NCBI RefSeq assembly: GCF_002979865.1
Contig: NZ_PCPZ01000001.1
Coordinates: forward strand, 248,001 to 312,000
DNA length: 64,000 nucleotides
Direction of reading: 5' to 3'
DNA from: Arthrobacter sp. MYb214
GTDB taxonomy: Bacteria; Actinomycetota; Actinomycetes; Actinomycetales; Micrococcaceae
A program made the position numbers and the translations under genes. This document shows positions 1-64,000 of this stretch, in pieces. The first letter of the stretch is position 1; each line of letters begins with the position of its first letter. The notes under the pieces were generated by a model that saw only the letters and a program-made list of their open reading frames with translations, searched no databases and was not told where the DNA came from.

Positions 1-19
1 ACTTCTCGGTATTGCCCAT
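1..19 (-). CDS. 5' end of a divergent gene running off the left edge (partial)
   Basis: On the minus strand an ATG at 19-17 is preceded by AAAGGA at Shine-Dalgarno distance, and the six codons that follow (M-G-N-T-E-K) stay open to the window edge. It would be transcribed away from the IclR regulator, a layout common for IclR targets. Too little is visible to suggest a function. Confidence 0.35.
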
Positions 20-314
20 GGGGGTCCTTTGCGTGATGGGCGCCTGCGCCCGACAGAATTCTTCGGTCTTCAGGATTCAATATACTTCAGTGCACAGTTC
101 TGGCGAATTGTTGCGTCACCATGCGCGGTGCAGGTGCTGAACTTCACGAATTATGTCCAGTAGCTTCCAATACGGGCATGCATAGTGACCGAACGCCCGA
201 TCCGGCTGAACCCGCTGGCGGGGACGCTGCCGGTGGCAGGCTGGCCAAGGCGCCTGCGAGCAGTGCCGGGCAGGCAACTGGACTCGCAGTTGCCGATGGT
301 CTAGCGTCTGGACT

Positions 315-1118
315 ATGCCAAAGGAAGAGACCCCCGCCAAGAAGCACAACCCCCTGTTGGTCTTGGGAAAAATCAGTTCCATCCTCGATTCCTTTTCACT
401 GCGCCAGCCCGTGATGTCCTTGGCCGATATCCGTGAAGCAACGGATTTGCCTGCCTCCACGGTGCAGCGTCTTGTCGCGAATTTGGTGGGGCAGGGTTTC
501 TTGGACCGCGAGGATGACGGCTTCCGCATCGGGATGAAGATGGCTTACTGGGCCGCGCCGGCGACCCGGGGGCGGGAAGTGCTGGACGTCATCAGCCCGT
601 CGTTGCGCGAACTGCGCGACTTCACCGGGGAAACAGCCTGCCTTTTCCGTGCCGAGCAGCAATTCCGCGTGTGCGTGGGCATTGCCGAAACGCGCCACGC
701 GCTGCGCAGGGAAATGCACTTGGGTGAGCTCGCCCCATTGCATGCCGGATCTGCCGGCCGCGTGCTGCTGGCCTGGAAGCCCGAGCTCATGCAGCGGTTG
801 CAGGAATCTCAGCTGCAGCCGTTGACCGATGCCACGATTACCGGCATGGCCAACCTGGAAAAAGCGGTTCAGCAGACCCGCGCCGATGGCTTCGCGATCA
901 CCACGGGGGAGCGTGAAAGCGGGGCCTCGGGACTGTCCGCACCGGTGTTCGATTCCGCGGCGGGCCTGGTGGCGGCGGTGACCATCAGCGGACCCACCCT
1001 GCGCATGCCGCGGGAGACCTGCCAGAGCTGGATCGAGCCGTTGCTGGACACTGCTGAACGGATGACCCGGCTGATCGGCGGACGCTTCCCGGGCGAAACC
1101 CACCGGCCTTCCGCCTAG
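315..1118 (+). CDS. IclR-family transcriptional regulator
   Basis: A 267-residue protein with the IclR layout: an N-terminal winged helix (about residues 15-75, with the recognition-helix stretch LPASTVQRLVANL) and a C-terminal effector-binding GAF-like domain (about 90-255) containing the family features LHAGSAGRVLLA and GERESGASGLSAPVF. IclR proteins sense small organic acids or aromatics and usually control adjacent catabolic genes. It converges with the HMG-CoA-lyase operon on the opposite strand and diverges from a possible gene at the left edge, so either could be its target. The ATG at 315 is the natural start; about 200 bp of non-coding DNA lies upstream. Family assignment is firm, target and ligand are inferred. 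Confidence 0.9.
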   Translation: MPKEETPAKKHNPLLVLGKISSILDSFSLRQPVMSLADIREATDLPASTVQRLVANLVGQGFLDREDDGFRIGMKMAYWAAPATRGREVLDVISPSLRELRDFTGETACLFRAEQQFRVCVGIAETRHALRREMHLGELAPLHAGSAGRVLLAWKPELMQRLQESQLQPLTDATITGMANLEKAVQQTRADGFAITTGERESGASGLSAPVFDSAAGLVAAVTISGPTLRMPRETCQSWIEPLLDTAERMTRLIGGRFPGETHRPSA

Positions 1119-1167
1119 CGCCGCCCGCCCGGTCCGAGGGCTGCGGCGGCACCAGGCAATAGCGGCT

Positions 1168-2130
1168 CTAGAGGCTGGTACCGCAATCCGGGGTGGCATC
1201 AGAGGGGATCACCCAGGCAAAGGCTTCTGCCTTGGAACGCGCCCCCTGGGCCGACTTGGAACGGTTCGGCTCGCCCAGCTCCTGCAGCAAGGATTCGGAG
1301 AGCCCGACGAGCCCGGCAAAGCGCTGCGGCGTGAGCCATGGCGGCTGGGTGGCGAACAGGATGTCCTCGCTGGAAGTGTTCCCGCTGGCTCCGGGGGCGA
1401 AAGGACAGCCTCCCAGGCCGCCGAGCGCTCCATCAACCAGGGTGGCTCCTGCCGAAATGGCTGCCAGCGTATTGGCAACACCCAGCCCCCAGGTATCGTG
1501 GCCGTGGAACACGATGCGCCGTTGCGGGGTTTCGCCGCGGACCCTGGAAATGAGCGAGGCGACCTGTGCCGGAACTGCTTGGCCCAGGGTGTCGCAGATG
1601 ACGATGTCGCAGGTGCCCTCGGCCCGTGGATCATTGGCGATCTCCAGCACGCGCTCGGCGGGGACCTGCCCCTCGAAAGGGCAGGTGAACGAGGTGGCCA
1701 GGCACAGCTGGATGCGCCCGCCGGCTTCCTGGGCATAGCGCACGGCTTCTGGCAGGGCGGCGAGGCTCGCCTCCGTGCTGCGCCCGATATTCGCCTGGTT
1801 GTGCGCATCGGAAACAGAGAGGCAATACTGGAAGTTCCGGATACCCGCCTTGGCCGCCTTGGCCACATGCCCCGGGGTCGCCACCCAGATCCAGCAGCGT
1901 TCCAGCTCGTCGGGGCGCAGCCCCCGGGCAACATCGAGGGTATTGGCCATGGTCGGCACCAGGTCGGCACGCGCCATGGAGCCGAGCTCGATTTCCTGGA
2001 CTCCGAGCCGGATCAACTCGCGCACGGTCCTGATTTTCTCCGGGGTGCTCAAAAGCTTCCCGGTCAGCTGCAGCCCGTCACGCAGCGTGACGTCGCGCAA
2101 CGCGGCTGCGGGGGTGAATGAGTAGCTCAC
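1168..2130 (-). CDS. Hydroxymethylglutaryl-CoA lyase-like enzyme
   Basis: A 320-residue TIM-barrel aldolase of the HMGL-like family. It opens with the substrate and metal motif LRDVTLRDGLQ and ends with the HMG-CoA-lyase signature GGCPFAPGASGN, which carries the catalytic cysteine loop; the metal-binding HGHDTWG lies between. HMG-CoA lyases split 3-hydroxy-3-methylglutaryl-CoA into acetyl-CoA and acetoacetate; relatives cleave citramalyl-CoA or similar esters. I chose the GTG at 2130 because GAAAGGA precedes it and it overlaps the CoA-transferase stop by four bases (GTGA), a sign of translational coupling. The frame stays open further upstream but inside the CoA-transferase gene. The exact acyl-CoA substrate is not fixed by sequence. 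Confidence 0.88.
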   Translation of the reverse strand: MSYSFTPAAALRDVTLRDGLQLTGKLLSTPEKIRTVRELIRLGVQEIELGSMARADLVPTMANTLDVARGLRPDELERCWIWVATPGHVAKAAKAGIRNFQYCLSVSDAHNQANIGRSTEASLAALPEAVRYAQEAGGRIQLCLATSFTCPFEGQVPAERVLEIANDPRAEGTCDIVICDTLGQAVPAQVASLISRVRGETPQRRIVFHGHDTWGLGVANTLAAISAGATLVDGALGGLGGCPFAPGASGNTSSEDILFATQPPWLTPQRFAGLVGLSESLLQELGEPNRSKSAQGARSKAEAFAWVIPSDATPDCGTSL

Positions 2131-3368
2131 GCGATATTCCTTTCGCCAGCCGAGGCTTGCGCAATTTGCGCATCGGTCATTCCCAGCAATCCGCCCAGTA
2201 CCTGTTCGGTATGCTCCCCGAGGTCGGGGCCGAGATTCCGGATGGGCAGCGAGGTGCCTCCCATGACCGGCACGATGCCGGGGAAGCCGACACCTTGCAA
2301 GGTTTCCTCGCCGGTGGAGACATCCAGATGCTGGATCATGTTCCGGCAGATGTATTGCGGCTCGTTGGCAATGTCCTTTGCGGTGTAGATCGGGCCGGCA
2401 GGAACTCCTGCCGCATCGAGGATGGCCAGGACCGTGCTCGAATCCACGCTTGCGGCCCACTGGCCAATGGCGGCATCCAGCATTTCCCTGGCCTCCCAAC
2501 GCTGGGCATTGGACTGCAGCCGCGGATCGGCCCCGAGCTCCGGCCTGCCGATGGCTTCCATGTAGCGGCGGTAGATTCCGTCACCGTTTCCGGCGACGAC
2601 AATGCTGGCCCCATCGGCGCAAACGTACGCATTGGATGGTGCAATGCCTTCCATGCGTCCACCGGTGCGGGTCCGGGTTTCGCCGTAGGCGCCGTGGTCA
2701 GGGAGCAAAGATTCCATCATGGAGAACATCGCCTCGTGCAGCGCAACATCGATCACGCGATGGTCCAGCCCGAGGGAGGCCTTTTCCCCGCGCGCCATCT
2801 CCCGCTGGTAGAGCGCCATCACCGCGCCGAACGCGGCGTACAGTCCGGCAATGGAATCGCCAATCGATACGCCGACACGAACCGGCGCGCGATCCGGATC
2901 GCCCACCAGATTGCGGAAGCCGCTGAAAGCTTCGGCCACGGCGGCAAAGCCCGGGCGCTCGGAGAGCGGCCCGGTCTGGCCGAAGGCCGAGATGCGGGTG
3001 ATCACCAGGTCCGGATTCACGGCGCTGAGTTCCTCTGGACCCAGGCCCCACTTCTCCATGGTGCCCGGTCGGAAGTTTTCCAGCAGCACATCGCAGTGCT
3101 TGGCCAACTCCAGCACGGCCTCCCGGCCGGCGTCGCTGCGCAGGTCCAAGACGATGGACTTCTTGTTGCGGTTGATCGTCCGGTACAGCATCGAGACGCT
3201 GCCCTTCTTGAGCCGCCAATTTCGCAGCTCGTCCCCGGTTCCCGGGCGTTCCACCTTGATGACTTCGGCGCCGAAGTCCGCCAGGAGCCGGCCTGCAGTG
3301 GGGGCGGCAATGTAGTTGCCCAATTCGAGAACGCGGACACCCTTCAATGGGGCGATGTGCTCTGACAT
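2127..3368 (-). CDS. CaiB/BaiF family (class III) CoA-transferase
   Basis: A 413-residue protein with the class III CoA-transferase fold: the N-terminal GVRVLELGNYIAAPTAG, the GAEVIKVERP stretch, and the LLENFRPG segment, with the small domain near 210-330. The catalytic residue in this family is an aspartate near position 165; the DS of GVSIGDSIAGLYAA is the likely one. These enzymes move CoA from a donor such as succinyl-CoA onto a free carboxylic acid. It sits between a GntP-type carrier (25 bp upstream) and the HMG-CoA-lyase-like gene (4-bp overlap), so it probably activates the imported acid for cleavage, as mammalian SUGCT does for 3-hydroxy-3-methylglutarate. Substrate is inferred from context. 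Confidence 0.88.
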   Translation of the reverse strand: MSEHIAPLKGVRVLELGNYIAAPTAGRLLADFGAEVIKVERPGTGDELRNWRLKKGSVSMLYRTINRNKKSIVLDLRSDAGREAVLELAKHCDVLLENFRPGTMEKWGLGPEELSAVNPDLVITRISAFGQTGPLSERPGFAAVAEAFSGFRNLVGDPDRAPVRVGVSIGDSIAGLYAAFGAVMALYQREMARGEKASLGLDHRVIDVALHEAMFSMMESLLPDHGAYGETRTRTGGRMEGIAPSNAYVCADGASIVVAGNGDGIYRRYMEAIGRPELGADPRLQSNAQRWEAREMLDAAIGQWAASVDSSTVLAILDAAGVPAGPIYTAKDIANEPQYICRNMIQHLDVSTGEETLQGVGFPGIVPVMGGTSLPIRNLGPDLGEHTEQVLGGLLGMTDAQIAQASAGERNIA

Positions 3369-3393
3369 GTTCTGCCGTTCCTTTGCTGTCGCG

Positions 3394-4815
3394 CTAAATG
3401 AAGATGTTGAGGATCATGACCATTCCAAGGGCCACGATGGATGCGACCGACACGCCTACGCTGACGGTCTTCAGCGCACCGCGCACGGTCTGCCCGAACA
3501 ACGACTGCAGGAGCCAGAAGGTGTTCGAGGTGACATGGACCATGAACAGCGCTCCGGAACCTGCCGCCAACGCGATGAGCACCGGGTCGATGCCCAGGCT
3601 CGGGGCGATCGGTGCCAAGAGGCTTGCCGCAGTAATCCCGGAAAGGGTCACCGAGCCAACGGCAATGTGAAGCAGGGCCGCGATGCCCCAGACCACTACC
3701 AGTGGTGCAACGGTGCTGGCCGAGAAGAACTGGCCCATGATGTCGCCCAATCCAGCCGTGGAAACCGTGGCTGCCAAGGAGCCGCCGACACCGGTCAGCA
3801 GCAGGATCTGCCCGCTTTCCCTGAACCCGCTGGCCACGCCGCGGTCAATCGCCTTCTGGCCGATGGTGTAGCGTGCCACGGCGATCGTTCCGACCAGGCC
3901 GATGAGCAGGGCAACTACCGGATTGCCGACCAGCTGGATCCAGCTGGCCTCATAGCCGAGGATTTCGGCCAGCGCGCCGCTGGCGATGAGCAGCAAGGAT
4001 GCGAGCAGCGGCAGGAAGAGCAGGAACAGGGGCGCCTCGCGGCGCTGCCCGGTCTGCACCGCGGTGGCCGCGGCGGCCGTTCCGGCGTTGCCGGTGCGTG
4101 CCGCATCCTGGCCGGTCCCTTCGCCGCGCTCCAGCTTGCGGGTTCCCGGTGTCGGCTCGTCTTGCGCCAGCAGCTGCTCATCGCTCTCGGCTTTCCAGAA
4201 GCCGCGGTCGAAGAAGAAGGACATGATGGCGACGGAAATCAAGACCGTGGGCACGACGACCAGCAGGCCGAAGATCAGCATCTTGCCCAGGGGAACTTCA
4301 AGCATGCCGGCCAAGGCGACCGCGCCGACGCCAGGAACCATGAGGACGATGCCGACCTCGCCGGCGATGGCCATGGCCGTGGCAAAGCGCGCGGTTCCGT
4401 GCTTGCCGATTTTCGGCGCCATGCGCCGGGCCAAGGGGGCCGCGATGACCAGCAGCACATCGAGGAAAATGGTCTGCAACGCGGTGCTGACAGCCAACGC
4501 CATGGTGTATGGCAGTCGTTTGGGGCCGAAGGTGTTCAGCAGGTGCTCGACCAGGCGGCGGATGGCGCCGGTCTCATTGAGGATGGAACCCATCAGCACG
4601 CCGAAAGCCACCAGGAGTCCGACTTCCACCATGATGTCGCCGAAACCCTGGGTGATGGTCTCGATGGTCTTGGTGACTCCCAAGCCGGTGGATAGGCCCA
4701 GGTAGAGCGAGCCAATGACCAAGGCGATGACTGGGTTGACCTTGAATCTCACGATAAGCACCACGGCGGCAAGCACGACCACCGCGGTATTTATCAGAAT
4801 CGCGATATCGGACAT
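3394..4815 (-). CDS. GntP-family organic acid permease
   Basis: A 473-residue polytopic membrane protein of the GntP (gluconate:H+ symporter) family, with about 12 hydrophobic segments and the family's central charged cytoplasmic loop (about residues 205-245, unusually rich in Ala/Thr/Gly). Motifs include VGLLVAFGVLMGSIL near the N-terminus and GSVTLSGITAASLL near the C-terminus. Besides sugar acids, GntP proteins carry hydroxy- and dicarboxylates such as glycerate and citrate-like acids. It is the first gene of a minus-strand operon with a CoA-transferase and an HMG-CoA-lyase-like gene, which points to a branched hydroxy-acid rather than gluconate; the gluconate carrier is probably the paralogue at 54176-55591. 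Confidence 0.85.
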   Translation of the reverse strand: MSDIAILINTAVVVLAAVVLIVRFKVNPVIALVIGSLYLGLSTGLGVTKTIETITQGFGDIMVEVGLLVAFGVLMGSILNETGAIRRLVEHLLNTFGPKRLPYTMALAVSTALQTIFLDVLLVIAAPLARRMAPKIGKHGTARFATAMAIAGEVGIVLMVPGVGAVALAGMLEVPLGKMLIFGLLVVVPTVLISVAIMSFFFDRGFWKAESDEQLLAQDEPTPGTRKLERGEGTGQDAARTGNAGTAAAATAVQTGQRREAPLFLLFLPLLASLLLIASGALAEILGYEASWIQLVGNPVVALLIGLVGTIAVARYTIGQKAIDRGVASGFRESGQILLLTGVGGSLAATVSTAGLGDIMGQFFSASTVAPLVVVWGIAALLHIAVGSVTLSGITAASLLAPIAPSLGIDPVLIALAAGSGALFMVHVTSNTFWLLQSLFGQTVRGALKTVSVGVSVASIVALGMVMILNIFI

Positions 4816-4871
4816 GTTGGATCCGTTCTAGAGGAATCGGGGAGCAGTGTGACATAAGCCACGGCATAAGA

Positions 4872-4886
4872 ACTCATAGTATGAGT
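4872..4886. promoter_or_regulatory. 15-bp perfect palindrome upstream of the GntP/CaiB/HMGL operon
   Basis: ACTCATA-G-TATGAGT is a perfect 7-1-7 inverted repeat, 57 bp upstream of the permease start. Its size and position suit the operator of a dimeric regulator; the IclR protein at 315-1118 is the nearest candidate, but the link is inferred. Confidence 0.5.
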
Positions 4887-5019
4887 GTCAGCTCACGATG
4901 TAAACTATTGGCTTCTTAAGCGGGAAACCTCTGGAAATAAACCCGATGCGAACCCTGGCGGCTTGACGCGAGGAAGGGGAGTAGCGATGGGCTGGCGAAA
5001 GTTTCGAGGGAAGAGAAAA

Positions 5020-5063
5020 ATCCAGGGCGCCTGCCGAAGCCATGTCCGGAACGCGCCCTGGAT
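5020..5063 (-). terminator. Rho-independent terminator of the acyl-CoA synthetase gene
   Basis: An 11-bp perfect GC-rich stem (ATCCAGGGCGC / GCGCCCTGGAT) with a 22-nt loop. Read on the minus strand it is followed directly by TTTTTC, just after the synthetase stop codon. Confidence 0.75.
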
Positions 5064-5074
5064 GCTCGAGGTCT

Positions 5075-6781
5075 CTACCCCTTGAGATTCGGGAAGTCGG
5101 TGTCCCTGTATTCGGTGCCCGCCGGGGCGCCGGCGCGGTGCCGGTCCTCTTCAGCCTGGCGCAGCTCCACCCGTCGGATCTTGCCCGAGATCGTCTTGGG
5201 CAGGTCCGCGAATTCCAGCCGGCGGATGCGCTTGAAGGCCGAAAGGTGCTCGCGGCAGTAGGCCAGGATCGATTCGGCCAATTCCGGTCCGGGCTCATGC
5301 CCGCCGGAAGTGACGATGTAGGCCTTGGGCACCGTGAGCCGCAGCTCATCCGGTGCTGGAACGACGGCCGCTTCGGCCACGCCCGGATGCTCAATCAGAA
5401 CCGATTCGAGTTCGAAAGGGCTGATCTTGTAGTCGCTGGATTTGAAGACGTCATCGGCGCGCCCCACATAGGTCAGGACGCCGCGTTCGTCCCGCTCGGC
5501 GATATCCCCGGTGTGGTAGACCCCGTCCCGGAAGACCTCATTGGTCTTTTCCTCGTTCTCGAAATAGCCTTTCATCAGCCCCAGCGGGCGCTGGGCGGTG
5601 ACCAGGCAGATCTCGCCCACATCGCCTTCTTCCCCGGTGGCCGGATCGCGCAGCACGATCTCGTAGCCGGGCATCGGGCGCCCCATGGCGCCGATGGTGA
5701 TGGGCTCTGCCGGGGGATTGGCGATCTGCACCGTGGTTTCGGTCTGCCCGAACCCGTCGCGGATCACCTGCCCCCAGGCCTTGTGGACCTGGTCGATGAC
5801 CTCTGCGTTCAGCGGCTCGCCGGCCGAGACCAGTTTCTGCGGCGGATGCTCCAGCGCACCGAGGTCGGCCTGGATGAGCAGGCGCCAGACGGTCGGCGGC
5901 GCGCAGAAGCTGGTGACCTGCTGGGCGTCCATCTGGTTCATCAGGGCCACTGGATCGAAGCGGTCGTAGTTGTAGATGAAGACCGTCGCTTCGGCGATCC
6001 ACGGGGTGAAGAAGTTGGACCACGCGTGCTTTGCCCAGCCCGGCGAGGCGACGTTCAGGTGGACATCGCCTGGTTCGAGGCCGATCCAGAACATCGTGCT
6101 CAAGTGCCCGACCGGATACGAGGTATGCGTATGCTCGACCAGCTTGGCCTTCGAGGTGGTGCCGGAAGTGAAATAGCGCAGCAGCGTTTCATCGGCGCGG
6201 GTCGGGTGCTCCAGGGCGAAGGCCGCTTCTGCCGAGGATGACTGGGAGTAGTCGAGGATTCCGGCCGGCGGCTGCCCGCCGATCTGGATCAGCGTGTAAT
6301 CGCCCGGCACCGATTCGAACTTGGGGATTTCGCCCTCGTTGGTGACGACCCATTGGATATGGCCGCGGGCAATGCGGTCGGCCAGATCGGTGGGCGTCAG
6401 CTGCGTGGTGCAGGGGACCATGACCGCACCCAGCTTGATGCCTGCCAGCATCGATTCCCAAAGCTCGACCTGGTTGCCCAGCATGATGGCGATTGAATCC
6501 CCGCGCTTGATGCCCTGGTCGCTGAGCCAGCGCGCAAGTTGGGTGGACCGGGTTGATAGTTCTGCCCAGGTCCGCTGGGTGCAGCTGCCGTCGGATTCGG
6601 CGATGACCAGTGCTGGGCGCTCGGAGCGCTGCGGATCCCGGGCGACGTGGTCGAACCAGTCGAAGCCGAAATTGAACTCGGTGAATTCCGGCCATGCGAA
6701 CTCGGCGCGAGCCTGGTGGTAATCCTCCCTTAGCTCCAGGAGACGGTCACGGGCTGCTCTGAATTCTTCGGTAACGCTCAC
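5075..6781 (-). CDS. AMP-forming acyl-CoA synthetase
   Basis: A 568-residue adenylate-forming enzyme. The ATP/AMP motif is YFTSGTTSKAKLVEH (variant P-loop), followed by DGFGQTET (A5), YHTGDIAE (A7), YVGRADDVFKSSDYKIS (A8 hinge) and the C-terminal lysine motif LPKTISGKIRR (A10), which is acetylated in many relatives. Length and motifs resemble the acetyl-CoA/acetoacetyl-CoA/medium-chain (ACSM) branch; the acid used is not certain. The GTG at 6781 is chosen because GGAAGG lies at the right distance; an earlier in-frame ATG (6904) would add 41 poorly conserved residues. It lies 259 bp upstream of the HMGL operon in the same direction, but its own terminator separates them. It might activate acetoacetate released by the lyase. 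Confidence 0.82.
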   Translation of the reverse strand: MSVTEEFRAARDRLLELREDYHQARAEFAWPEFTEFNFGFDWFDHVARDPQRSERPALVIAESDGSCTQRTWAELSTRSTQLARWLSDQGIKRGDSIAIMLGNQVELWESMLAGIKLGAVMVPCTTQLTPTDLADRIARGHIQWVVTNEGEIPKFESVPGDYTLIQIGGQPPAGILDYSQSSSAEAAFALEHPTRADETLLRYFTSGTTSKAKLVEHTHTSYPVGHLSTMFWIGLEPGDVHLNVASPGWAKHAWSNFFTPWIAEATVFIYNYDRFDPVALMNQMDAQQVTSFCAPPTVWRLLIQADLGALEHPPQKLVSAGEPLNAEVIDQVHKAWGQVIRDGFGQTETTVQIANPPAEPITIGAMGRPMPGYEIVLRDPATGEEGDVGEICLVTAQRPLGLMKGYFENEEKTNEVFRDGVYHTGDIAERDERGVLTYVGRADDVFKSSDYKISPFELESVLIEHPGVAEAAVVPAPDELRLTVPKAYIVTSGGHEPGPELAESILAYCREHLSAFKRIRRLEFADLPKTISGKIRRVELRQAEEDRHRAGAPAGTEYRDTDFPNLKG

Positions 6782-7537
6782 AACTAACCTTCCGTAGCTC
6801 TGGGTAAACCACCAAAACCCAAGGTGAGGTGGATCACCAGTCAATATACTTGGAAGTCCTAGCGAGTGGCAGATCGCCACCGATATAAAACCGGGCCACC
6901 CCATGATGACCGTGCAAAGTCGGACTGAATCCCGGTCCCTGGTTACGCGGTGGCCAGAGCCCAGCTAGCAGTTTGTTCCCGATATCCCGTCTGCAGCCGC
7001 GGCGTGTGGCCTTGCATTATTTCTGGGGTCCGACTGCCCGGATGCAGGCTTCTTCGTTGTTGGCCTTTGAGGTCTTCGGCCAGGGCTGTTAATGCTGCAT
7101 TTCCAGGGCAGTGGTTTTACCGATCCTCGCGGATGCAACCCGTACGCCGGGGCAACGGCATGGAATGCAGTGGCTGCAGTGTGGCCCGGGGCCGCTGCGG
7201 AATCTGCCTGATCGGCGAGCTCGTCTGCCTGTTCCATTGTTGTCGCATCAGCGGTTTCGCTTGCGACCGGAGTAGTTGAAGCGGGTAGAAACGTGCTGTT
7301 GATTGATCTGGATCCACGAGCAGTCCAGACCTATCCTCTATTAAGTGCCGACGAAGAAATGGGACTGGGTGACCCATGGTTAAAGCCAAGCGGCTTTGTC
7401 CGGGCAGCCCATTTTCCGTGAAATCTGAGTATCAACTGCGATGCCCCATGGAAACAGGGATCGGGTTGCACTTGGGGATAGAGTCTCTCGAAGACGGCTA
7501 GAAGTTGTACCATATCCAGTACTGACCAAGGAGGGGC
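6782..7537. other. Long intergenic stretch with gene remnants
   Basis: About 750 bp without an intact gene. Short open stretches exist on both strands, but none has a start, Shine-Dalgarno and recognisable family together. The only recognisable piece is a ParA-like fragment at 7212-7421. With the broken toxin and nuclease genes just downstream, the interval reads as eroded accessory DNA. Confidence 0.5.
7212..7421 (+). pseudogene. Possible remnant of a ParA/MinD-type ATPase gene
   Basis: Between in-frame stops at 7209-7211 and 7419-7421 the plus strand encodes about 69 residues that include EAGRNVLLIDLDPRA, which closely resembles the segment around the second conserved aspartate of ParA-family partition ATPases (typically EAG.rVLLIDLDPQ). 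No Walker A motif, no start codon and no C-terminal domain are present, and the residues after the motif are not clearly ParA-like. If real, it is a fragment only. I hold this as suggestive because the motif is short. Confidence 0.3.
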
Positions 7538-7786
7538 ATGGCAATCACAGCGAGTGAGGCGCGCCGCGATCTTTTCGGCTTGATCGAACGAGTCAATCTT
7601 GACCGTGCCGAAGTGGAGATCTTGTCAAAGCGCGGATCTGCAGTCCTCATGTCAAAAGATGAGTATGACTCTCTGGTGGAAACGAGCTACCTTCTGCGCT
7701 CGCCGAGGAATGCGCTCCGCCTGCTTGCTTCGCTGGAAGCGGTACGCGGTAGCCAAGTGTCCGAGCGTGGACCTATTGATCCCTGA
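7538..7786 (+). CDS. YefM/Phd-type antitoxin, now without a working toxin
   Basis: An 82-residue protein with the Phd/YefM fold: MAITASEARRDLFGLIERV at the N-terminus forms the DNA-binding dimerisation part, and SKDEYDSLVETSYLLRSP is the typical start of the toxin-neutralising tail. A strong AGGAGG lies 4 bases before the ATG. These antitoxins bind their own promoter and mask a RelE-fold mRNA interferase. The toxin frame starts immediately after the stop (GTG at 7787) in the standard yefM-yoeB order but is broken. The antitoxin itself looks intact, so it may persist as an orphan repressor or protect against a related toxin from a plasmid. Confidence 0.85.
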   Translation: MAITASEARRDLFGLIERVNLDRAEVEILSKRGSAVLMSKDEYDSLVETSYLLRSPRNALRLLASLEAVRGSQVSERGPIDP

Positions 7787-8041
7787 GTGAAAGACTGCTG
7801 ACCTGGACGGCTGCCGGCTGACTATTTCCACTGGCAGACCCAAGATCGCAAAACGCTCAGGCGCATCCATGCGTTGATTGAGGCTGTGCTGCGCTGTGAC
7901 CCATTTGAGGGTATTGGCAAGCCTGAACTGTTGAGGCGTACCCTGGCTGGCGCGTGGTTGCGCCGCATTGATGAAGCTAATTGACTGGTCTATATTGCCG
8001 ATGATCGCGCGGTGGCAATCCTGCAGGCCAGATACCGTTAG
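7787..8041 (+). pseudogene. Degraded YoeB-type mRNA interferase toxin
   Basis: Translation across two frames rebuilds a YoeB protein: RLLTWTAAG in the first frame, then DYFHWQTQDRKTLRRIHAL, DPFEGIGKPELLRRTLAG, WLRRIDEAN and LVYIADDRAVAILQARYR in the second. Lesions are a frameshift near 7820, a TGA after DEAN at about 7981 where the family has Arg or His, and loss of the C-terminal His-Tyr pair needed for catalysis. The conserved glutamate of the PFEGIGKPE motif is retained. It directly follows the intact yefM-like antitoxin gene, so a toxin inactivated while its antitoxin survives is the simplest reading. Confidence 0.82.
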
Positions 8042-8407
8042 TGAACGGTTTCAAGCATTCGGTCGCCTGGCAGGCGTGCGTTGTCGCGGCGCTTCGAGGG
8101 GAACGCGCGGGCGATATCTCTATTGATGGGCAGATCGCTTCCAGGGACGGCCGCAAGGGTCCGGCACGCATGGTCCGTGCGGGGCACGTTGTAATCCCAA
8201 GCTGACTCTTTGTCCTGCCGGCAGGGCGTGCTCAAGATATTCGGCAGCCGCTGGCCCGAGGCATTTGACCCCATTGCCCGGGTGAATGGCTTCGGGGATG
8301 TCGATGTTCAGCAGCTGGACTCGAGTTTCTGCGCCCGCCACCTTGGCATCCATGGTGTCGCCATCGCCATCGGCAACCCGGGTGGCCGTACCGCGATTCT
8401 CCGATCC
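8038..8407 (-). pseudogene. Degraded staphylococcal-nuclease-like (SNase) gene
   Basis: On the minus strand one frame reads GTATRVADGDGDTMDAKVAG, then TRVQLLNIDIPEAIHP and AAEYLEHALPAGQRVSLG; after a frameshift near 8195 a second frame continues DYNVPRTDHACRTLAAVPGSD and INRDIARAF. This is the order of motifs in secreted thermonucleases. Active-site positions have also drifted: the Arg expected in VRLL(N/V)D is Gln, and the usual DTPE is DIPE. No signal peptide or convincing start remains. The gene converges on the broken yoeB gene with a few bases of overlap. A non-functional remnant is well supported; the original gene limits are not. Confidence 0.72.
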
Positions 8408-8647
8408 GCCACTGCTGGTGAGTTCTATGGCACTGGCAAACAGCGACCCTGCCCCGCAAGGAAATCCGGATGGCCTTCGTAGTTTTTGCAGCGGGGTTCT
8501 TGGTGTGCGAGCAGGGGAGGCTAATGCCATCCCCGGAACAGAATTCGCTGTGATCGGCTGAACATCCCAATTTCATTGAAGCATCAAGTAATTTGCGATA
8601 GGCTGTTAATCAATAAGGAATCGATGCACTTGGAAAAGGAGCTTGCC

Positions 8648-9517
8648 ATGTCAGTACTCCAGCAAGACAAACTAGCGGCCACCACCCGCATGAACGCAGT
8701 CCAGCTCAAGGTCGGCGACATGAAAACCATGAGCGAGTACTACCAGAAGGCCCTGGGCCTTGAAGTGCTGGCCGAATCAGCCGAAGGCACCCGCCTGGGC
8801 CGCGGAACCCAGGAACTGGTCAACCTGCAGAACGCGCCAGGACTGCAGCTCCCATCGCGCAACGAAGCGGGCCTGTTCCATACCGCGCTGCTCTTCGACA
8901 CCAAGGCTGATCTGGCTGCGACCGTCCTGTCGGCAGCCCAGTTCGACCAGAGCCGCTTCGTGGGCAGCTCCGATCACCTGGTATCCGAAGCGTTCTACTT
9001 CACCGACCCGGAGGGCAACGGCATCGAGCTGTACTGGGACCGCCCGCGCGAGACCTGGAGCTGGAGCGGCGGCGAGGTGGCCATGGACACCATCTACCTG
9101 GATCCGAACAAGTTCCTCAATGAGCACCTGACCGAGCAGTCCATTGCCGGACAGCGCAAGGCCGCCGCGGATGTAGGCCACGTGCACCTGCAGGTGGGCG
9201 ATGTCGCAACCGCCCGCCAGTTCTACGTCAGCACCCTGGGCTTTGACGAAACCACCACCCTGGGCGAGCAGGCACTGTTCGTCTCGGCTGGCGGGTACCA
9301 CCACCATATGGCCATGAACGTCTGGAACTCGCGCGGAGCCGGCCCGCGCAAGGACACGCTGGGGCTGGGCGAAGTGCTGATCAACGTCCCGACCGAAGAA
9401 GAAGTGGGCAAGCTCGCCGAGCGGCTGGCCTACGCCAAGGTGGCAAACCACCACACCGGAGCCGAACTTCGCTTCCGGGACCCCTGGAACAACGAACTGC
9501 GCGTCGCCGTAGGCTAA
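8648..9517 (+). CDS. Two-module VOC-family dioxygenase, CatE-like
   Basis: A 289-residue protein with two vicinal-oxygen-chelate modules, the layout of CatE-type catechol 2,3-dioxygenases. Module one (about 15-130) starts VQLKVGDM and has FTDPEGNGIELY; its first metal-ligand position is Gln, so it is probably structural. Module two (about 175-289) has VGHVHLQVGD, YHHHMAMNVW and a C-terminal NNELRV, which supply a His-His-Glu metal site. Such enzymes cleave catechol-like rings or related substrates; the actual substrate is unknown. The ATG at 8648 follows AAAGGAG, so the 24 upstream in-frame codons are excluded. It converges on the acetyltransferase gene across a strong shared terminator. Confidence 0.82.
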   Translation: MSVLQQDKLAATTRMNAVQLKVGDMKTMSEYYQKALGLEVLAESAEGTRLGRGTQELVNLQNAPGLQLPSRNEAGLFHTALLFDTKADLAATVLSAAQFDQSRFVGSSDHLVSEAFYFTDPEGNGIELYWDRPRETWSWSGGEVAMDTIYLDPNKFLNEHLTEQSIAGQRKAAADVGHVHLQVGDVATARQFYVSTLGFDETTTLGEQALFVSAGGYHHHMAMNVWNSRGAGPRKDTLGLGEVLINVPTEEEVGKLAERLAYAKVANHHTGAELRFRDPWNNELRVAVG

Positions 9518-9546
9518 CGCGGATCCGGCACACCGAGGCTTCATTG

Positions 9547-9581
9547 CCCCGGGCGCTCGCCGAATCGGCGAGCGCCCGGGG
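9547..9581. terminator. Bidirectional hairpin between convergent genes
   Basis: A perfect 16-bp GC-rich stem (CCCCGGGCGCTCGCCG and its complement) around AAT. It lies between the convergent dioxygenase and acetyltransferase genes. No long T-tract follows on either side, so it may act as a boundary hairpin. Confidence 0.65.
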
Positions 9582-9594
9582 GCACTTCCTGTCT

Positions 9595-10386
9595 TCACCC
9601 GGTTCCGGTGCCCAGGGCCTCCAGGTGCTCGGCAATGGTCTTGGCGGTCAAGGGCCTCGTCTGGAATGGCCGCACAGTCCCTGCCTCGGCCTGCTCGAGC
9701 ACCTGCTGGGCGAAGGCGGCCGGGTTGGCCACGTCCAGGTGGGTCAGGTTCTCCGGGGCGTACTGCCACCACTGCGATGCCTGGAGGGCCTGGACGGTCG
9801 GCGCATCGAAGCGGTCGCGGATCTTCTTGGCCGGCAGGCCGCCGACCACGGTGTACGGCTCGACGTCGCTGGTGACTACGGAATTCGAGGCGATGACCGC
9901 GCCGTCGCCGATGGCGACCCCATGGCCCAGCGTGACCTTTTCGCCGATCCATACATCGTTGCCGATGGAGATCTTCCCCGGCGTGTAGCCGTACTTCGTC
10001 GTCCCCAGTTCCGCGCCGTGATCAGCCGCGTAGGTGCGCATCAGCAGCCGCTGGTTGTAGAACACCGGGCTGGTCGATGCCCACTCCAGGGGGTGCTTGG
10101 CTCCCATGACCGTCATGCCCTTGGCGATCGAGGTGAACCGTCCGACGCTGATGGCCTTGTTGAGCTTTGAATGGGTGTAGGAGAACGCGCCCATGCGCGG
10201 AAGGGCTGTTCCGCTGGTTCCCCAGAAGGTGGTGTAGGGATCCAGCGCGAGGTCTTCCTGGTAGCTGATCCACGCCTCGGGATTGCAGGTGCTTCCGGTG
10301 TCCTGGAAATCCTTCATGCCCGGAACCGTCATCAGGATCCGGTGGCTTTTGAGCAGCGGTCGCAGTTGGGACATCTGAATTCGCAT
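9595..10386 (-). CDS. Left-handed beta-helix acyltransferase (CatB/LbH family)
   Basis: A 263-residue hexapeptide-repeat protein of the LbH xenobiotic/O-acetyltransferase type. The repeats run through ISVGRFTSIAKGMTVMGA and ISIGNDVWIGEKVTLGHGVAIGDGAVIASNSVV, followed by the closing EPYTVVGGLPAKKIRDRF segment that follows the coil in CatB-like enzymes. These trimeric enzymes acetylate sugars, antibiotics or polysaccharides from acetyl-CoA. It lies 78 bp downstream of a glycosyltransferase gene on the same strand, so modification of a cell-wall polymer is plausible. The start is uncertain: ATG at 10386 and ATG at 10374 both lack a good Shine-Dalgarno, and the frame also opens upstream to 10428. 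Confidence 0.78.
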   Translation of the reverse strand: MRIQMSQLRPLLKSHRILMTVPGMKDFQDTGSTCNPEAWISYQEDLALDPYTTFWGTSGTALPRMGAFSYTHSKLNKAISVGRFTSIAKGMTVMGAKHPLEWASTSPVFYNQRLLMRTYAADHGAELGTTKYGYTPGKISIGNDVWIGEKVTLGHGVAIGDGAVIASNSVVTSDVEPYTVVGGLPAKKIRDRFDAPTVQALQASQWWQYAPENLTHLDVANPAAFAQQVLEQAEAGTVRPFQTRPLTAKTIAEHLEALGTGTG

Positions 10387-10464
10387 GCGATCGACTTTAT
10401 GGGACCGGACTTGGAGAATTGTCAGCAAGTCCCGAACGCGCGCTGGATGCGAGCTGCTGCCCGG

Positions 10465-12273
10465 CTACTGCTTGGGGCGGAAGGAGAGGTTCTTGTGCGT
10501 GGTGAAGTACGGCAGGATCATTGTTTCGGGCAGACCCAGGCGCTTCATTTCCATGGCCTTGCCCACGCGCAGGCGCAGGTTCACGTCCACCGCCGCATCC
10601 TGTTCCTGGGTCTCGCCCAAGAGCTGCGGCTCCACATCGAAGACCGCCAGCTGCTCGTCCACACTGCTGCTGGCCACGGCCGCGATTTCTTCCTTGCTGT
10701 CCCGATTGACGAAGACCAGCTCGAAGGTTGCCGGATCGGGCAGGTCTTCGACGTGGGCCCGATGCTCCACCCGCACCTGCAATCCCTGGCCGTCAGGGAA
10801 GTCGACGCCCCGCAGCCTTGCTTCGAAATGCGGGACGCGGTTCTTCGCGCCGAGCTTCTTGAGCATCTTCGCTATGGACATGGTGTCCTCCCAAAGTGAG
10901 ACTAGATCGCGGGCTTGGTACTCGCTGGCAAAAGTGCGGGCCTGCTGCGACATCCGGGCGGCCAGGGCGGGATCGTCCATGAGCTGCTGCACCCGGTTGG
11001 CCATGGCCTGGATATCGCCATGGCGGACCAGGAAGCCGTTATGCCCATCGGTGATGCTGTCGGCAGGGCCGAAGTTGATGTCGAAGGACACCGGGATGCA
11101 TCCCTGGGCCTGGGCCTCGAGGATGACCAGCGCCTGGCCCTCGTTGGTCGAGGTGAATAATTGGGCCGTGCAGGAAGCGAAGTGCCGGGGGAGCTGGTCG
11201 GAGTAGCCGTGGAAGATCACCGACTCGCGCAGGTCCAGCTCGGCGGCCCGTTCTTCCAGCGCGGCGTGTTCGCTGCCCTCGCCCACAATGTGCAGGGTCG
11301 GCCGCTTGCCGCGAAGGACCAGCTCGTGGAGGACATCCAGGGCGGCGGCTACGTTCTTGTTGGGGGTCAGCGAGCCGGCCACGATCAGGCTGGTCGAGCT
11401 GCGTTCCGGTACCGGCGGTTGCACGGTGGACGGGTTCAGCGGGTTGGGGATGACGAATGCCGAGTCGGCTTCGCCGAAGCGGTCGACATAAGCCTGGCGC
11501 TGGGCCTGGGTCAGGAAGACGAAGGCATCCCAGTTGGAGCGTTCTTCGATGATGGGCCCGTGGCCCTTGGAGAGAAGGCCGGTGGCAAGGTCCTGCCCCT
11601 TGGCCACATGGATGCTGTGGAACGCGAACACCTTGGGCACATGCACCGGTTTCCAGGAAGCGAGCATGGCCGCGGTGTACTTGCTGTCGATGACCACCAA
11701 GGAGTTCGGATGGTCGACGATCTGCGACAGCCAATGGCGGTAGAACGACGCCGCGCTGGGGAAGCGGGCCACCAGGGTTCCGTTGCGGTCAAAAGCCTCA
11801 ACGATGCGGCGGGCCTTCCCGTCGTGGAACTTCATATCGGACAAGAAGGCGGTGCCATCGGCCCGGTAGTACGTGGTCTTCTTGATCCCGCCTTCGGGGC
11901 CGGCAACGCTGTGCTCGCAGAACAAGGCGGCGTCCTGGCCAGGGTGGTGGACGGACTTGCGTACCGTGAAGTCCAGGCAGGCCGGTTCGGCCTTCCGCTC
12001 GGGGATGCTGGCCTGCGGCTGCAGGTCATGGTCCGCCAGGTGGAGGTAGGGATTGAGCACCCGGACCGTGGGCGAAAGCTTGCCGCGCGCGACGAGTTCC
12101 TCGACAATCTGCGGGAGCTGTTCGTTGGGGCCGAAGGTCACCACCGCGGCAGAACCGTGCCGCTGGGCGAAAGCGGCCGCGCGCTGGGTGCAGACGGTGG
12201 TCATCCCGCCGAATTCGCGCTCAAGCTTCCACGTGACCATGTAGGCGTCCAGCTGCTGTTCCCTGATATCCAC
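10465..12273 (-). CDS. GT4-type glycosyltransferase (teichoic-acid glycosyltransferase-like)
   Basis: A 602-residue cytoplasmic glycosyltransferase. Its N-terminal third carries an extra domain like that of TagE/GtfA-type enzymes (about residues 1-200, with GGMTTVCTQRAAAFAQ), and the catalytic GT-B part spans about 210-500: HSIHVAKG, IPNPLNP, LIVAGSLTPNKN, HIVGEGSE, FHGYSDQLP and the nucleotide-sugar EX7E region FTSTNEGQALVILEAQAQG. A further 100 residues of beta-rich sequence follow. Similar enzymes add glucose to poly(glycerol phosphate) chains or glycosylate surface proteins. The acetyltransferase gene follows on the same strand. Family level is firm; acceptor and sugar are inferred. Confidence 0.82.
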   Translation of the reverse strand: MDIREQQLDAYMVTWKLEREFGGMTTVCTQRAAAFAQRHGSAAVVTFGPNEQLPQIVEELVARGKLSPTVRVLNPYLHLADHDLQPQASIPERKAEPACLDFTVRKSVHHPGQDAALFCEHSVAGPEGGIKKTTYYRADGTAFLSDMKFHDGKARRIVEAFDRNGTLVARFPSAASFYRHWLSQIVDHPNSLVVIDSKYTAAMLASWKPVHVPKVFAFHSIHVAKGQDLATGLLSKGHGPIIEERSNWDAFVFLTQAQRQAYVDRFGEADSAFVIPNPLNPSTVQPPVPERSSTSLIVAGSLTPNKNVAAALDVLHELVLRGKRPTLHIVGEGSEHAALEERAAELDLRESVIFHGYSDQLPRHFASCTAQLFTSTNEGQALVILEAQAQGCIPVSFDINFGPADSITDGHNGFLVRHGDIQAMANRVQQLMDDPALAARMSQQARTFASEYQARDLVSLWEDTMSIAKMLKKLGAKNRVPHFEARLRGVDFPDGQGLQVRVEHRAHVEDLPDPATFELVFVNRDSKEEIAAVASSSVDEQLAVFDVEPQLLGETQEQDAAVDVNLRLRVGKAMEMKRLGLPETMILPYFTTHKNLSFRPKQ

Positions 12274-12631
12274 GGAGAATGATCCTTAGTTTGACCACGG
12301 AAAAGTTAATTTCGCGCGAGGATATGCAGTTCCTCGCGCCAAGTTCCAGACTACGCGGTGAAGCTAGGCGGGCGCTGGGAAGGCGCCGTCGTGTCGGTCT
12401 CGATTTCCCTGATCTGCACCGCATGGCAGGCCCAGTGGCCGAAGAAGCCGCCAACGCGGATTCGAACGTATCCTCGAAAACGCCATGGCGCTCGCCGAAA
12501 GCCGTGGGAGAATCGCCGGGAAGGCTCCAGCCCTTGCTCTTCGGTGCGAAACTTCCTATGGTTCAGGTCATGGGGTACTCTCCCCACATTTGTTGGAGGC
12601 GCAGCGCGTCTCCGGTAAAGGACGGCACGTC
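12274..12631. other. Intergenic stretch without a convincing gene
   Basis: About 360 bp between the divergent glycosyltransferase and the small basic protein. It includes a direct-strand frame running into the small protein without a good start, and other short frames on both strands without family features. The promoters of the two divergent genes should lie here, but I see no clear -35/-10 pair. Confidence 0.4.
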
Positions 12632-12760
12632 ATGTCGAGCAAATCCCCACGCAAGGGCGAAGCGAAAAAACCAGGCAAGAGCATCAAGGAAAAGCGCGCT
12701 GAGAAGCGGCTGAAGCACGCGGAGGTCGCTGTCGATCCGGTGCGCAAAGCTGCCAGATAA
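12632..12760 (+). CDS. Very small lysine/arginine-rich protein
   Basis: A 42-residue, strongly basic protein (MSSKSPRKGEAKKPGKSIKE, then EKRAEKRLKHAEVAVDPVRK). AAAGGA precedes the ATG at 12632 by 10 bases. Tiny proteins beginning MSSKSPRKG..KSIKEKRAEKR recur in actinobacteria as far as I recall; their role is unknown, though the charge suggests nucleic-acid contact. The frame extends upstream to 12485, but the extra residues have no Shine-Dalgarno and no family resemblance. A strong hairpin follows 45 bp downstream. Confidence 0.62.
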   Translation: MSSKSPRKGEAKKPGKSIKEKRAEKRLKHAEVAVDPVRKAAR

Positions 12761-12804
12761 CCACTGATTGGCACCGGTTCCCGCGCGCGGAGCCGGTAAA
12801 TGAA

Positions 12805-12847
12805 TCGAGTCCCTGCCTACGGCGAACGACGCCGGGCAGGGACTCGA
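12805..12847. terminator. Rho-independent terminator between convergent genes
   Basis: A 13-bp perfect outer stem (TCGAGTCCCTGCC and complement) with an inner CGGCG/CGCCG stem, followed on the plus strand by GTATTTTAATT. It separates the small basic protein from the convergent siderophore-binding protein gene. Confidence 0.8.
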
Positions 12848-12878
12848 GTATTTTAATTGCCGGTTTTCCGGGCGCCGC

Positions 12879-13886
12879 TTAGGGCAGCTGCGGGTCGACC
12901 TCGAAGTGCTCGGCGACCTGGGTGATGACCTCGTGGGCGCCCTGCAGCGACACCGAGGAGAGGAAGATCGAGTCGTCGACCTGCATGACCTCGCCTTCCA
13001 GCTTCTCCCACAACGGGTTGGAGGTGAACTTGTCTTCCTGGGCGCGCGACGCGTCGCCCTCGGCGCCTTCCGGGGCCCAGGTGGACTGGAAGATCACTTC
13101 GGCGTCGGCCTTCAGGATTTCCTCCGGCGACAGCGGAACGAAGATCGACTCGGTGGTATCCGGGGCATCCTCCGGGCGCGGAATGCCCATGTCCACCATG
13201 ATCTCGCCGATGAACGAATCGGTGGCGTACAGGCGCGCGGTGTCCTCGCCGGCGAAACGGACCAGCGAGTAAGTGGTCTCGGGCTTCTTCGCCAGGATTT
13301 CCTTGCCCACCGCGGAGGCGCGGGCCTCGTAATCAGCCACGGCCGTTTCCGCCTGCTCCTTCTTGCCCAAGGCCTCGCCCAGCAGCACCACGTTTTCCTT
13401 CCAGGTTGGTCCGGTGGACTCGGAGAAGATGGTCGGGGCGATCTTGTTCAGCTGGTCGTACATGGCGCCCTGGCGCACGTCGGCGGAGATGATCACGTCC
13501 GGCTCGGTGGCCAGCAGCTTTTCCAGATCCGGTTCGGTGATGGTGCCGACGTTCACGGCTTCGTCGGTCAGCTCGGTGATGTCCCCGAGGTACTCGGGGA
13601 AGGGATTGTTGCCCTTGCGGTATTCGGTGTAGGCCACCAGCTCGGCTCCCAGCAGCATGGCGGCATCCACGTAGGAAGGGTCCAGTGCGGCGACGCGCAG
13701 CGGGCGTTCGGCCAGCTCGGTGGTGCCGCGGAAGTGCTTGATGGCCGCCGGGAAGCTGGAATCGGCTTCCGCGGTGGCGGCGGTTTCTGCTGGCTCGGTG
13801 CTCGGGGAAGAGCTGGCGCAGGAGGACAGGGCCAGTGCGGCCGCGGCCAGGGCGGCGCTCAGGGCGAGAATGCGGGGAGTGTGCAT
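12879..13886 (-). CDS. Iron-siderophore ABC transporter, substrate-binding lipoprotein
   Basis: A 335-residue FecB/FhuD-type periplasmic-binding-protein homologue. The short signal peptide ends in a lipobox (LALSSC), so it should be lipid-anchored outside the membrane. The FecB-like features RPLRVAALDPSYVDAAMLLG, TEPDLEKLLATEPDVIISAD and the C-terminal PLWEKLEG are present. I chose the ATG at 13886 because GGAAAG lies 7 bases upstream; an ATG at 13901 lacks a ribosome-binding site. The gene is divergent from two FecCD permease genes, and an IdeR/DtxR-like box lies in the shared promoter region, which fits iron-regulated siderophore uptake. Confidence 0.9.
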   Translation of the reverse strand: MHTPRILALSAALAAAALALSSCASSSPSTEPAETAATAEADSSFPAAIKHFRGTTELAERPLRVAALDPSYVDAAMLLGAELVAYTEYRKGNNPFPEYLGDITELTDEAVNVGTITEPDLEKLLATEPDVIISADVRQGAMYDQLNKIAPTIFSESTGPTWKENVVLLGEALGKKEQAETAVADYEARASAVGKEILAKKPETTYSLVRFAGEDTARLYATDSFIGEIMVDMGIPRPEDAPDTTESIFVPLSPEEILKADAEVIFQSTWAPEGAEGDASRAQEDKFTSNPLWEKLEGEVMQVDDSIFLSSVSLQGAHEVITQVAEHFEVDPQLP

Positions 13887-13948
13887 GCGAGTGCTTTCCA
13901 TGAAGGTGATTGACTAATTAGCGCATGATGTATTTTTGCTTGCCCCAC

Positions 13949-13967
13949 TTAGGCAAGGGTAAGCTTA
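13949..13967. promoter_or_regulatory. IdeR/DtxR-like iron box
   Basis: TTAGGCAAGGGTAAGCTTA matches 14 of 19 positions of the actinobacterial IdeR/DtxR operator consensus (TTAGGTTAGGCTAACCTAA). It lies between the divergent binding-protein and permease genes, where an iron-dependent repressor would control both. Recognised by eye, not scored. Confidence 0.65.
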
Positions 13968-14139
13968 GCGCGCGAGAAGAACAGTAGCATGGATCCGGCC
14001 GTCCTGGTCAAGGTCCTGCGACATCATTGCTTCGCATATCCTGCACGCACCCGCCGCGCACTCCGCGGCCCGAGAAAGGCCACCGACCATCGACCGCACC
14101 ACACCGCGCATCAGCTCGCTGCTGGCCCTGGCCGCCGGC

Positions 14140-15087
14140 GTGGGCGCCGCCATCGGGCTCAGCCTGTGGATCGGCAGCACCACCTCCAGCTTCGCCGAGC
14201 TGCGCCACGCGCTGCTGGCCCCCGACGGCCAGGTCAGCGACATCGCCATCCGCGAGATCCGCTGGCCGCGCACCGTTACCGCGCTGGCTGCTGGCGCCGC
14301 TTTGGGGATGGCTGGCACGCTGATCCAGGGCCACACCCGCAACCCGATCGCCGAACCCGGCCTGCTGGGCATCAACCAGGGGGCGGCCCTGGCCATCGTC
14401 TCGGTCGCCGCTTTCACCGGCCCGCTGCCGGCGTGGACCCAGGCGCTGCTGGCCCTGGGCGGAGCGCTGCTGGCGGCCCTGGTGGTCTTCGGCATCGGGC
14501 GCATCGACGGGCGCGGGGGATCGCCCATCACCTTGCTGCTGGTGGGCGCCGCGGTCACCGCGCTCTGCGCCGGAGTGGTCTCGGCCATCGTGCTGCTGAG
14601 CGAGGCCGCCCTGGAAACCCTGCGCTTCTGGCAGGTCGGCTCCGTGGTCCAAGGCTACGAATCCTTCTTGTCGCTGTGGCCGCTGCTGGTGGCCGGCACC
14701 GTGCTGGCGCTGGCCAATGCCCGCGGGCTGAACGCGCTGACCCTGGGCGAGGATTCCGCCCGCAGCCTCGGGGTCACCGCCCTGCATGCCCGCGGGCTGG
14801 GGCTGGCGGCGATCGTGGCACTGTCCGGGCTGGCGGTCACCCTGGCCGGGCCGATCGCCTTCCTGGGCCTGCTGGTACCGCATATTTCCCGGCGCATCTT
14901 CGGCGCCGACTACCGCTGGGTGATTCCCGGCTCGGCGCTGTGCGGCGCGCTGCTGCTGTGCGTGGCCGATGTGCTCGGCCGCATGCTGGCCCGCCCCGGG
15001 GAACTGCCCGTGGGCGTGGTCATCGCGCTGCTCGGTGCGCCCTTCTTCATCTACGTGGCCCGGCGCCGCAAGGCGGTCACCGTATGA
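14140..15087 (+). CDS. FecCD-family siderophore permease (first subunit)
   Basis: A FecCD-type integral membrane permease with the expected helices and motifs (EIRWPRTVTALAAGAALGMAG, NPIAEPGLLGINQGAA, GPIAFLGLLVPHISRRIFG). From GTG 14140 it has 315 residues, short for the family, and this start cuts the first membrane helix (the reading frame upstream encodes ISSLLALAAG). No ATG, GTG or TTG exists in frame further upstream; an ATC near 14089 sits behind AGAAAGG. The true N-terminus is therefore probably upstream with an unusual start, or the frame contains an error. The stop overlaps the next permease start (ATGA). Confidence 0.85.
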   Translation: MGAAIGLSLWIGSTTSSFAELRHALLAPDGQVSDIAIREIRWPRTVTALAAGAALGMAGTLIQGHTRNPIAEPGLLGINQGAALAIVSVAAFTGPLPAWTQALLALGGALLAALVVFGIGRIDGRGGSPITLLLVGAAVTALCAGVVSAIVLLSEAALETLRFWQVGSVVQGYESFLSLWPLLVAGTVLALANARGLNALTLGEDSARSLGVTALHARGLGLAAIVALSGLAVTLAGPIAFLGLLVPHISRRIFGADYRWVIPGSALCGALLLCVADVLGRMLARPGELPVGVVIALLGAPFFIYVARRRKAVTV

Positions 15088-16139
15088 GCGCCCCGGCGAT
15101 CCGCACCCCCGCTTCCGCGGTGCGCGCCCGGCGCGCTGTGGCCACCGGCCTGATCCTGCTGGCCGTGGCCCTCGCGGCCTTCTGCCTGCACCTGGCCATC
15201 GGGGGCACCCCGATCGCGCTGGGCGATGTAGTGGCCACGCTCTTCGGCGCGGCCCCGGATCCGCGCACCGAGCTGTCGATCATCGAGTTCCGGCTGCCGC
15301 GCAGCGTGGCTGCGGTGCTGGCCGGGGCCGGCTTCGGAGTGGCCGGGGCGCTGACCCAGAACGTGGCGCGCAACCCGCTGGCCAGCCCCGACATCCTCGG
15401 GGTGACCAACGGCGCGGCCCTGGGCGCAGTGGCCGTGCTGGCCCTGAGCGTGCACGCCGACGGGCGTTCGGAACTGCTGGTGCACTACGGGCTGCCCATT
15501 GCCGCCACCTTGGGCGGCTTGCTGGTCTCGACCCTGGTCTTCGCGCTGGTCTGGCACAGTTCCCTGGAAAGCAACCGGCTGGTGCTGGTGGGCCTGGGCT
15601 TTTCCGGGCTGTGCGCCGCACTGACCTCCTGGATGCTGACCCTGGGAGAAATCTACAACGCCCAGCAGGCGCTGACCTGGCTGGCCGGGACCATCAACGC
15701 GATCTCCTGGGCCGACCTGGCCTTCGCGCCGGTGGTCATCGTGCTGGGACTGGCCGCGGCCGCGCTGCTGCGCAACCAGCGCGAGGTGCTGGCGCTGGAT
15801 TCGGATACCTCCCGCGCGCTGGGCATGAACCTGGGGCGCGACCGGGTCCTGATGCTCGGCATCGCCTCGCTGCTGGCCATCGCCGCGACCGTGATCGCCG
15901 GGCCGCTGGCCTTCGTTGCGCTGGCCAGCGGGCATGCCGCGCGGCTGGTGGCCCGCGGCACCATCCCGCCGGTGCCCCATGCCGCGCTGATCGGGGCGAT
16001 CTTCGTGCTGCTGGCCGACCTGGTTGCGGCCCGGGCTTTCCCGGTGATCCTGCCCGCCGGGGTGGCCACCGCGGTGATTGGCGCCCCGTACCTGATCTTC
16101 CTGGTCATCCGCCAATCCAAGGTCCGCCAACGCGGCTAG
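15084..16139 (+). CDS. FecCD-family siderophore permease (second subunit)
   Basis: A 351-residue FecCD permease, partner of the preceding gene in a heterodimeric import channel. Signatures: EFRLPRSVAAVLAGAGFGVAG, NPLASPDILGVTNGAALG, and GPLAFVALASGHAARLV near the C-terminus (the equivalent stretch in relatives contacts the ATPase). The ATG at 15084 overlaps the first permease's stop by four bases, indicating translational coupling. No gene for the ATP-binding subunit follows; the next gene is an HNH endonuclease, so the ATPase must come from elsewhere in the genome. Confidence 0.9.
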   Translation: MSAPAIRTPASAVRARRAVATGLILLAVALAAFCLHLAIGGTPIALGDVVATLFGAAPDPRTELSIIEFRLPRSVAAVLAGAGFGVAGALTQNVARNPLASPDILGVTNGAALGAVAVLALSVHADGRSELLVHYGLPIAATLGGLLVSTLVFALVWHSSLESNRLVLVGLGFSGLCAALTSWMLTLGEIYNAQQALTWLAGTINAISWADLAFAPVVIVLGLAAAALLRNQREVLALDSDTSRALGMNLGRDRVLMLGIASLLAIAATVIAGPLAFVALASGHAARLVARGTIPPVPHAALIGAIFVLLADLVAARAFPVILPAGVATAVIGAPYLIFLVIRQSKVRQRG

Positions 16140-16202
16140 CGGTTTATCCACAGTTGGCGATGGCTGCCAGCTCGGGCCTCTGGCCGCGCCCATGATGGGT
16201 CC

Positions 16203-17939
16203 ATGGGCATCCACCAGCTAGCCGCAGCGATCCAGATCCTGCGCGAATCCATCACCGGGTCGCTCCCGCGCGGAGCGATCCAAGTGCTCCTTGAGCTGAT
16301 GGCTTCCTGCTGCGCGCTGCTGGCCAAGCTCTCCTGCACCCTGCGCGAGTCCGATGACCCGCGGGTGGCGGCGGGGCATGCACGGCTGATTGAAACGCTC
16401 TACCGCTACACCCTGCGGGAGCAATTGCACTGCGCTATCCATCTCGAATCAACCGGCGCCCACCTGCTGGAAGACGATGAGCTGGCGGCCGTTTCCGCAT
16501 CGCGGACCAGTTACGACCGCCCCGCCCGCCAGCATTCAGGCCGCGCCCACTACCAGAACACCGGCGACTTCCTGGCCAGCTGGCTGGGGATCAACGCCCA
16601 TGAGGGGCAGCACCGGGTGAATGACGCGCACCTGCTCATCGCCCGGCGCCTCATGGATGGCAGCACCGCCGCGCCGCGCTTGTCCCAGCTGGCCAGGCTC
16701 TACGCCGAAGCGCCGGACCTGGACCCGCGGCTGATTGCCCGCACGGCCCGCGCACTGGACAAATTCGAGCCGGCTGACACGAGCTTCCAAGGCCGGCCGC
16801 TGGAATCGTCCGCCCGCGATGAACAGGGCCAGCTGCTCGATCACCAAGCCGCCGTGCTGCTGCAGGAACCTGACCGTGCCACCCGCGAGACCCAGCTCGC
16901 GGCAATGCTTTCCGCTGAGCGCAGGGCCCGCAAGCAAACCAGGAACCCGGCACCCGGCATCTATCCGCGAGGCACCGTGGGCGACTGCGACAAGTACGAG
17001 CTCTACATCGCCGGGACCCAGCGCGAGGAATTCCGCTCCACCCTGGCCCAGGCCGATAACCCGCGTACCAAGGCAGGCAAAGCCGCCCGTGCCGCCAAAT
17101 CCGGTTCAAGCGCTGCCCCTGATGATGGCCAGAACGCCTCAGAGGACCAGCAGGAAGCGGATCCCGGGGCAAATGCCGGGCAATCAGCCACCGACGACCT
17201 GTTCAGCAGCAAGGAACCACCACCGCCATGGGCCCAGGACGGGCACGGGGAGGAAGAATCCTTGTCCGGAGCGCAGCAACAACCTGACAAGCTTGTTGAT
17301 GAGCAGGAAACGCGCGGCGCAGGCGGAGCAGGCGAAGGCCTCCAAGCGTCCCTGCTGCTTGGCGATGGGGAGGTTCCGGTGGCCCAGCGCCGGCTCAACG
17401 CACTATTGGCCGCGCTGAGAGGGCGCACGGCAGGTGCCGCGCCCAATGGAATCATTCCAAGGATCGGCATCCATATCCAGTTGCGCGATCCGCAGGATCT
17501 TGGAGATCCGGCCAAGCTTCGCGCCACCTCCGACCACGGGGTGAAACTCGATTCCGCGGACACCGCACAGCTGATCTGCCAAGGCGAGATCTACCGGGTG
17601 GTCTTCGGACCCGATGGGCAACCGCTGGATGTAGGACGCAAGGAACGCTTCTTCACGGATGCAATGAAGCGCGCAATTTTCGCCCGCGACCGCGGATGCA
17701 TCGTCCCGGGATGCACCGCACCGCCTGAAATGCTCGAATACCATCACGACAACTGGTGGGAACGTGGCGGGTGCACTTCATCGCGCAATGGCAGCTGCCT
17801 GTGCCGGAGGCACCACCATGCCATTCATGCAGGATTGCTGACCCTGGTTACCGTTGGGGGACTGGCTCACATCCTGCTGCCCAAGCACCTGGACCCGATG
17901 CAGGTACCGCGAAGAAACAGTGTTCCGGTGGCCGCCTGA
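16203..17939 (+). CDS. DUF222/13E12-type HNH endonuclease
   Basis: A 578-residue protein with an N-terminal DUF222 (13E12 repeat) helical domain (about 1-270) and a C-terminal HNH nuclease domain (about 480-560). The latter shows the zinc-binding CIVPGC pair, the catalytic-type YHHDNWWERGG, and a second CRRHHHAIH. Between them lies a 130-residue low-complexity linker rich in Ala, Gly, Gln and acidic residues (about 285-410). Such genes occur in many copies in actinobacteria and mycobacteria and are linked to mobile DNA or phage-related functions, but their role is unproven. Start ATG 16203 has no strong Shine-Dalgarno. Confidence 0.85.
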   Translation: MGIHQLAAAIQILRESITGSLPRGAIQVLLELMASCCALLAKLSCTLRESDDPRVAAGHARLIETLYRYTLREQLHCAIHLESTGAHLLEDDELAAVSASRTSYDRPARQHSGRAHYQNTGDFLASWLGINAHEGQHRVNDAHLLIARRLMDGSTAAPRLSQLARLYAEAPDLDPRLIARTARALDKFEPADTSFQGRPLESSARDEQGQLLDHQAAVLLQEPDRATRETQLAAMLSAERRARKQTRNPAPGIYPRGTVGDCDKYELYIAGTQREEFRSTLAQADNPRTKAGKAARAAKSGSSAAPDDGQNASEDQQEADPGANAGQSATDDLFSSKEPPPPWAQDGHGEEESLSGAQQQPDKLVDEQETRGAGGAGEGLQASLLLGDGEVPVAQRRLNALLAALRGRTAGAAPNGIIPRIGIHIQLRDPQDLGDPAKLRATSDHGVKLDSADTAQLICQGEIYRVVFGPDGQPLDVGRKERFFTDAMKRAIFARDRGCIVPGCTAPPEMLEYHHDNWWERGGCTSSRNGSCLCRRHHHAIHAGLLTLVTVGGLAHILLPKHLDPMQVPRRNSVPVAA

Positions 17940-17985
17940 GCACCCGGAGCCGCGAACTGCTGCACCTGCCGGCGTGGCCAAGATG

Positions 17986-18615
17986 CTATGGGCGCGAGAG
18001 CGCAACTTTCAGTCCGAACCCGATCAGCACTGTCCCGGTGATCCGGTCCATCCAGGACACCGACTTCGCTGAGCCCAGCCAGCGGCCAGCGATCCGAACC
18101 CCGTATACCAAGGCCACTGCCCACACCAGGGTCAGTGCAACATGCACCGCCGATAGCCCCATGCCCATGAATAGGGCGTTGGTGCCCGCCGGGGTGAACT
18201 GCGGGATCGCGGCGATATAGAAGACGCCGATCTTCGGGTTCAGCACGTTGGTCACCAGCCCGGTCAGGTAGGTTCGATACCTGCTGTGCGATACCGGGAC
18301 ATGGATCGTGGCCAACTGCTTGCCCCGCAGGCTCCGATGGATCATCTGCCCGCCCAGGAACACCAGATAGGCTGCGCCGGCATAGGCCAGCACCTGGTAG
18401 GCCAGGGATGAGGCGGCCAGAATTGCCGAAGCTCCCGCGGCCGCGGCCACACCCCAAACGAATACTCCCGTGCAGATCCCCAGCGCCGCCAGCAGCGCTT
18501 CACCGCGTCCCCGGGCAATGGCCGATCGCAGGATCAGCGCGGTATCGACACCCGGAATCAACGTCATCAGGGCGGCAACTATACTGAAACCCAGCAAGGC
18601 GGAAGCAACGGTCAT
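17986..18615 (-). CDS. LysE-family amino acid / small-molecule exporter
   Basis: A 209-residue membrane protein of the LysE/RhtB family, with six predicted helices and the N-terminal signature FSIVAALMTLIPGVDTALIL (the family's PGP-like motif is PGVD here). The conserved GISTGVFVWGVAAAAG-type segment appears as CTGVFVWGVAAAAG, and NPKIGVFYIAAIPQF is typical. Members export lysine, threonine, homoserine lactones or other polar metabolites. It is convergent with the HNH gene and divergent from rpsP; no regulator is adjacent. Substrate unknown. Confidence 0.88.
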   Translation of the reverse strand: MTVASALLGFSIVAALMTLIPGVDTALILRSAIARGRGEALLAALGICTGVFVWGVAAAAGASAILAASSLAYQVLAYAGAAYLVFLGGQMIHRSLRGKQLATIHVPVSHSRYRTYLTGLVTNVLNPKIGVFYIAAIPQFTPAGTNALFMGMGLSAVHVALTLVWAVALVYGVRIAGRWLGSAKSVSWMDRITGTVLIGFGLKVALSRP

Positions 18616-18702
18616 GCACTCAATGCTAGAAGCTGCAGCTGGGCGCAGGCCCCAGGGTGAGCAAGCTCATGATCTTCGCCCGACGCGCGGGGCCAATTAG
18701 AG

Positions 18703-18732
18703 TTGGCCACCGCGCACGCTCTCTGGCATAAT
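18703..18732 (+). promoter_or_regulatory. Probable promoter of the rpsP operon
   Basis: TTGGCC (18703-18708) and CATAAT (18727-18732) are separated by 18 bp, about 130 bp upstream of rpsP. The -10 context GGCATAATTG recurs exactly upstream of rplS. Recognised by eye. Confidence 0.55.
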
Positions 18733-18865
18733 TGCAGGGTACTCGATTCGCAGTGGCCCCTCTCTCCGCTATGAGTCCTGTCCTTTTAGAATCCGACCAG
18801 TAAGGCCTGCCCCACAGGTGCTAAAAATTGGATTCGACCATGTTGAGAAACAGGAGACCACAAAA

Positions 18866-19276
18866 GTGGCCGTAAAGATTCGTCTGAAGCGCTTCGGTAA
18901 GATGCGCGCACCTTTCTACCGCGTTGTCGTCATGGACTCGCGCGCTAAGCGCGATGGCCGTGCCATCGAGGAGATCGGCAAGTACCACCCAACCGAGAAC
19001 CCATCGGTTATCGAGATCGATTCGGATCGTGCACAGTACTGGCTGTCCGTTGGCGCTCAGCCAACCGAGCAGGTACACGCACTGCTGAAGATCACCGGTG
19101 ACTGGCAGAAGTTCAAGGGCATCGATGGCCAGGAAGGCACCTACAAGGTTGCCGAGCCTAAGCCAGCATTCGTTGCTCCTGACAAGGGTTCGGTGATCCT
19201 CCCAGAGGCAATCACCAAGAAGGCTGAAAAGCCAGCTGCTGAAGAGGCAGAGGCCGAAGCTACCGAGGCTGAGTAA
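18866..19276 (+). CDS. rpsP: 30S ribosomal protein bS16
   Basis: A 136-residue bS16 protein: the N-terminal [20 protein letters not shown] and [12 protein letters not shown] are diagnostic. It is a core component of the small subunit body. Beyond about residue 95 it carries an acidic Ala/Glu/Lys-rich tail ([13 protein letters not shown]), usual in actinobacterial bS16. I chose the GTG at 18866 because CAGGAGA precedes it and the encoded N-terminus matches the family; the upstream in-frame codon at 18818 would add 16 residues. It starts the conserved rpsP-KH-rimM-trmD-rplS series. Confidence 0.97.
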
Positions 19277-19278
19277 CA

Positions 19279-19521
19279 GTGCTCGTTGACGCGCTAGACC
19301 ACCTGGTACGCGGGGTTGTCGAGGAACCGGAAGACGTCAAGGTCGCCTTGAAGTCCACCCGCCGCGGCGACCTGCTCGAAGTACGTGTGAACCCTGAGGA
19401 TCTCGGTCGTGTGATCGGACGCCAGGGACGCACCGCACGAGCACTGCGCACCGTAATGGCAGCGTTGGCCAAGGAGCCGGTACGTGTCGATGTAATCGAC
19501 ACCGACCGTCGCCGAGGCTAA
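19279..19521 (+). CDS. KH-domain RNA-binding protein (KhpA-type)
   Basis: An 80-residue protein made almost entirely of one KH domain, with the GxxG-type RNA-binding loop in LGRVIGRQGRTARALR. It begins with GTG two bases after the rpsP stop, so the two are translated together. This small protein (KhpA/YlqC, also called UPF0109) partners with KhpB/Jag in Gram-positive bacteria to bind many RNAs and affects cell division and translation. The rpsP-khpA order is universal in actinobacteria. A strong hairpin follows the gene. Confidence 0.94.
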   Translation: MLVDALDHLVRGVVEEPEDVKVALKSTRRGDLLEVRVNPEDLGRVIGRQGRTARALRTVMAALAKEPVRVDVIDTDRRRG

Positions 19522-19557
19522 GCAACTTAGAGGTCTGGCTTTTAAGTTGGCTTCGAA

Positions 19558-19602
19558 ACGAAAGGAGTTTCCGTCCTAACTAGTGACGGAAACTCCTTTC
19601 GT
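19558..19602 (+). terminator. Strong hairpin between khpA and rimM
   Basis: An 18-bp perfect stem (ACGAAAGGAGTTTCCGTC and its complement) with a 9-nt loop, followed by GTTT. It lies inside the otherwise continuous ribosomal series, so it either terminates or attenuates transcription before rimM, or stabilises the upstream mRNA. Confidence 0.7.
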
Positions 19603-19675
19603 GTTTACCCCTAGAATTTCCATTCCAGTCTCCCGGCACACGCCACGGAACACAGTGCAGAAAGAGCAGCAGACT

Positions 19676-20218
19676 ATGCGATTGCAGGTTGCCCGCATCG
19701 GCAAGCCCCACGGCATCCGTGGCGAAGTCACCGCCCAGGTCATGACCGACACCCCGGAAGAGCGCTTCACCGCTGGCGAAGAACTCATCGTCGTCGACGG
19801 CCCTGTCAAGACGCTGACCATCGCCAATGCGCGCTGGAACAAGACCATCCTGCTGCTCTCCTTCAAGGAAATCGCCGACCGCAACCAGGCTGAAACCCTG
19901 CGCGGCGCGCGCCTTGAGATTGAAGTTTCCGACGAGCCGGAAGACGACTCGGACGAATGGTACGAGCATGAACTGCTGGACCTGAAGGTCATGCTCGATG
20001 GCGAGCAGGTCGGTACCATCACCGCACTGCGCACCAATCCCGCCCAGGACCTGTTGGTCTTCGAAGACGCTGACGGCCAGGAGATCTACCTCCCGTTCGT
20101 CGACGAATTCGTCCCGGAGATCGATCCGGAAGCCGGCATCGTGGTCATCACCCCGCCGGCAGGCCTGCTGACCTTGAACAGCGATGAAGACTGCAGCGAC
20201 GAAGAGGGACAAGAGTAA
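19676..20218 (+). CDS. rimM: Ribosome maturation factor RimM
   Basis: A 180-residue protein with the two RimM parts: the N-terminal beta-barrel (QVARIGKPHGIRGEV, about 1-90) and the PRC-barrel (about 100-175, with WYEHELLDLKV and LPFVDEFVPEID). RimM binds bS-type protein uS19 and helps mature the 30S head. The start at ATG 19676 gives the canonical N-terminus and lies behind an AGAAAGAG stretch; an upstream in-frame start at 19583 would run through the terminator hairpin. It is 3 bp upstream of trmD. Confidence 0.96.
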   Translation: MRLQVARIGKPHGIRGEVTAQVMTDTPEERFTAGEELIVVDGPVKTLTIANARWNKTILLLSFKEIADRNQAETLRGARLEIEVSDEPEDDSDEWYEHELLDLKVMLDGEQVGTITALRTNPAQDLLVFEDADGQEIYLPFVDEFVPEIDPEAGIVVITPPAGLLTLNSDEDCSDEEGQE

Positions 20219-20221
20219 GCC

Positions 20222-21046
20222 ATGCGTCTTGACGTCATCTCGATTTTCCCTGAGTACCTCCAGCCACTCTCGCTTTCGCTGATCGGCCGCGCCGCCGAAG
20301 ACGGCATCCTGGATCTGAACGTCACCAACCTGCGCGACTTCACTGCCGACAAGCACCGCAAGGTCGACGACACCCCGTACGGTGGCGGCGCCGGCATGGT
20401 GATGATGCCGGAACCATGGGGACAGGCACTGGACGCGGTGCGCCCAGCCGATGCTGGCGGCCCCAAGCCAACCCTGATTGTCCCTTCGCCTGCAGGCGCC
20501 GTCTTCAACCAGCAGATGGCTTACGACCTTGCCGAGGAAGAGCATCTGGTCTTCGCCTGCGGCCGCTACGAAGGCATCGATGAGCGCGTCATCGAATACG
20601 CGCACGAGAACTTCAACGTCATCCCCGTATCCATCGGCGATTACGTGCTCAACGGGGGAGAAGTGGCCGTGATGGTGATGGTGGAAGCCATCGCCCGGCT
20701 GATCCCAGGAGTCATCGGCAACCCGGAATCGCTGGTAGAAGAATCCCACTCGGATGTTCTGCTGGAATACCCGGTGTACACCAAGCCGGCCTCCTGGCGC
20801 GGCCGCGATGTCCCCGAGGTGCTGCTCGGTGGCAACCACCAGCGGGTGGGACGGTTCCGCCGCGACGAGCAGATCAAGCGCACCGCAGCGCGTCGCCCCG
20901 ACCTGATCACGCAGCTGGATGCTGAGAGCCTGAACCGCAGGGACCGCGATGCCCTGTGGCACAGCGGATTCGCGCTCGTTGACGGTGCCATAACCCCCAA
21001 GTCCGAATTGGACTGGGCTACCGGCGCTGGCACCGAGAGCGACTAA
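20222..21046 (+). CDS. trmD: tRNA (guanine-37-N1)-methyltransferase
   Basis: A 274-residue SPOUT-class enzyme with the TrmD signatures: [40 protein letters not shown], the knot loop [13 protein letters not shown] and the C-terminal helical domain. It uses SAM to methylate G37 of tRNAs reading CNN codons and prevents +1 frameshifting. It follows rimM by 3 bp, in the arrangement found in nearly all bacteria, and precedes rplS, from which it is separated by a 250-bp leader. Confidence 0.97.
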
Positions 21047-21105
21047 GAGGCCAAAATCACTCGAAAGCCATTTCGGGCAAACTCGCATCGGCTTCGCTGA
21101 TACGG

Positions 21106-21296
21106 CATAATTGTTTCTTGGTGTGTTTTTGTTCGACTCCTGCCGCAGGGGGAAGTTCGAGCCACAGAAGACCGCCGCACCGTTTGCTAGAGGCAATCGG
21201 TGGTACAACGTTCCGGGGATTTCACTGGTTTCGACCGGTGTCGGGCCCCGCTACGAGGATTCGGTGACCTGCGGCATTGATCCTAGGAGATGCACT
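21106..21296 (+). promoter_or_regulatory. rplS promoter and structured leader (possible L19 autoregulatory leader)
   Basis: CATAAT at 21106-21111 sits in the same GGCATAATTG context as the rpsP promoter, so rplS probably has its own start. The leader that follows can fold a 7-bp stem capped by a TTCG tetraloop (21233-21250) and an AGGAT/ATCCT pairing whose 3' arm adjoins the Shine-Dalgarno TAGGAGA. This could allow feedback by the ribosomal protein, but the claim rests on hand folding. Confidence 0.4.
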
Positions 21297-21656
21297 ATGC
21301 ATATTCTTGACTCTGTTAACGCAGCCTCGCTGCGCTCCGACGTTCCAGCCTTCGGCCCAGGCGACACCCTGAAGGTTCACGTCAACATCATCGAAGGCAA
21401 GAACTCCCGTGTTCAGGTCTTCCAGGGCTACGTCCTTGGTCGCCAGGGCCAGGGTGTTGGCGAGACCTTCACCGTTCGCAAGGTTTCCTTCGGCACCGGT
21501 GTTGAGCGTACCTTCCCAGTTCACTCCCCAATCATCGACAAGATTGAGGTTGTGACCAAGGGTGACGTTCGTCGTGCAAAGCTGTACTACATGCGCGATC
21601 GTCACGGCAAGGCTGCTCGCATCCGCGAGAAGCGCGACTTCAGCGCAAAGAAGTAA
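21297..21656 (+). CDS. rplS: 50S ribosomal protein bL19
   Basis: A 119-residue bL19 protein: [52 protein letters not shown] and the basic C-terminal [18 protein letters not shown] are diagnostic. It forms an intersubunit bridge on the 50S. The ATG at 21297 follows TAGGAGATGCACT. Codon use is biased toward few codons, as expected for a highly expressed gene. It ends 13 bp before the signal peptidase gene. Confidence 0.97.
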
Positions 21657-21669
21657 TCTGCGTTCTTCA

Positions 21670-22317
21670 ATGAACCGGATTGCACGCACTGAGCGGGCAA
21701 CAATGAAGCGCCGGGCCTTTTCATGGGTCTGGCGCTTCGCTGTACTCGCCATCACTCTTGGTCTGCTGGCCACCATCGTCATTCGCGCCACCCTGATCGA
21801 CGTCTTCCATATCGAGTCCAACTCCATGGAATCCACGCTCAACCCTGGCCAGAGCATCGCCGTAGACCGCCGCGCTTACTCGGATGCCGAACCGCAACGC
21901 GGAGACATCATCGTCTTCGATGGCCGCGGCTCGTTCCTGCCCTACGCCAAGGCCAGCTTCGCTGATGATCTGCTGGGGGCGTTCAGCCTCACCGGCAGCA
22001 GCAATAAGTACGTCAAGCGCGTCATTGGCGTTGGGGGAGACACCGTGGAATGCTGCAGCGCTGATGGGCGACTGCTCGTCAACGGCGAGCCTGCAGACGA
22101 GCAGTACATCTTCGCCGGGGATGCTCCGAGCGACCAGAAATTTTCCGTAGAAGTGCCAGTTGGCCGCTTGTGGGTCATGGGCGATCACCGCTCCACTTCC
22201 AAGGATTCGCGGGCATTGCTGGGCGCAAGCGGCGGCGGAATGATCAGCGTCGAGCGCGTCACGGGCAAAGCGACCGAGGTGATTTGGCCGCTCGATCAGC
22301 ATTCAGTAATCAGATGA
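21670..22317 (+). CDS. lepB: Signal peptidase I (first copy)
   Basis: A 215-residue type I signal peptidase. One N-terminal membrane helix (about 20-40) precedes the catalytic serine in ESNSMESTL and the general-base lysine in YVKRVIGVGGD; the box GRLWVMGDHRSTSKDSR is also present. It cleaves signal peptides on the outer face of the membrane. It lies 13 bp after rplS, the usual place for lepB in these bacteria. A second copy occurs at 25809-26534. The start may be ATG 21670 or ATG 21703; neither has a clear Shine-Dalgarno. Confidence 0.92.
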   Translation: MNRIARTERATMKRRAFSWVWRFAVLAITLGLLATIVIRATLIDVFHIESNSMESTLNPGQSIAVDRRAYSDAEPQRGDIIVFDGRGSFLPYAKASFADDLLGAFSLTGSSNKYVKRVIGVGGDTVECCSADGRLLVNGEPADEQYIFAGDAPSDQKFSVEVPVGRLWVMGDHRSTSKDSRALLGASGGGMISVERVTGKATEVIWPLDQHSVIR

Positions 22318-22342
22318 CACGCCGTAGCAACCGGCGATTTTG

Positions 22343-22380
22343 ATAGCGCCAGATGGGTAGAACTACCCATCTGGCGCTAT
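22343..22380 (+). terminator. Rho-independent terminator after rplS-lepB
   Basis: A perfect 18-bp stem (ATAGCGCCAGATGGGTAG and its complement) with AA between the arms, followed by TTTTTCT. Confidence 0.9.
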
Positions 22381-22384
22381 TTTT

Positions 22385-22741
22385 CTAGGTTAATGGAATT
22401 AATTCGGATGGATTTCCATCCCACCCGATTTGCTGTGCAATTGGTGTGTAAATTTCGCGACAACACTCAGGATTCACCAAGCTGACTAGGGATTAGAAAG
22501 AGAAGTCCAATCTTAAACCAATACTACTGGCACGTAAGTTGCAACCAAGCTAGATGAGGGTAGAGCTATTTGACTAGGTGAAACGGGTTCTGGAATTTAT
22601 ATTTTTGTTGGATTCGATGGTTGAAAAGCTGTGTCCGAACCAAGTATTGTTTCATTTTGGTAACAACACCTGTGCTTACGCGCGCGCCCTTAGGTAAGGG
22701 GACGCGCGGGCACTCGCACCATAAATCTGGGAGAAGCATTA
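22385..22741 (+). other. AT-rich leader and promoter region of the secreted protease
   Basis: About 360 bp without a gene and visibly richer in A/T than the flanks. A good promoter pair (TTGAAA at 22621-22626, 18 bp, TATTGT at 22645-22650) predicts a leader of about 85 nt. I see no gene on either strand upstream of that promoter. Confidence 0.5.
22681..22708 (+). promoter_or_regulatory. GC-rich hairpin in the 5' leader of the protease mRNA
   Basis: CGCGCG-CCCTTA, a GG loop, TAAGGG, a GA bulge and CGCGCG form a 12-bp stem about 33 bases before the protease ATG. It is strongly GC-rich within an AT-rich leader, so it could control mRNA stability or access to the Shine-Dalgarno. Confidence 0.4.
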
Positions 22742-24904
22742 ATGCCACATCCAAAAAAGAAGACTGCGCAACGCGGCATCGTTGCAGCAGCCGCGACCGC
22801 CTTGGTGGTCGGCTCTAGCTTCATGCCTGCCGCAGCGGCGCCAACGGCCTCCGAATCGCCGTCTGCGTCCGCTACGGCAAGCGAGAAGCCTTTGGCCAGC
22901 GAAACCGCTCTGGACACCGAGGGGCTCGGCAAGGCTATTGAGAAGGACCTCAATAAGTCCGTTGAAGAGTACGTCAAGGACGGGGAGACCAGCGACGCTG
23001 CTTCCAAGGTCCGCGACGAACTGAATGCTAAAGGCATTGACGCCACTGCCTCGGTGAAGGACGGCAAAGCCGAGATCACCGTAAGCAAGAAGGACGCTGC
23101 CAAGGCCAAGGAAATCGTCAAGGCCAGTGCAGCTCCGGCTCCTATCGTGGTGACCGAAGTCGACTCGCAGGTCAAGACCGTAGACAAGGTCTACACCGAG
23201 CTCTTGGCCAACATCGAGCCGAAGGAACTGAAGCGCATCACCGCTATCCTTCAGACCAACGATGGCTTGAAGATCTATGCAAAGGGCTTCGACGAGAAGG
23301 AAGCTGCGGACGACCTGAAGTCCAAGTCCGCTGGCTCCCTGCCTGAGAAGCTGACCGTTGAGCAGTTCGTCAGCGAAGCTACGCACGTTGACGGTGTAGA
23401 AAGCTCGGGTGTTGCCAAGACCACCGCCGCAGAGGATATTTACGGCGCCTTGGGTTACGCAATGGACAAGTCCGGCGCACCTACTAGTAAGTCGACCGTC
23501 TGCTCGCTCGGATTCACCGCGTGGACCGCAGAGGGCGAAGATGCCATCATCTCGGCTGGGCACTGCTCGGAAGATGGCGCCACCAGGATTTTGGGCCTTG
23601 CCGAACAGTCGGTTCCAGGCCAATCGCCAATTCTGGGTGCCGAGCTGGGTACTTTTGGATTCAACCAGTTCGGTGGTCCGGGTAATTCGGGCCTATCCGC
23701 CGAAGAGCTGGACTCCATGACCGAGGAAGAGTTCAATAACCTGGAACCAGGCACGGACATCTCGGTGATCGATAACATCAATCCTGCGCTGAACTTGCAC
23801 GCTGCTGTGTCCGAATGGGCTGACGGCAAGGAACCTCGCGACGAAGTTATCAACGTGACTGGCACGACCAAGGCTCTCGTCGGGTCGGAAGCTTGCTCTT
23901 CGGGTCGTACGACCGGTTGGAGCTGCTCCCCGATTATCGGTGAAGGCGTCTTCTTCGTTGGTGGCTCGGATAAGACCTACCGTTCAGTTGCTGGCTATGT
24001 CGCTGAAAATCCTGGCCAGAGCGTGCTTGACCAGGGTGACTCCGGTGGCCCAATGCTCGTAGGCAGCAAGGCGGCAGGCATCAACTCGGCCAACGCCGCA
24101 GGTGAAGACCTGAAGGAAAACACCGCTGATGACATCGCCATGTACACCTCGCTCGATGATGTCTTCGACAAGGGCTACATTGATGGCTACACGCTGAAAT
24201 TCCATATCAATACCCCTGCCATCACGGTGGAAAACGGTACTGAAGTTGAACCTGGTGAAGCAATCACCGGTACCCTTGCCAATGCTCCGGCTGGCACCAT
24301 CATCCGTGTGGTCGTTGACGGCAAGCTCTACAAGAAGGTGGAGCTGGACGCTGAAGGAAACTTCTCATTCCCTGCCCCGGAAGAAGCAGGAAAGTTTGCG
24401 TTCAGCGTTGTGGCCAAGAACGGCTTCAACACCTCTGAGCGGGTCAACGCCGACGTCGTGATCGTTGCTGCGCCGACTCCGACGCCGACTCCAACCGAGC
24501 AACCGACTGAGGAGCCTACCGAGGAACCGACTGAGGAGCCTACCGAGGAACCGACTGAGGAGCCTACCGAGGAACCGACTGAGGAGCCTACTGAGGAACC
24601 TACTGAGGAACCAACTACGGAGCCTTCCGAGAGCACCTCGCCATCGCCTTCCGAAGAAGAAAGCGACAAGCCATCGGAGAGCACCTCTCCTTCCGCTTCG
24701 GAGGACGATAAGTCGGAAGCTCCGAAGGACCAGAAGGACGACGAGCCAAGCAAGTCTGCAACTCCAAAGGAAACTCCTAAGAAGGACGATCCTTTGGCGG
24801 ATACCGGTTCGAACAGCGTTCCGCTGATCGCCGCCGGTGGCGCAATGGCCCTGGCCGGTGCGGCATTCCTGCTGTTCCGCCGCAACGCACGTCGCCACGG
24901 CTAA
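22742..24904 (+). CDS. Cell-wall-anchored S1-family serine protease with propeptide
   Basis: A 720-residue secreted protein. Residues 1-33 form a signal peptide; about 55-240 look like a propeptide region with alpha/beta repeats; 250-480 form a chymotrypsin-like domain with His274 (ISAGHC), a probable Asp339 (GTDISVID) and Ser434 (QGDSGGP), plus paired cysteines at 254/275 and 385/395. A beta-sandwich-like part (about 490-577) precedes a stalk of nine TEEP repeats and an acidic Ser/Pro stretch. The C-terminus is a sorting signal: LADTG (685-689), a hydrophobic helix and RRNARRHG. LAXTG motifs are substrates of class E sortases. It should be exported, self-processed and anchored to peptidoglycan. 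GGGAGAAG precedes the ATG. Confidence 0.88.
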   Translation: MPHPKKKTAQRGIVAAAATALVVGSSFMPAAAAPTASESPSASATASEKPLASETALDTEGLGKAIEKDLNKSVEEYVKDGETSDAASKVRDELNAKGIDATASVKDGKAEITVSKKDAAKAKEIVKASAAPAPIVVTEVDSQVKTVDKVYTELLANIEPKELKRITAILQTNDGLKIYAKGFDEKEAADDLKSKSAGSLPEKLTVEQFVSEATHVDGVESSGVAKTTAAEDIYGALGYAMDKSGAPTSKSTVCSLGFTAWTAEGEDAIISAGHCSEDGATRILGLAEQSVPGQSPILGAELGTFGFNQFGGPGNSGLSAEELDSMTEEEFNNLEPGTDISVIDNINPALNLHAAVSEWADGKEPRDEVINVTGTTKALVGSEACSSGRTTGWSCSPIIGEGVFFVGGSDKTYRSVAGYVAENPGQSVLDQGDSGGPMLVGSKAAGINSANAAGEDLKENTADDIAMYTSLDDVFDKGYIDGYTLKFHINTPAITVENGTEVEPGEAITGTLANAPAGTIIRVVVDGKLYKKVELDAEGNFSFPAPEEAGKFAFSVVAKNGFNTSERVNADVVIVAAPTPTPTPTEQPTEEPTEEPTEEPTEEPTEEPTEEPTEEPTEEPTEEPTTEPSESTSPSPSEEESDKPSESTSPSASEDDKSEAPKDQKDDEPSKSATPKETPKKDDPLADTGSNSVPLIAAGGAMALAGAAFLLFRRNARRHG
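24506..24613 (+). repeat. Nine tandem Thr-Glu-Glu-Pro codon repeats
   Basis: Nine 12-bp units encode TEEP, with a 24-bp higher-order period because GAGCCTACC and GAACCGACT alternate. The resulting stiff acidic stalk would carry the protease away from the cell wall. Such repeats are prone to change in copy number. Confidence 0.85.
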
Positions 24905-24937
24905 GGGATTCTGTTCCGGCGGGACTGGGTCCTGCTG

Positions 24938-24977
24938 AAAATGCCCCGCTACTTGAGAACAAGTAGCGGGGCATTTT
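24938..24977 (+). terminator. Rho-independent terminator after the protease gene
   Basis: An 18-bp perfect stem (core ATGCCCCGCTACTTG and complement) with an AGAA loop; the T-rich 3' arm ends in ATTTTTAC. Confidence 0.9.
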
Positions 24978-25077
24978 TACTTGGCACACATGTAGTTCCT
25001 TGGTTGCTCTACGATTTCGGCACTAGTCTCAAAGCTAAGATCGTTGCGGCAACGTGAATATCACCGAGGTGTAAATT

Positions 25078-25665
25078 ATGAATTTCAACGCTAGAGCTTC
25101 ACGCACGCCAATCATGCTGGCCTCTACTGCCGCCATGGCTGCCCTATTGCTAACCGGCTGTGGTCAGGGAACCGATCCAGGTGCGCAGGCTAGGGCCAGC
25201 GCCACGGCATCGGAACCCTCGCAGCAAACAGAAAAATCGAGCGGGAACACCGTGGACCAAGACGCATTGCTCCAGACCAATGACCAGCTCTCCGAAGCCT
25301 TGGGCGATGAATACGTCCAGGGTTGGATCAAGGACGGGCAGCTGAATGTTTCGACGACCAGCGAAGAGCAGCTATCCGTTATTGAAGAAGCCGGGGCTAT
25401 CGGGCACCTAGTCCAATTCAGCAGCGAGGAGCTTCGTTCGGCGATTTCCGAAATCATGAAGTGGCAGGGCAAGCAGGACAACCCCGTGCGCACTGCCATC
25501 CATGCATACACGCTGAATCCTGAAACGGGCGGCATCACCCTGTCGGTGGATAAGAGCCAGCTGGACGAAGTCCAAAAGCTGATTGAAGCTGAGAAGCCCA
25601 TCGGCGAAATCCCCGTGGACTACAAGCAGAGCGGTGGCATCATGTCGCCTGCTGCCACCCAGTAG
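25078..25665 (+). CDS. Lipoprotein resembling a stand-alone S1 protease propeptide
   Basis: A 195-residue protein with a signal peptide ending in a lipobox (LLLTGC, Cys28), followed by a Ser/Thr/Gln-rich linker. From about residue 75 on, the pattern is that of alpha-lytic/streptogrisin (S1E) propeptides: VQGWIKDGQLNVSTTS, IEEAGAIGHLVQFSSEELRS, a helix, then HAYTLNPETGGITLSVDKSQ. In those proteases the propeptide is a covalent folding chaperone and inhibitor. Here it is encoded alone, without any protease domain, and directly follows the anchored S1 protease gene, separated by a terminator. A trans-acting foldase, inhibitor or immunity-like protein is inferred. AGGTG precedes the ATG. Confidence 0.72.
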   Translation: MNFNARASRTPIMLASTAAMAALLLTGCGQGTDPGAQARASATASEPSQQTEKSSGNTVDQDALLQTNDQLSEALGDEYVQGWIKDGQLNVSTTSEEQLSVIEEAGAIGHLVQFSSEELRSAISEIMKWQGKQDNPVRTAIHAYTLNPETGGITLSVDKSQLDEVQKLIEAEKPIGEIPVDYKQSGGIMSPAATQ

Positions 25666-25685
25666 CCCGCAGCCCGCTTGAACGG

Positions 25686-25731
25686 ACGCACCAATGGCCA
25701 GGCCCGGCGACGGACCTGGCCATTGGTGCGT
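25686..25731 (+). terminator. Rho-independent terminator after the lipoprotein gene
   Basis: A 17-bp perfect stem (ACGCACCAATGGCCAGG and its complement) with a 12-nt loop, followed by TTCT. Confidence 0.8.
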
Positions 25732-25808
25732 TTCTGGGCAACTGGCCGTGGCTATGCAATGATCCGTTGCGCCTGGCAAGACACGTAAGATGGGGATTAC
25801 ACGCGACA

Positions 25809-26534
25809 ATGGAAGGTACTAATCGAATCGTGAGCGCAGCATCAGCAGAGACTCCTCCAAGCAGGGGACCCCTATACAAAATATGGCGCTTCGTCCGCGA
25901 GATTGTCATCATCATCGCGATCGCGCTGTTGCTCTCGTTCGTGATCAAGACCTTCTTCTTCCGTGCCTACTACATCCCGTCAGGCTCCATGGAGCATACC
26001 CTCGAGGTCAACGACAGGATTTTCGCCAACCTCATGGTTCCCGGGCCGTTCGAGCTGGAACGTGGCGACGTCGTCGTCTTCCGCGATGACCAGGAATGGC
26101 TGCCACCGCTGACCGAGTACCCCACCGCGTTCCAGAATGCGCTCTCCTTTGTCGGAGTGCTGCCAGCGGCTGATGAGCAGTACCTGGTCAAGCGCATCAT
26201 CGGCATGCCCGGTGACACCGTGGAATGCTGCACCGCGGAAGGTGCCATCACGATCAACGGCGAGCCCATAGACGAGCCGTACATCTTTGACGGCGACAGC
26301 CCGTCAGACATGGAATTCAAGGCGACCGTCCCAGAGGGAAAAATCTGGGTGATGGGTGATCACCGAGGCGCCAGCGCGGATTCCCGCTTCCACGCCGATC
26401 GCCAGGGTGGCTTCGTCGACCTCGAATCCGTCCAGGGCCGCGCTTCGGTGATCTCTTGGCCAACCTCGCGCTGGGGCATCGTCGACTCGCACGAAGAAGT
26501 CTTTGCCAACGTCCCGCACGCAGTGGCGAAGTAG
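25809..26534 (+). CDS. lepB: Signal peptidase I (second copy)
   Basis: A 241-residue type I signal peptidase with an N-terminal cytoplasmic stretch, a membrane helix (IVIIIAIALLLSFVIKTFF) and the catalytic motifs IPSGSMEHTL (Ser) and YLVKRIIGMPGD (Lys), then GKIWVMGDHRGASADSR. It lies 11 bp upstream of rnhB, the conserved lepB-rnhB neighbour. The start could be ATG 25809 or GTG 25830; GGAAGG lies between them, which mildly favours the GTG. It differs clearly from the first copy, so this is an old paralogue pair, not a recent duplication. Confidence 0.92.
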   Translation: MEGTNRIVSAASAETPPSRGPLYKIWRFVREIVIIIAIALLLSFVIKTFFFRAYYIPSGSMEHTLEVNDRIFANLMVPGPFELERGDVVVFRDDQEWLPPLTEYPTAFQNALSFVGVLPAADEQYLVKRIIGMPGDTVECCTAEGAITINGEPIDEPYIFDGDSPSDMEFKATVPEGKIWVMGDHRGASADSRFHADRQGGFVDLESVQGRASVISWPTSRWGIVDSHEEVFANVPHAVAK

Positions 26535-26545
26535 GGGCACCGCCC

Positions 26546-27271
26546 ATGGCCGTTTTGAAGAGCAAGGCAACCACGCTAGAACATGAGCGCGCCTTGGCAG
26601 CCAAGCATGGGTTCCGCTATATCGCAGCGGTCGATGAGGTGGGACGCGGCGCCTTGGCTGGTCCGATTACCGTCGGCATGACGGTGATAGATATTGAGCA
26701 GGTCACGGAGTTCCCAGCGCTGCGCGACTCCAAGCTGCTGAGCCCGGAAACCCGTACGGAACTGGTCGATCCAGTTCGCCAGTGGGCCGTGGGCTACGGC
26801 GTCGGGCATGCCTCTGCGGCTGAAATCGATGAGCTGGGAGTTACTGGCGCCCTGCGCCTGGCCGGATCGCGGGCCATGGAGCTGTGCGCGGTACAGCCCG
26901 AGGCGGCGCTTCTGGATGGCAGCTACGACTGGCTGACCGCACCGGAACCGGATCTCTTCGACATCCTGGCCGATGACCGCGAACCCGTGGGCCTGCACAT
27001 CCCGGTGACGACCATCATCAAAGGCGACATGACCTGCCAGGCGATCGCCGGAGCTTCCATCCTGGCCAAGGTCGAACGCGATGGAATCATGGTTGATCTG
27101 GCCACCGAGCATCCGGCCTTCGGCTGGGAGATCAACAAGGGGTATGCCACCGCTGCGCATCGTGCCGCGATCGTTGCGCAGGGTCCCTGCGACTACCACC
27201 GCAAGAGCTGGAACTTGACTTCGGGTGCTGATCAGGCCCAAGGTGAAGCCACGACAAAGAAAGCAAAGTGA
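26546..27271 (+). CDS. rnhB: Ribonuclease HII
   Basis: A 241-residue RNase HII. It removes ribonucleotides from DNA and RNA-DNA hybrids. The acidic active site is visible in AAVDEVGRGALAGP (Asp-Glu), ALRDSKLLS (substrate tip), LLDGSYDW (Asp) and the downstream IIKGDMTCQAIAGASILAKVERD (Asp). The C-terminal HRAAIVAQGPCDYHRKSW is typical. Its stop overlaps the ATG of the DUF2469 gene (TGATG), so they are coupled. Confidence 0.95.
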   Translation: MAVLKSKATTLEHERALAAKHGFRYIAAVDEVGRGALAGPITVGMTVIDIEQVTEFPALRDSKLLSPETRTELVDPVRQWAVGYGVGHASAAEIDELGVTGALRLAGSRAMELCAVQPEAALLDGSYDWLTAPEPDLFDILADDREPVGLHIPVTTIIKGDMTCQAIAGASILAKVERDGIMVDLATEHPAFGWEINKGYATAAHRAAIVAQGPCDYHRKSWNLTSGADQAQGEATTKKAK

Positions 27272-27591
27272 TGGCTGCCGACGACCTGGAAAACTACGAG
27301 TCCGACATGGAACTGCAGCTATACCGCGAGTACAAGACCGTGGTGGGGCTGTTCAATTACGTGGTCGAGACCGAGCGCCGCTTCTACCTGGCCAACCAAG
27401 TGGACGTGAAGACCCTGTCCAACGCCGGGGAAGTGTACTTCGAGTTGAACCTCACCGACGCGTGGGTCTGGGACATCTACCGCCAAGGGCGCTTCGTGAA
27501 GTCCGTCAAGGTGCTGACCTTCAAGGACGTCAACGTCGAAGAACTGAACCCTGACGAGTTCCAGATCCCGAAGGATGGGCTGGGCTCCTAA
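27271..27591 (+). CDS. DUF2469 family protein
   Basis: A 106-residue protein of the actinobacterial DUF2469 family, recognised by MAADDLENYESDMELQLYRE, VVGLFNYVVETERRFYLAN and VKVLTFKDVNVEEL. The function is unknown, but the gene is nearly always next to rnhB, as here, where the start codon overlaps the rnhB stop. The first codon could also be GTG 27268, one codon upstream; the ATG is preferred because it matches relatives. It is small, acidic and has no membrane segment. Confidence 0.92.
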   Translation: MAADDLENYESDMELQLYREYKTVVGLFNYVVETERRFYLANQVDVKTLSNAGEVYFELNLTDAWVWDIYRQGRFVKSVKVLTFKDVNVEELNPDEFQIPKDGLGS

Positions 27592-27613
27592 CAAGAGGCA
27601 CTGCGGCATTCGA

Positions 27614-27646
27614 TCGCTGGCTCTGTTCCTGGAACAGAGCCGGCGA
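27614..27646 (+). terminator. Hairpin after the rnhB-DUF2469 pair
   Basis: A stem of 16 pairs (TCGCTGGCTCTGTTCC with GGAACAGAGCCGGCGA, one wobble) directly downstream of the DUF2469 stop. The T-tract is poor (TCTCGCTT), so its termination strength is uncertain. Confidence 0.55.
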
Positions 27647-27752
27647 TCTCGCTTAAAGCGAATTGTCCACATTCCGCGGCGGGCGCCGCCGCTGTGGACC
27701 ATAATTCTCCGACGATGTTTCCATTACGGATCGCAGACATCGAGGAGCAAAC

Positions 27753-28115
27753 ATGCAGACCGCGAAGCAACGCCTAGGGACCGATGGCGAACAAGCTGCC
27801 GCCGCATTTCTCACCGGGCAGCACTACGAAATTCTCGATCGCAATTGGAGATGCCCAGCAGGGGAGCTGGACCTGGTAGCAAGAGCCGGCAACGGTCAGA
27901 TCACCGCCATCGAAGTCAAAACGAGGTCCTCGCAACGCTATGGATCAGGCTTCGAGGCGATCAGCGCGGAAAAATTCCGCCGGCTCAACAGGCTGCTGAT
28001 TTCCTGGGCCCAATGCCATCGCATGTTTCTCGCCGAACTTCGCGTGGACATCGTCGAGGTCTATCTGACAACAACAGGGTTCGAATGCCGGCTGCATGAG
28101 AACGTGCGCTCATGA
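27753..28115 (+). CDS. YraN/UPF0102 family endonuclease-like protein
   Basis: A 120-residue UPF0102 protein with a Holliday-junction-resolvase-like fold. The restriction-type core appears as LGTDGEQAAAAFL, PAGELDLVARAGN (acidic ligand) and AIEVKTRSSQRYGSGFEAIS (the E-x-K pair). Its biochemical role is not settled. It is the first gene of the yraN-yifB-dprA-xerC series and overlaps yifB by four bases (ATGA). GAGGAG precedes the ATG at 27753. Confidence 0.93.
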   Translation: MQTAKQRLGTDGEQAAAAFLTGQHYEILDRNWRCPAGELDLVARAGNGQITAIEVKTRSSQRYGSGFEAISAEKFRRLNRLLISWAQCHRMFLAELRVDIVEVYLTTTGFECRLHENVRS

Positions 28116-29671
28116 GCACCGCGCGCACCAGCGCAGTGGCCCTGCACGGGGTCAGCGCCTCACTGGTGGAAGTCGAGGCCGACCTCGGCAACGGCATCCC
28201 AGGATTCGTCCTGCTGGGCTTGCCCGATGCATCTTTGAGCGAGGCCCGTGAACGAATCAAAGCCGCGGCAAGGAATTCAGGGATTCCTCTGGCAAACCGG
28301 AAACTGACGGTCAATCTTTCGCCAGCCACCCTGCCCAAGTATGGATCAGCTTTCGATCTGGCCATCGTCATCGCCGCCTTGGCCGCTGATCAACAGCTGT
28401 TCGCGTCACCGAGCACGCTGTACATGGCGGAACTCGGCTTGGATGGCACCTTGCGGCCAGTACCCGGGGTGCTGCCAGCGGTGCAGCTAGCCAAGGTCCA
28501 TGGTCTTGACCGGGTGATCGTGGCCGAGTCTAACGGGGCAGAAGCGAGGCTGGTGCATGGAATCGAGGTCATGGCGCTACGCCATCTGGGACAGGTTCTC
28601 ACCTGCTGCGGAGCCCCAGCCGAACAGGTCACCACTTACCTGCGCCACCGGCAGCCGCAGGCGCCTACCGAATCTGCCGGCCCTGCCGCAGGAACTGCTG
28701 CCTCGGGCGATGCGGACCTGGGCCTGGTCAACGGGCAGCAGGAAGCACGGCTCGCCTTGGAACTGGCCGCGGCCGGCGGGCACCACCTGATCATGGTCGG
28801 ACCGGCCGGCGCCGGCAAAACCATGCTGGCCAAGTGCCTGCCATCGATTCTGCCGCCACTTGATGACGTACAAGCCCTTGAAGCCACCGCGGTGCATTCC
28901 ATTACTCGGGGCGGATCCGGGGAATTGGACCAGCTGCAACGCACCCCGCCTTTTGTGGCACCGCACCACACCGCGTCCCGCTCAGCCCTGATTGGCGGCG
29001 GAACCGCACAACTCATTCCCGGGGCCATTACCCGCGCGCACCAGGGCATTCTATTCCTCGATGAAGCAGCGCAATTCCAAACCGGAGTACTTGATGCGCT
29101 TCGCCAACCGATCGAGGAAGGCTATATCAACCTCGCGCGGACACGCGGCCACCAGCGGTTGCCGGCCCGTTTCCAACTCATCATGGCCTCCAATCCGTGT
29201 CCCTGCGGAAAAAACTTCGGCACCGGTACCGGGTGCACCTGTACGCCCATGGCCCGCCGGCGCTATTTCGCCCGGCTTTCAGGACCCATCCTCGACCGTG
29301 TGGATCTGCAAGTCAGAGTCAATCCGGTAGCGCAGGCACAGCTTCTTAGCGGAGTACCAAATGAATCCAGTGCACAGGTGCGTGAACGCGTCTTGGCCAC
29401 CCGGGCACGCAGCAAGGAGCGGCTGGGAAAGTTCTCTATTGCTTGCAACGCGCAAATACCAACTCAGATCCTCAGGAATGAACTGGAATACTCGGCCAAG
29501 ACCCGGGCGGCGCTTGAACAACTCGCCACACGACGCGGGCTCTCTGCGCGTGCCATCCACCGCCTCCTGCGGGTCGCGTGGACGGTTGCAGACCAGCAAG
29601 GGCATGCAGCACCGACCGAGGATGATCTGGCCATCGCCGCTCACCTTCGCCAGAACTTGGAAAATAGCTAG
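28112..29671 (+). CDS. YifB/ComM-type Mg-chelatase-like AAA+ ATPase
   Basis: A 519-residue protein: an N-terminal Lon-protease-like domain (about 10-170, with GLPDASLSEARERIKAA and LPKYGSAFDLAIVIAAL), an AAA+ core with Walker A GPAGAGKTM and Walker B FLDEAAQF, the zinc-like cluster NPCPCGKNFGTGTGCTC, and a C-terminal Mg-chelatase helical domain. In naturally transformable species ComM is a hexameric helicase that extends branch migration of incoming DNA. It overlaps yraN and lies 8 bp upstream of dprA, so a DNA-uptake operon is implied. Confidence 0.94.
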   Translation: MSTARTSAVALHGVSASLVEVEADLGNGIPGFVLLGLPDASLSEARERIKAAARNSGIPLANRKLTVNLSPATLPKYGSAFDLAIVIAALAADQQLFASPSTLYMAELGLDGTLRPVPGVLPAVQLAKVHGLDRVIVAESNGAEARLVHGIEVMALRHLGQVLTCCGAPAEQVTTYLRHRQPQAPTESAGPAAGTAASGDADLGLVNGQQEARLALELAAAGGHHLIMVGPAGAGKTMLAKCLPSILPPLDDVQALEATAVHSITRGGSGELDQLQRTPPFVAPHHTASRSALIGGGTAQLIPGAITRAHQGILFLDEAAQFQTGVLDALRQPIEEGYINLARTRGHQRLPARFQLIMASNPCPCGKNFGTGTGCTCTPMARRRYFARLSGPILDRVDLQVRVNPVAQAQLLSGVPNESSAQVRERVLATRARSKERLGKFSIACNAQIPTQILRNELEYSAKTRAALEQLATRRGLSARAIHRLLRVAWTVADQQGHAAPTEDDLAIAAHLRQNLENS

Positions 29672-29679
29672 GTAAGGCC

Positions 29680-30924
29680 ATGACTTTCAACGATGTGAAC
29701 ACTGCCGGAAAAGCTTCGGCTCCAACCAGCCAGGAGCGCCGGGTCTACGCCCATCTGAACCAACTTATCGAGCCCAACGACTATGTGGCCACGGCCTTGC
29801 TGGAATTGATGAGCCCACAGGAACTGCTGCGCCTGATCCAGCGGGAGGATTTCTATCCGGCCGCGCTCAAAGCGCCGGTCGACGGAATCCTCGGATTCCA
29901 CCCGCCCGGGGATGGCGCACAAGACTTGAGGGTAGCCTTGGCCCGATGGAGAAAGCGCCTGTCGCTGAGCAACCCGGCGGGAGCCTTGGATGCCGCTGCG
30001 CACGCGGGTGGCGGATTGCTGATCCCGGACGATGCTTCGTGGCCGCGACAGCTAGCCGACCTGGAACTGGGACGTCCCCTGTGCCTGTGGTGGCGTTCAG
30101 CGAACCCGCAATTGCTCGACGGCCAAGAGCTGGCGCGCAGCGTGTCCATCGTCGGCTCCCGCGATGCCAGTGACTACGGTGATCAAGTCACCTTCGATCT
30201 TGGCCGGACCCTGGCCTTGAACGGGTACACCATTGTCTCGGGTGGCGCTTACGGCATTGACGCCAGCGCGCACCGGGCCGCTCTGAGCGTGGACGATTGG
30301 CAGCATCCGAACCCGCCAACGATCACGGTTATGGCTGGCGGCATCGATCGGCTCTACCCTTCGGGCAACAGCAACCTGCTCAACCAGATTGTTGCTCGCG
30401 GCGTGCTGATCTCAGAGGTGCCTCCCGGAACCACATCAGCACGCTTCCGCTTCCTGAACCGCAACCGGCTGATCGCGGCATTGAGCAGGCTGGTTATCGT
30501 CAGCGAAGCGCGCCACCGCTCAGGAGCGCTGAACACCGCCAGCCATGCAGTCGAGTTGGGACGCGATGTAGCGGCCGTTCCCGGAAGCGTTTTCGCGCCC
30601 AACTCCGCAGGGTGCCACCGATTGATTGCAGAAGGCAGTGCGGCCTTGCTCGCCAGCCCGCAAGATGCGCTGGGCCTGGTTGGCCACCACTGCCAAGCAG
30701 AGCCGCGGAGTGCCAAAGTTCAGCAACGCCCGACGGACATCCTGGGTAGGGACGAAGCAATGGTGTACGACATCATGTCCTTCACCAAAGGACTGCTGGT
30801 CGATGAGATCTCTGCCCGCAGCGGGGTGCCGCTGATCCAGACGCTACGCGCCATCAATCGATTGGAGACACTGCAAATGGCTGCCACCGATGGCCTGGCA
30901 TGGAAGTTGGTGCGCCAAAACTGA
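29680..30924 (+). CDS. dprA: DNA processing protein DprA
   Basis: A 414-residue DprA/Smf protein. The Rossmann-like core shows SIVGSRDASDYG, IVSGGAYGIDASAHRAAL, TITVMAGGIDRLYPSGN, LISEVPPGT and RNRLIAALSRLVIVSEA. A short C-terminal winged-helix (about 350-410) follows. DprA binds incoming single-stranded DNA and loads RecA. AAGG precedes the ATG at 29680. Together with the ComM homologue upstream it forms the DNA-processing part of the cluster; no uptake pilus genes are in the window. Confidence 0.95.
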   Translation: MTFNDVNTAGKASAPTSQERRVYAHLNQLIEPNDYVATALLELMSPQELLRLIQREDFYPAALKAPVDGILGFHPPGDGAQDLRVALARWRKRLSLSNPAGALDAAAHAGGGLLIPDDASWPRQLADLELGRPLCLWWRSANPQLLDGQELARSVSIVGSRDASDYGDQVTFDLGRTLALNGYTIVSGGAYGIDASAHRAALSVDDWQHPNPPTITVMAGGIDRLYPSGNSNLLNQIVARGVLISEVPPGTTSARFRFLNRNRLIAALSRLVIVSEARHRSGALNTASHAVELGRDVAAVPGSVFAPNSAGCHRLIAEGSAALLASPQDALGLVGHHCQAEPRSAKVQQRPTDILGRDEAMVYDIMSFTKGLLVDEISARSGVPLIQTLRAINRLETLQMAATDGLAWKLVRQN

Positions 30925-30957
30925 CCGGTGACGCAGCTGAGGGTATCCTCAATAGTG

Positions 30958-31953
30958 ATGAAGCAAGAATCAACGACGCACGCCAGCAATGCGACGTCAG
31001 CAAAATTCGCTGAGCCGGTGGCAGACTACCTGGAGTACCTGCAACGCGAACGCGGCCGCAGCACTAATACCCTGCGAGCCTACGAAGTGGATTTGCGGAA
31101 CCTCGGCCAGTTCTTGCTCCACCATGCGCAGGATCCGAGCCTCAAGCAGATTTCAGTTGATACGCTCCGCGATTGGTTGGCACAGCTTCATGAATCGCAG
31201 ATTTCCCGCACCACCTTGGCCCGCAGGATCTCTGCGGTGAAGAGCTTCTTCGCGTGGGCGCTGAAGCATCAGCTGATCGACGCGGACCCTGCCCTGCGGC
31301 TGGCCGCGCCCAGGAAGGAACGGCGTCTTCCGCATGTTTTGCAGCCAAGCCAGATCGACCGCTTGCTCTCCGAAACAGCCCAGCCGCCTGCTGGAAAAGA
31401 AGTCAGCGAGAGCAAGCCGGAACCTGCCCCCGATGCCAAGAGCCAGGCCGTAGCGGCACGCGATAAAGTCATCGCCGAGTTGCTGTACGCATCCGGCCTG
31501 CGTATCAGCGAGCTCGTGGCCTTGGACGTTGACGACATCGACTTCGAACGACGCACCGTCAGGGTTCTCGGCAAGGGCAACAAGGAACGGGTTGTTCCGT
31601 TTGGCAAGCCCGCCGAACGCGTGATCATCGGGTGGATTCGGTCGCATCGCAAGGTCCTGGCCCGCCAGGAAGCTCAAGGCGCTTTGCTCGTAGGGGTGCG
31701 CGGTGCGCGCTTGAATGTACGCCAGGCACGAGAGGTCATTTCCAAGGCCTTGCAATCGCTGGGGGATACCGCTGCCAGCGGCCCGCACGCGTTAAGGCAC
31801 ACCGTAGCCACGCATCTGCTGGATGGCGGCGCAGATTTGCGTGCTGTCCAGGAATTCCTCGGGCATGCTTCGCTGGCAACGACCCAGCTATATACTCACG
31901 TTTCGGTTGACCGATTGAGGCAAAGCTACCGCCAAGCCCATCCCCGAGCCTGA
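30958..31953 (+). CDS. xerC: Tyrosine recombinase XerC
   Basis: A 331-residue tyrosine recombinase. The N-terminal SAM-like domain (about 18-115) has YLEYLQRERGRSTNTLRAYEVDL; the catalytic domain carries Arg in LLYASGLRISELVALD, Lys in GKGNKERVVP, HALRHTVATHLLDGG (His-x-x-Arg), LGHASLATTQLYTHV (His and nucleophilic Tyr). It resolves chromosome dimers at dif. A 25-residue insertion rich in Glu, Pro and Lys (around 138-163) separates the domains. The ATG at 30958 gives a sensible N-terminus; a GTG at 30928 is an alternative. It closes the yraN-yifB-dprA series. Confidence 0.92.
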   Translation: MKQESTTHASNATSAKFAEPVADYLEYLQRERGRSTNTLRAYEVDLRNLGQFLLHHAQDPSLKQISVDTLRDWLAQLHESQISRTTLARRISAVKSFFAWALKHQLIDADPALRLAAPRKERRLPHVLQPSQIDRLLSETAQPPAGKEVSESKPEPAPDAKSQAVAARDKVIAELLYASGLRISELVALDVDDIDFERRTVRVLGKGNKERVVPFGKPAERVIIGWIRSHRKVLARQEAQGALLVGVRGARLNVRQAREVISKALQSLGDTAASGPHALRHTVATHLLDGGADLRAVQEFLGHASLATTQLYTHVSVDRLRQSYRQAHPRA

Positions 31954-32094
31954 CTATTTGGTACCAATCTGCAAAAATAGCCTTTCTGGGTGGCGAAAGG
32001 CCTCTTCATCGGGCAAAATGGAAGTATCGGCGGCGATGGCACCGGAACGATGTTGACGTAGGGGAAGACGATCAACACCGCAACGGAGGATGGC

Positions 32095-32598
32095 ATGTCT
32101 GCACCGATGTCCAGAGGCGTGATTTATATTCATTCCGCCCCTGCAGCGCTATGCCCACATCTGGAATGGGCAATCGGGTCCGTGCTCGGTACTCCAGTAA
32201 AAATGGAGTGGACCGAACAGCACGTCGCACCCGGATTTTGTCGCGCCGAAATCGAGTGGGTAGGTACGCAAGGTACCGGCGCTTTGCTGACCAGTGAGAT
32301 GCATGGTTGGCAGCACCTTCGTTTCGAAATCACCGAAGACCCAAGCCCGGGTGCCGACGGCAGCCGTTGGTCCGTGACCCCTGATCTTGGCATCTTCCAC
32401 GCCACCGTTGATTGCGCTGGCAACGTCATGGTCAGCGAAGAACGCATCCGGTGGGCCTATGAAAAGGGCGACGGCAATCCCTCGGTCTTCTACCAGGAGA
32501 TGTCCATCGCTCTCGGCGAGCCCTGGGATGAAGAACTTGAACCCTTCCGTCACGCAGGCGAAGACGCGCCTGTTCGATGGCTCAACCAGGTGGTTTAG
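32095..32598 (+). CDS. DUF3145 family protein
   Basis: A 167-residue protein of the actinobacterial DUF3145 family: RGVIYIHSAPAALCPHLEWA at the N-terminus, MEWTEQHVAPG, GWQHLRFEITEDPS and the FYQEMSIALGEPWDEELEPFRHAG stretch are characteristic. It has no membrane segment or catalytic motif, and the function is unknown. GGAGG precedes the ATG; an internal ATG at 32107 is a possible alternative start. In related genomes this gene lies near fatty-acid genes, as it does here (fab cluster about 1.5 kb away), which suggests but does not prove a link. Confidence 0.9.
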   Translation: MSAPMSRGVIYIHSAPAALCPHLEWAIGSVLGTPVKMEWTEQHVAPGFCRAEIEWVGTQGTGALLTSEMHGWQHLRFEITEDPSPGADGSRWSVTPDLGIFHATVDCAGNVMVSEERIRWAYEKGDGNPSVFYQEMSIALGEPWDEELEPFRHAGEDAPVRWLNQVV

Positions 32599-32645
32599 CA
32601 ACTGGTTATCTAGTCCCTGAGTGACTTATCAACAGACACTCAGAT

Positions 32646-32669
32646 ACAACCCCGATGGTGCGGGGTTGT
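32646..32669 (+). terminator. Small hairpin downstream of the DUF3145 gene
   Basis: An 8-bp stem (ACAACCCC / GGGGTTGT) with an 8-nt loop. No T-tract follows; it precedes the stronger hairpin at 32677-32712. Confidence 0.45.
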
Positions 32670-32676
32670 TACCCAA

Positions 32677-32712
32677 AAGAAGTGGGATCCCATGCCGGGG
32701 ATCCCACTTCTT
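32677..32712 (+). terminator. Terminator downstream of the DUF3145 gene
   Basis: A perfect 15-bp stem (AAGAAGTGGGATCCC and its complement) with a 6-nt loop, followed by GCTTTAAA. Confidence 0.75.
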
Positions 32713-32896
32713 GCTTTAAAAACTGCGGTTGTGGAGAAGTGCCGAAGCGCAGTGCTATGCTCGATGGCGATGAAGACCAGTCAGGCCGCATGCGGCCACT
32801 CCCGGAACGGCAAACTGGTCGTTCCCTGATCCGCGGCCCTCCCGTGCCAGATGCATTCCACCAAAGAACAGCACATCTGAACCACGAAAGGGAGAC

Positions 32897-33283
32897 ATGA
32901 CCGCACAGTTCAACCACACCATCATCGCTTCACTCGACCCGCAACGCATGGCAAAGTTCTATCTTGAGTTGCTCGAAGCCCGCGCGGAATCAAGCTGGGG
33001 ACCATTTACCAACATCAGCCTGGCCCACGGGGTGCTGCTTCAATTCGCTGCACCACCGATGGACTTCCCAGCGCAGCACTATGCCTACCTGCTCGATGAC
33101 GAGCATTTCGACCGCGCCTACGCGACTATCCGCGAGGGGAAAATGGAGCATTGGGCCGATCCCCAACGGCAGCTGCCAGGGCAGATTAATCATGAACACG
33201 GCGGCCGGGGAGTCTATCTGCTTGATCCTTCCGGGCACTACCTGGAATTGATCACCCGGCCTTACCTGCCCGCAGCCAGCTAG
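32897..33283 (+). CDS. Single-module VOC-family (glyoxalase/dioxygenase-like) protein
   Basis: A 128-residue protein with one VOC module: FNHTIIASLDPQRMAKFYLELLEA at the start and GRGVYLLDPSGHYLELITRPY at the end give the paired beta-alpha-beta motif with candidate metal ligands His and Glu. It would act as a dimer. Such proteins include glyoxalases, bleomycin-binding proteins and small dioxygenases; the sequence does not say which. GGGAG precedes the ATG. It is followed at once by a convergent RibD-type reductase gene. Confidence 0.85.
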   Translation: MTAQFNHTIIASLDPQRMAKFYLELLEARAESSWGPFTNISLAHGVLLQFAAPPMDFPAQHYAYLLDDEHFDRAYATIREGKMEHWADPQRQLPGQINHEHGGRGVYLLDPSGHYLELITRPYLPAAS

Positions 33284-33289
33284 GACCAG

Positions 33290-33865
33290 CTAGCGCTGAA
33301 CCTTGAACACGTTCTTCTGGATGCCGTTGGAGTAGACCTGCGAATCAATAAGGGCCAGCTTCTGCGCGTCCAGGCTCGCGTCGCTGAAAAGGCGCTTGCC
33401 TGCACCAAGCAAAACCGGGAAGACCAGCAGGTTGTACTGGTCGATGAGCTGATGTTCTTGCAGCGAGTGGACCATCGTTGCCGATCCATGGATACTGATC
33501 GGGCCGCCGTCGCCGGCTCGAAGCCGCGCCACATCGGCGACCGAGCGCAAGATCGCAGTCTCGCCCCAGTTCCCGGCCAAGTCCTTCTCCCGCAAGGTAG
33601 TGGAGAGCACGTACTTGGGCATCGCGTTGTACTGCGGGAACTGCTCGGTCATCGAGGGCCACACCGCGCAGAAGGCCTCGTAGCTGTGCCGGCCCAAGAG
33701 CATGGCGCTGGCTTCTTCTTGCTCGGCGCCCTTCAGTTCGTAGGCGGCGGGGTCGAACTCGACCGAGTTCATCGTCCAGCCTGAATTGCGGTAGCCGGGT
33801 TCGCCGCCCGGGGCTTGGACGACACCGTCCAAGGAGACGAAGGAAGTGGCGATCAGGGTGCGCAT
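33290..33865 (-). CDS. Dihydrofolate-reductase-fold (RibD C-terminal) protein
   Basis: A 191-residue protein of the RibD_C/DHFR-like family, commonly annotated as dihydrofolate reductase family protein. It starts MRTLIATSFVSLDGVVQAPGG and has MLLGRHSYEAFCAVWP, KYVLSTTL, ISIHGSATMVHSL and PVLLGAGKRLF, the usual NADPH-binding pattern. True DHFR or riboflavin activity is not implied; most such single-domain proteins are uncharacterised reductases. It is convergent with the VOC gene and lies downstream of nothing on its strand except a 190-bp gap from the fab cluster side. Confidence 0.87.
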   Translation of the reverse strand: MRTLIATSFVSLDGVVQAPGGEPGYRNSGWTMNSVEFDPAAYELKGAEQEEASAMLLGRHSYEAFCAVWPSMTEQFPQYNAMPKYVLSTTLREKDLAGNWGETAILRSVADVARLRAGDGGPISIHGSATMVHSLQEHQLIDQYNLLVFPVLLGAGKRLFSDASLDAQKLALIDSQVYSNGIQKNVFKVQR

Positions 33866-33989
33866 GGGAAGGGATCCTTTGCTCGTGGCATGTACCGTCA
33901 GTTGCCTCCGACATGAGGCGGTACTTGAGCTTAACGAACATGTCAGGACCGAAGCAATGGCTCTGAGCCAATTCTTTCGGGGTTAAAGA

Positions 33990-34031
33990 CCACTGGGCTG
34001 GTTGAAGATTGCTCTTCAACCAGCCCAGTGG
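33990..34031 (-). terminator. Terminator of the fatty-acid synthesis cluster
   Basis: A perfect 19-bp stem (CCACTGGGCTGGTTGAAGA and its complement) with a 4-nt loop; on the minus strand TCTTTAA follows. It lies 28 bp beyond the fabF stop. Confidence 0.85.
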
Positions 34032-34058
34032 CGCGCTCGCCTGCAGCTGCCGGAACGG

Positions 34059-35306
34059 CTAGACGCTGCGGATGGCGACCACGGCGTTATGGCCGCCGAA
34101 GCCGAAGGAGTTATTCAGCGCAACGATGGAGCCCTCTGCAGGCAGCTGCGCAGGCTGGCCGGTGACGACCTTCAACGGGATCTCTGGATCCTGGTTGTCC
34201 AGGTTAATGGTCACCGGGGCCTTGCGGTTGTAGATGGCCAGTGCGCACAGCACGGACTCCACGGCACCGGAAGCGCCCAGCAGGTGGCCCATCTGTGACT
34301 TGGTCGCGGATACCCACACGTTCTCGAGGTGATCGCCCAGGGCGTTCTTCAGCGCAGCGTATTCCGGCTTGTCGCCAACTGGGGTGGAGGTTGCGTGGGC
34401 GTTCACATGGACCACGTCCTCTGGCTGGATGCGGCCATCGAACATGGCAGCCTTCAGCGCACGGGTTGCACCCATGCCTTCTGGATCCGGTGCGGTGATG
34501 TGATGCGCATCGGAGGTGACCGAGGAACCTGCCAGCTCGGCGTAGATGCGGGCGCCGCGGGCGATTGCATGCTCTTCGGCTTCCAGTACCAGCGCTCCAG
34601 CGCCCTCGCCCATGACAAAGCCATCACGGTCGGTGTCGTAGGGACGCGAAGCCTTGGTCGGATCATCGTTGCGGCGGGAGAGTGCATGCATGGACGCGAA
34701 GGCGGCCATCGGCATGGGGTGGATCGCGGCTTCTGCGCCACCGACCATGACCACATCGGCCTTGCCCGAACGGATCAGTTCCAGACCAACGTGCATCGCT
34801 TCGGTACCCGAAGCGCAAGCCGAAACCGGGGTATGCGCGCCACCGGCGGCACCCAGGTCCAGCGACACGGCAGCTGCTGGGCCGTTAGGCATCAGCATTG
34901 GCACGGTCATGGGCAGGACGCGGCGTGGGCCCTTTTCACGCAGGGTGTCCCAGGCGTTGAGCAGGGTCCAGACGCCGCCGATGCCGGTAGCGAAGGCAAC
35001 GGCCAGCTTGTTCTGGTCCATCTCTTCCTTGACCAGGCCTGAGTCGGCCCAGGCTTCACGGGCCGCAACCACAGCGAACTGGGTCGATGGGTCCATGCGC
35101 TTGGTCTCCGGGCGGGAGAGTACCTCGGTCGGCTGCACAGCAGCGCGGGCGGCGAAGGTGACCGGCAGGTCGTATTCCTTAACCCAGTCATCTTCCAGGG
35201 TTACGGCGCCGGAGACGCCCTTGAGGGCGTTTGCCCATAGGGTGGGGACATCCCCGCCGATTGGGGTGGTGGCTCCGAGACCGGTGATCACTACTTTGCG
35301 CGCCAT
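34059..35306 (-). CDS. fabF: 3-oxoacyl-[acyl-carrier-protein] synthase II
   Basis: A 415-residue condensing enzyme. The catalytic Cys is in VSACASGTEA, and the two His are in VNAHATSTPVGD and SQMGHLLGASG; the C-terminal NNSFGFGGHNAVV is typical. It elongates acyl-ACP with malonyl-ACP in type II fatty acid synthesis (KasA/B-like branch). I chose ATG 35306 (MARKVVITG), with GAGAG at 7 bases; an ATG three bases earlier and a TTG are also in frame. It is the last gene of the cluster, 120 bp after acpP. Confidence 0.95.
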   Translation of the reverse strand: MARKVVITGLGATTPIGGDVPTLWANALKGVSGAVTLEDDWVKEYDLPVTFAARAAVQPTEVLSRPETKRMDPSTQFAVVAAREAWADSGLVKEEMDQNKLAVAFATGIGGVWTLLNAWDTLREKGPRRVLPMTVPMLMPNGPAAAVSLDLGAAGGAHTPVSACASGTEAMHVGLELIRSGKADVVMVGGAEAAIHPMPMAAFASMHALSRRNDDPTKASRPYDTDRDGFVMGEGAGALVLEAEEHAIARGARIYAELAGSSVTSDAHHITAPDPEGMGATRALKAAMFDGRIQPEDVVHVNAHATSTPVGDKPEYAALKNALGDHLENVWVSATKSQMGHLLGASGAVESVLCALAIYNRKAPVTINLDNQDPEIPLKVVTGQPAQLPAEGSIVALNNSFGFGGHNAVVAIRSV

Positions 35307-35426
35307 CATCAAACTCTCTACTGTGCGAATAAGAACTGTGCTTGGAAATTCAGGGGGCCGGCTTGACGTACCGGCCGGTGTGCGCGGCTTGCCCGCACAA
35401 CGGTGTGGCGAAAAACGCCGGGAAGC

Positions 35427-35672
35427 TTAAGCCTGTGCCGCAGCGATGAAGTTGACGGCGTCGCCGACGGTCTTCAGGTTCTTGACCTCTTCGTCAGGGA
35501 TCTTGACCTCGAACTTTTCCTCAGCCTCAACGACGATGGTCATCATCGAGATCGAGTCGATGTCCAGGTCCTCGGTGAAGGACTTGTCCATCTGCACGTC
35601 TGCTTCGTCCAGGCCGGTCTCGGAGTTGACGATTTCGGCGAGGCCCGCCAGGATTTCTTCGTTGCTAGCCAT
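35427..35672 (-). CDS. acpP: Acyl carrier protein
   Basis: An 81-residue acidic four-helix protein. The phosphopantetheine attachment serine is in DLDIDSISMM (the family's DSL is DSI here). It carries growing acyl chains for FabD and FabF, whose genes flank it. The ATG at 35672 follows AAGGAG on the minus strand. The gap of about 220 bp to fabD is where fabH normally sits. Confidence 0.96.
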   Translation of the reverse strand: MASNEEILAGLAEIVNSETGLDEADVQMDKSFTEDLDIDSISMMTIVVEAEEKFEVKIPDEEVKNLKTVGDAVNFIAAAQA

Positions 35673-35891
35673 GGATGGCTCCTTTTCTTCTTAGCCGGAG
35701 GACTCCGGTCATTTTTGTGGCTGGGCGCAGATCCTGTTTCCAGGAACCGGTTCCAGCCGGCTTAATGAAACTTTGGTGGCGCATCAAGAATGCGCGGCAC
35801 GTTTCGTCGGTTTAAAGCTTAGGCCAGAGACGCGCTCGGCGGACGCAACATGACGTTCCCGGCGTGCACAATCTGTGAACGGCGCAAAAGC

Positions 35892-36815
35892 CTAGTTGGC
35901 GGTGTGCTCGGCGATGAACGCCTTGGCAGCTTCCAGATCCGCTGGACTCTTCACCGCCAGGGTCTTCACGCCCTTGAGCCCGCGGCGGGCCAATCCCACC
36001 AGGGTTCCGGCCGGTGCCAGTTCCAGCACACCGGTCACGCCAGCTTCGGCCAGCGTCTGCATGCACAGGTCCCAGCGGACCGGACGCGATACCTGGGCGA
36101 CCAGCGAATCGAGGTTCGCCTGGCCATCGGCTACGGCCTTGCCGTCGAAGTTCGAGAGCAGGGTTTCCGCTGGTTCCTTCGGGGTGATGGTTCCGGCCAG
36201 TTCCTCCAGGATGCCAACTGCGGGCTGCATGTGCGCGGTATGGAATGCGCCGGCAACCTTCAGGGGGATCACGCGAGCCTTGGCCGGCGGGTTCTCGCCC
36301 AGGGCCGCGAGCTGCTCCATGGTTCCTGCGGCCACAATCTGGCCGCCGCCATTGGCGTTGGCCGGGGTCAGGCCCAGTTCGTCGAGCTTGGCCAGGACCT
36401 CATCCGGGTCGCCGCCGAGCACTGCTGCCATGCCGGTCGGAGTCGCCGCAGCGGCTTCGGCCATGGCGTTGGCGCGGACCTTCACGAAATTCATGGCGTC
36501 AGCTTCGTCCAGCGCGCCGGCCAGGGCCGACGCGGTGATCTCGCCAACCGAGTGGCCGGCCACAACGGCGCCTGCCGGCAGCGAGCTGCCAAAGAGCGCA
36601 CGGGCGGTGACCAGGCCGGCAGCGACGATCAGCGGCTGGGCGACGGCGGTGTCCTTGATGGTCTCTTCATCGGAGGTGGTGCCGTGGGCGGTGAGGTCGC
36701 GCTCGGTGATCGAGCTGAGCGCCTGCAAATGCTCGGCCACGCCATCGACGTCGAGCCATTCGGTGAGGAAACCTGGGGTCTGGGAGCCCTGTCCGGGGCA
36801 AACGATTGCTAACAC
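35892..36815 (-). CDS. fabD: Malonyl-CoA:ACP transacylase
   Basis: A 307-residue transacylase: CPGQGSQTPGFL at the start, the nucleophile in AGHSVGEITAS, the conserved Arg in KVRANAMAEAA, and the catalytic His in GAFHTAHMQPA. It moves malonyl from CoA to ACP. The gene starts with GTG (36815), behind GGAAAG. It is the first gene of the fabD-acpP-fabF series; an inverted repeat lies about 70 bp upstream, and the FasR-type regulator gene is immediately upstream on the same strand. Confidence 0.95.
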   Translation of the reverse strand: MLAIVCPGQGSQTPGFLTEWLDVDGVAEHLQALSSITERDLTAHGTTSDEETIKDTAVAQPLIVAAGLVTARALFGSSLPAGAVVAGHSVGEITASALAGALDEADAMNFVKVRANAMAEAAAATPTGMAAVLGGDPDEVLAKLDELGLTPANANGGGQIVAAGTMEQLAALGENPPAKARVIPLKVAGAFHTAHMQPAVGILEELAGTITPKEPAETLLSNFDGKAVADGQANLDSLVAQVSRPVRWDLCMQTLAEAGVTGVLELAPAGTLVGLARRGLKGVKTLAVKSPADLEAAKAFIAEHTAN

Positions 36816-36881
36816 TCTTACAGCTTTCCAAATGTTGGGAGCTTTTGGCGCTTCATTTGAGTACCAAGCTCGTGGTGACTG

Positions 36882-36900
36882 TTTGTAGGATCTCTACAAA
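36882..36900. promoter_or_regulatory. Inverted repeat upstream of fabD
   Basis: TTTGTAG-GATCT-CTACAAA is a perfect 7-5-7 inverted repeat between the FasR-type regulator gene and fabD. It suits an operator for the fatty-acid regulator, or a site overlapping the fabD promoter. No known consensus was compared. Confidence 0.5.
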
Positions 36901-36991
36901 AGCCTAACGTATCCAGAAGCTGAATTCCGCTGTAATGCGCGATCAACTCGGAATTATCGGTGTTGGGACCTCGACGCTCTTTGGCTGAAGC

Positions 36992-38203
36992 CTACAAGTT
37001 CGATTCGTGAAGCCGTCCGAAAAGCAGCGCGGTTTGCAGGACGAAGGCATCCCGGGGAACCAGTGGATCCCAACCGGTGACTTCGCTGACCCGCTTGAGC
37101 CGGTAGCGCACCGTGTTTGCATGGACAAACAGTTCCCGGGCGGTGCCTTCGAGCGAGTGGCCGAGCGCCAAGTAGCTGGAGAGCGTTTCAGCCAGGCCAT
37201 TGGAGGCCTGCTGCAGCGGAATGTAGACCTGGTCCACCAGCGCCGTGCGGGCCAATTCATCGCCGTTGCAGGCGCGTTCTGGCCACAGGTCATCGGCACC
37301 GACCGGATTCGGCGCTTGCGGCCAGGCCTTGGCAGCGCTGAATCCCGCCACGGCTGCCACCGCGGCGTGGTGCATTTCCTTCACCGTCGGAGCCATGGGG
37401 GAGTAGACCAGCGGGCCGGGCCCGAAGAACCGGGTCAGCCGGCTCAGATCCGCTTCTTCGAATTTGGTGTCCGAAAGCATCAGCACCGAGCGGTCGCCGA
37501 GCACGCCCACCAGCGAATCGCGCGAGTAGCGGATGGCAATACGGCGCAGGGCCGAGACGAAGGTGGCCGGGTTGGACGAAGGGGTGGTGCCCACCAGGAT
37601 GCGGATATTCTTCTGCGACTTCCAGCCAATGGCCGCAATGCGCGAGGAGAGCGAGTCGTGGGCCTCGCCGTGCAGCACCGCGTCGACCACGTGGGCCTCC
37701 AAGCGCGAGTCCCAGGCGCCGCGGGTTTCGGCGGCGCGGGCATAGACATCGGCGGCGGCAAAAGCGACCTCGCGCGAATAGCGCAGCACCGCTTCGCGCA
37801 GGGCTGCCTGCTCATGCTCGGCGGCGATGTCGGGCACCTGGGATTCGACCACTTCCACGATGGTGCGCAACAGGCCCAAGGCCTTCTGCAGGGAGATGGA
37901 TCGGGTCAGCTCCGTGGGAGCGGCGCCGAAGACGTCGGTCACCACCCAGGACGGGGTGGAGGAGGGATCCTCGTACCAGGTAACGAAGGTGGAGATGCCC
38001 TTCTGGGCGATCAGTCCCAAGGCGGCGCGCTCATTGGGCGCCAGCGATCGGTACCAGGGCAGTTGCTGGTCCAGGTACTTCAGCGCGGTGGTGGACAGGA
38101 CGCCAATATGGCTTTTGAGTCGCTTGAGCGTTTCACTGCTGGGTGCCTGGGATCGGCTGGGACGGTTCTTCGGAGCTGCGGCGGCATCCATTTCAGGACT
38201 CAT
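36992..38203 (-). CDS. PucR-type regulator of fatty acid synthesis (FasR-like)
   Basis: A 403-residue protein with a central GGDEF-like/PucR region and a C-terminal PucR helix-turn-helix (TARELFVHANTVRYRLKRVSEV). In Streptomyces a protein of this type encoded next to fabD (FasR) activates the fabDHPF operon; gene position and domain layout match here. The N-terminal 40 residues are Ala/Pro/Ser-rich and probably disordered. It lies 176 bp upstream of fabD and downstream of aceE, with its own start at ATG 38203. Role is inferred from synteny. Confidence 0.85.
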   Translation of the reverse strand: MSPEMDAAAAPKNRPSRSQAPSSETLKRLKSHIGVLSTTALKYLDQQLPWYRSLAPNERAALGLIAQKGISTFVTWYEDPSSTPSWVVTDVFGAAPTELTRSISLQKALGLLRTIVEVVESQVPDIAAEHEQAALREAVLRYSREVAFAAADVYARAAETRGAWDSRLEAHVVDAVLHGEAHDSLSSRIAAIGWKSQKNIRILVGTTPSSNPATFVSALRRIAIRYSRDSLVGVLGDRSVLMLSDTKFEEADLSRLTRFFGPGPLVYSPMAPTVKEMHHAAVAAVAGFSAAKAWPQAPNPVGADDLWPERACNGDELARTALVDQVYIPLQQASNGLAETLSSYLALGHSLEGTARELFVHANTVRYRLKRVSEVTGWDPLVPRDAFVLQTALLFGRLHESNL

Positions 38204-38267
38204 GGGTTCCAGCTTAGTTTCTTTTCTTCCCCCGCGCCCGGCACAGCAGGTAAAGGTGAGATTAAAT

Positions 38268-38316
38268 GAGCCAGCTGCCCGGCAACGAGGAAAACCTCGT
38301 CATCGGGCAGCTGCTC
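38268..38316 (-). terminator. Terminator of aceE
   Basis: A long stem: CAGCTGCCCG pairs with CGGGCAGCTG, then an internal loop and a second ACGAGG/CCTCGT stem capped by AAAA. On the minus strand the sequence CTCATTTAATC follows. Confidence 0.75.
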
Positions 38317-38359
38317 AATGCGGCGCCGGAGCAAGCTCCGGGCACCTGGACCCTGGGGC

Positions 38360-41104
38360 CTAGGCGTCGCCGCCAGCGTTGCCGGACTGGCCGGCGTTAG
38401 CGTTATTCAGGTCGTACTTGGCGTGCGCCTTCACTGCGGTGTCCGCAGGGATTTCGCCGCGCTCAACCAGCGACTGCAAGGTCTGCACGACCAGCGAGTG
38501 CGCATCGATCTTGAAGAAGCGGCGGGCCGCGGCACGGGTGTCCGAGAAGCCGAAGCCGTCCGCGCCCAGGGTGTGGAATTCACCTGGCACGTACGGGCGC
38601 AGCTGCTCGGGCACGGCGCGCATGTAGTCGGTGGTCGCGATGACTGGGCCCGGGGTGGACTCCAGCTTCGAGGTCACGTACGGGGTGCGCCGCGGCTTCG
38701 ATGGATCCACGAGCACGTCGGCGTCGGCGCGCTGGCCGTCGCGGGCCAGTTCGTTCCACGAGGTGACCGACCAGACATCAGCCGAAACGCCCCACTCCTC
38801 GGCCAGGATGGCCTGGGCTTCCAGCGCCCATGGCACGGCCACGCCCGAGGCCAGCAGCTGTGCGCGCGGGCCGTCGGTGGTAGCTTCCTTGAGCAGGTGG
38901 ATGCCCTTGATGATGCCTTCGATGTCAACGTTCTCCGGCTCAGCTGGCTGGCTGATCGGCTCGTTGTACACGGTCAGGTAGTACATCACGTTCGGATCGG
39001 CGTGGGTTCCGCCGTACATGCGTTCCAGGCCGGAGCGCATGATGTGGCCGATTTCGTAGCCGTAGGCCGGATCGTAGGTGATCACAGCAGGGTTGGTCGA
39101 GGCCAGGATTGGCGAGTGGCCATCTGCGTGCTGCAGGCCTTCACCGGTCAGGGTGGTGCGGCCGGCGGTAGCGCCGATGATGAAGCCACGGGTCATCTGG
39201 TCCCCGGCTGCCCAGAACTGGTCGCCGGTGCGCTGGAAGCCGAACATCGAGTAGAACACGTAGATCGGGATCAGCGGTTCATCGTGGGTCGAGTAGCTGG
39301 TGCCGGCAGCGGTGAAGGCTGCGACGGCGCCGGCCTCGTTGATGCCCGGGTGGATCAGCTGGCCCTGAGGGGATTCCTTGTAGGCCAGGACCAGATCGCG
39401 GTCCACGGACAGGTAGTTCTGGCCGCCCGGGTTGTAGATCTTCGCAGTCGGGAAGAACGAGTCCATGCCGAAGGTACGGGACTCATCTGGCACGATCGGC
39501 ACGATGCGGTGGCCGAATTCCTTGTCGCGCATCAGGTCCTTGAGCAGGCGCACGAAGGCCATGGTGGTGGCCGCCTGCTGCTTGCCCGAACCGCGCTTGG
39601 CGATCGCGTAGGTCTTCTCGCCTGGCAGGGCCAGCTTCTTCGAAGCTTCCTGGCGGCGGGTAGGCACCGAACCGCCCAGGGCCTCGCGGCGCTCCATCAT
39701 GTACTTGTACTCAGCCGAATCCTCGGTTGGGCGGTAGTACGGAGGAGTGTAGAGGTCCGCTTCGAGCTGCTCGTCGGTGATGGGGATGCGCAGGTGATCA
39801 CGGAACTTCTTCAAGTCCTCCATGGTCAGCTTCTTCATCTGGTGGGTCGCGTTGCGAGCCTCGAAGTGCGAACCCAGGCCGTAGCCCTTGACGGTCTTGG
39901 CCAAGATGACGGTCGGCTTGCCCTTGAACTCCGCAGCAGCCTTGTAGGCGGCGTAGACCTTGTGGTAATCGTGGCCGCCACGCTTCAGGTTCCAGATCTC
40001 GTCGTCGCTCATGTCGGCAACCAATTCCTTGGTTTCCGGACGCTGGCCGAAGAAGTGCTCGCGAACGAATGCGCCGGACTCGGCCTTGTAGGTCTGGTAG
40101 TCGCCATCCGGGGTCTGGTTCATGATGTCAACCAGCGCGTTGGTCTTGTCTGCTTCGAGCAGGGCATCCCACTCACGGCCCCAAGCAACCTTGATGACAT
40201 TCCAGCCGGCACCGCGGAAGAAGGCTTCCAGTTCCTGCATGATCTTGCCATTGCCGCGAACCGGGCCGTCAAGGCGCTGCAGGTTGCAGTTGATGACGAA
40301 GTTCAGATTGTCCAGCTTTTCGTTGGCGGCCAGCTGCAGGAAGCCGCGCGACTCCGGCTCGTCCATTTCGCCGTCGCCCAGGAAGGCCCAGACCTGCTGG
40401 TCCGAGGTGTCCTTGATGCCGCGGTTCTGCAGGTAGCGGTTCAGCTGCGCCTGGTAGATGGCGTTAGCTGGGCCGATGCCCATCGAGACGGTTGGGAATT
40501 CCCAGAAGTCAGGCAGGGAACGCGGGTGAGGGTAGGAAGGAAGCGCGTGGCCTTCCTTCGACTTTTCCTGGCGGAACCCGTCCATGTCCTCTTCGGACAG
40601 GCGGCCTTCGAGGAATGCGCGGGCGTACATGCCTGGCGAGGCGTGGCCCTGGAAGAAGACCTGGTCGCCGCCGCCTGGGTGGTTCTTGCCGCGGAAGAAG
40701 TGGTTGAAACCTACTTCATACAGGGTCGCTGCACCGGCATAGGTGGAGATGTGCCCGCCAACGCCGATATGAGGGTTCTGGGCGCGGTGCACCATGATGG
40801 CGGCATTCCAGCGCATGAAGGCGCGGTAGCGGCGCTCGATGGCCTCGTCGCCCGGGAATTCTGGTTCCTGGTCCACAGGAATGGTGTTCACGTAGTCGGT
40901 GGTGGTCACGTGCGGCACGCCCACGGACTTGGCACCTGCACGCTGCAGCAGCGAGCGGATAATGAACTGGGCACGCTCGGTGCCCTGGGTCTCTACGAGG
41001 GAGTCAAACGAGTCCATCCATTCCTGAGTTTCCTCAGGATCCCGATCGGACAGCTGGTAAGTCAACCCGCTACGGATCTGGGAGATGTGTTCCTCTACAG
41101 CCAC
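38360..41104 (-). CDS. aceE: Pyruvate dehydrogenase E1 component, homodimeric type
   Basis: A 914-residue thiamine-diphosphate enzyme of the single-chain E1 (AceE) type used by actinobacteria. The ThDP/Mg motif is visible in [15 protein letters not shown]...[18 protein letters not shown]; other signatures are [21 protein letters not shown] and [14 protein letters not shown]-type C-terminal tail. It decarboxylates pyruvate and feeds acetyl to the E2 subunit, encoded elsewhere. I chose GTG 41104, because AAGGAG lies 5 bases upstream; the open frame to 41206 has no ribosome-binding site. It stands alone with its own terminator, next to the fatty-acid cluster that consumes acetyl-CoA. Confidence 0.95.
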
Positions 41105-41466
41105 GGAAGCTCCTTGATTGAATTGCGGCTCCGACGCTGTGCAGTTTTGCGCTGCGGTGCATCGGTATTGGGACAACGGGTGCAGTAGCACTGGAATGAT
41201 GTGCACTGCCGGTTCATATGCAACTCTAGTGTTAAACGATCCAGTTTTGTGGCGCGTTTTCCAGCAAAAACCGGTTTAAATCAGATATTTGAAGTGACTT
41301 GCGCAACTAGGTACTGGAGCTAACTTCCCGATGGCCATGTCAATATGATGCGGGTCACTGGAATGTGGGTTATATTTGTTCGGCGTGTTATCGCTGTAGC
41401 GCTTGAACGGAGCGGCAAAACCGTGTTTCGTTGGTAGTAACGCTTTGCACCAGCAGGAGGAATGAA
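41105..41466. other. Divergent promoter region between aceE and the DUF3052 gene
   Basis: About 360 bp of AT-richer DNA without a gene. It includes the 10-bp palindrome AAACCGGTTT (about 41267-41276). It must hold both divergent promoters, but I cannot place them with confidence. Confidence 0.4.
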
Positions 41467-41883
41467 GTGAGCGACGCCGTATCGGCAAACTTGGAGCCCG
41501 CCAAAAAATTGGGCTTCGCTAATGAAGACCTTATTCAGGAACTGGGTTACGACGATGACGTGGACTACGATCTGCGCGAATCGATCGAGGACCTGATTGG
41601 TTCAGAGCTGCTCACCGAAGAGGACCATGACGTTGTCGACGCAGTCATTTTCTGGTGGCGCGACGGCGATGGAGATCTAGTTGACGCATTGATGGACGCG
41701 CTGAACTGCTTGGACGAGAGTGGCATCGTTTGGCTGCTTACTCCTAAGCAGGGCCGCGAGGGACATGTATCCCCAGCACTTATCCAGCAGGAGGCGCCAA
41801 CCGCTGGCCTGCATGTAACTACTAGTGAAGGCGTTTCGGAGGATTGGTCCGCAATCCGCCTCGCCCCGCGTAAGAAGAACTAA
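41467..41883 (+). CDS. DUF3052 family protein
   Basis: A 138-residue acidic protein of the actinobacterial DUF3052 family, recognised by KKLGFANEDLIQELGYDDDVDYDLRESIEDL, VVDAVIFWWRDGDGDLVDALMDAL and IWLLTPKQGREGHV. The function is unknown; it is highly conserved beside aceE and the AhpE-type peroxiredoxin gene. The GTG start at 41467 follows AGGAGG at 6 bases. The stop overlaps the peroxiredoxin start by one base (TAATG). Confidence 0.9.
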   Translation: MSDAVSANLEPAKKLGFANEDLIQELGYDDDVDYDLRESIEDLIGSELLTEEDHDVVDAVIFWWRDGDGDLVDALMDALNCLDESGIVWLLTPKQGREGHVSPALIQQEAPTAGLHVTTSEGVSEDWSAIRLAPRKKN

Positions 41884-42335
41884 TGATTCAAACAGGTTCA
41901 CGCCTGTTCGACTTCTCGCTGGAAAATCAGTACGGCGAAACGATAACCAGTACCGGGCTGTCTAGCGGCCGGGTGCTGGTTGTCTTTTATCCCTGGGCAT
42001 TTTCGCGGGTATGCGGGTCGGAACTGGCAACACTCCAAGAGCACTACGAATTCTTCACGCAGCACCAGGTGCGCATCGTGGCCATTTCGGTGGACCATAA
42101 ATTCACCCTGCGCAACTATGCGCAGTCGCTTGGCTTGGACTTCGAGCTGCTGGCCGATTTTTGGCCTCATGGGGCGGTGGCGCAACAGGCCGACGCCTTT
42201 GACCCTGAGCGTGGGGTCGCGGCCAGATTGACGCTGTACCTGGTTGACGGTGAAGTGCGCGATATTTTCCGCAGCGAGATGACGCAGTCAAGAAGCATTG
42301 ATGATTACAAGGCGGCAGTGGAACGCGCCGTTTAG
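41883..42335 (+). CDS. AhpE-like one-cysteine peroxiredoxin
   Basis: A 150-residue thioredoxin-fold protein of the peroxiredoxin (AhpC/TSA) superfamily. The peroxidatic motif is FYPWAFSRVCGSEL, with the usual PxxxTxxC as PWAFSRVC (Thr replaced by Ser). Only this Cys appears in the active-site region, and no resolving Cys is evident, as in mycobacterial AhpE. It reduces peroxides using an external thiol. It overlaps DUF3052 by one base, so the two are co-translated; the pairing is typical in this lineage. Confidence 0.88.
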   Translation: MIQTGSRLFDFSLENQYGETITSTGLSSGRVLVVFYPWAFSRVCGSELATLQEHYEFFTQHQVRIVAISVDHKFTLRNYAQSLGLDFELLADFWPHGAVAQQADAFDPERGVAARLTLYLVDGEVRDIFRSEMTQSRSIDDYKAAVERAV

Positions 42336-42450
42336 CGTGCCGATATGGGCTGTGCTCCAGTTCACGAAAAAAGTCGGCTCACCGATTTGCCCGGACGCAG
42401 AAACCTGTGTAGAGTTATTCCTCGTTGGCTTGCAAAAGCGAACATGGTAA

Positions 42451-42526
42451 GGGCCTTTAGCTCAGCTGGTAGAGCGTCACGTTTACACCGTGAATGTCAT
42501 CGGTTCGATCCCGGTAGGGCCCACCA
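42451..42526 (+). tRNA. tRNA-Val (anticodon UAC), first copy
   Basis: A 76-nt cloverleaf: acceptor GGGCCTT/...GGGCCC-A, D-arm GCTC...GAGC, anticodon stem TCACG/CGTGA with loop TTTACAC (anticodon TAC at 42484-42486), T-arm with GGTTCGATCCC, and an encoded CCA end. Identical to the copy at 43189-43264. Confidence 0.96.
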
Positions 42527-42532
42527 AATAAG

Positions 42533-42560
42533 AATCCTCGATCCATTCGGATCGGGGATT
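42533..42560 (+). terminator. Terminator of the first tRNA-Val gene
   Basis: A 12-bp stem (AATCCTCGATCC with GGATCGGGGATT, one wobble), ATTC loop, followed by TTTTTT at 42559-42564. Confidence 0.85.
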
Positions 42561-43188
42561 TTTTGTCTCCTTGAGGCGATTTTTCCACTCGGGCAAGTCC
42601 TGCGGTGCCCATAGTGCCGCCTTCATGGAATATTTGATCCTCGATGACGCTGGACTCCTGGCATTGTCGTCCGAAGCCAGCGTGGCTGAGCCGGTGGCCC
42701 TTGCGCGGCACCGGAGGGTGCTTCGAATCTGCGAACCCGGTACAGCGATCTGGCATCGCTGTTTTCCAATGCCCCGTGGAGGGTGGCGGCGTCGTCTTCG
42801 ATCACCGCTTCTTGGTACGTGCTATCGCTCATCGAGCTGCTTCGCTTCCACCTGCGGGGCAAGTCCGCAGATCCAGGCGCCTCGTGTTCTTCCGCGCTGG
42901 ACTGAGCTCGCGCCTCGGTGGCGCTGGTCCCAGTGGTGCAGCGGGGAATAAGCAGGTGTGGGGGCGATGCTGGCGATTGCGGATTACCCGTGCATGCGAA
43001 CAGCCTCGAACTTGCCGGCAACGCCACTGGAGAGTAGGTTCCAAGATCAGGCGATGTGGTGACGCTCGGCACTCTTTTATGAAAACCTCCATTTCAATTT
43101 GCCAAGTCAGTTCGGGATGCATTAGATTATTACTTGTTGCAGCGAAGGACTGAAGGAAAGAAACTTCCCGATTTCACACACTGCAGGA
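42561..43188. other. Gene-free interval between two identical tRNA-Val genes
   Basis: About 630 bp. Several frames are open on both strands, a side effect of high GC, but none shows a full gene. The only family-like signal is the PIN-like start at 42625. The interval looks like decayed inserted DNA or an old tRNA duplication product. Confidence 0.5.
42625..42951 (+). pseudogene. Possible remnant of a PIN-domain (VapC-like) gene
   Basis: The frame from ATG 42625 begins MEYLILDDAGLLALSSEA and continues VALARHRRVLRI, a pattern like the first strand, catalytic Asp and first helix of VapC/PIN ribonucleases. The rest of the 108 residues, with Arg-, Ser- and Cys-rich stretches, is not PIN-like, and the later acidic residues of the fold are missing. 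No Shine-Dalgarno or antitoxin gene is evident. I regard it as a weakly supported fragment. Confidence 0.3.
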
Positions 43189-43264
43189 GGGCCTTTAGCT
43201 CAGCTGGTAGAGCGTCACGTTTACACCGTGAATGTCATCGGTTCGATCCCGGTAGGGCCCACCA
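43189..43264 (+). tRNA. tRNA-Val (anticodon UAC), second copy
   Basis: 76 nt, identical to the copy at 42451-42526 including the encoded CCA. Flanking sequences differ on both sides, so identity is limited to the gene itself. Confidence 0.96.
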
Positions 43265-43268
43265 AAAC

Positions 43269-43314
43269 GAAGACCGCTTCAATCACTCTGGAAAGAGCGA
43301 TTGAAGCGGTCTTC
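43269..43314 (+). terminator. Terminator of the second tRNA-Val gene
   Basis: A 16-bp perfect stem (GAAGACCGCTTCAATC and its complement) with an inner CTCT/AGAG stem, followed by TTCGTATTCC. Confidence 0.75.
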
Positions 43315-43376
43315 TTCGTATTCCCGGCCGGCGCCAGCCAATCGCCGAATGCCAGCGAAAGTGCGAAACTGGATGC

Positions 43377-43985
43377 ATGACTGCACCAGAAGAAAACCTT
43401 TGGCTCGCCACCGTTCGCAAGAACCCGGACCACTCGCAGAATTTTGCCCAGCGCTGGCGCACGCTTGCCGCCGAAGGCCAGGATATTTTCGGGGAAGCTC
43501 GCGCCGTTGACGCGATGGTTGCCCGGGGCAGCAGAATTCTGGATGCCGGATGCGGGACCGGGCGGATCGGCGGCTGGCTTTCCGAGCAAGGGCACCAAGT
43601 GGTTGGCGTGGACCTCGACCCGCATTTAATCGATGTTGCCCGGGCAGATTACCCCAAAGCCCAATGGCAGGTCGGCAATCTGGCTGACTTCACCATCGCT
43701 GACGCAGCGGGGGAGAACCAGGAATTCGACCTGATAGTTTCTGCCGGCAATGTCGTCACCTTCCTCTCCGAGTCCGAACGCCGCCCGGCGCTGCAGCAAC
43801 TGCGCGGGCATCTGGCGGCAGACGGGCGCATGATCATCGGCTTCGGCTCGGGACGCGGCTACGGGTTCGATGACTTCGAGGCCGACGCTTTGGAGGCGGG
43901 GCTGGCACTGCAGCAACGCTATTCGACCTGGAACTTCCATTTGCCTGCCGCCGATTTCCTGGTGGCCGTGCTCGGGCGCAAATAG
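43377..43985 (+). CDS. Class I SAM-dependent methyltransferase
   Basis: A 202-residue methyltransferase. The SAM motif I is ILDAGCGTGRIGGWL, followed by VVGVDLDPHLIDVARADYP (motif II) and FDLIVSAGNVVTFL (motif III/IV); the rest of the fold, including LRGHLAADGRMIIGFGSGRGYG, is complete. Small free-standing enzymes like this methylate varied small molecules or proteins, and the sequence does not reveal the substrate. It is the first gene after the second tRNA-Val. No strong Shine-Dalgarno precedes the ATG. Confidence 0.88.
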   Translation: MTAPEENLWLATVRKNPDHSQNFAQRWRTLAAEGQDIFGEARAVDAMVARGSRILDAGCGTGRIGGWLSEQGHQVVGVDLDPHLIDVARADYPKAQWQVGNLADFTIADAAGENQEFDLIVSAGNVVTFLSESERRPALQQLRGHLAADGRMIIGFGSGRGYGFDDFEADALEAGLALQQRYSTWNFHLPAADFLVAVLGRK

Positions 43986-44165
43986 CGCCAAGCGCAAACC
44001 GAGCGCTGCAGGAAAAATCCACTTCGCTTCCATGCGACGTGCAATCGCTCTTGAAGGGCCCTGGCCTGCGGCTTCTGCCGTGGTCAGGAAACCGCGGGGT
44101 GCGAGTCTGCGCGGCTGCTGCCGCCAGCAGTTGGCATCGGCACCGCAGTTGCCTCATTCCTCATT

Positions 44166-44594
44166 GTGATCGTGATTTCCGCCGTGCATTCGGCCAAGCG
44201 CGGGTCTGGGACCAAAGGGCCGCCGATGGCGCAAGGGGCGATCTACGGCAACACCTTCAGCCTGGGCGTGATCATCACCGCCCTGCTCGGGTGGCGGCTG
44301 CATGTCGAGGGGCTGAGCTCAATGGGCATGGCGACTTTTGCCCTCACCGGCCTGTGCCTGGTGATCGGCGTGCTCGTGGTTGCCGGCTCGGTGCTCTTCA
44401 ACGACCGGGCCCAGCTGGTCTTCGGGTCCTGGATCCTGGCTATTGCCCTGCTCTCACTGGCCTCGCCGGCACCGCTGAACCTCTTGGCCGGTGCCGTTGG
44501 CGGGCTGGGATTCATCGTGCTGGGCCTGCTGCACGGCAGCAAGCCGGAACTGGTCTCAGGAGCGTTGATCCGGGGTGGGCATGCAGGAGCTTGA
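44166..44594 (+). CDS. Small membrane protein paired with a MarR/ArsR-type regulator
   Basis: A 142-residue (from GTG 44166) protein with four hydrophobic segments (for example TFSLGVIITALLGWRL, ATFALTGLCLVIGVLVVAGSV, LLAGAVGGLGFIVLGLL). No known family is recognised. The frame upstream is open and encodes VGIGTAVASFLIVIVISAVHSAK, so the GTG start cuts a first membrane helix; no ATG or GTG exists upstream in the frame within a sensible distance. The true start is uncertain or the 5' end is damaged. Its stop lies inside the following regulator gene, an overlap typical of coupled regulator-membrane protein pairs. Confidence 0.55.
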   Translation: MIVISAVHSAKRGSGTKGPPMAQGAIYGNTFSLGVIITALLGWRLHVEGLSSMGMATFALTGLCLVIGVLVVAGSVLFNDRAQLVFGSWILAIALLSLASPAPLNLLAGAVGGLGFIVLGLLHGSKPELVSGALIRGGHAGA

Positions 44595-44874
44595 CCCGCT
44601 GATCCACGCCCAGGCACGGCTGAGGACCGTCACGGTCCTGGACACCTTGCGGGCCGGGGACAGCATCTCGTTTCCCAAGCTGCAGGGCCTGCTGTCGATG
44701 ACCTCGGGTAATCTGGCAACGCATTTGCGCAAGCTGGAAGACGGTGACTACGTGAAGGTGGACAAGATCCTGGAGGGGCGCAGCCCAGTGACCTACATTG
44801 CCTTGACCCGCGCTGGGCGAACCGCCTTCGAAGAGTACAAGGAACAGCTTCGCGCACTGCTGGATGCGGTGTGA
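44581..44874 (+). CDS. Winged-helix transcriptional regulator (HTH_27/MarR-like)
   Basis: A 97-residue single-domain winged helix: RTVTVLDTLRAGDSISFPKLQGLLSMTSGNLATHLRKLEDGDYVKVDK, followed by TYIALTRAGRTAFEEYKEQL. This is the compact DNA-binding form found beside small membrane proteins in actinobacteria and Gram-positives. It overlaps the 3' end of the preceding membrane-protein gene, so they are probably co-expressed, perhaps as sensor and regulator. ATG 44581 follows GGGGTGG; a GTG two codons earlier is possible. Targets are unknown. Confidence 0.82.
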   Translation: MQELDPLIHAQARLRTVTVLDTLRAGDSISFPKLQGLLSMTSGNLATHLRKLEDGDYVKVDKILEGRSPVTYIALTRAGRTAFEEYKEQLRALLDAV

Positions 44875-45035
44875 TCGCCGGACGAACGTGCAAGGATACA
44901 CGCAATTGCGCAGCCGGGGAGGAACCGGGAAAATCTGCCAGCTAATGCAGAGGCCCGGGACAGGTGAATCATCTGCGCGGCCCATTAGGCTGGAGAAGGT
45001 ACGCTGTCGAATCAACTGCAGAAGGAGATTTTCCA

Positions 45036-45230
45036 ATGGGCCTAGGCGATAAGATCCAGAATAAGGCGCAAGAAGTTTCGGGCAAGGCCAAGAAATCCGT
45101 AGGCGATGCGACCGGCAATGAACGCCTGCAGGCTGAAGGCGTTAAGGACCAAGCCGCTGCGAAAGCCAAACAGGCCGGCGAGTCAGTCAAGGATGCGGCC
45201 AAGGACGTACGCGACGGCCTGGACAAGTAG
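45036..45230 (+). CDS. CsbD-family small stress protein
   Basis: A 64-residue hydrophilic, helical protein of the CsbD family (MGLGDKIQNKAQEVSGKAKK, GDATGNERLQAEG). CsbD-like proteins are abundant in general-stress or stationary-phase responses; their mechanism is unknown. GAAGGAG precedes the ATG, and a strong terminator follows, so it is a monocistronic unit. It has no membrane segment and is rich in Ala, Lys, Asp. Confidence 0.92.
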   Translation: MGLGDKIQNKAQEVSGKAKKSVGDATGNERLQAEGVKDQAAAKAKQAGESVKDAAKDVRDGLDK

Positions 45231-45250
45231 CAACAGGCACGCAGGAGCTT

Positions 45251-45295
45251 AAACGGCAAAGGTGCCCGCGAATTCCGCGGGCACCTTTGCCGTTT
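45251..45295. terminator. Terminator between the CsbD gene and a convergent methyltransferase
   Basis: A perfect 20-bp stem (AAACGGCAAAGGTGCCCGCG and its complement) with a 5-nt loop, ending in CGTTTCTGC on the plus strand. Both strands can use it because the genes converge. Confidence 0.9.
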
Positions 45296-45316
45296 CTGCA
45301 TGGAACGCACTCGGGG

Positions 45317-46543
45317 CTACTTGGCCTTGAGCCTCCACAATGAAGTGACTTCCTTCGAACGGGCCGCATGCAGCACGTCCTGGGCATCCTGTGCGCGGTG
45401 GTGCCTTGGCGCGGTGTCGATCTTGTCGATGACTTCAAGGCCTGCCGCCTCGATGGCCTCCAGCAGCAGCGCGCGGGTACGCAAGCCCAGCAGCTCGGCG
45501 AGATCCGAGATGATCAGCCATCCTTCGCCGTTCTCGGTCAGGTGACCGGGCAATCCGCGCAGGAACTGCATCAGCATCTTGCTCTCGGGATCGTAGATGG
45601 CCGCATCCAGGGTGCTCGGCGCGCTGCCCGGAAGCCACGGGGGATTGCACACGACCAGCGGGGACCGGCCCTCGGGGAACATGCTGGTCATTTGCGCACG
45701 GGCGGTACCGGAAATACCCAAGCGCGCGAAGTTGTCATTGGCGCAGTCCACCGCGCGCTGGTGGATGTCGGTGCCGATGACCTGTTTGACTCCGCGGCGG
45801 GCCAGCACTGCCGAGAGCACTCCGGTTCCGGTGCCGATGTCGAAAGCCAGCGAGCGATCCTCCAGCGGGGCCACCGCCACCAGATCCACATATTCCTGGC
45901 GGGTGGGCATGAACGTCCCGTAGGCCGGGTGGATTTTCGCTCCCAGTGCCGGAACGTCCACACCCTTCAGGAACCACTGGTGGGCACTGAGCATGCCAGC
46001 TAGTTCCTGCAGGCTGGCCACAGCCCGGTGACCTGCCAGGCCTGCGGCCTGCTCGTAGCCGGATGCCACCGCCGGACCGACGATCGGCGCTCGGGGCAAG
46101 TCCAGGACGGCCAGGCCGTCCTCGGCGTGGAAATCCAAGGGAACCAGGATCAGCGACAACATCCGCGAACGCTGGGCCCGGGCCTGCCGGATGGCGTAGA
46201 ACTTCTGCGCATCATCCAGGACCTTCTTCTTGGCCTTCGCGCTGCTGGCCTTGGCCGCGTTGGCGGCCGCCATGCGCCGGTCCATGGCGGCAAGCAGCTG
46301 CTTGGCGTTGTGGAAGTCGCCGGTCCACAGCATGGCCGTGCCGCGGGCCGCGTGGCGCATGGCCGCATCCGCGCTCAAGCGGTCATCGGCCACCACGATG
46401 TGTGCTGGTGCCCGGCGGGAATTGGCGGACAGCCAGATGGCCGTGGTGCTGGTTCCTTCGTGGTCCCAGGAAACGGTCACAGGGGCGGTGGCGGAATGGG
46501 AAGCGATGGGATGGCCCTGTCGATCAGCGTTGCTCAAGCGCAT
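45317..46543 (-). CDS. Methyltransferase with NPPW motif (MTS-domain type)
   Basis: A 408-residue protein. The C-terminal half (about 205-405) is a small-domain methyltransferase with SAM motif AFDIGTGTGVLSAVLARRG and the amide/base-methylation motif VVCNPPWLPG; the N-terminal half (about 1-200, with basic AAMDRRMAAANAAKASSAKAKKK) is a domain without clear identity. NPPW-type enzymes methylate rRNA guanines (RlmG/RsmC) or glutamine residues (PrmC-type). Its exact target cannot be named. It lies alone on the minus strand between the CsbD gene and a glycosyltransferase gene. Confidence 0.85.
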   Translation of the reverse strand: MRLSNADRQGHPIASHSATAPVTVSWDHEGTSTTAIWLSANSRRAPAHIVVADDRLSADAAMRHAARGTAMLWTGDFHNAKQLLAAMDRRMAAANAAKASSAKAKKKVLDDAQKFYAIRQARAQRSRMLSLILVPLDFHAEDGLAVLDLPRAPIVGPAVASGYEQAAGLAGHRAVASLQELAGMLSAHQWFLKGVDVPALGAKIHPAYGTFMPTRQEYVDLVAVAPLEDRSLAFDIGTGTGVLSAVLARRGVKQVIGTDIHQRAVDCANDNFARLGISGTARAQMTSMFPEGRSPLVVCNPPWLPGSAPSTLDAAIYDPESKMLMQFLRGLPGHLTENGEGWLIISDLAELLGLRTRALLLEAIEAAGLEVIDKIDTAPRHHRAQDAQDVLHAARSKEVTSLWRLKAK

Positions 46544-46609
46544 GGCAACCGCGCATGAGCTGTTCTGTTGCGAGGGGCTGGACTTCCAATTCTACCGGTC
46601 CCGGCCAGA

Positions 46610-47842
46610 CTAGCTGGGCCGGTGCCTGGCGACCAGCTGTTCGAGGATCCTTATCACTGGAATCGAGCTGTCCGTTTCGGCTGCCAGCTGCCGGGCAATT
46701 CGCCGGGCGCCATCGGCCAGGTCCTCATTGGCCAGGACTCCGGTAATCGAGGACGCGAGCCGCTGCGCAGTCAAGTGCTTGTAGGCAATGGGCTCGGCAG
46801 CCGCGCCGAGCCGGTGGATGCGCTGGGCCCAGAACGGCTGGTCGGTGAAGACTGGAACCGGAACTGCGGGGACGCCTGCCCGCAGGCCAGCGGCCGTGGT
46901 GCCGGCCCCTGCATGCTGCACGACGGCTGCCATCTGCGGAAACAGCCAGTGGTGGGGTACCGCGCCGATGCCCAGGATGCCGGGTTCGTCGATTTCCGGT
47001 TCCCCTTGCACGATAGTCCGTCTTCCGGTGCGCCGGGCAACATCCGTGATGAAGTCCGGTTCCAGCGCCTGCGTGCTGCCGAAGCCAATGAAGACTGGCG
47101 CCGGCCCCTCGTCGATGAAGTCGAGCAGCCTCTGCGACGGTGTCCATGCCGGATCGGCTGGCGGCCACCAGTACCCGCAATTGACGATCCCCTCATGCCA
47201 ATCAGCGGACCGTGGAACGATAACTGAACTGAAGCCGTGGAGAATGGGGCTCCGGTGCTGGCGGCGAAGGCGTTCGGAGGCGGCACGGCTGCGTGCGGGC
47301 AATCCCAGGGATTCGCGTACCCGCTTTGCTGGGAGGTCGTAGGGCGCCTTGGAAGCGGCGAAGAGCTGGCCGAGCAGCTTGTTGCCCAGTGGCCCGAAGC
47401 TGCGCGATGCACCCAAAGCCATGGGCGAGTACGCTGCACTGGGTTCAATGGGTTGCAGGTGCGCGCCGATCGCGGGGATGCCCATGGCCTCGGCCACGTC
47501 GTAGGCATAGGGTGCTACCGCATTGGTCATGATGATATCGGCACCTCGCTCGGCTGCGGCCATCGTTCCGGTAGCTGCCAGTTCGAAATAGTCCCGGAGC
47601 TCCCGGAGGTACCGGCGCAGATCCTTGGGGCTGGCCTTAGCGCCCGGAGCTGCCGGCTTGACCAAGGCGCCCATGTCGCCGGGGAGCTCCCGGAATCGGC
47701 AGCCTGCTGAAACCGCAAGGTCCTTGTATGCCGGGTTTGCCGCAATGGATACATCGAAACCATGGAGCGCCAGCTTCTGGCCGAGGCCGGCCATCGGCGC
47801 GACATCGCCTCGTGTTCCCGGTGCGATCATCAGCAAGCGCAT
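46610..47842 (-). CDS. UDP-glycosyltransferase (GT1/MGT type)
   Basis: A 410-residue GT-B enzyme. N-terminal: MRLLMIAPGTRGDVAPMAGLGQKLALHGFDV; C-terminal donor-binding signature: VVQHAGAGTTAAGLRAGVPAVPVPVFTDQPFWA, preceded by PVFIGFGSTQAL. This is the family of macrolide-inactivating or sterol/polyketide glycosyltransferases, and bacterial members often detoxify compounds. The gene is divergent from a TetR regulator; a 29-bp palindromic operator lies between them and overlaps the promoter area. AGGAGG precedes the ATG. Detoxification or secondary-metabolite decoration is inferred. Confidence 0.9.
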   Translation of the reverse strand: MRLLMIAPGTRGDVAPMAGLGQKLALHGFDVSIAANPAYKDLAVSAGCRFRELPGDMGALVKPAAPGAKASPKDLRRYLRELRDYFELAATGTMAAAERGADIIMTNAVAPYAYDVAEAMGIPAIGAHLQPIEPSAAYSPMALGASRSFGPLGNKLLGQLFAASKAPYDLPAKRVRESLGLPARSRAASERLRRQHRSPILHGFSSVIVPRSADWHEGIVNCGYWWPPADPAWTPSQRLLDFIDEGPAPVFIGFGSTQALEPDFITDVARRTGRRTIVQGEPEIDEPGILGIGAVPHHWLFPQMAAVVQHAGAGTTAAGLRAGVPAVPVPVFTDQPFWAQRIHRLGAAAEPIAYKHLTAQRLASSITGVLANEDLADGARRIARQLAAETDSSIPVIRILEQLVARHRPS

Positions 47843-47857
47843 GGTTCCTCCTGTAGA

Positions 47858-47886
47858 GTTAAATGCGAACAGTGTTCGCGGTTAAC
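47858..47886. promoter_or_regulatory. Palindromic TetR-type operator between two divergent genes
   Basis: GTTAA-AT-GCGAAC-AGT-GTTCGC-GG-TTAAC: an 11-bp-per-arm nearly perfect palindrome. It lies in the 94-bp space between the glycosyltransferase and TetR genes and would block both promoters when bound. Confidence 0.75.
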
Positions 47887-47936
47887 TATACAGCCAGAGC
47901 ACGGCGCGCGATGCGCCCTGCGGGAAAGGACGAGCG

Positions 47937-48578
47937 ATGACCGGCAACCAGCCTCGCACCGGGCCCAGGCCCCGGCACTCCCGGGACAAGATTGCCCAGG
48001 CGGCGATCGCGCTGGCCGATGAAGAAGGCATGGGAGCGGTATCCATCAGAGCCGTAGCTGCAAAGATCGGAGCAGGAGCCGCCTCCCTGTACCGTTACGT
48101 TGAGTCCCATGAGGAGCTCACCGGCCTTATGGTTGAGCAGATCAGCGCGGAATATGAACTGGAATCGCTGGCAGGTTCGGCTGCCCAGCAGCTTCTCGGC
48201 CTGGCCGCCCAGGGCCTACAGATCATGCGCAGGCATCCCTGGGTGCCCTCGCTGGCCATGGGCAAGTCGTCCATGGGGCCGAACGCCTTGGCCTACCTGG
48301 AACGCGGATTAGCGGCCCTGGAAGGCAGCGGGCTGGAGGCAGGGGCCAAGCTGCATTGCCTGGCGATGCTCAACGCCATCACCGCAGCATTTGCGCTCAA
48401 TGAGCAAAGCCAGCAGCGGCCCGAAGACCCGGCGGCGCTGTTCGCGCAGCTGGAAACAGGCCGCTACCCCCACCTGTCGGCCGCGCTGGGCCAAGCGGCA
48501 AGGCCCGTGGACCAGCAAGAGGCCTTCGAGAACGCGATCATGCACTATCTGCGTGGTGCCGGTGTTATTCCCAACTAG
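47937..48578 (+). CDS. TetR-family regulator of the adjacent glycosyltransferase
   Basis: A 213-residue TetR protein: the helix-turn-helix lies at about 15-62 (IAQAAIALADEEGMGAVSIRAVAAKIGAGAASLYRYVESHEEL), the ligand-binding helices follow. Divergent to the glycosyltransferase gene with a clear palindrome between, the standard arrangement for a repressor that is released by the compound to be glycosylated. Induction by that compound is inferred, and its identity is unknown. The start at ATG 47937 follows GGAAAGGA. Confidence 0.9.
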   Translation: MTGNQPRTGPRPRHSRDKIAQAAIALADEEGMGAVSIRAVAAKIGAGAASLYRYVESHEELTGLMVEQISAEYELESLAGSAAQQLLGLAAQGLQIMRRHPWVPSLAMGKSSMGPNALAYLERGLAALEGSGLEAGAKLHCLAMLNAITAAFALNEQSQQRPEDPAALFAQLETGRYPHLSAALGQAARPVDQQEAFENAIMHYLRGAGVIPN

Positions 48579-48669
48579 CCAGAGGCCATTCTTTGACATC
48601 TTCTAGGTGGTGCGGGAGCAATATGGAAACATGAATCCATAGCATCATCGCCTAGAACCAGGAGCTGAA

Positions 48670-49839
48670 ATGCCCGCGCCCAGCGAAGCAAGCATGAAAG
48701 AAATCTACGAGCTCATCGCCGTGGACACCACTAGCCGCGACAGCAACCTTGCGCTGATCGGGAATGTCGTGAAGAAGCTGGACGCCTATGGCATCAGCTC
48801 CCAGCTGATCCACAACGAAGAGGGCACCAAGGCCAACCTGCTGGCCACCATCCCCGCCGCCGATGGAACCCGCACCGGCGGCATTGTGCTTTCCGGGCAC
48901 ACCGACGTGGTGCCAGTGGACGGGCAGAAATGGAGCAGCGATCCATTCGACGCCCAGGTGCGCGCAGACAAGCTCTATGGCCGCGGCACCTGCGACATGA
49001 AGGGCTTCCTCGGGGTGATCCTGGCCAAGCTGGACCAGTTCACCGGCGCAGAACTTGCCGAACCAATCCACCTGGCGCTGTCCTATGACGAAGAAGTCGG
49101 CTGCGTCGGCGCGGTGTCGCTGGTGCAGAGAATTGTTGACGAGAAGCTGGCGCCTCGCGGATGCTTCGTGGGGGAGCCATCGAGCATGCGGGCGATCCGC
49201 GGCCACAAGTCGATGAACGTTTTCCGCGCCGAATTCAACGGCGTCGCAGCGCACTCCTCGCTGCCTTCCGAGGGAGTCAACGCAATTTCCTATGCGCTGC
49301 GCTTCGCGAATTTCGTCGAGGAAGTTTCGGACGAGCTGCGCAACCATGGACCGCGCGATGAAGCGTTCATCGAACCGACCACCACCATGAACGTGAACAA
49401 GTTCGACGGCGGCATCGCGGTGAACACCATTCCCTCGCAGGCGGTGGTGTTCTTCGAGTACCGCTCGCTCGCGGTGGTGGACCGCGAGGCGCTGACCGCG
49501 CGCTTGCGCGCAGAAGCGGCCAAGCTGGAAGCCCAGATGCGCGAGCAGAACCCGAGCTGCTCCGTAGAGTTCTCCCAGCAGGCGGGCGCTCCGGGACTGG
49601 ATACCGCTGCGGAGGAAGGGATCGTGTCCTTCGCGGCCGCCTGCGGCGCCATTGCCACCGATGAAAAGGTTACCTATGGCACGGAGGCCGGGCTGTTCGC
49701 CGCGGCCGGCATTCCCACCGTGGTGTGCGGTCCTGGCGATATCGCCCAAGCCCACGCTCCGGACGAATACATCGAGCTGGAGCAGATCGTGGCGTGCGAG
49801 AACTTCATCGATTCGCTGATTGCGCAGGTCAGCTCGTGA
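48670..49839 (+). CDS. M20-family deacylase, ArgE-like
   Basis: A 389-residue metallohydrolase of the ArgE/DapE family. Zinc ligands and catalytic residues appear in SGHTDVVPVDGQ, YGRGTCDMKGFLG, YDEEVGCVGA, and QAHAPDEYIE, with a dimerisation domain between (about 185-300). It resembles acetylornithine deacetylase (ArgE); in this context other N-acyl amino acids are possible. Its stop overlaps the MFS transporter start (GTGA), so a transporter-hydrolase pair for uptake and use of acylated amino acids is likely. It is not near the arginine biosynthesis genes. Confidence 0.86.
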   Translation: MPAPSEASMKEIYELIAVDTTSRDSNLALIGNVVKKLDAYGISSQLIHNEEGTKANLLATIPAADGTRTGGIVLSGHTDVVPVDGQKWSSDPFDAQVRADKLYGRGTCDMKGFLGVILAKLDQFTGAELAEPIHLALSYDEEVGCVGAVSLVQRIVDEKLAPRGCFVGEPSSMRAIRGHKSMNVFRAEFNGVAAHSSLPSEGVNAISYALRFANFVEEVSDELRNHGPRDEAFIEPTTTMNVNKFDGGIAVNTIPSQAVVFFEYRSLAVVDREALTARLRAEAAKLEAQMREQNPSCSVEFSQQAGAPGLDTAAEEGIVSFAAACGAIATDEKVTYGTEAGLFAAAGIPTVVCGPGDIAQAHAPDEYIELEQIVACENFIDSLIAQVSS

Positions 49840-51110
49840 GCGCCGAGGTGAAGGCGACACCAGAGCAGATCGTCAAAGCCCGCAAGGCGGTCATCTCCAG
49901 TTCCATCGGCGCGGCGCTGGAATGGTTCGACATCATTGTCTATGCCACTTTCGCGACGACCATTGCCAAGGTGTTCTATCCGGAATCGGACGGCACGTTC
50001 GCGCTGATTCTCACCTTCGCCTCCTTCGCAATTTCCTACCTGATCCGCCCCCTGGGCGGCATGGTGCTGGGCAGCTACGCCGACCGCAAGGGACGCAAGA
50101 ACGCGCTGACCCTCACGCTGGGCCTGATGATGCTCGGTACGCTGATCATGGCTGTGGCACCGCCCTATGAGGTGGCGGGCGTAGCCGGTGCCTTGATCAT
50201 CCTGCTCTCGCGCATGATCCAGGGCTTCTCTGCCGGTGGCGAATTCGGCACGGCCACTGCATTCCTGATCGAAACCGCACCGCACAAGAAGGCGTTCTAC
50301 TCTTCGTGGCAGGTCGCCAGCCAAGGTGCATCCATGCTGCTGGCTTCTGCCTTCGGCTACTTCCTGACCACCGGCCTGAGCCAGGAAGCCCTGGAGAGCT
50401 GGGGCTGGCGCGTGCCGTTCTTCGTTGGCCTGCTAATCGGGCCGGTAGGCCTGTACATCCGCGCCAAGCTGGATGAAACCGACGAGTTCGTTTCCGCCGC
50501 CAAGGAGAAATCGCCACTGGGCACGCTGTTCACCCAGCACTACGGCCGCCTGCTGGCGGCAGCGGCAACCATTGGCGTGGCCACGATTTCGGTGTACATG
50601 ATCCTGTACATGCCGACCTTCGCCGTCACGAACCTGAAGATCCCTGCCGACGCGGCTTTCCTGGGCGGCATCTCGGCGGGCATCATCACATTGTGCGGCG
50701 TCCCGCTGGTGGGCCATCTGGCTGACCGCATTGGCCCGGCCCGGGTGATGACCTACGCAGCGGTCGCGGCGTTCGTGCTGGCCTACCCGCTGTTCAAGCT
50801 GATGACCTCGAACCCGAGCGTGATCGTGATGGTGATCGTGATCGCGGTTCTCGGCGTGATCATGTCCTTCTACTTCGGTCCGCTGCCGGCGTTGCTCTCC
50901 AACCTCTTCCCGGCTGCCATCCGGGGTTCGGGCCTGTCGGTGGCCTACAACGTGGGCGTGACCCTTTTGGGCGGAATTGCCCCGCTGGTACTGACGTGGC
51001 TGCTGGACCTGACCGGGTCGCTGGATGCACCAAGCCTGTACTACATGGCAATTGCCGTGATTTCGCTGATCGGCCTCGTGGTCGTGCGAAAGCGCTACGG
51101 CCAGCGCTAA
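49836..51110 (+). CDS. MFS transporter, metabolite:H+ symporter (MHS) family
   Basis: A 424-residue transporter with 12 helices. The MHS signature GAALEWFDIIVYATFA and RPLGGMVLGSYADRKGRKNAL (the MFS loop 2-3 motif) are present, and helix 12 ends VVVRKRYGQR. MHS members import proline/betaine, citrate, shikimate or similar acids. It overlaps the deacylase stop by four bases (GTGA), so it is translated in coupling and likely imports the deacylase substrate. GTG 49836 is the start implied by this overlap. Confidence 0.9.
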   Translation: MSAEVKATPEQIVKARKAVISSSIGAALEWFDIIVYATFATTIAKVFYPESDGTFALILTFASFAISYLIRPLGGMVLGSYADRKGRKNALTLTLGLMMLGTLIMAVAPPYEVAGVAGALIILLSRMIQGFSAGGEFGTATAFLIETAPHKKAFYSSWQVASQGASMLLASAFGYFLTTGLSQEALESWGWRVPFFVGLLIGPVGLYIRAKLDETDEFVSAAKEKSPLGTLFTQHYGRLLAAAATIGVATISVYMILYMPTFAVTNLKIPADAAFLGGISAGIITLCGVPLVGHLADRIGPARVMTYAAVAAFVLAYPLFKLMTSNPSVIVMVIVIAVLGVIMSFYFGPLPALLSNLFPAAIRGSGLSVAYNVGVTLLGGIAPLVLTWLLDLTGSLDAPSLYYMAIAVISLIGLVVVRKRYGQR

Positions 51111-51132
51111 TCCAGCCTGGGATTCAGCCAAT

Positions 51133-51169
51133 GATCGCCGCAAGCTTCCTCGTGGAACTTGCGGCGATC
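51133..51169. terminator. Terminator of the deacylase-transporter pair
   Basis: A 12-bp stem (GATCGCCGCAAG / CTTGCGGCGATC) with a 13-nt loop, followed by GCTTTTT on the plus strand. The haemolysin-III gene converges on it. Confidence 0.85.
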
Positions 51170-51193
51170 GCTTTTTCCAGCGGGTTCGCGCGC

Positions 51194-51883
51194 TTACAGG
51201 GCCACCAGAAGCACAGCCGTCCAGTGGCACAGGAAGGCCATGACGGTGCAGGCATGGAAGAGCTCGTGGAATCCGAAAACGCTCGGCAGCGGATTTGGCC
51301 GCTTCGTGGCGTAGAAAACCGCACCGATCGTGTAGGCCAAGCCGCCAGCGAGAATCAGGATCATCACCGCGGGGTTCGCGGCCCAGAACGCTGGCAACTG
51401 CATCAATGCGCCCCACCCGAGCAGGATGTAGAGGCTGACTCCAACCCAGCGGGGTGCCGCGGGCCAGAATGACTTGATGGCAATGCCGGCCAGTGCACCG
51501 GCCCAGATGACGGACAGCACGATGATCGCCTGCGGACCGGGCAAGGTCAATGCTGCTACCGGAGTGTAGGTGCCGGCAATGAGCAGGAAGATGTTCGCAT
51601 GGTCGGCCCGGCGGAAGAGCCCCATGACCTTGTCGGTCCAGTTGCCACGATGGTAAAGCGCCGAGGTGCCAAAGAGCAGGATCGAGCAGAGCGCGAAGAC
51701 CGCGGTGGTCCATTCCGCCAAGCGTCCGTTGGCCAGTACGACCAGCACCAGGCTCATGATGATAATGCCCGGGGTGGACCAGGCATGGATCAGCCCGCGC
51801 CAGCGAGTACGCTCGGTGCCGATGTGCGCGAAGGTTCGCCCGGCTCGGCCTTTGCCTGCAGATGGTAGCGGTGCGGTAGCCAT
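51194..51883 (-). CDS. Haemolysin III / PAQR family membrane protein
   Basis: A 229-residue seven-helix protein of the HlyIII/PAQR family. Conserved features are HAWSTPGIIIM, LFGTSALYHR, RADHANIFLLIAGTYTP and the C-terminal GFHELFHACTVMAFLCHW, whose His residues form the zinc-like site of PAQR proteins. Bacterial members influence membrane lipid composition or have hydrolase activity; haemolysis is unproven for most. AAGGAG precedes the ATG at 51883. It stands alone on the minus strand. Confidence 0.92.
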   Translation of the reverse strand: MATAPLPSAGKGRAGRTFAHIGTERTRWRGLIHAWSTPGIIIMSLVLVVLANGRLAEWTTAVFALCSILLFGTSALYHRGNWTDKVMGLFRRADHANIFLLIAGTYTPVAALTLPGPQAIIVLSVIWAGALAGIAIKSFWPAAPRWVGVSLYILLGWGALMQLPAFWAANPAVMILILAGGLAYTIGAVFYATKRPNPLPSVFGFHELFHACTVMAFLCHWTAVLLVAL

Positions 51884-51993
51884 GGGTCTCCTTAACGTCG
51901 TGCGCGGGCACTGGGCCCATCATCGAACTATACGATAATCGGCTGTCAGCGTGCTGTGGGGTCATCGCGATTAATCCCGATTAGGATTCGAAT

Positions 51994-52926
51994 ATGGCAG
52001 ATGACCAAGAAATTACCGACCACCTGAAGACTATTGCTCAACTCAATGAGCCCGGAGAAGTGCTGGCCAATGATTCACCGTTCATCTCCGTGCGCAACCC
52101 TGACTGGTTCGAAGAAGTGGCCCCGGGCTCGTGGAAGGCGATCGGGGAACGCGACCAGTTGCATCGGCGGTTGATCGACCAGGAACTGCGGGCAGCGGGC
52201 GGCGCCCAAGCGCAGCGCCAAGCTGTTGTGCTTGCCGGAGCTCCGGGAGCCGGCAAGAGCAGCCTGCTGCGCGAACTGCTTGGCGGTCATGAAGATGACT
52301 ATGTGGTGATCGATGCCGATGAATTCAAGGCGAATCTGATGCGCGAAGCGCAAGAAGACGGAACTTACGAAGGATTCTTCAAGCCTCGGGAAGTCAAAGA
52401 GCGCGAGCAGCGCGGTGAGCAGTTCTTCCCGATGGACATGGCGAGCCTGGTGCATGAGGAATCTTCCATGCTCAGCGAGAACCTGCGTGCCGCATGCTTC
52501 GAGCAAGGGCTGAATGTCGTCATTGACAAGGTCCTTGCGTCCGAGGATTCAGCGCAGAAGCTGGCAGCTCAGCTGCAGGAGGCCGGATACGAGATTCAGA
52601 TCGTGGAGGCGTACGCGCCGCAAGATGTCTCGGAAGAACGGATCGTTGAACGCTGGGAAAAGCAGCAGGAAGCTTCCCTGGATGGCGACGACAACCTTGG
52701 TGCACGCTGGGTTCCCGAAGGATTTACCGATATGGTCTTCGACGCCCCGGGCCAGCGGTCCCGGCCTGCTGCCGTGGCCCAGATGTTCGCACGCAACTGC
52801 CCAGCGGTACTGAGCTTCAAGGTATTCCATACCGCACTTGGGGAAGCCTCGGACACGGAGGGGAGCCTTCTGCTTTTCGAATTGCGCAGGGAAGCCGTGG
52901 GCTCTGAGCTGCTGCGGGTGAAGTAG
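51994..52926 (+). CDS. Zeta-toxin-like P-loop kinase, without an obvious antitoxin
   Basis: A 310-residue protein. Walker A is GAPGAGKSS, followed by the zeta-type strand VVIDADEFKANLM (base/Asp motif), a substrate-facing segment SLVHEESSML, and RIVERWEKQQ. Zeta toxins phosphorylate UDP-N-acetylglucosamine; related kinases act on other targets. The N-terminal 65 residues form an extension not typical of plain zeta toxins. No epsilon-like antitoxin gene adjoins it (the 110 bp upstream hold none), so it may be a chromosomal kinase or a toxin with an internal or distant antitoxin. AGGA precedes the ATG. Confidence 0.78.
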   Translation: MADDQEITDHLKTIAQLNEPGEVLANDSPFISVRNPDWFEEVAPGSWKAIGERDQLHRRLIDQELRAAGGAQAQRQAVVLAGAPGAGKSSLLRELLGGHEDDYVVIDADEFKANLMREAQEDGTYEGFFKPREVKEREQRGEQFFPMDMASLVHEESSMLSENLRAACFEQGLNVVIDKVLASEDSAQKLAAQLQEAGYEIQIVEAYAPQDVSEERIVERWEKQQEASLDGDDNLGARWVPEGFTDMVFDAPGQRSRPAAVAQMFARNCPAVLSFKVFHTALGEASDTEGSLLLFELRREAVGSELLRVK

Positions 52927-52943
52927 CCAAGACAAGAGAAAAA

Positions 52944-52979
52944 CCCGCCGAGCAGCAGTTGGTACTGCTGCTCGGCGGG
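52944..52979 (-). terminator. Terminator of the GlsB-type membrane protein gene
   Basis: A perfect 16-bp stem (CCCGCCGAGCAGCAGT and complement) with a TGGT loop; on the minus strand TTTTTC follows. On the plus strand no T-tract follows. Confidence 0.85.
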
Positions 52980-53019
52980 AATTCAAGATCCGCAGGACAA
53001 TGGTCCCTCGGGAGGTGAC

Positions 53020-53280
53020 TTAGGCCCGTCGTTTGGTGATGAAGCCCCAAATGACCAAGACGATCAGGGCGCCGCCGATGGCAAGAAGCCAACTTGAGAT
53101 CGAGAAGAACTCATCCACGCCCTCACCGAAGATAGCACTTCCGATCCAGCCTCCGAGTAGGGCGCCAACGACGCCGAGAATCAGGGTAGCGATCCAGCCG
53201 CCACCTTGCTTGCCGGGCAGAATGGCCTTTGCGATCGCTCCGGCAATCAAGCCCAAAACTATCCATCCAATGAATCCCAT
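53020..53280 (-). CDS. GlsB/YeaQ/YmgE-family small membrane protein
   Basis: An 86-residue protein with three hydrophobic helices: IGWIVLGLIAGAIAKAILPG, then GGGWIATLILGVVGALLGGWIG and LLAIGGALIVLVIWGF. The GGW and G-rich helix packing are typical of the GlsB/YeaQ/YmgE (transglycosylase-associated) family, which is linked to stress. ATG 53280 follows GGAGCG; a further in-frame ATG at 53292 is less likely. Function is unknown beyond the family name. Confidence 0.88.
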   Translation of the reverse strand: MGFIGWIVLGLIAGAIAKAILPGKQGGGWIATLILGVVGALLGGWIGSAIFGEGVDEFFSISSWLLAIGGALIVLVIWGFITKRRA

Positions 53281-53500
53281 GATTCGCTCCAATGGTCAGA
53301 CTGTGCAGTGGTCGGGTTCGATCCACTTAAAAACCGAGAGTACATGGCATTGAGCTGGGGTTCTACAACGACCTCGAAGAAATTCAGCATTTTCAAAGGC
53401 TGGGTTCAAGCCATGCTTGAACCTCGGGCCAATTGATCCGGGAATTCCCCATCTGGCCACATGTTTTACAGAATCTTCCTGGTGAACCAGGTGCAACCTG

Positions 53501-53529
53501 TTGACAGCGTCCGCTGCCGCTCCTACTCT
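53501..53529 (+). promoter_or_regulatory. Promoter of the gluconate genes
   Basis: TTGACA (53501-53506) and TACTCT (53524-53529) are 17 bp apart, about 75 bp before gntK. The operator repeats begin right at the predicted transcription start. Confidence 0.6.
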
Positions 53530-53536
53530 AGTTAAA

Positions 53537-53572
53537 TCATACTTTATGACTTTGGCTACAACATAAGTCATA
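53537..53572. promoter_or_regulatory. Overlapping palindromes: candidate GntR operators before gntK
   Basis: TCATA-CTT-TATGA (53537-53549) is a perfect 5-3-5 palindrome, and TATGACTT (53545-53552) pairs with AAGTCATA (53565-53572) across 12 bp. They sit just downstream of the promoter, a location where a repressor such as the GntR protein encoded at 55681-56415 would block transcription. Confidence 0.65.
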
Positions 53573-53602
53573 TATTAGGTTCACGTACGACGGAGTAAAT
53601 GG

Positions 53603-54109
53603 ATGAGTGAACAGGTCCCGCCCCTTGTTGTAATGGGTGTCTCGGGCAGCGGCAAGACCACCATCGGAAAGATGCTGGCTGATCAGCTGCATCATGAATT
53701 CATTGATGGCGACAACCTGCACCCCAAGGCCAACAAGGAAAAAATGGCCGGCGGACAGTCTCTGGATGACGCTGACCGCGAGCCGTGGCTGCAGCTGATC
53801 GGCGCCAAACTGGCCGAAAGCAATCGGCACCAAGCGCCGCTGGTTATTGCCTGTTCTGCACTCAAGCGAAGCTACCGGGATCTCATCCTCAGCTTGGAGC
53901 CAGCAACGATCTTCATCCACCTCACCGGTGTCCCGACGCTGATACGGGACCGGATGAACGCGCGTTCGCATGAGTACATGCCCACCAGCCTGCTTGACAG
54001 CCAGCTGGCCACGCTTGAGGCTCCCGATGCGGACGAGCCGGTGCTCAGCGCCGATATTGCCGATAGCCCCGAGGACATCGTTCGACAGCTGATCGCCAAA
54101 CTGTCCTAG
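53603..54109 (+). CDS. gntK: Gluconokinase
   Basis: A 168-residue P-loop kinase of the GntK/IdnK type. Walker A is MGVSGSGKTTIGKML; the substrate segment is FIDGDNLHPKANKEKMAGG, with PLVIACSALKRSYRDLIL and HEYMPTSLLDSQLATLE further on. It phosphorylates gluconate to 6-phosphogluconate, the substrate of the gnd product encoded 2.5 kb downstream. CGGAG lies 7 bases before the ATG. It is the first gene of the gntK-gntP unit. Confidence 0.95.
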   Translation: MSEQVPPLVVMGVSGSGKTTIGKMLADQLHHEFIDGDNLHPKANKEKMAGGQSLDDADREPWLQLIGAKLAESNRHQAPLVIACSALKRSYRDLILSLEPATIFIHLTGVPTLIRDRMNARSHEYMPTSLLDSQLATLEAPDADEPVLSADIADSPEDIVRQLIAKLS

Positions 54110-54175
54110 TGCAGTGCGCCGACAGCAATCCACAGACCACCTATGGCATAAGCCTCCCATTGATCAAGGATGACA

Positions 54176-55591
54176 ATGACAACTGAGCTTGAACTGAACT
54201 GGACGTTAAGTACGCCCGGGCTCCTGACGCTAGCGGTCGCGGCGGTAGCGCTGCTGCTGGTGCTGATTATCCGCTTCCGCGTCCACGCGTTCCTCGCACT
54301 GGTGCTCACCAGCTTGCTGACCGCGGTCGCTTCCGGCATCCCGGCTGAATCGGTCATCACGACGCTGACCGGCGGCTTCGGATCCACCTTGGCCAGTGTG
54401 GCCCTGCTGGTCGGCCTTGGCGCAATGCTCGGACGCATGCTGGAAACCAGTGGCGGCGCCGATGTGATGACCAACTGGCTGATCTCCAAGTTCGGCGAGA
54501 AGCGCGCGCCGCTGGCACTGTCAGTTGCCTCGCTGCTCTTCGGCTTCCCGATCTTCTTCGATGCCGGGCTGGTAGTCATGCTGCCGATCATCTTCACCGT
54601 GGCCCGCCGCTTGGGCGGCTCGCTGCTGCTCTACGCCATCCCATCGGCCACCGCATTCTCGGTGATGCACGTCTTCGTTCCGCCGCACCCGGGCCCTGTG
54701 GCCGCCTCCGGCCTGCTGGAAGCCAACGTCGGGCTCGTGCTGGTGCTCGGCCTGGTCGTCGCGATTCCAACGTGGTTCGTTGCAGGCCATCTCTTTGGAA
54801 AGTTCGTTGGCAAGAAGTTCAACATCCCGGTACCGAATATCCTGGATGCGGCACTGGGCAACGGTGCAACGAAGGACGAGTTCAAGTCCTCTCCTTCCGT
54901 GGGCACGGTGTTCAGCTTGCTGCTGCTCCCGCTGTTGCTGATCTTCATGAACACCGGACTGAACATGCTCGGTTCCGCCGGCATCGTGGACCCGGAAGCC
55001 TCCTGGGTGCGCTGGCTTCGCCTGCTGGGTGAAACTCCGGTGGCCCTGCTCATCACCGTGCTGCTGGGCATTTTCCTGCTGGGCTTCCGCAAGGGCAAGG
55101 ACAAGACCCTTACCGAGACCATCGTGGACTCCGCGCTGGGCCCGGTCTGCTCGATCATCCTGATCACCGGCGCTGGTGGCATGTTCGGCGGAGTGCTGCG
55201 TGCCAGCGGCATCGGCAACGCCATTGCCACCTCGCTTGAATCGGTGGGCATGCCGCTGATCGTCGCCGGCTTCCTGATCGCGGCCATCGTCCGGCTGGCC
55301 CAGGGCTCGGCAACAGTGGCGCTGACCACTGCGGCGGCCATCGTCCAGCCGGCGGTGCTGGCGGATGCCTCGCTGACCGCATTCCAGGTCGCCGCCATGG
55401 TGCTCGCGCTGGCAGCAGGCTCGGTCTTCGCCGGCCACGTCAACGACTCGGGCTTCTGGCTGATCTCGCGCTTCCTGGACATCGATGTGCCAACCACCTT
55501 GAAGGTCTGGACCGTTGGCCAGGCGCTGGTATCGGTGGTCGGCTTCGCCTGCGTCATGGTGCTCTACGGCCTGGCGACCGCGCTGGCCTAA
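54176..55591 (+). CDS. gntP: Gluconate permease (GntP family)
   Basis: A 471-residue GntP-family H+ symporter with about 12 helices. The family's SVASLLFGFPIFFDAGLVVMLPI, FVPPHPGPVAASGLL and the C-terminal GHVNDSGFWLISRFLDID are classic gluconate-permease motifs. It is encoded 66 bp after gntK, so gluconate uptake and phosphorylation are co-expressed. ATG 54176 has AAGG at 6 bases; the ATG at 54170 overlaps that site. A second, more distant GntP protein is encoded at 3394-4815. Confidence 0.95.
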   Translation: MTTELELNWTLSTPGLLTLAVAAVALLLVLIIRFRVHAFLALVLTSLLTAVASGIPAESVITTLTGGFGSTLASVALLVGLGAMLGRMLETSGGADVMTNWLISKFGEKRAPLALSVASLLFGFPIFFDAGLVVMLPIIFTVARRLGGSLLLYAIPSATAFSVMHVFVPPHPGPVAASGLLEANVGLVLVLGLVVAIPTWFVAGHLFGKFVGKKFNIPVPNILDAALGNGATKDEFKSSPSVGTVFSLLLLPLLLIFMNTGLNMLGSAGIVDPEASWVRWLRLLGETPVALLITVLLGIFLLGFRKGKDKTLTETIVDSALGPVCSIILITGAGGMFGGVLRASGIGNAIATSLESVGMPLIVAGFLIAAIVRLAQGSATVALTTAAAIVQPAVLADASLTAFQVAAMVLALAAGSVFAGHVNDSGFWLISRFLDIDVPTTLKVWTVGQALVSVVGFACVMVLYGLATALA

Positions 55592-55615
55592 AAAGGGGCA
55601 GCGAGCAGGACAAAA

Positions 55616-55656
55616 AATCCGCCGGGGCAGCGATGCAGTCGCTGTCCCGGCGGATT
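55616..55656. terminator. Bidirectional terminator between gntP and the GntR gene
   Basis: An 18-bp stem (AATCCGCCGGGGCAGCGA and its near-complement, one wobble) with CGCTTTT on the plus side and a run of T on the minus side, between two convergent genes. Confidence 0.9.
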
Positions 55657-55680
55657 CGCTTTTAAGAAGGGAATGCCGGG

Positions 55681-56415
55681 TTACTGGGCGCTCTTGGCCG
55701 GGTCCACGAACAAGCGCGGCGCGCCGTCCCAGAGGCTGCAGATCTCGTTGTGCGTCCGGCGCATGATGCTTTCCATGTTCTTCCGCGCGCTGGCGGAGTC
55801 CGAATTGGAGATGGCATCGGCGACCGACTGGTGCCAGAGCAGGGCTTCCTCGTGCGGGCGTTCAGGCATCAGGCCCAATTCGGTGCGGCCGCGCAAAATC
55901 GCTCCGATCGGGGTGGAGAGGTTCGCAAACATCTCATTGCCCGAGGCGGCCAGCACCACAGCGTGGAATCGGATATCCAGTTCCAGGAACCGTCGCAAAT
56001 CGCCTTGGCGCCCGTAATGGTTCATCTGCGCCGAGAGCATCATCAGCTCCTTGCGCATCGCTTCGGGGGCGAACTCGGCAGCCAGTTCCGCGGCCATCGG
56101 CTCTACGGAAATGCGCAGCTCGGTCAGCGAGCGCAGCTGTGCGCCCTTCTGGTCGCTGGCCAGCCGCCAGCGGATGACATGATCGTCGTAGGGGTTCCAG
56201 CGTTCGGCCCCCAGCACGCGGATGCCCACGCGCTTGGTGCTGGTGACTAGGCCGCATTGGGCCAGAACGCGGATGGCTTCACGGATCACCGAACGCGAGA
56301 CCTGGAGCTTCTGCTCGAGGTCGGCGGCGAGGATAATGGAGCCGCGCGGAATTTGCCCGCTGATAATGCGAGAGCCGAGGTGCTCAACCACATGAGCGTG
56401 CAGACTAGTTGCCAT
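55681..56415 (-). CDS. GntR-family (FadR subfamily) regulator, probable gluconate repressor
   Basis: A 244-residue GntR protein: winged helix at about 5-70 (ISGQIPRGSIILAADLEQKLQVSRSVIREAIRVL) and an all-helical FCD domain with metal-ligand candidates in ELDIRFHAVVLAASGNEMF and LLWHQSVADAI. Its position between gntP and gnd, and the palindromes upstream of gntK, support control of gluconate uptake and the pentose phosphate step. Gluconate or 6-phosphogluconate as effector is inferred. Confidence 0.88.
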   Translation of the reverse strand: MATSLHAHVVEHLGSRIISGQIPRGSIILAADLEQKLQVSRSVIREAIRVLAQCGLVTSTKRVGIRVLGAERWNPYDDHVIRWRLASDQKGAQLRSLTELRISVEPMAAELAAEFAPEAMRKELMMLSAQMNHYGRQGDLRRFLELDIRFHAVVLAASGNEMFANLSTPIGAILRGRTELGLMPERPHEEALLWHQSVADAISNSDSASARKNMESIMRRTHNEICSLWDGAPRLFVDPAKSAQ

Positions 56416-56623
56416 GGGGTCAGTTTAGCCAATGACTTGCGCCAAATCGGACTATGGCGAGTCGATCCGCGAAATAAATATGCTTTAATTTACGCGATCC
56501 TCTGTAAAACACGGGCGTCGCCCTTGTAGGATGGAAAGGTCACGTGGCCGTGAACAGGGATCGTGACTCATCCGGTCTCTGCTTGGCGGTTCAACTCCCC
56601 GTAATCGATGGAGACTTATTTTT

Positions 56624-58063
56624 ATGCCTGCACAGATTGGTGTCACAGGTCTGGCCGTCATGGGCGCAAACCTTGCCCGTAACTTCGCTCGCAACGGATA
56701 CACCGTCGCCCTGCACAACCGCTCGGTCGGCAAGACCGACGCGCTGCTGGAAGCTCATGGCGATGAGGGCGATTTCATTCGCACCGAAAGCCTGGAAGAG
56801 CTGGTAGCAAACCTCGAAACCCCGCGCCGCGTGCTGATCATGGTCAAGGCCGGCGGTCCAGTGGACTCGGTCATCGACCAGCTGGTGCCGCTGCTCGAAG
56901 AGGGCGACGTGGTCATCGACGCCGGCAACTCGCACTACACCGACACCCGCCGCCGCGAAGCTGCCCTGGCTGAAAAGGGCCTGCACTTCGTGGGCATCGG
57001 CGTCTCCGGTGGCGAAGAGGGCGCACTGCTCGGCCCATCGATCATGCCCGGCGGTTCCGCTGAATCCTACAAGTCGCTGGGCCCGATGCTGGAGAAGATC
57101 TCCGCCAAGGCCGACGACGGCGCACCGTGCTGCGCTTGGATCTCCACCGACGGTGCAGGCCACTTCGTGAAGATGGTCCACAACGGCATCGAATACGCCG
57201 ACATGCAGGTCATTGGCGAAGCCTACGATCTGATGCGCAGCGCCGCCGGCATCGAGCCAGCCAAGCAGTCGGAGATCTTCAACGAATGGAACCAGGGCGA
57301 ACTGTCCAGCTTCCTGATCGAGATCACCGCTGAAGTGCTCGGCCACGTCGATGCTTCCACCGGCAAGCCGCTGGTCGACGTCATCCAGGACTCCGCAGGC
57401 CAGAAGGGCACCGGCCGCTGGACCGTGCAGTCCGGCCTGGATATGGGCTCGCCTGTTTCGGCCATCGCCGAGTCGGTCTTCGCCCGTTCCCTTTCCTCGC
57501 AGCGCGATATCCGCGCCGTGGGCCAGAAGGTGCTGACCGGCGAAACTGCCGAGGTCACCTTGCCGGAGAACTTCGTCGAGGATGTGCGCCAGGCACTGTT
57601 CGCTTCGAAGCTCGTCTCCTACGCGCAGGGCCTCGACATGCTCACTTCGGCTGCCGGCGAATACAACTGGGACCTGAAGCTCGACGAGATCGCTGGCCTG
57701 TGGCGTGAAGGCTGCATCATCCGTGCAGCCCTGCTCAAGGACATCACTGCTGCCTACTCGGCAGGCGAGAAGCCTTCGAACTTGCTGTTCGCTCCGGCAT
57801 TCGCTGAAGCCATCAACAAGGCAGTTCCAGCATGGCGCCGCGTGGTTTCCGTTGCTGTCCAGCTGGGCATCCCTGCACCAGTGTTCTCCTCGTCGCTGGC
57901 TTACTACGATGGCCTGCGCCGCGACCGTCTGCCAGCAGCCCTGACCCAGGGCCTGCGCGACTACTTCGGTGCGCACACCTACCGCCGCACCGACAAGGAA
58001 GGCACCTTCCACACGCAGTGGAGCGGTGACCGTACCGAAATCGCTGCCGAGGACACCCACTAA
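56624..58063 (+). CDS. gnd: 6-phosphogluconate dehydrogenase, decarboxylating
   Basis: A 479-residue, NADP-dependent enzyme. The dinucleotide-binding motif is GVTGLAVMGANLARNFARNGY; the catalytic Lys lies in GHFVKMVHNGIEYADMQ, and VIDAGNSHYTDTRRRE and the C-terminal THYRRTD-like segment are present. It turns 6-phosphogluconate into ribulose 5-phosphate. Its gene follows the GntR gene on the opposite strand in a gluconate cluster, with a terminator behind it. GGAG precedes the ATG at 56624. Long, complete and typical of the homodimeric family. Confidence 0.96.
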   Translation: MPAQIGVTGLAVMGANLARNFARNGYTVALHNRSVGKTDALLEAHGDEGDFIRTESLEELVANLETPRRVLIMVKAGGPVDSVIDQLVPLLEEGDVVIDAGNSHYTDTRRREAALAEKGLHFVGIGVSGGEEGALLGPSIMPGGSAESYKSLGPMLEKISAKADDGAPCCAWISTDGAGHFVKMVHNGIEYADMQVIGEAYDLMRSAAGIEPAKQSEIFNEWNQGELSSFLIEITAEVLGHVDASTGKPLVDVIQDSAGQKGTGRWTVQSGLDMGSPVSAIAESVFARSLSSQRDIRAVGQKVLTGETAEVTLPENFVEDVRQALFASKLVSYAQGLDMLTSAAGEYNWDLKLDEIAGLWREGCIIRAALLKDITAAYSAGEKPSNLLFAPAFAEAINKAVPAWRRVVSVAVQLGIPAPVFSSSLAYYDGLRRDRLPAALTQGLRDYFGAHTYRRTDKEGTFHTQWSGDRTEIAAEDTH

Positions 58064-58100
58064 GCGGAGTGATTCGACGCTAGCAGCTGCTGGCTGATCC

Positions 58101-58139
58101 GAAGCCCACCAGTTCAATTCGATTGAACTGGTGGGCTTC
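58101..58139 (+). terminator. Terminator of gnd
   Basis: A perfect 18-bp stem (GAAGCCCACCAGTTCAAT and its complement) with a TCG loop. It is followed by TGCCATTTG, so the T-tract is weak. Confidence 0.7.
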
Positions 58140-58605
58140 TGCCATTTGAGCCCTTCTGCGCGCTGTCCCGCTTCGCTGGAACTGGCAGCCGTGGGGCATG
58201 CTCAGCCGAATGCTGGGTGGGACAGAGGCAGGTCCCGGCCAGTGCCATGCGCTCAGGGGAGTACGGATCCCAGCGGTGCGGAAAATCGGCGCAGCAGCCA
58301 AAAGCAGTTGGATTTTCTGCGGCAAGCGTGACGATTAATGCCTGCTGCGTGCGAACTGATCTGCCACGCATGCGCCGGTGATTGGCTGCGGCCGTCGAAG
58401 CGCAGGAGCCGGACTATTTAATCGGATGAAAAGCAGGGGTTCCCGTATCCAGCACGCGGCAGAAAACTCGCTGAATGCAGAACGAACTGCCGCTGGCAGT
58501 AGGCGGCAGGGCACCCGCGCAGCGAGCCGGCAGCCCTCTGCGGTGCAATCACTGAATTGATCCGTGGATCAGTGCCTGGCTAGAAGCAATCCGGGAAAAG
58601 GTGCC
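58140..58605. other. Intergenic stretch with no gene seen
   Basis: About 470 bp between the gnd and TetR genes. The short frames on both strands carry no recognisable motif, start site or repeat. It is the longest stretch without any function I can name in this part of the window. Confidence 0.4.
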
Positions 58606-58628
58606 CCGGGCTTGCGGCATAAGCCCGG
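58606..58628 (-). terminator. Terminator of the TetR gene at 58655-59233
   Basis: An 8-bp stem (CCGGGCTT / AAGCCCGG) with a 7-nt loop; on the minus strand GGGGCACCTTTTCC follows. Shorter stem than the others in the window. Confidence 0.55.
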
Positions 58629-58654
58629 AAAGGAATAGGGGCAGCAAACCGGTC

Positions 58655-59233
58655 CTAGTCATCTAGCAAATTCTCGGCGCATTGCAACAAGCGAACAGCT
58701 TCGCTGGGGGAGATGCGCACCAGAGTGAAAGCCGCTACTACCAGACCGGTGATGGTGTCGCTCAGCAGGGCATGGCGTTCAACTGAAAGATCCGGGCGAA
58801 TGGCACGCAAGCCGCGGCCCATGGCTTCATCAAGTTCTTCCCGGTACGCGGAAATGATGGCGGCGATTTCGTTCTCTGCTGCGATCGGTGCGCTGGCGGT
58901 GTTGATCAGCAGGCACCCATGGGCTGCAGGCAGGGACTCTGGCTTCGCGAAAACGGCAGCAAGCCCACGCAGATAGTCTCTCAATGCCTGTGAAGGTACT
59001 GGGTCCTGGAGCAGCGGACGCAACCGTGGGCGCACAATTTCGTTCAAGTAGCTGTCTACCACTGCGTCGAACAGGCCGCGCTTGGAGCCGAAGGAGTTGT
59101 AGATGCTTGAACGGCTCAGGCCGGTGGCATTTTCAAGTTCGGGAATGGACGTGGCCTCGAAGCCCTTGGACCAGAACACCGAGCGGGCGTTCTGGATAGC
59201 CGTTTCCTTGTCGAATGCAGATGTACGCGCCAT
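58655..59233 (-). CDS. TetR-family regulator
   Basis: A 192-residue TetR protein: the DNA-binding helices include ARSVFWSKGFEATSIPELENATGLSRSSIYNSFGSKRGLFDAVV, typical of the AcrR/RutR-like group with a conserved FWxKG. The ligand domain follows, with HGCLLINTASAP. AGGAGG lies 8 bases before the ATG at 59233. It is divergent from the DUF1304-oxidoreductase genes, and a 38-bp inverted repeat lies in between, so it is probably their repressor. The ligand is unknown. Confidence 0.9.
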   Translation of the reverse strand: MARTSAFDKETAIQNARSVFWSKGFEATSIPELENATGLSRSSIYNSFGSKRGLFDAVVDSYLNEIVRPRLRPLLQDPVPSQALRDYLRGLAAVFAKPESLPAAHGCLLINTASAPIAAENEIAAIISAYREELDEAMGRGLRAIRPDLSVERHALLSDTITGLVVAAFTLVRISPSEAVRLLQCAENLLDD

Positions 59234-59253
59234 CACACCCACCTCCTCTTTTC

Positions 59254-59291
59254 GTAACGACCATTCCAGTATATATTGAAATGGTCGTTAC
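59254..59291. promoter_or_regulatory. Long perfect inverted repeat: TetR operator
   Basis: GTAACGACCATT and AATGGTCGTTAC are perfect 12-bp arms separated by 14 bp that include TATATT, a possible -10. It lies in the 92-bp divergent promoter between the TetR gene and DUF1304 gene. Confidence 0.8.
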
Positions 59292-59325
59292 AGAATAGTT
59301 GCCTTCCCAACACCAAGGACAAGCC

Positions 59326-59718
59326 ATGATCATCGCCGCGCAGATCTTCGCAACCGCCGCTGCCCTGCTCCACATCTACATCTTCTCGATGGAGTCCATC
59401 ACCTGGACCACTGGAAAAACCCGCGCCTTGTTCAAGACCAGCGAGGCTGAAGCAGAAGCAACGCGCGAAATGGCCTTCAATCAGGGGTTCTACAACCTCT
59501 TCTTGGCAGTTGCCGCACTTGCCGGGGTGATTGCCCTGGGCATGGGCCACTTGGCTGCGGGTGCCACGTTGGTCTTCGCCGGAGCCGGCTCCATGCTGGC
59601 CGCTGCGTTGGTGCTGGCACTGGGAAGCCCGGGCAAAGCCAAGCTGGCCGTCAAGCAGGGGATGTTCCCGCTGCTGTCAGTTGTGCTGCTGGTCCTCGGC
59701 CTGGCGCTGGGCAACTAG
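59326..59718 (+). CDS. DUF1304 family membrane protein
   Basis: A 130-residue membrane protein with four hydrophobic segments. AAQIFATAAALLHIYIFSMESITW at the N-terminus is diagnostic for DUF1304, whose function is unknown. AAGGAC precedes the ATG. It is the first gene downstream of the TetR operator and is followed 51 bp later by an oxidoreductase gene, so the two form an inducible unit. TetR-linked DUF1304 genes recur in actinobacteria and proteobacteria beside reductases, pointing to detoxification of hydrophobic compounds. Confidence 0.88.
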   Translation: MIIAAQIFATAAALLHIYIFSMESITWTTGKTRALFKTSEAEAEATREMAFNQGFYNLFLAVAALAGVIALGMGHLAAGATLVFAGAGSMLAAALVLALGSPGKAKLAVKQGMFPLLSVVLLVLGLALGN

Positions 59719-59769
59719 AACGACACCGAGAGTTTCCAATATCACCGAGAATTGAAAGAACTGGTAACC

Positions 59770-60780
59770 ATGACTGAAGCAACCAGCTCGCAGATCCTGC
59801 TCGCCTCCCGTCCGTCCGGTTGGCCAACGCAGGAGAACTTCACCGTCCAGACCGTTGAGCTGCCGGAGCTGAAGACCGGTGAAATCCGGGTGCGCAACGA
59901 GTTCATTTCCGTGGACCCGTACATGCGCGGACGCATGAATGACACCCGTTCCTACATCCCGCCATTCAAGATTGGCGAGCAGATCCTCGGAGGCGCAATT
60001 GGCCGTGTCATCGAGACCGCGGACGAAGCGTTCCCGGCAGGTACCCTGGTCCAGCATCAGCTGGGCTGGTCTGACACCGTGCAGGCTGACTCTGCGAACT
60101 TCAAGCAGGCACCTGATCTGCCCGGCGTTTCCTCGTCGCTGCGCCTGCACATCTTGGGAATGACCGGCTTGACCGCCTATGTAGGCCTGAGCGCAGTCGC
60201 CAATCTTGCCGAGGGCGAGACCGTCTTCGTCTCCGGCGCTGCAGGTGCCGTGGGCACGGCTGCCGGGCAGATCGCCAAGCTCATGGGTGCCAAGCGCGTC
60301 ATCGGCTCGGCCGGCAGTGCAGAGAAGGTTGAACTGCTGACCAGCAAGTACGGCTACGATGCCGCCTTCAACTACAAGGATGGCGATGTCCGTGGGCAGC
60401 TGGCCGCCGCAGCCCCGGAAGGCATCGATGTCTTCTTCGACAACGTGGGCGGGGACCACCTCGAAGCCGCCCTGGCAGCGTTCAACGATGGCGGTCGTGC
60501 TGCCCTGTGCGGCGCTATCGCCAGCTACAACACCACCGAGTCGACTCCTGGCCCGCAGAACATGGCCAACTTGATCACCCGCGGCCTGAAACTTCAGGGA
60601 TTCACCCTCTCCAGCTACCTTGACCTCGCCCCGGAGTTCGGCGAGCGCATGGGCAAGTGGTTCTCCGAAGGCAAGATCGCCTACGACGAGACGATCGTTG
60701 ATGGCATCGAGAATACCGTGGATGCCTTCCTTGGCATGATGCGCGGTGCGAACACCGGCAAGATGCTGGTGCGCATCTAG
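59770..60780 (+). CDS. NADP-dependent oxidoreductase of the MDR superfamily
   Basis: A 336-residue medium-chain dehydrogenase/reductase of the CurA/PTGR (leukotriene B4 12-hydroxydehydrogenase) type. The cofactor motif is ETVFVSGAAGAVGTAAGQIAKLMGAKRVIGSAGSAEK; the family's VDPYMRGRM and ENVGGDHLEAAL-like segment (DVFFDNVGGDHLEAAL) are present; no zinc ligands are seen. These enzymes reduce alpha,beta-unsaturated ketones and aldehydes. It lies downstream of DUF1304 under the same probable TetR control. The ATG at 59770 is used because it starts the conserved sequence. Confidence 0.92.
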   Translation: MTEATSSQILLASRPSGWPTQENFTVQTVELPELKTGEIRVRNEFISVDPYMRGRMNDTRSYIPPFKIGEQILGGAIGRVIETADEAFPAGTLVQHQLGWSDTVQADSANFKQAPDLPGVSSSLRLHILGMTGLTAYVGLSAVANLAEGETVFVSGAAGAVGTAAGQIAKLMGAKRVIGSAGSAEKVELLTSKYGYDAAFNYKDGDVRGQLAAAAPEGIDVFFDNVGGDHLEAALAAFNDGGRAALCGAIASYNTTESTPGPQNMANLITRGLKLQGFTLSSYLDLAPEFGERMGKWFSEGKIAYDETIVDGIENTVDAFLGMMRGANTGKMLVRI

Positions 60781-60839
60781 TTCTGCCAACCCGAGGATTG
60801 CTCCGGTCCGACCCCCGATTCAAGGGCTAGGATCGGAGC

Positions 60840-61373
60840 ATGAACGGTTATGGTGGTAGCTGGGGCGCGGGGCTGGGGATCCTGCTCTCGCTCGTCCCGC
60901 TTTTGACAGTACTCATCGCGGCCGTAGGCGTTGTTCTGGCCTTGCGGACACTGCGGCTGCGCTCGAAACTGGATACCGCCGGGCAATGGTGGCTGCGTGT
61001 CCAATACGCCATCGACCGGTGCCTGTCCCAAGACATCACCGAGCGGAACGTCGGTACCTCGATGCTCGACCACCTGCAAGGCGTCGGCGAGCTGCCCGAA
61101 GGCTTGGAGGGGGCGCGGCGCAAATCCTGGCTTCGTGGCCATAGGGATAGCTGGGCGGTGCAGCCAGAGGATTTGGCCTTGATCCGTGATGTGCTCAAGG
61201 AGCTGGCCATGGACAAATCGCGCCAACTCAGCGCCACGGGAATCCGCGCGACCCCCGATCCTGGCCCCGAATACGGCACACTGATTCGCCAGGCTCAGCT
61301 GGTGCTGAAAATCGACGCGAAACTGGGTCGTGGGAGCGACCCGGACATCGTCGGGATTCTGTCCGCTTGCTAG
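60840..61373 (+). CDS. Uncharacterised single-pass membrane protein
   Basis: A 177-residue protein with one N-terminal hydrophobic helix (about 14-36, LLSLVPLLTVLIAAVGVVLAL) and a cytoplasmic or extracytoplasmic hydrophilic part rich in charged residues (EDLALIRDVLKELAMDK). No family is recognised. GGATCGGAG precedes the ATG. The stop touches the stop of the convergent acetyltransferase gene, with no intergenic space. Real coding is supported by length, Shine-Dalgarno and the absence of a better frame. Confidence 0.62.
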   Translation: MNGYGGSWGAGLGILLSLVPLLTVLIAAVGVVLALRTLRLRSKLDTAGQWWLRVQYAIDRCLSQDITERNVGTSMLDHLQGVGELPEGLEGARRKSWLRGHRDSWAVQPEDLALIRDVLKELAMDKSRQLSATGIRATPDPGPEYGTLIRQAQLVLKIDAKLGRGSDPDIVGILSAC

Positions 61374-61874
61374 CTACCTGATCATTCTTGCGTCGGTAAT
61401 TTTCGGAGCAGCCGGGTCGTCCTCGCTCACGCCGTCGAAGGCGAATCCGTTGCGTTCGTAGAATCGGATGGCACGCGGATTCTGGGCCGCCACCCACAGC
61501 ACGGCCGGCTCATCGCCAAGGACTGCATCCAGCAGCGCCTGCCCTGTTTCGTCGCCATGGAAGTCTTCCAGCACATACAGGTTCTACAGCTGGCGAGAGA
61601 CGTTCTCCGGTATCCCGTCGGTATTCCCCATGGGTGATGCAGAGAACGCGAATCCGACAAGCTTCCCGTCCTCATTTTCCGCCACCGAAATCCTGAAGAG
61701 CGGATTCGGGTCCTCCAGAACCCTGTCCGACATGCGCAGCCGCTGCTCACTGTGGGCAGGGTCGAAGAAACCATCTGGCAGCAGCTGCGTGTAGGTTTCT
61801 TTCCAGCATTCGACATGCAACCTGGCAAGCTCCTGCGCGTCGGCAGGCAGCGGTTTCCTGAGCTTCTGTGCCAT
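61374..61874 (-). pseudogene. GNAT-family acetyltransferase gene broken by an in-frame stop
   Basis: Two parts in one frame, 61874-61584 and 61583-61374, make a full GNAT protein. The first has LHVECWKETYTQLLPDGFF and LFRISVAENEDGKLVGFAFSASP; after TAG at 61584-61586 the second resumes NLYVLEDFHGDETGQALLDAVLG (acetyl-CoA site, Q/RxxGxG-like) and AIRFYERNGFAFDGV. The stop stands where the family has Tyr (TAC to TAG). It is therefore a recent pseudogene or, less likely, an amber read-through or sequencing error. It lies 2 bp after the uvrA-like gene on the same strand. Confidence 0.82.
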
Positions 61875-61876
61875 TC

Positions 61877-64000
61877 CTATCCCTTGATGTAGTCGGACAG
61901 ATGAACTCCGGTCAGCGTGCCGGAGACGGCAAGGTCGGCCGGGGTCCCTTCGAAGACAATGCTTCCTCCCTCGTGCCCTGCCCCGGGACCCAAGTCAATG
62001 ACCCAGTCGCAGTGGGCTACCACCGCCAGATGATGCTCGATGACCACGACGGTATTGCCTTCATCGACCATCTCGTCGAGCAGGCGCAGCAGGTTCTGCA
62101 CGTCAGCCATGTGCAATCCTGTGGTTGGCTCGTCCAGGATGTAGGTACCGGCGCCCTGGCCCAAATGGATAGCCAGCTTGATTCGCTGCCGTTCGCCGCC
62201 AGAAAGCGTGTTCAGCCGCTGTCCCAGTTTCAGGTATCCCAGACCCACCTGGTTCAGGCGTTCGAGCGCGGCCTTCGCCTTGGGTACTTTGAGCTGCTCA
62301 AGCGCTTCTTCCATGCTCAAGTCCAGGACTTCGGCAATGTTCAACCCATCCAGGGTGTATTCCAGCACATCAGCGGTGAATCGCTTGCCGCCGCACTGCT
62401 CGCAAGGCAAGGCCACTCCGGCCATGGATGCCAAGTCCGTATAGGTGTATCCGACACCGCTGCACCCCGGGCATGCTCCGGCCGAATTGGCGCTGAACAG
62501 GGCAGGCTTCACGCCGTTGGCTTTAGCAAACGCCGCACGGATCGGATCCATGATCCCGGTATAGGTGGCCGGGTTCGAACGCCGGGAGCCTCGGATGGCG
62601 GTTTGGTCCACCACCGCCACGTCATCACGTTTGGCGATTGTCGAATGGATCAGCGTGGATTTGCCGGAACCGGCGACACCGGTGATTGCGCACATCACGC
62701 CGGTAGGGATATCCACGGAAACATTCTTCAGGTTGTGCAGGGAGGCACTGCGCACTTGCATGGACCCCTGTGCCTCGCGCGGGTTCGCATTGAGCGCAGC
62801 ACGCGTGGTGAAGTGCTTTCCGGTCAGCGTATCGCTGGACAGCAGGCCGTCCACTGGACCGCTGTAGCAAATGGTGCCGCCATGGGTACCAGCGCCCGGG
62901 CCCAAGTCGATCACGTGGTCTGCGATGCCGATGACCTCGGGTTTGTGCTCCACCACCAGCACGGTATTGCCCTTGTCCCGAAGGCCAGCCAGCAGCCCGT
63001 TCATCCGCTGGATGTCATGGGGATGCAATCCAACGGTGGGCTCGTCGAAGACATACGTGACATCACTGAGTGCTGATCCAAGATGCCGGATCATCTTCAC
63101 GCGCTGGGCTTCGCCGCCCGAAAGGGTCCCCGCCGGACGGTCGAGGGACAGGTATCCCAACCCCAAATCCACCATGGATTCGAGCACTGCCTTCAAATTG
63201 GTGGTCAATGGCGCTGCATCCGGGATCTGGATCTTCTCGAGGATTTCGAGCAGTTCGGAAACCTGCAGTGCAGTCATGTCCGCGATTCCCAAGGAATTGA
63301 TCTTCGAATCACGAGCGGCCTGGCCGAGCCGTGATCCGGCGCAGGCAGAGCACGGTGCGGTCGTGGAGATGCGTTCGATCCAGGCACGAATATGGGCTTG
63401 CTTGATCTCCCTGCCCGAATGGATGTAGTTGGACTTGATGCGCGTGACCAAACCGGAGTAGCTCATGTTGGCCCCATTGAGCTTGACCTTGCCTGCTTCT
63501 TCGTAGAGCAAGCGGTCAAGCATGGCACTGGGCATGACCCTGAGCTTCATGTCCAGATCTGCTTGCGTGCCGGCAGTCAGCGTCTGCCACAGCCATGAAT
63601 CCGGGGCAAAGTTCGGCGCCTTGATGGCCCCCTCGTTCAGCGACTTGTCCCAATCCAGCAGCTCATCAAGGTCGATGCTCGCCTCGGTGCCGAAACCCTC
63701 GCAGACAGGGCACGCGCCCTGGCCGAGATTAAACGAGTACGCGCCAGCGCCGCCGGCGCTCGGAGTGGAATAACGCGAATACAGAACGCGCAAGAGCGAG
63801 TAGGCGTCGGTCGCCGTGCCCACGGTAGAACGCGAATTCGCGCCCATGCGTTCCTGGTCGACCACGATGGCCGTGGAGAGGTTTTCCAGCACTTCTACAT
63901 CAGGCCGGGGCATCGAGGGCATGAAGCTCTGGATGAAGGTCGTATACGTTTCATTGATCAGGCGCTGGGACTCTGCAGCAATCGTGCCGAACACCAGGGA
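61877..64000 (-). CDS. UvrA-like excinuclease/ABC ATPase (5' end outside the window)
   Basis: About 708 residues of a UvrA-family protein, lacking its N-terminus (the first residue in the window is Ser; the first Walker A is off the edge). The zinc-binding CPVCEGFG and CSACAGSR, the ABC signature GTLSGGEAQRVK, then VLVVEHKPEVI, the second Walker A VAGSGKSTL, CPGCSGVG, and the second signature NTLSGGERQRIK and DEPTTGLHM are all present. The shorter zinc modules and spacing resemble UvrA2/drug-resistance types rather than the repair UvrA. UvrA2 proteins are linked to DNA-damaging compounds. A GNAT gene follows 2 bp downstream. Confidence 0.88.
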   Translation of the reverse strand, partial: SLVFGTIAAESQRLINETYTTFIQSFMPSMPRPDVEVLENLSTAIVVDQERMGANSRSTVGTATDAYSLLRVLYSRYSTPSAGGAGAYSFNLGQGACPVCEGFGTEASIDLDELLDWDKSLNEGAIKAPNFAPDSWLWQTLTAGTQADLDMKLRVMPSAMLDRLLYEEAGKVKLNGANMSYSGLVTRIKSNYIHSGREIKQAHIRAWIERISTTAPCSACAGSRLGQAARDSKINSLGIADMTALQVSELLEILEKIQIPDAAPLTTNLKAVLESMVDLGLGYLSLDRPAGTLSGGEAQRVKMIRHLGSALSDVTYVFDEPTVGLHPHDIQRMNGLLAGLRDKGNTVLVVEHKPEVIGIADHVIDLGPGAGTHGGTICYSGPVDGLLSSDTLTGKHFTTRAALNANPREAQGSMQVRSASLHNLKNVSVDIPTGVMCAITGVAGSGKSTLIHSTIAKRDDVAVVDQTAIRGSRRSNPATYTGIMDPIRAAFAKANGVKPALFSANSAGACPGCSGVGYTYTDLASMAGVALPCEQCGGKRFTADVLEYTLDGLNIAEVLDLSMEEALEQLKVPKAKAALERLNQVGLGYLKLGQRLNTLSGGERQRIKLAIHLGQGAGTYILDEPTTGLHMADVQNLLRLLDEMVDEGNTVVVIEHHLAVVAHCDWVIDLGPGAGHEGGSIVFEGTPADLAVSGTLTGVHLSDYIKG

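Follow-up and report, generated by a model that had tools for sequence, protein, structure and literature searches.

An S1E-type pro domain encoded on its own as a lipoprotein beside a sortase-anchored protease in Micrococcaceae

The mature part of a lipoprotein encoded in a Glutamicibacter-type genome is a complete pro domain of the alpha-lytic-protease/streptogrisin (S1E) type, a divergent homologue that stands without a protease domain directly downstream of an S1E-like protease gene. The pro region of alpha-lytic protease is the textbook case of a protein part that is needed once, in cis, folding and inhibiting its own protease. The two genes described here probably form a natural S1E system in which a pro domain anchored by lipid acts in trans to control (inhibit and/or fold) a sortase-anchored protease at the membrane. 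It would then be the first case of an alpha-lytic protease pro region acting naturally in trans, an arrangement that part of the Micrococcaceae would have inherited from an ancestor and that would have been lost on several occasions.

The gene, an open reading frame at 25078-25665 on the forward strand of the window (the whole stretch of 64,000 nucleotides that was analysed), encodes 195 residues. Its signal peptide closes with the lipobox LLLTGC28, as in bacterial lipoproteins, with predicted lipidation at Cys28. The globular domain (residues 60-187) is followed by a short tail, and the parts are as follows.

25078..25161, forward strand: putative signal peptide and lipobox LTGC (Cys28) of the pro-domain lipoprotein, from the sequence and the family-wide lipobox
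25162..25254, forward strand: Ser/Thr/Pro/Glu-rich low-complexity tether, residues 29-59, from the sequence, with pLDDT <50 over most of it
25255..25638, forward strand: stand-alone S1E-type pro domain, residues 60-187, topology H-E-E-H-E-H-E-E-H-E, from profiles, the AlphaFold model and Foldseek
25630..25662, forward strand: C-terminal tail SGGIMSPAATQ (consensus in the family S-x-G-x-A-[ST]-P), which is proposed to reach into the active site of the protease, from alignment and motif statistics

The lipobox, which a preliminary description of this DNA had already pointed out, was present in 49 of the 50 family members checked. The lipoprotein was found in all 18 genomes of the genus, its profile naming G. 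nicotianae, G. ardleyensis, G. protophormiae, G. soli, G. uratoxydans and G. creatinolyticus among other relatives, and its dN/dS of ~0.13 against the nearest relative (dS 0.53, dN 0.07) indicates purifying selection. It is stand-alone in 52 of 52 members, the open reading frame ending with the pro domain and the chain holding no protease domain.

Homology to S1E pro regions was established by profiles run in both directions and by the fold. A class-wide search with the mature-lipoprotein profile gave matches in 66 of 297 genomes; 28 of the 29 best matches that were read proved to be proteins with AGHC and GDSG in S1E order, that is, S1E precursors, and the matches fell within their pro regions. 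The reverse search, with an HMM built from the pro regions of those precursors, matched 49 of 49 lipoproteins (37-71 bits, 7e-12 to 3e-22), and hhalign of the lipoprotein profile against the S1E pro profile gave an E value of 9.4e-20. A cross-genus lipoprotein profile matched PDB 2pro (E 1.2e-5) over 127 profile positions, covering the whole domain with its C-terminal strand. The AlphaFold2 model of the domain (pLDDT 94-97, about 95 in the core) was searched with Foldseek against 350,542 chains, and the pro region of alpha-lytic protease accounted for each of the best seven matches (3pro, 4pro and 2pro; E 3.7e-6 to 4.2e-5). The likeness to an S1E propeptide lacking its protease domain, proposed earlier by eye, is thus confirmed by sequence profiles and fold, and the structure prediction suggested as a check matched the S1 propeptide fold. 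The Pfam check suggested with it failed to detect the relation: Pro_Al_protease (PF02983) left the lipoprotein unmatched at E<=10 and 14 relatives unmatched at E<=1, but found S1E control precursors at 47-52 bits, indicating a divergent homologue outside the Pfam boundary. A PF02983 search of whole genomes returned no match anywhere, the controls likewise being without a match, and so carries no weight. No family in Pfam and NCBIfam covers the lipoprotein. The best 50 PDB fold matches listed included no structure of the I9 fold, for which there was no Pfam match either. Searches with single sequences (the lipoprotein by phmmer, and the lipoprotein against the protease by BLAST) were unproductive; designed armadillo repeats, the best PDB matches, were rejected as sums of many weak repeats rather than homology, and weak lipoprotein matches elsewhere in the genus were discarded as driven by signal peptide and lipobox.

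The gene directly upstream encodes the presumed partner, which comprises these parts.

22742..24904, forward strand: secreted S1E-like serine protease of 720 residues with a sortase signal, from domain matches, triad and Foldseek
22922..23431, forward strand: its own (cis) pro domain, of diverged S1E type, with an N-terminal ERDLG-type helix absent from the lipoprotein, from the AlphaFold2 model and an HMM match of the N-terminal part
23435..24196, forward strand: protease domain with the triad His274 (23561-23563), Asp339 (23756-23758) and Ser434 (24041-24043), from invariant columns and Foldseek
24473..24811, forward strand: stalk rich in Pro, Thr and Glu with EPTE repeats, followed by the sorting signal LADTG (24794-24808), from PF04886 and LPXTG_anchor matches and the sequence

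This neighbour had been called an anchored S1 protease, and rightly so, with a triad that is intact and invariant across 20 partner proteases and a sorting signal followed by a membrane helix at the C-terminus. Its best Foldseek matches (L5 protease, NAPase, TFPA and alpha-lytic protease) identify the S1E fold. Two sortases are encoded in the genome. The stalk repeats (24486-24630) are near-perfect and of EPTE type, and vary widely in number and sequence among species (proteins of 684-1058 residues).

The partner has a pro domain of its own. In the AlphaFold2 model of the precursor (449 residues, mean pLDDT 86.7), the protease domain is preceded by H-H-EE-H-E-H-EE-H-E and a short tail strand, which is the predicted topology of the lipoprotein's pro domain with one extra N-terminal helix. 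That helix and the part following it contain the S1E signature A-x-E-R-D-L-G and are the only region with S1E pro HMM signal, at most 22 bits; hhalign of the cis pro domain against the S1E pro profile gave an E value of 5.6e-8 over 65 columns. The cis pro domain therefore looks complete in the model, with weak HMM support. A direct hhalign of the lipoprotein and cis-pro profiles was not significant (E 0.01, probability 4%), so the relation of the two pro domains is drawn through S1E and the fold. A split precursor, with a protease lacking any pro domain, was rejected because the model has a complete one; as the partner already has its cis copy, the lipoprotein represents a second pro domain, in trans, and not a missing half. 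It has also evolved more slowly than the cis copy: within the genus the lipoprotein and the protease domain are each 58% identical, and the cis pro domain 44%. In other genera, long acidic or proline-rich inserts break the middle of the cis copy in many members.

In 50 of 52 genomes the gene immediately upstream of the lipoprotein codes for an S1E-like protease that bears a sortase motif, and the two exceptions lie at contig ends, so that the suggested survey of co-occurrence came out in favour of the linkage. Within the genus the order rplS-lepB-protease-lipoprotein-lepB-rnhB is kept (one locus starts inside the protease at a contig edge). A profile search of 245 family genomes added 34 stand-alone copies from five other genera; 32 of these have an S1 protease open reading frame immediately upstream on the same strand, and two are at contig ends. 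The pair occurs in six genera of the Micrococcaceae and in five genomic contexts unrelated to one another, with a gap from protease stop to lipoprotein start that is always <200 nt. Between the five contexts the lipoprotein was essentially the sole shared gene together with the protease, which was left out of the comparison, and this persistence goes far beyond inherited gene order alone. Outside the Micrococcaceae, stand-alone forms were absent from 297 class and 396 order genomes, all matches there being longer open reading frames, of which those opened were S1E precursors and the rest were judged by length only. Two signal peptidase I (lepB) paralogues, at 21562-22317 and 25767-26534, flank the pair, as they also do in a genus designated g150.

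The partner-type protease was detected (E < 1e-60) in 69 of the 245 family genomes, 49 with the lipoprotein and 20 without, indicating that the lipoprotein is not indispensable for the protease. A sorting signal (L[AP]xTG-like) is carried by every one of the 49 lipoprotein-linked proteases with the C-terminus in hand; in the 20 unlinked ones it is present in 16 and absent from three, and one is cut by a contig end. The three that lack it are g150 loci (L197, L198 and L199), with the protease at the same lepB locus and neither sorting signal nor lipoprotein; other members of g150 have both. These patterns suggest that the lipoprotein depends on an anchored protease, which can do without it. On the protease tree, presence of the lipoprotein requires 6 changes against a shuffled mean of 17.5, as would fit a pair present in the ancestor and lost several times. 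Homology and linkage hence uphold the earlier view of the lipoprotein as a separate propeptide copy, which had not mentioned the cis pro domain of the partner or the proteases that occur alone.

The C-terminal tail ranks with the best-conserved parts of the lipoproteins, its consensus holding over six genera with few residues after it in most. The junctions of the partners carry a similar stretch (VTVADASGTATP-VEDVVNGQGY versus VKVIVEESSGPATPLGTNAP in one genome). The motif G-x-[AG]-x-P occurs in 36 of 50 lipoprotein tails and 15 of 48 protease junctions, with shuffled means of 3.6 and 1.1, counts that are not independent because the tail and junction sequences are each related. By alignment, then, the lipoprotein tail resembles the partner's pro/mature junction. 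Peters et al. are said to have found in 1998 that folding catalysis depends critically on contacts of the pro C-terminus with the active site. The pro/mature junction of alpha-lytic protease runs across the active site (PMC2829044).

The short space between the two genes contains one further element.

24936..24979, forward strand: 20-bp hairpin with a T run between the protease and lipoprotein genes, terminator-like, from RNA folding (-33.5 kcal/mol, z -10.2)

A consensus terminator scan did not include the hairpin at 24936-24979 in its list. Similar hairpins of 17-21 bp were seen in most Glutamicibacter and several other genera (L026-L036, L041, L127, L136 and others), often centred on GGGxCCC or CCCGC/GCGGG. 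Since so strong a terminator-like hairpin separates the genes in Glutamicibacter, they are probably not simply co-transcribed; the hairpin may set the product ratio of the two genes or be a regulatory site.

With some reservation, the lipoprotein is taken to be a trans prodomain tethered to the membrane, which would dock on the adjacent protease and place its own tail in the active site, acting chiefly as an inhibitor or guardian. We infer that it would be exported, lipidated at Cys28 and held on the outside of the membrane, and would there bind the protease domain of the adjacent gene in the manner of an alpha-lytic-protease pro region, the conserved tail occupying the active-site cleft. New, self-cleaved protease would stay inhibited close to the membrane up to its transfer to the wall by sortase, and a contribution of the lipoprotein to folding is possible. 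This guardian role is suggested by the fold and sequence homology, by the direct linkage through five contexts, by the sorting signals of the linked proteases and their loss jointly with the lipoprotein in g150, by the motif shared between tail and junction, by conservation at the level of the protease domain and above that of the cis pro domain, and by the two sortases. Against it stand the proteases without a lipoprotein, since the 16 anchored ones imply that such control is not always needed, the hairpin between the genes in Glutamicibacter, and the tail, whose conservation would be equally expected of a foldase. The main rival is a trans-acting foldase, in which a diverged cis pro domain has left folding catalysis to the membrane-tethered copy, much as Lif serves lipases. 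It draws on the weaker S1E pro HMM scores of the cis pro domain relative to the lipoprotein, on the 10^9-fold acceleration of folding by the alpha-lytic protease pro region (PMC2829044) and on Lif itself, a membrane-bound steric chaperone classed with these propeptides (PMC3352829, PMC7046727). However, the full pro topology is confidently predicted for the cis pro domain, so that help in folding would be less needed, and the protease is kept without the lipoprotein in many genomes, which favours control over an obligatory foldase and leaves the foldase account rather unlikely.

It is more doubtful still that the pro domain has been neofunctionalised towards another target (foreign proteases, or a wall or membrane protein), its proximity to the protease reflecting common descent. 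Binding to the partner is itself an inferred step and the protease can exist without the lipoprotein, as this account would have it, but the pair stays together through all five contexts, the tail resembles the junction of the partner, and presence of the lipoprotein clusters on the protease tree. The anatomy matches a precursor truncated immediately beyond the pro/mature junction and could also be that of a functionless remnant, left by an S1E protease duplicate that decayed and lost the catalytic domain; given the low dN/dS and a gene intact across six genera with its lipobox, this is highly improbable.

Compared with known S1E pro regions, the lipoprotein domain has the same fold, a sequence profile that aligns to 2pro over the whole domain and a C-terminal tail in the same position, but those regions act in cis within one precursor, whereas the lipoprotein is encoded alone, lacks the ERDLG helix and is undetected by PF02983. 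We know of no homology between Lif/LipH and the S1E pro domain. Lif/LipH is likewise anchored in the membrane and serves a secreted enzyme as its dedicated steric chaperone (PMC3352829, PMC7046727), but it is a Gram-negative foldase, and the protease client in Micrococcaceae already has a cis pro domain. The same logic of a propeptide fold as an independent gene is found in the stand-alone subtilase propeptide-like inhibitors (MEROPS I9) SUB1-ProM, TgMIC5, POIA1 and the yeast protease B inhibitor, the first of which adjoins subtilase genes and inhibits SUB1 (PMC6993865). These differ in fold, in protease family (S8), in the eukaryotic origin of the described examples and in having no lipid anchor. 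A 2008 survey of prokaryotic serine proteases reported Pro_Al_prot only in cis with trypsin domains (PMC2605481), and no separately encoded S1E propeptide was found in the literature searched, in which subscription journals were thinly covered. A separate membrane-tethered pro copy, kept beside its protease in six genera, provides natural pairs for telling inhibition apart from folding catalysis, may answer how Gram-positive cells stop wall-anchored proteases cutting their own envelope, and offers genetically encoded candidate inhibitors for a protease family in industrial use.

Several single loci depart from the common arrangement. In G. creatinolyticus (L042), ~3.3 kb lies between the lipoprotein gene and the second lepB (between 6771 and 10096), compared with ~100-170 bases in other members of the genus. 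Another locus (L149, genome G498, 6106-6420) looks to be decaying, with only the C-terminal part of the lipoprotein (tail SEGMATPLSTN) readable in one open reading frame and no protease open reading frame found. In a different family of the class, a secreted S1 protease (L064, genome G160) carries a cis pro segment, QLNQWISGLPNELSSAI, that resembles the Micrococcaceae lipoprotein and is a possible guide to the ancestral arrangement.
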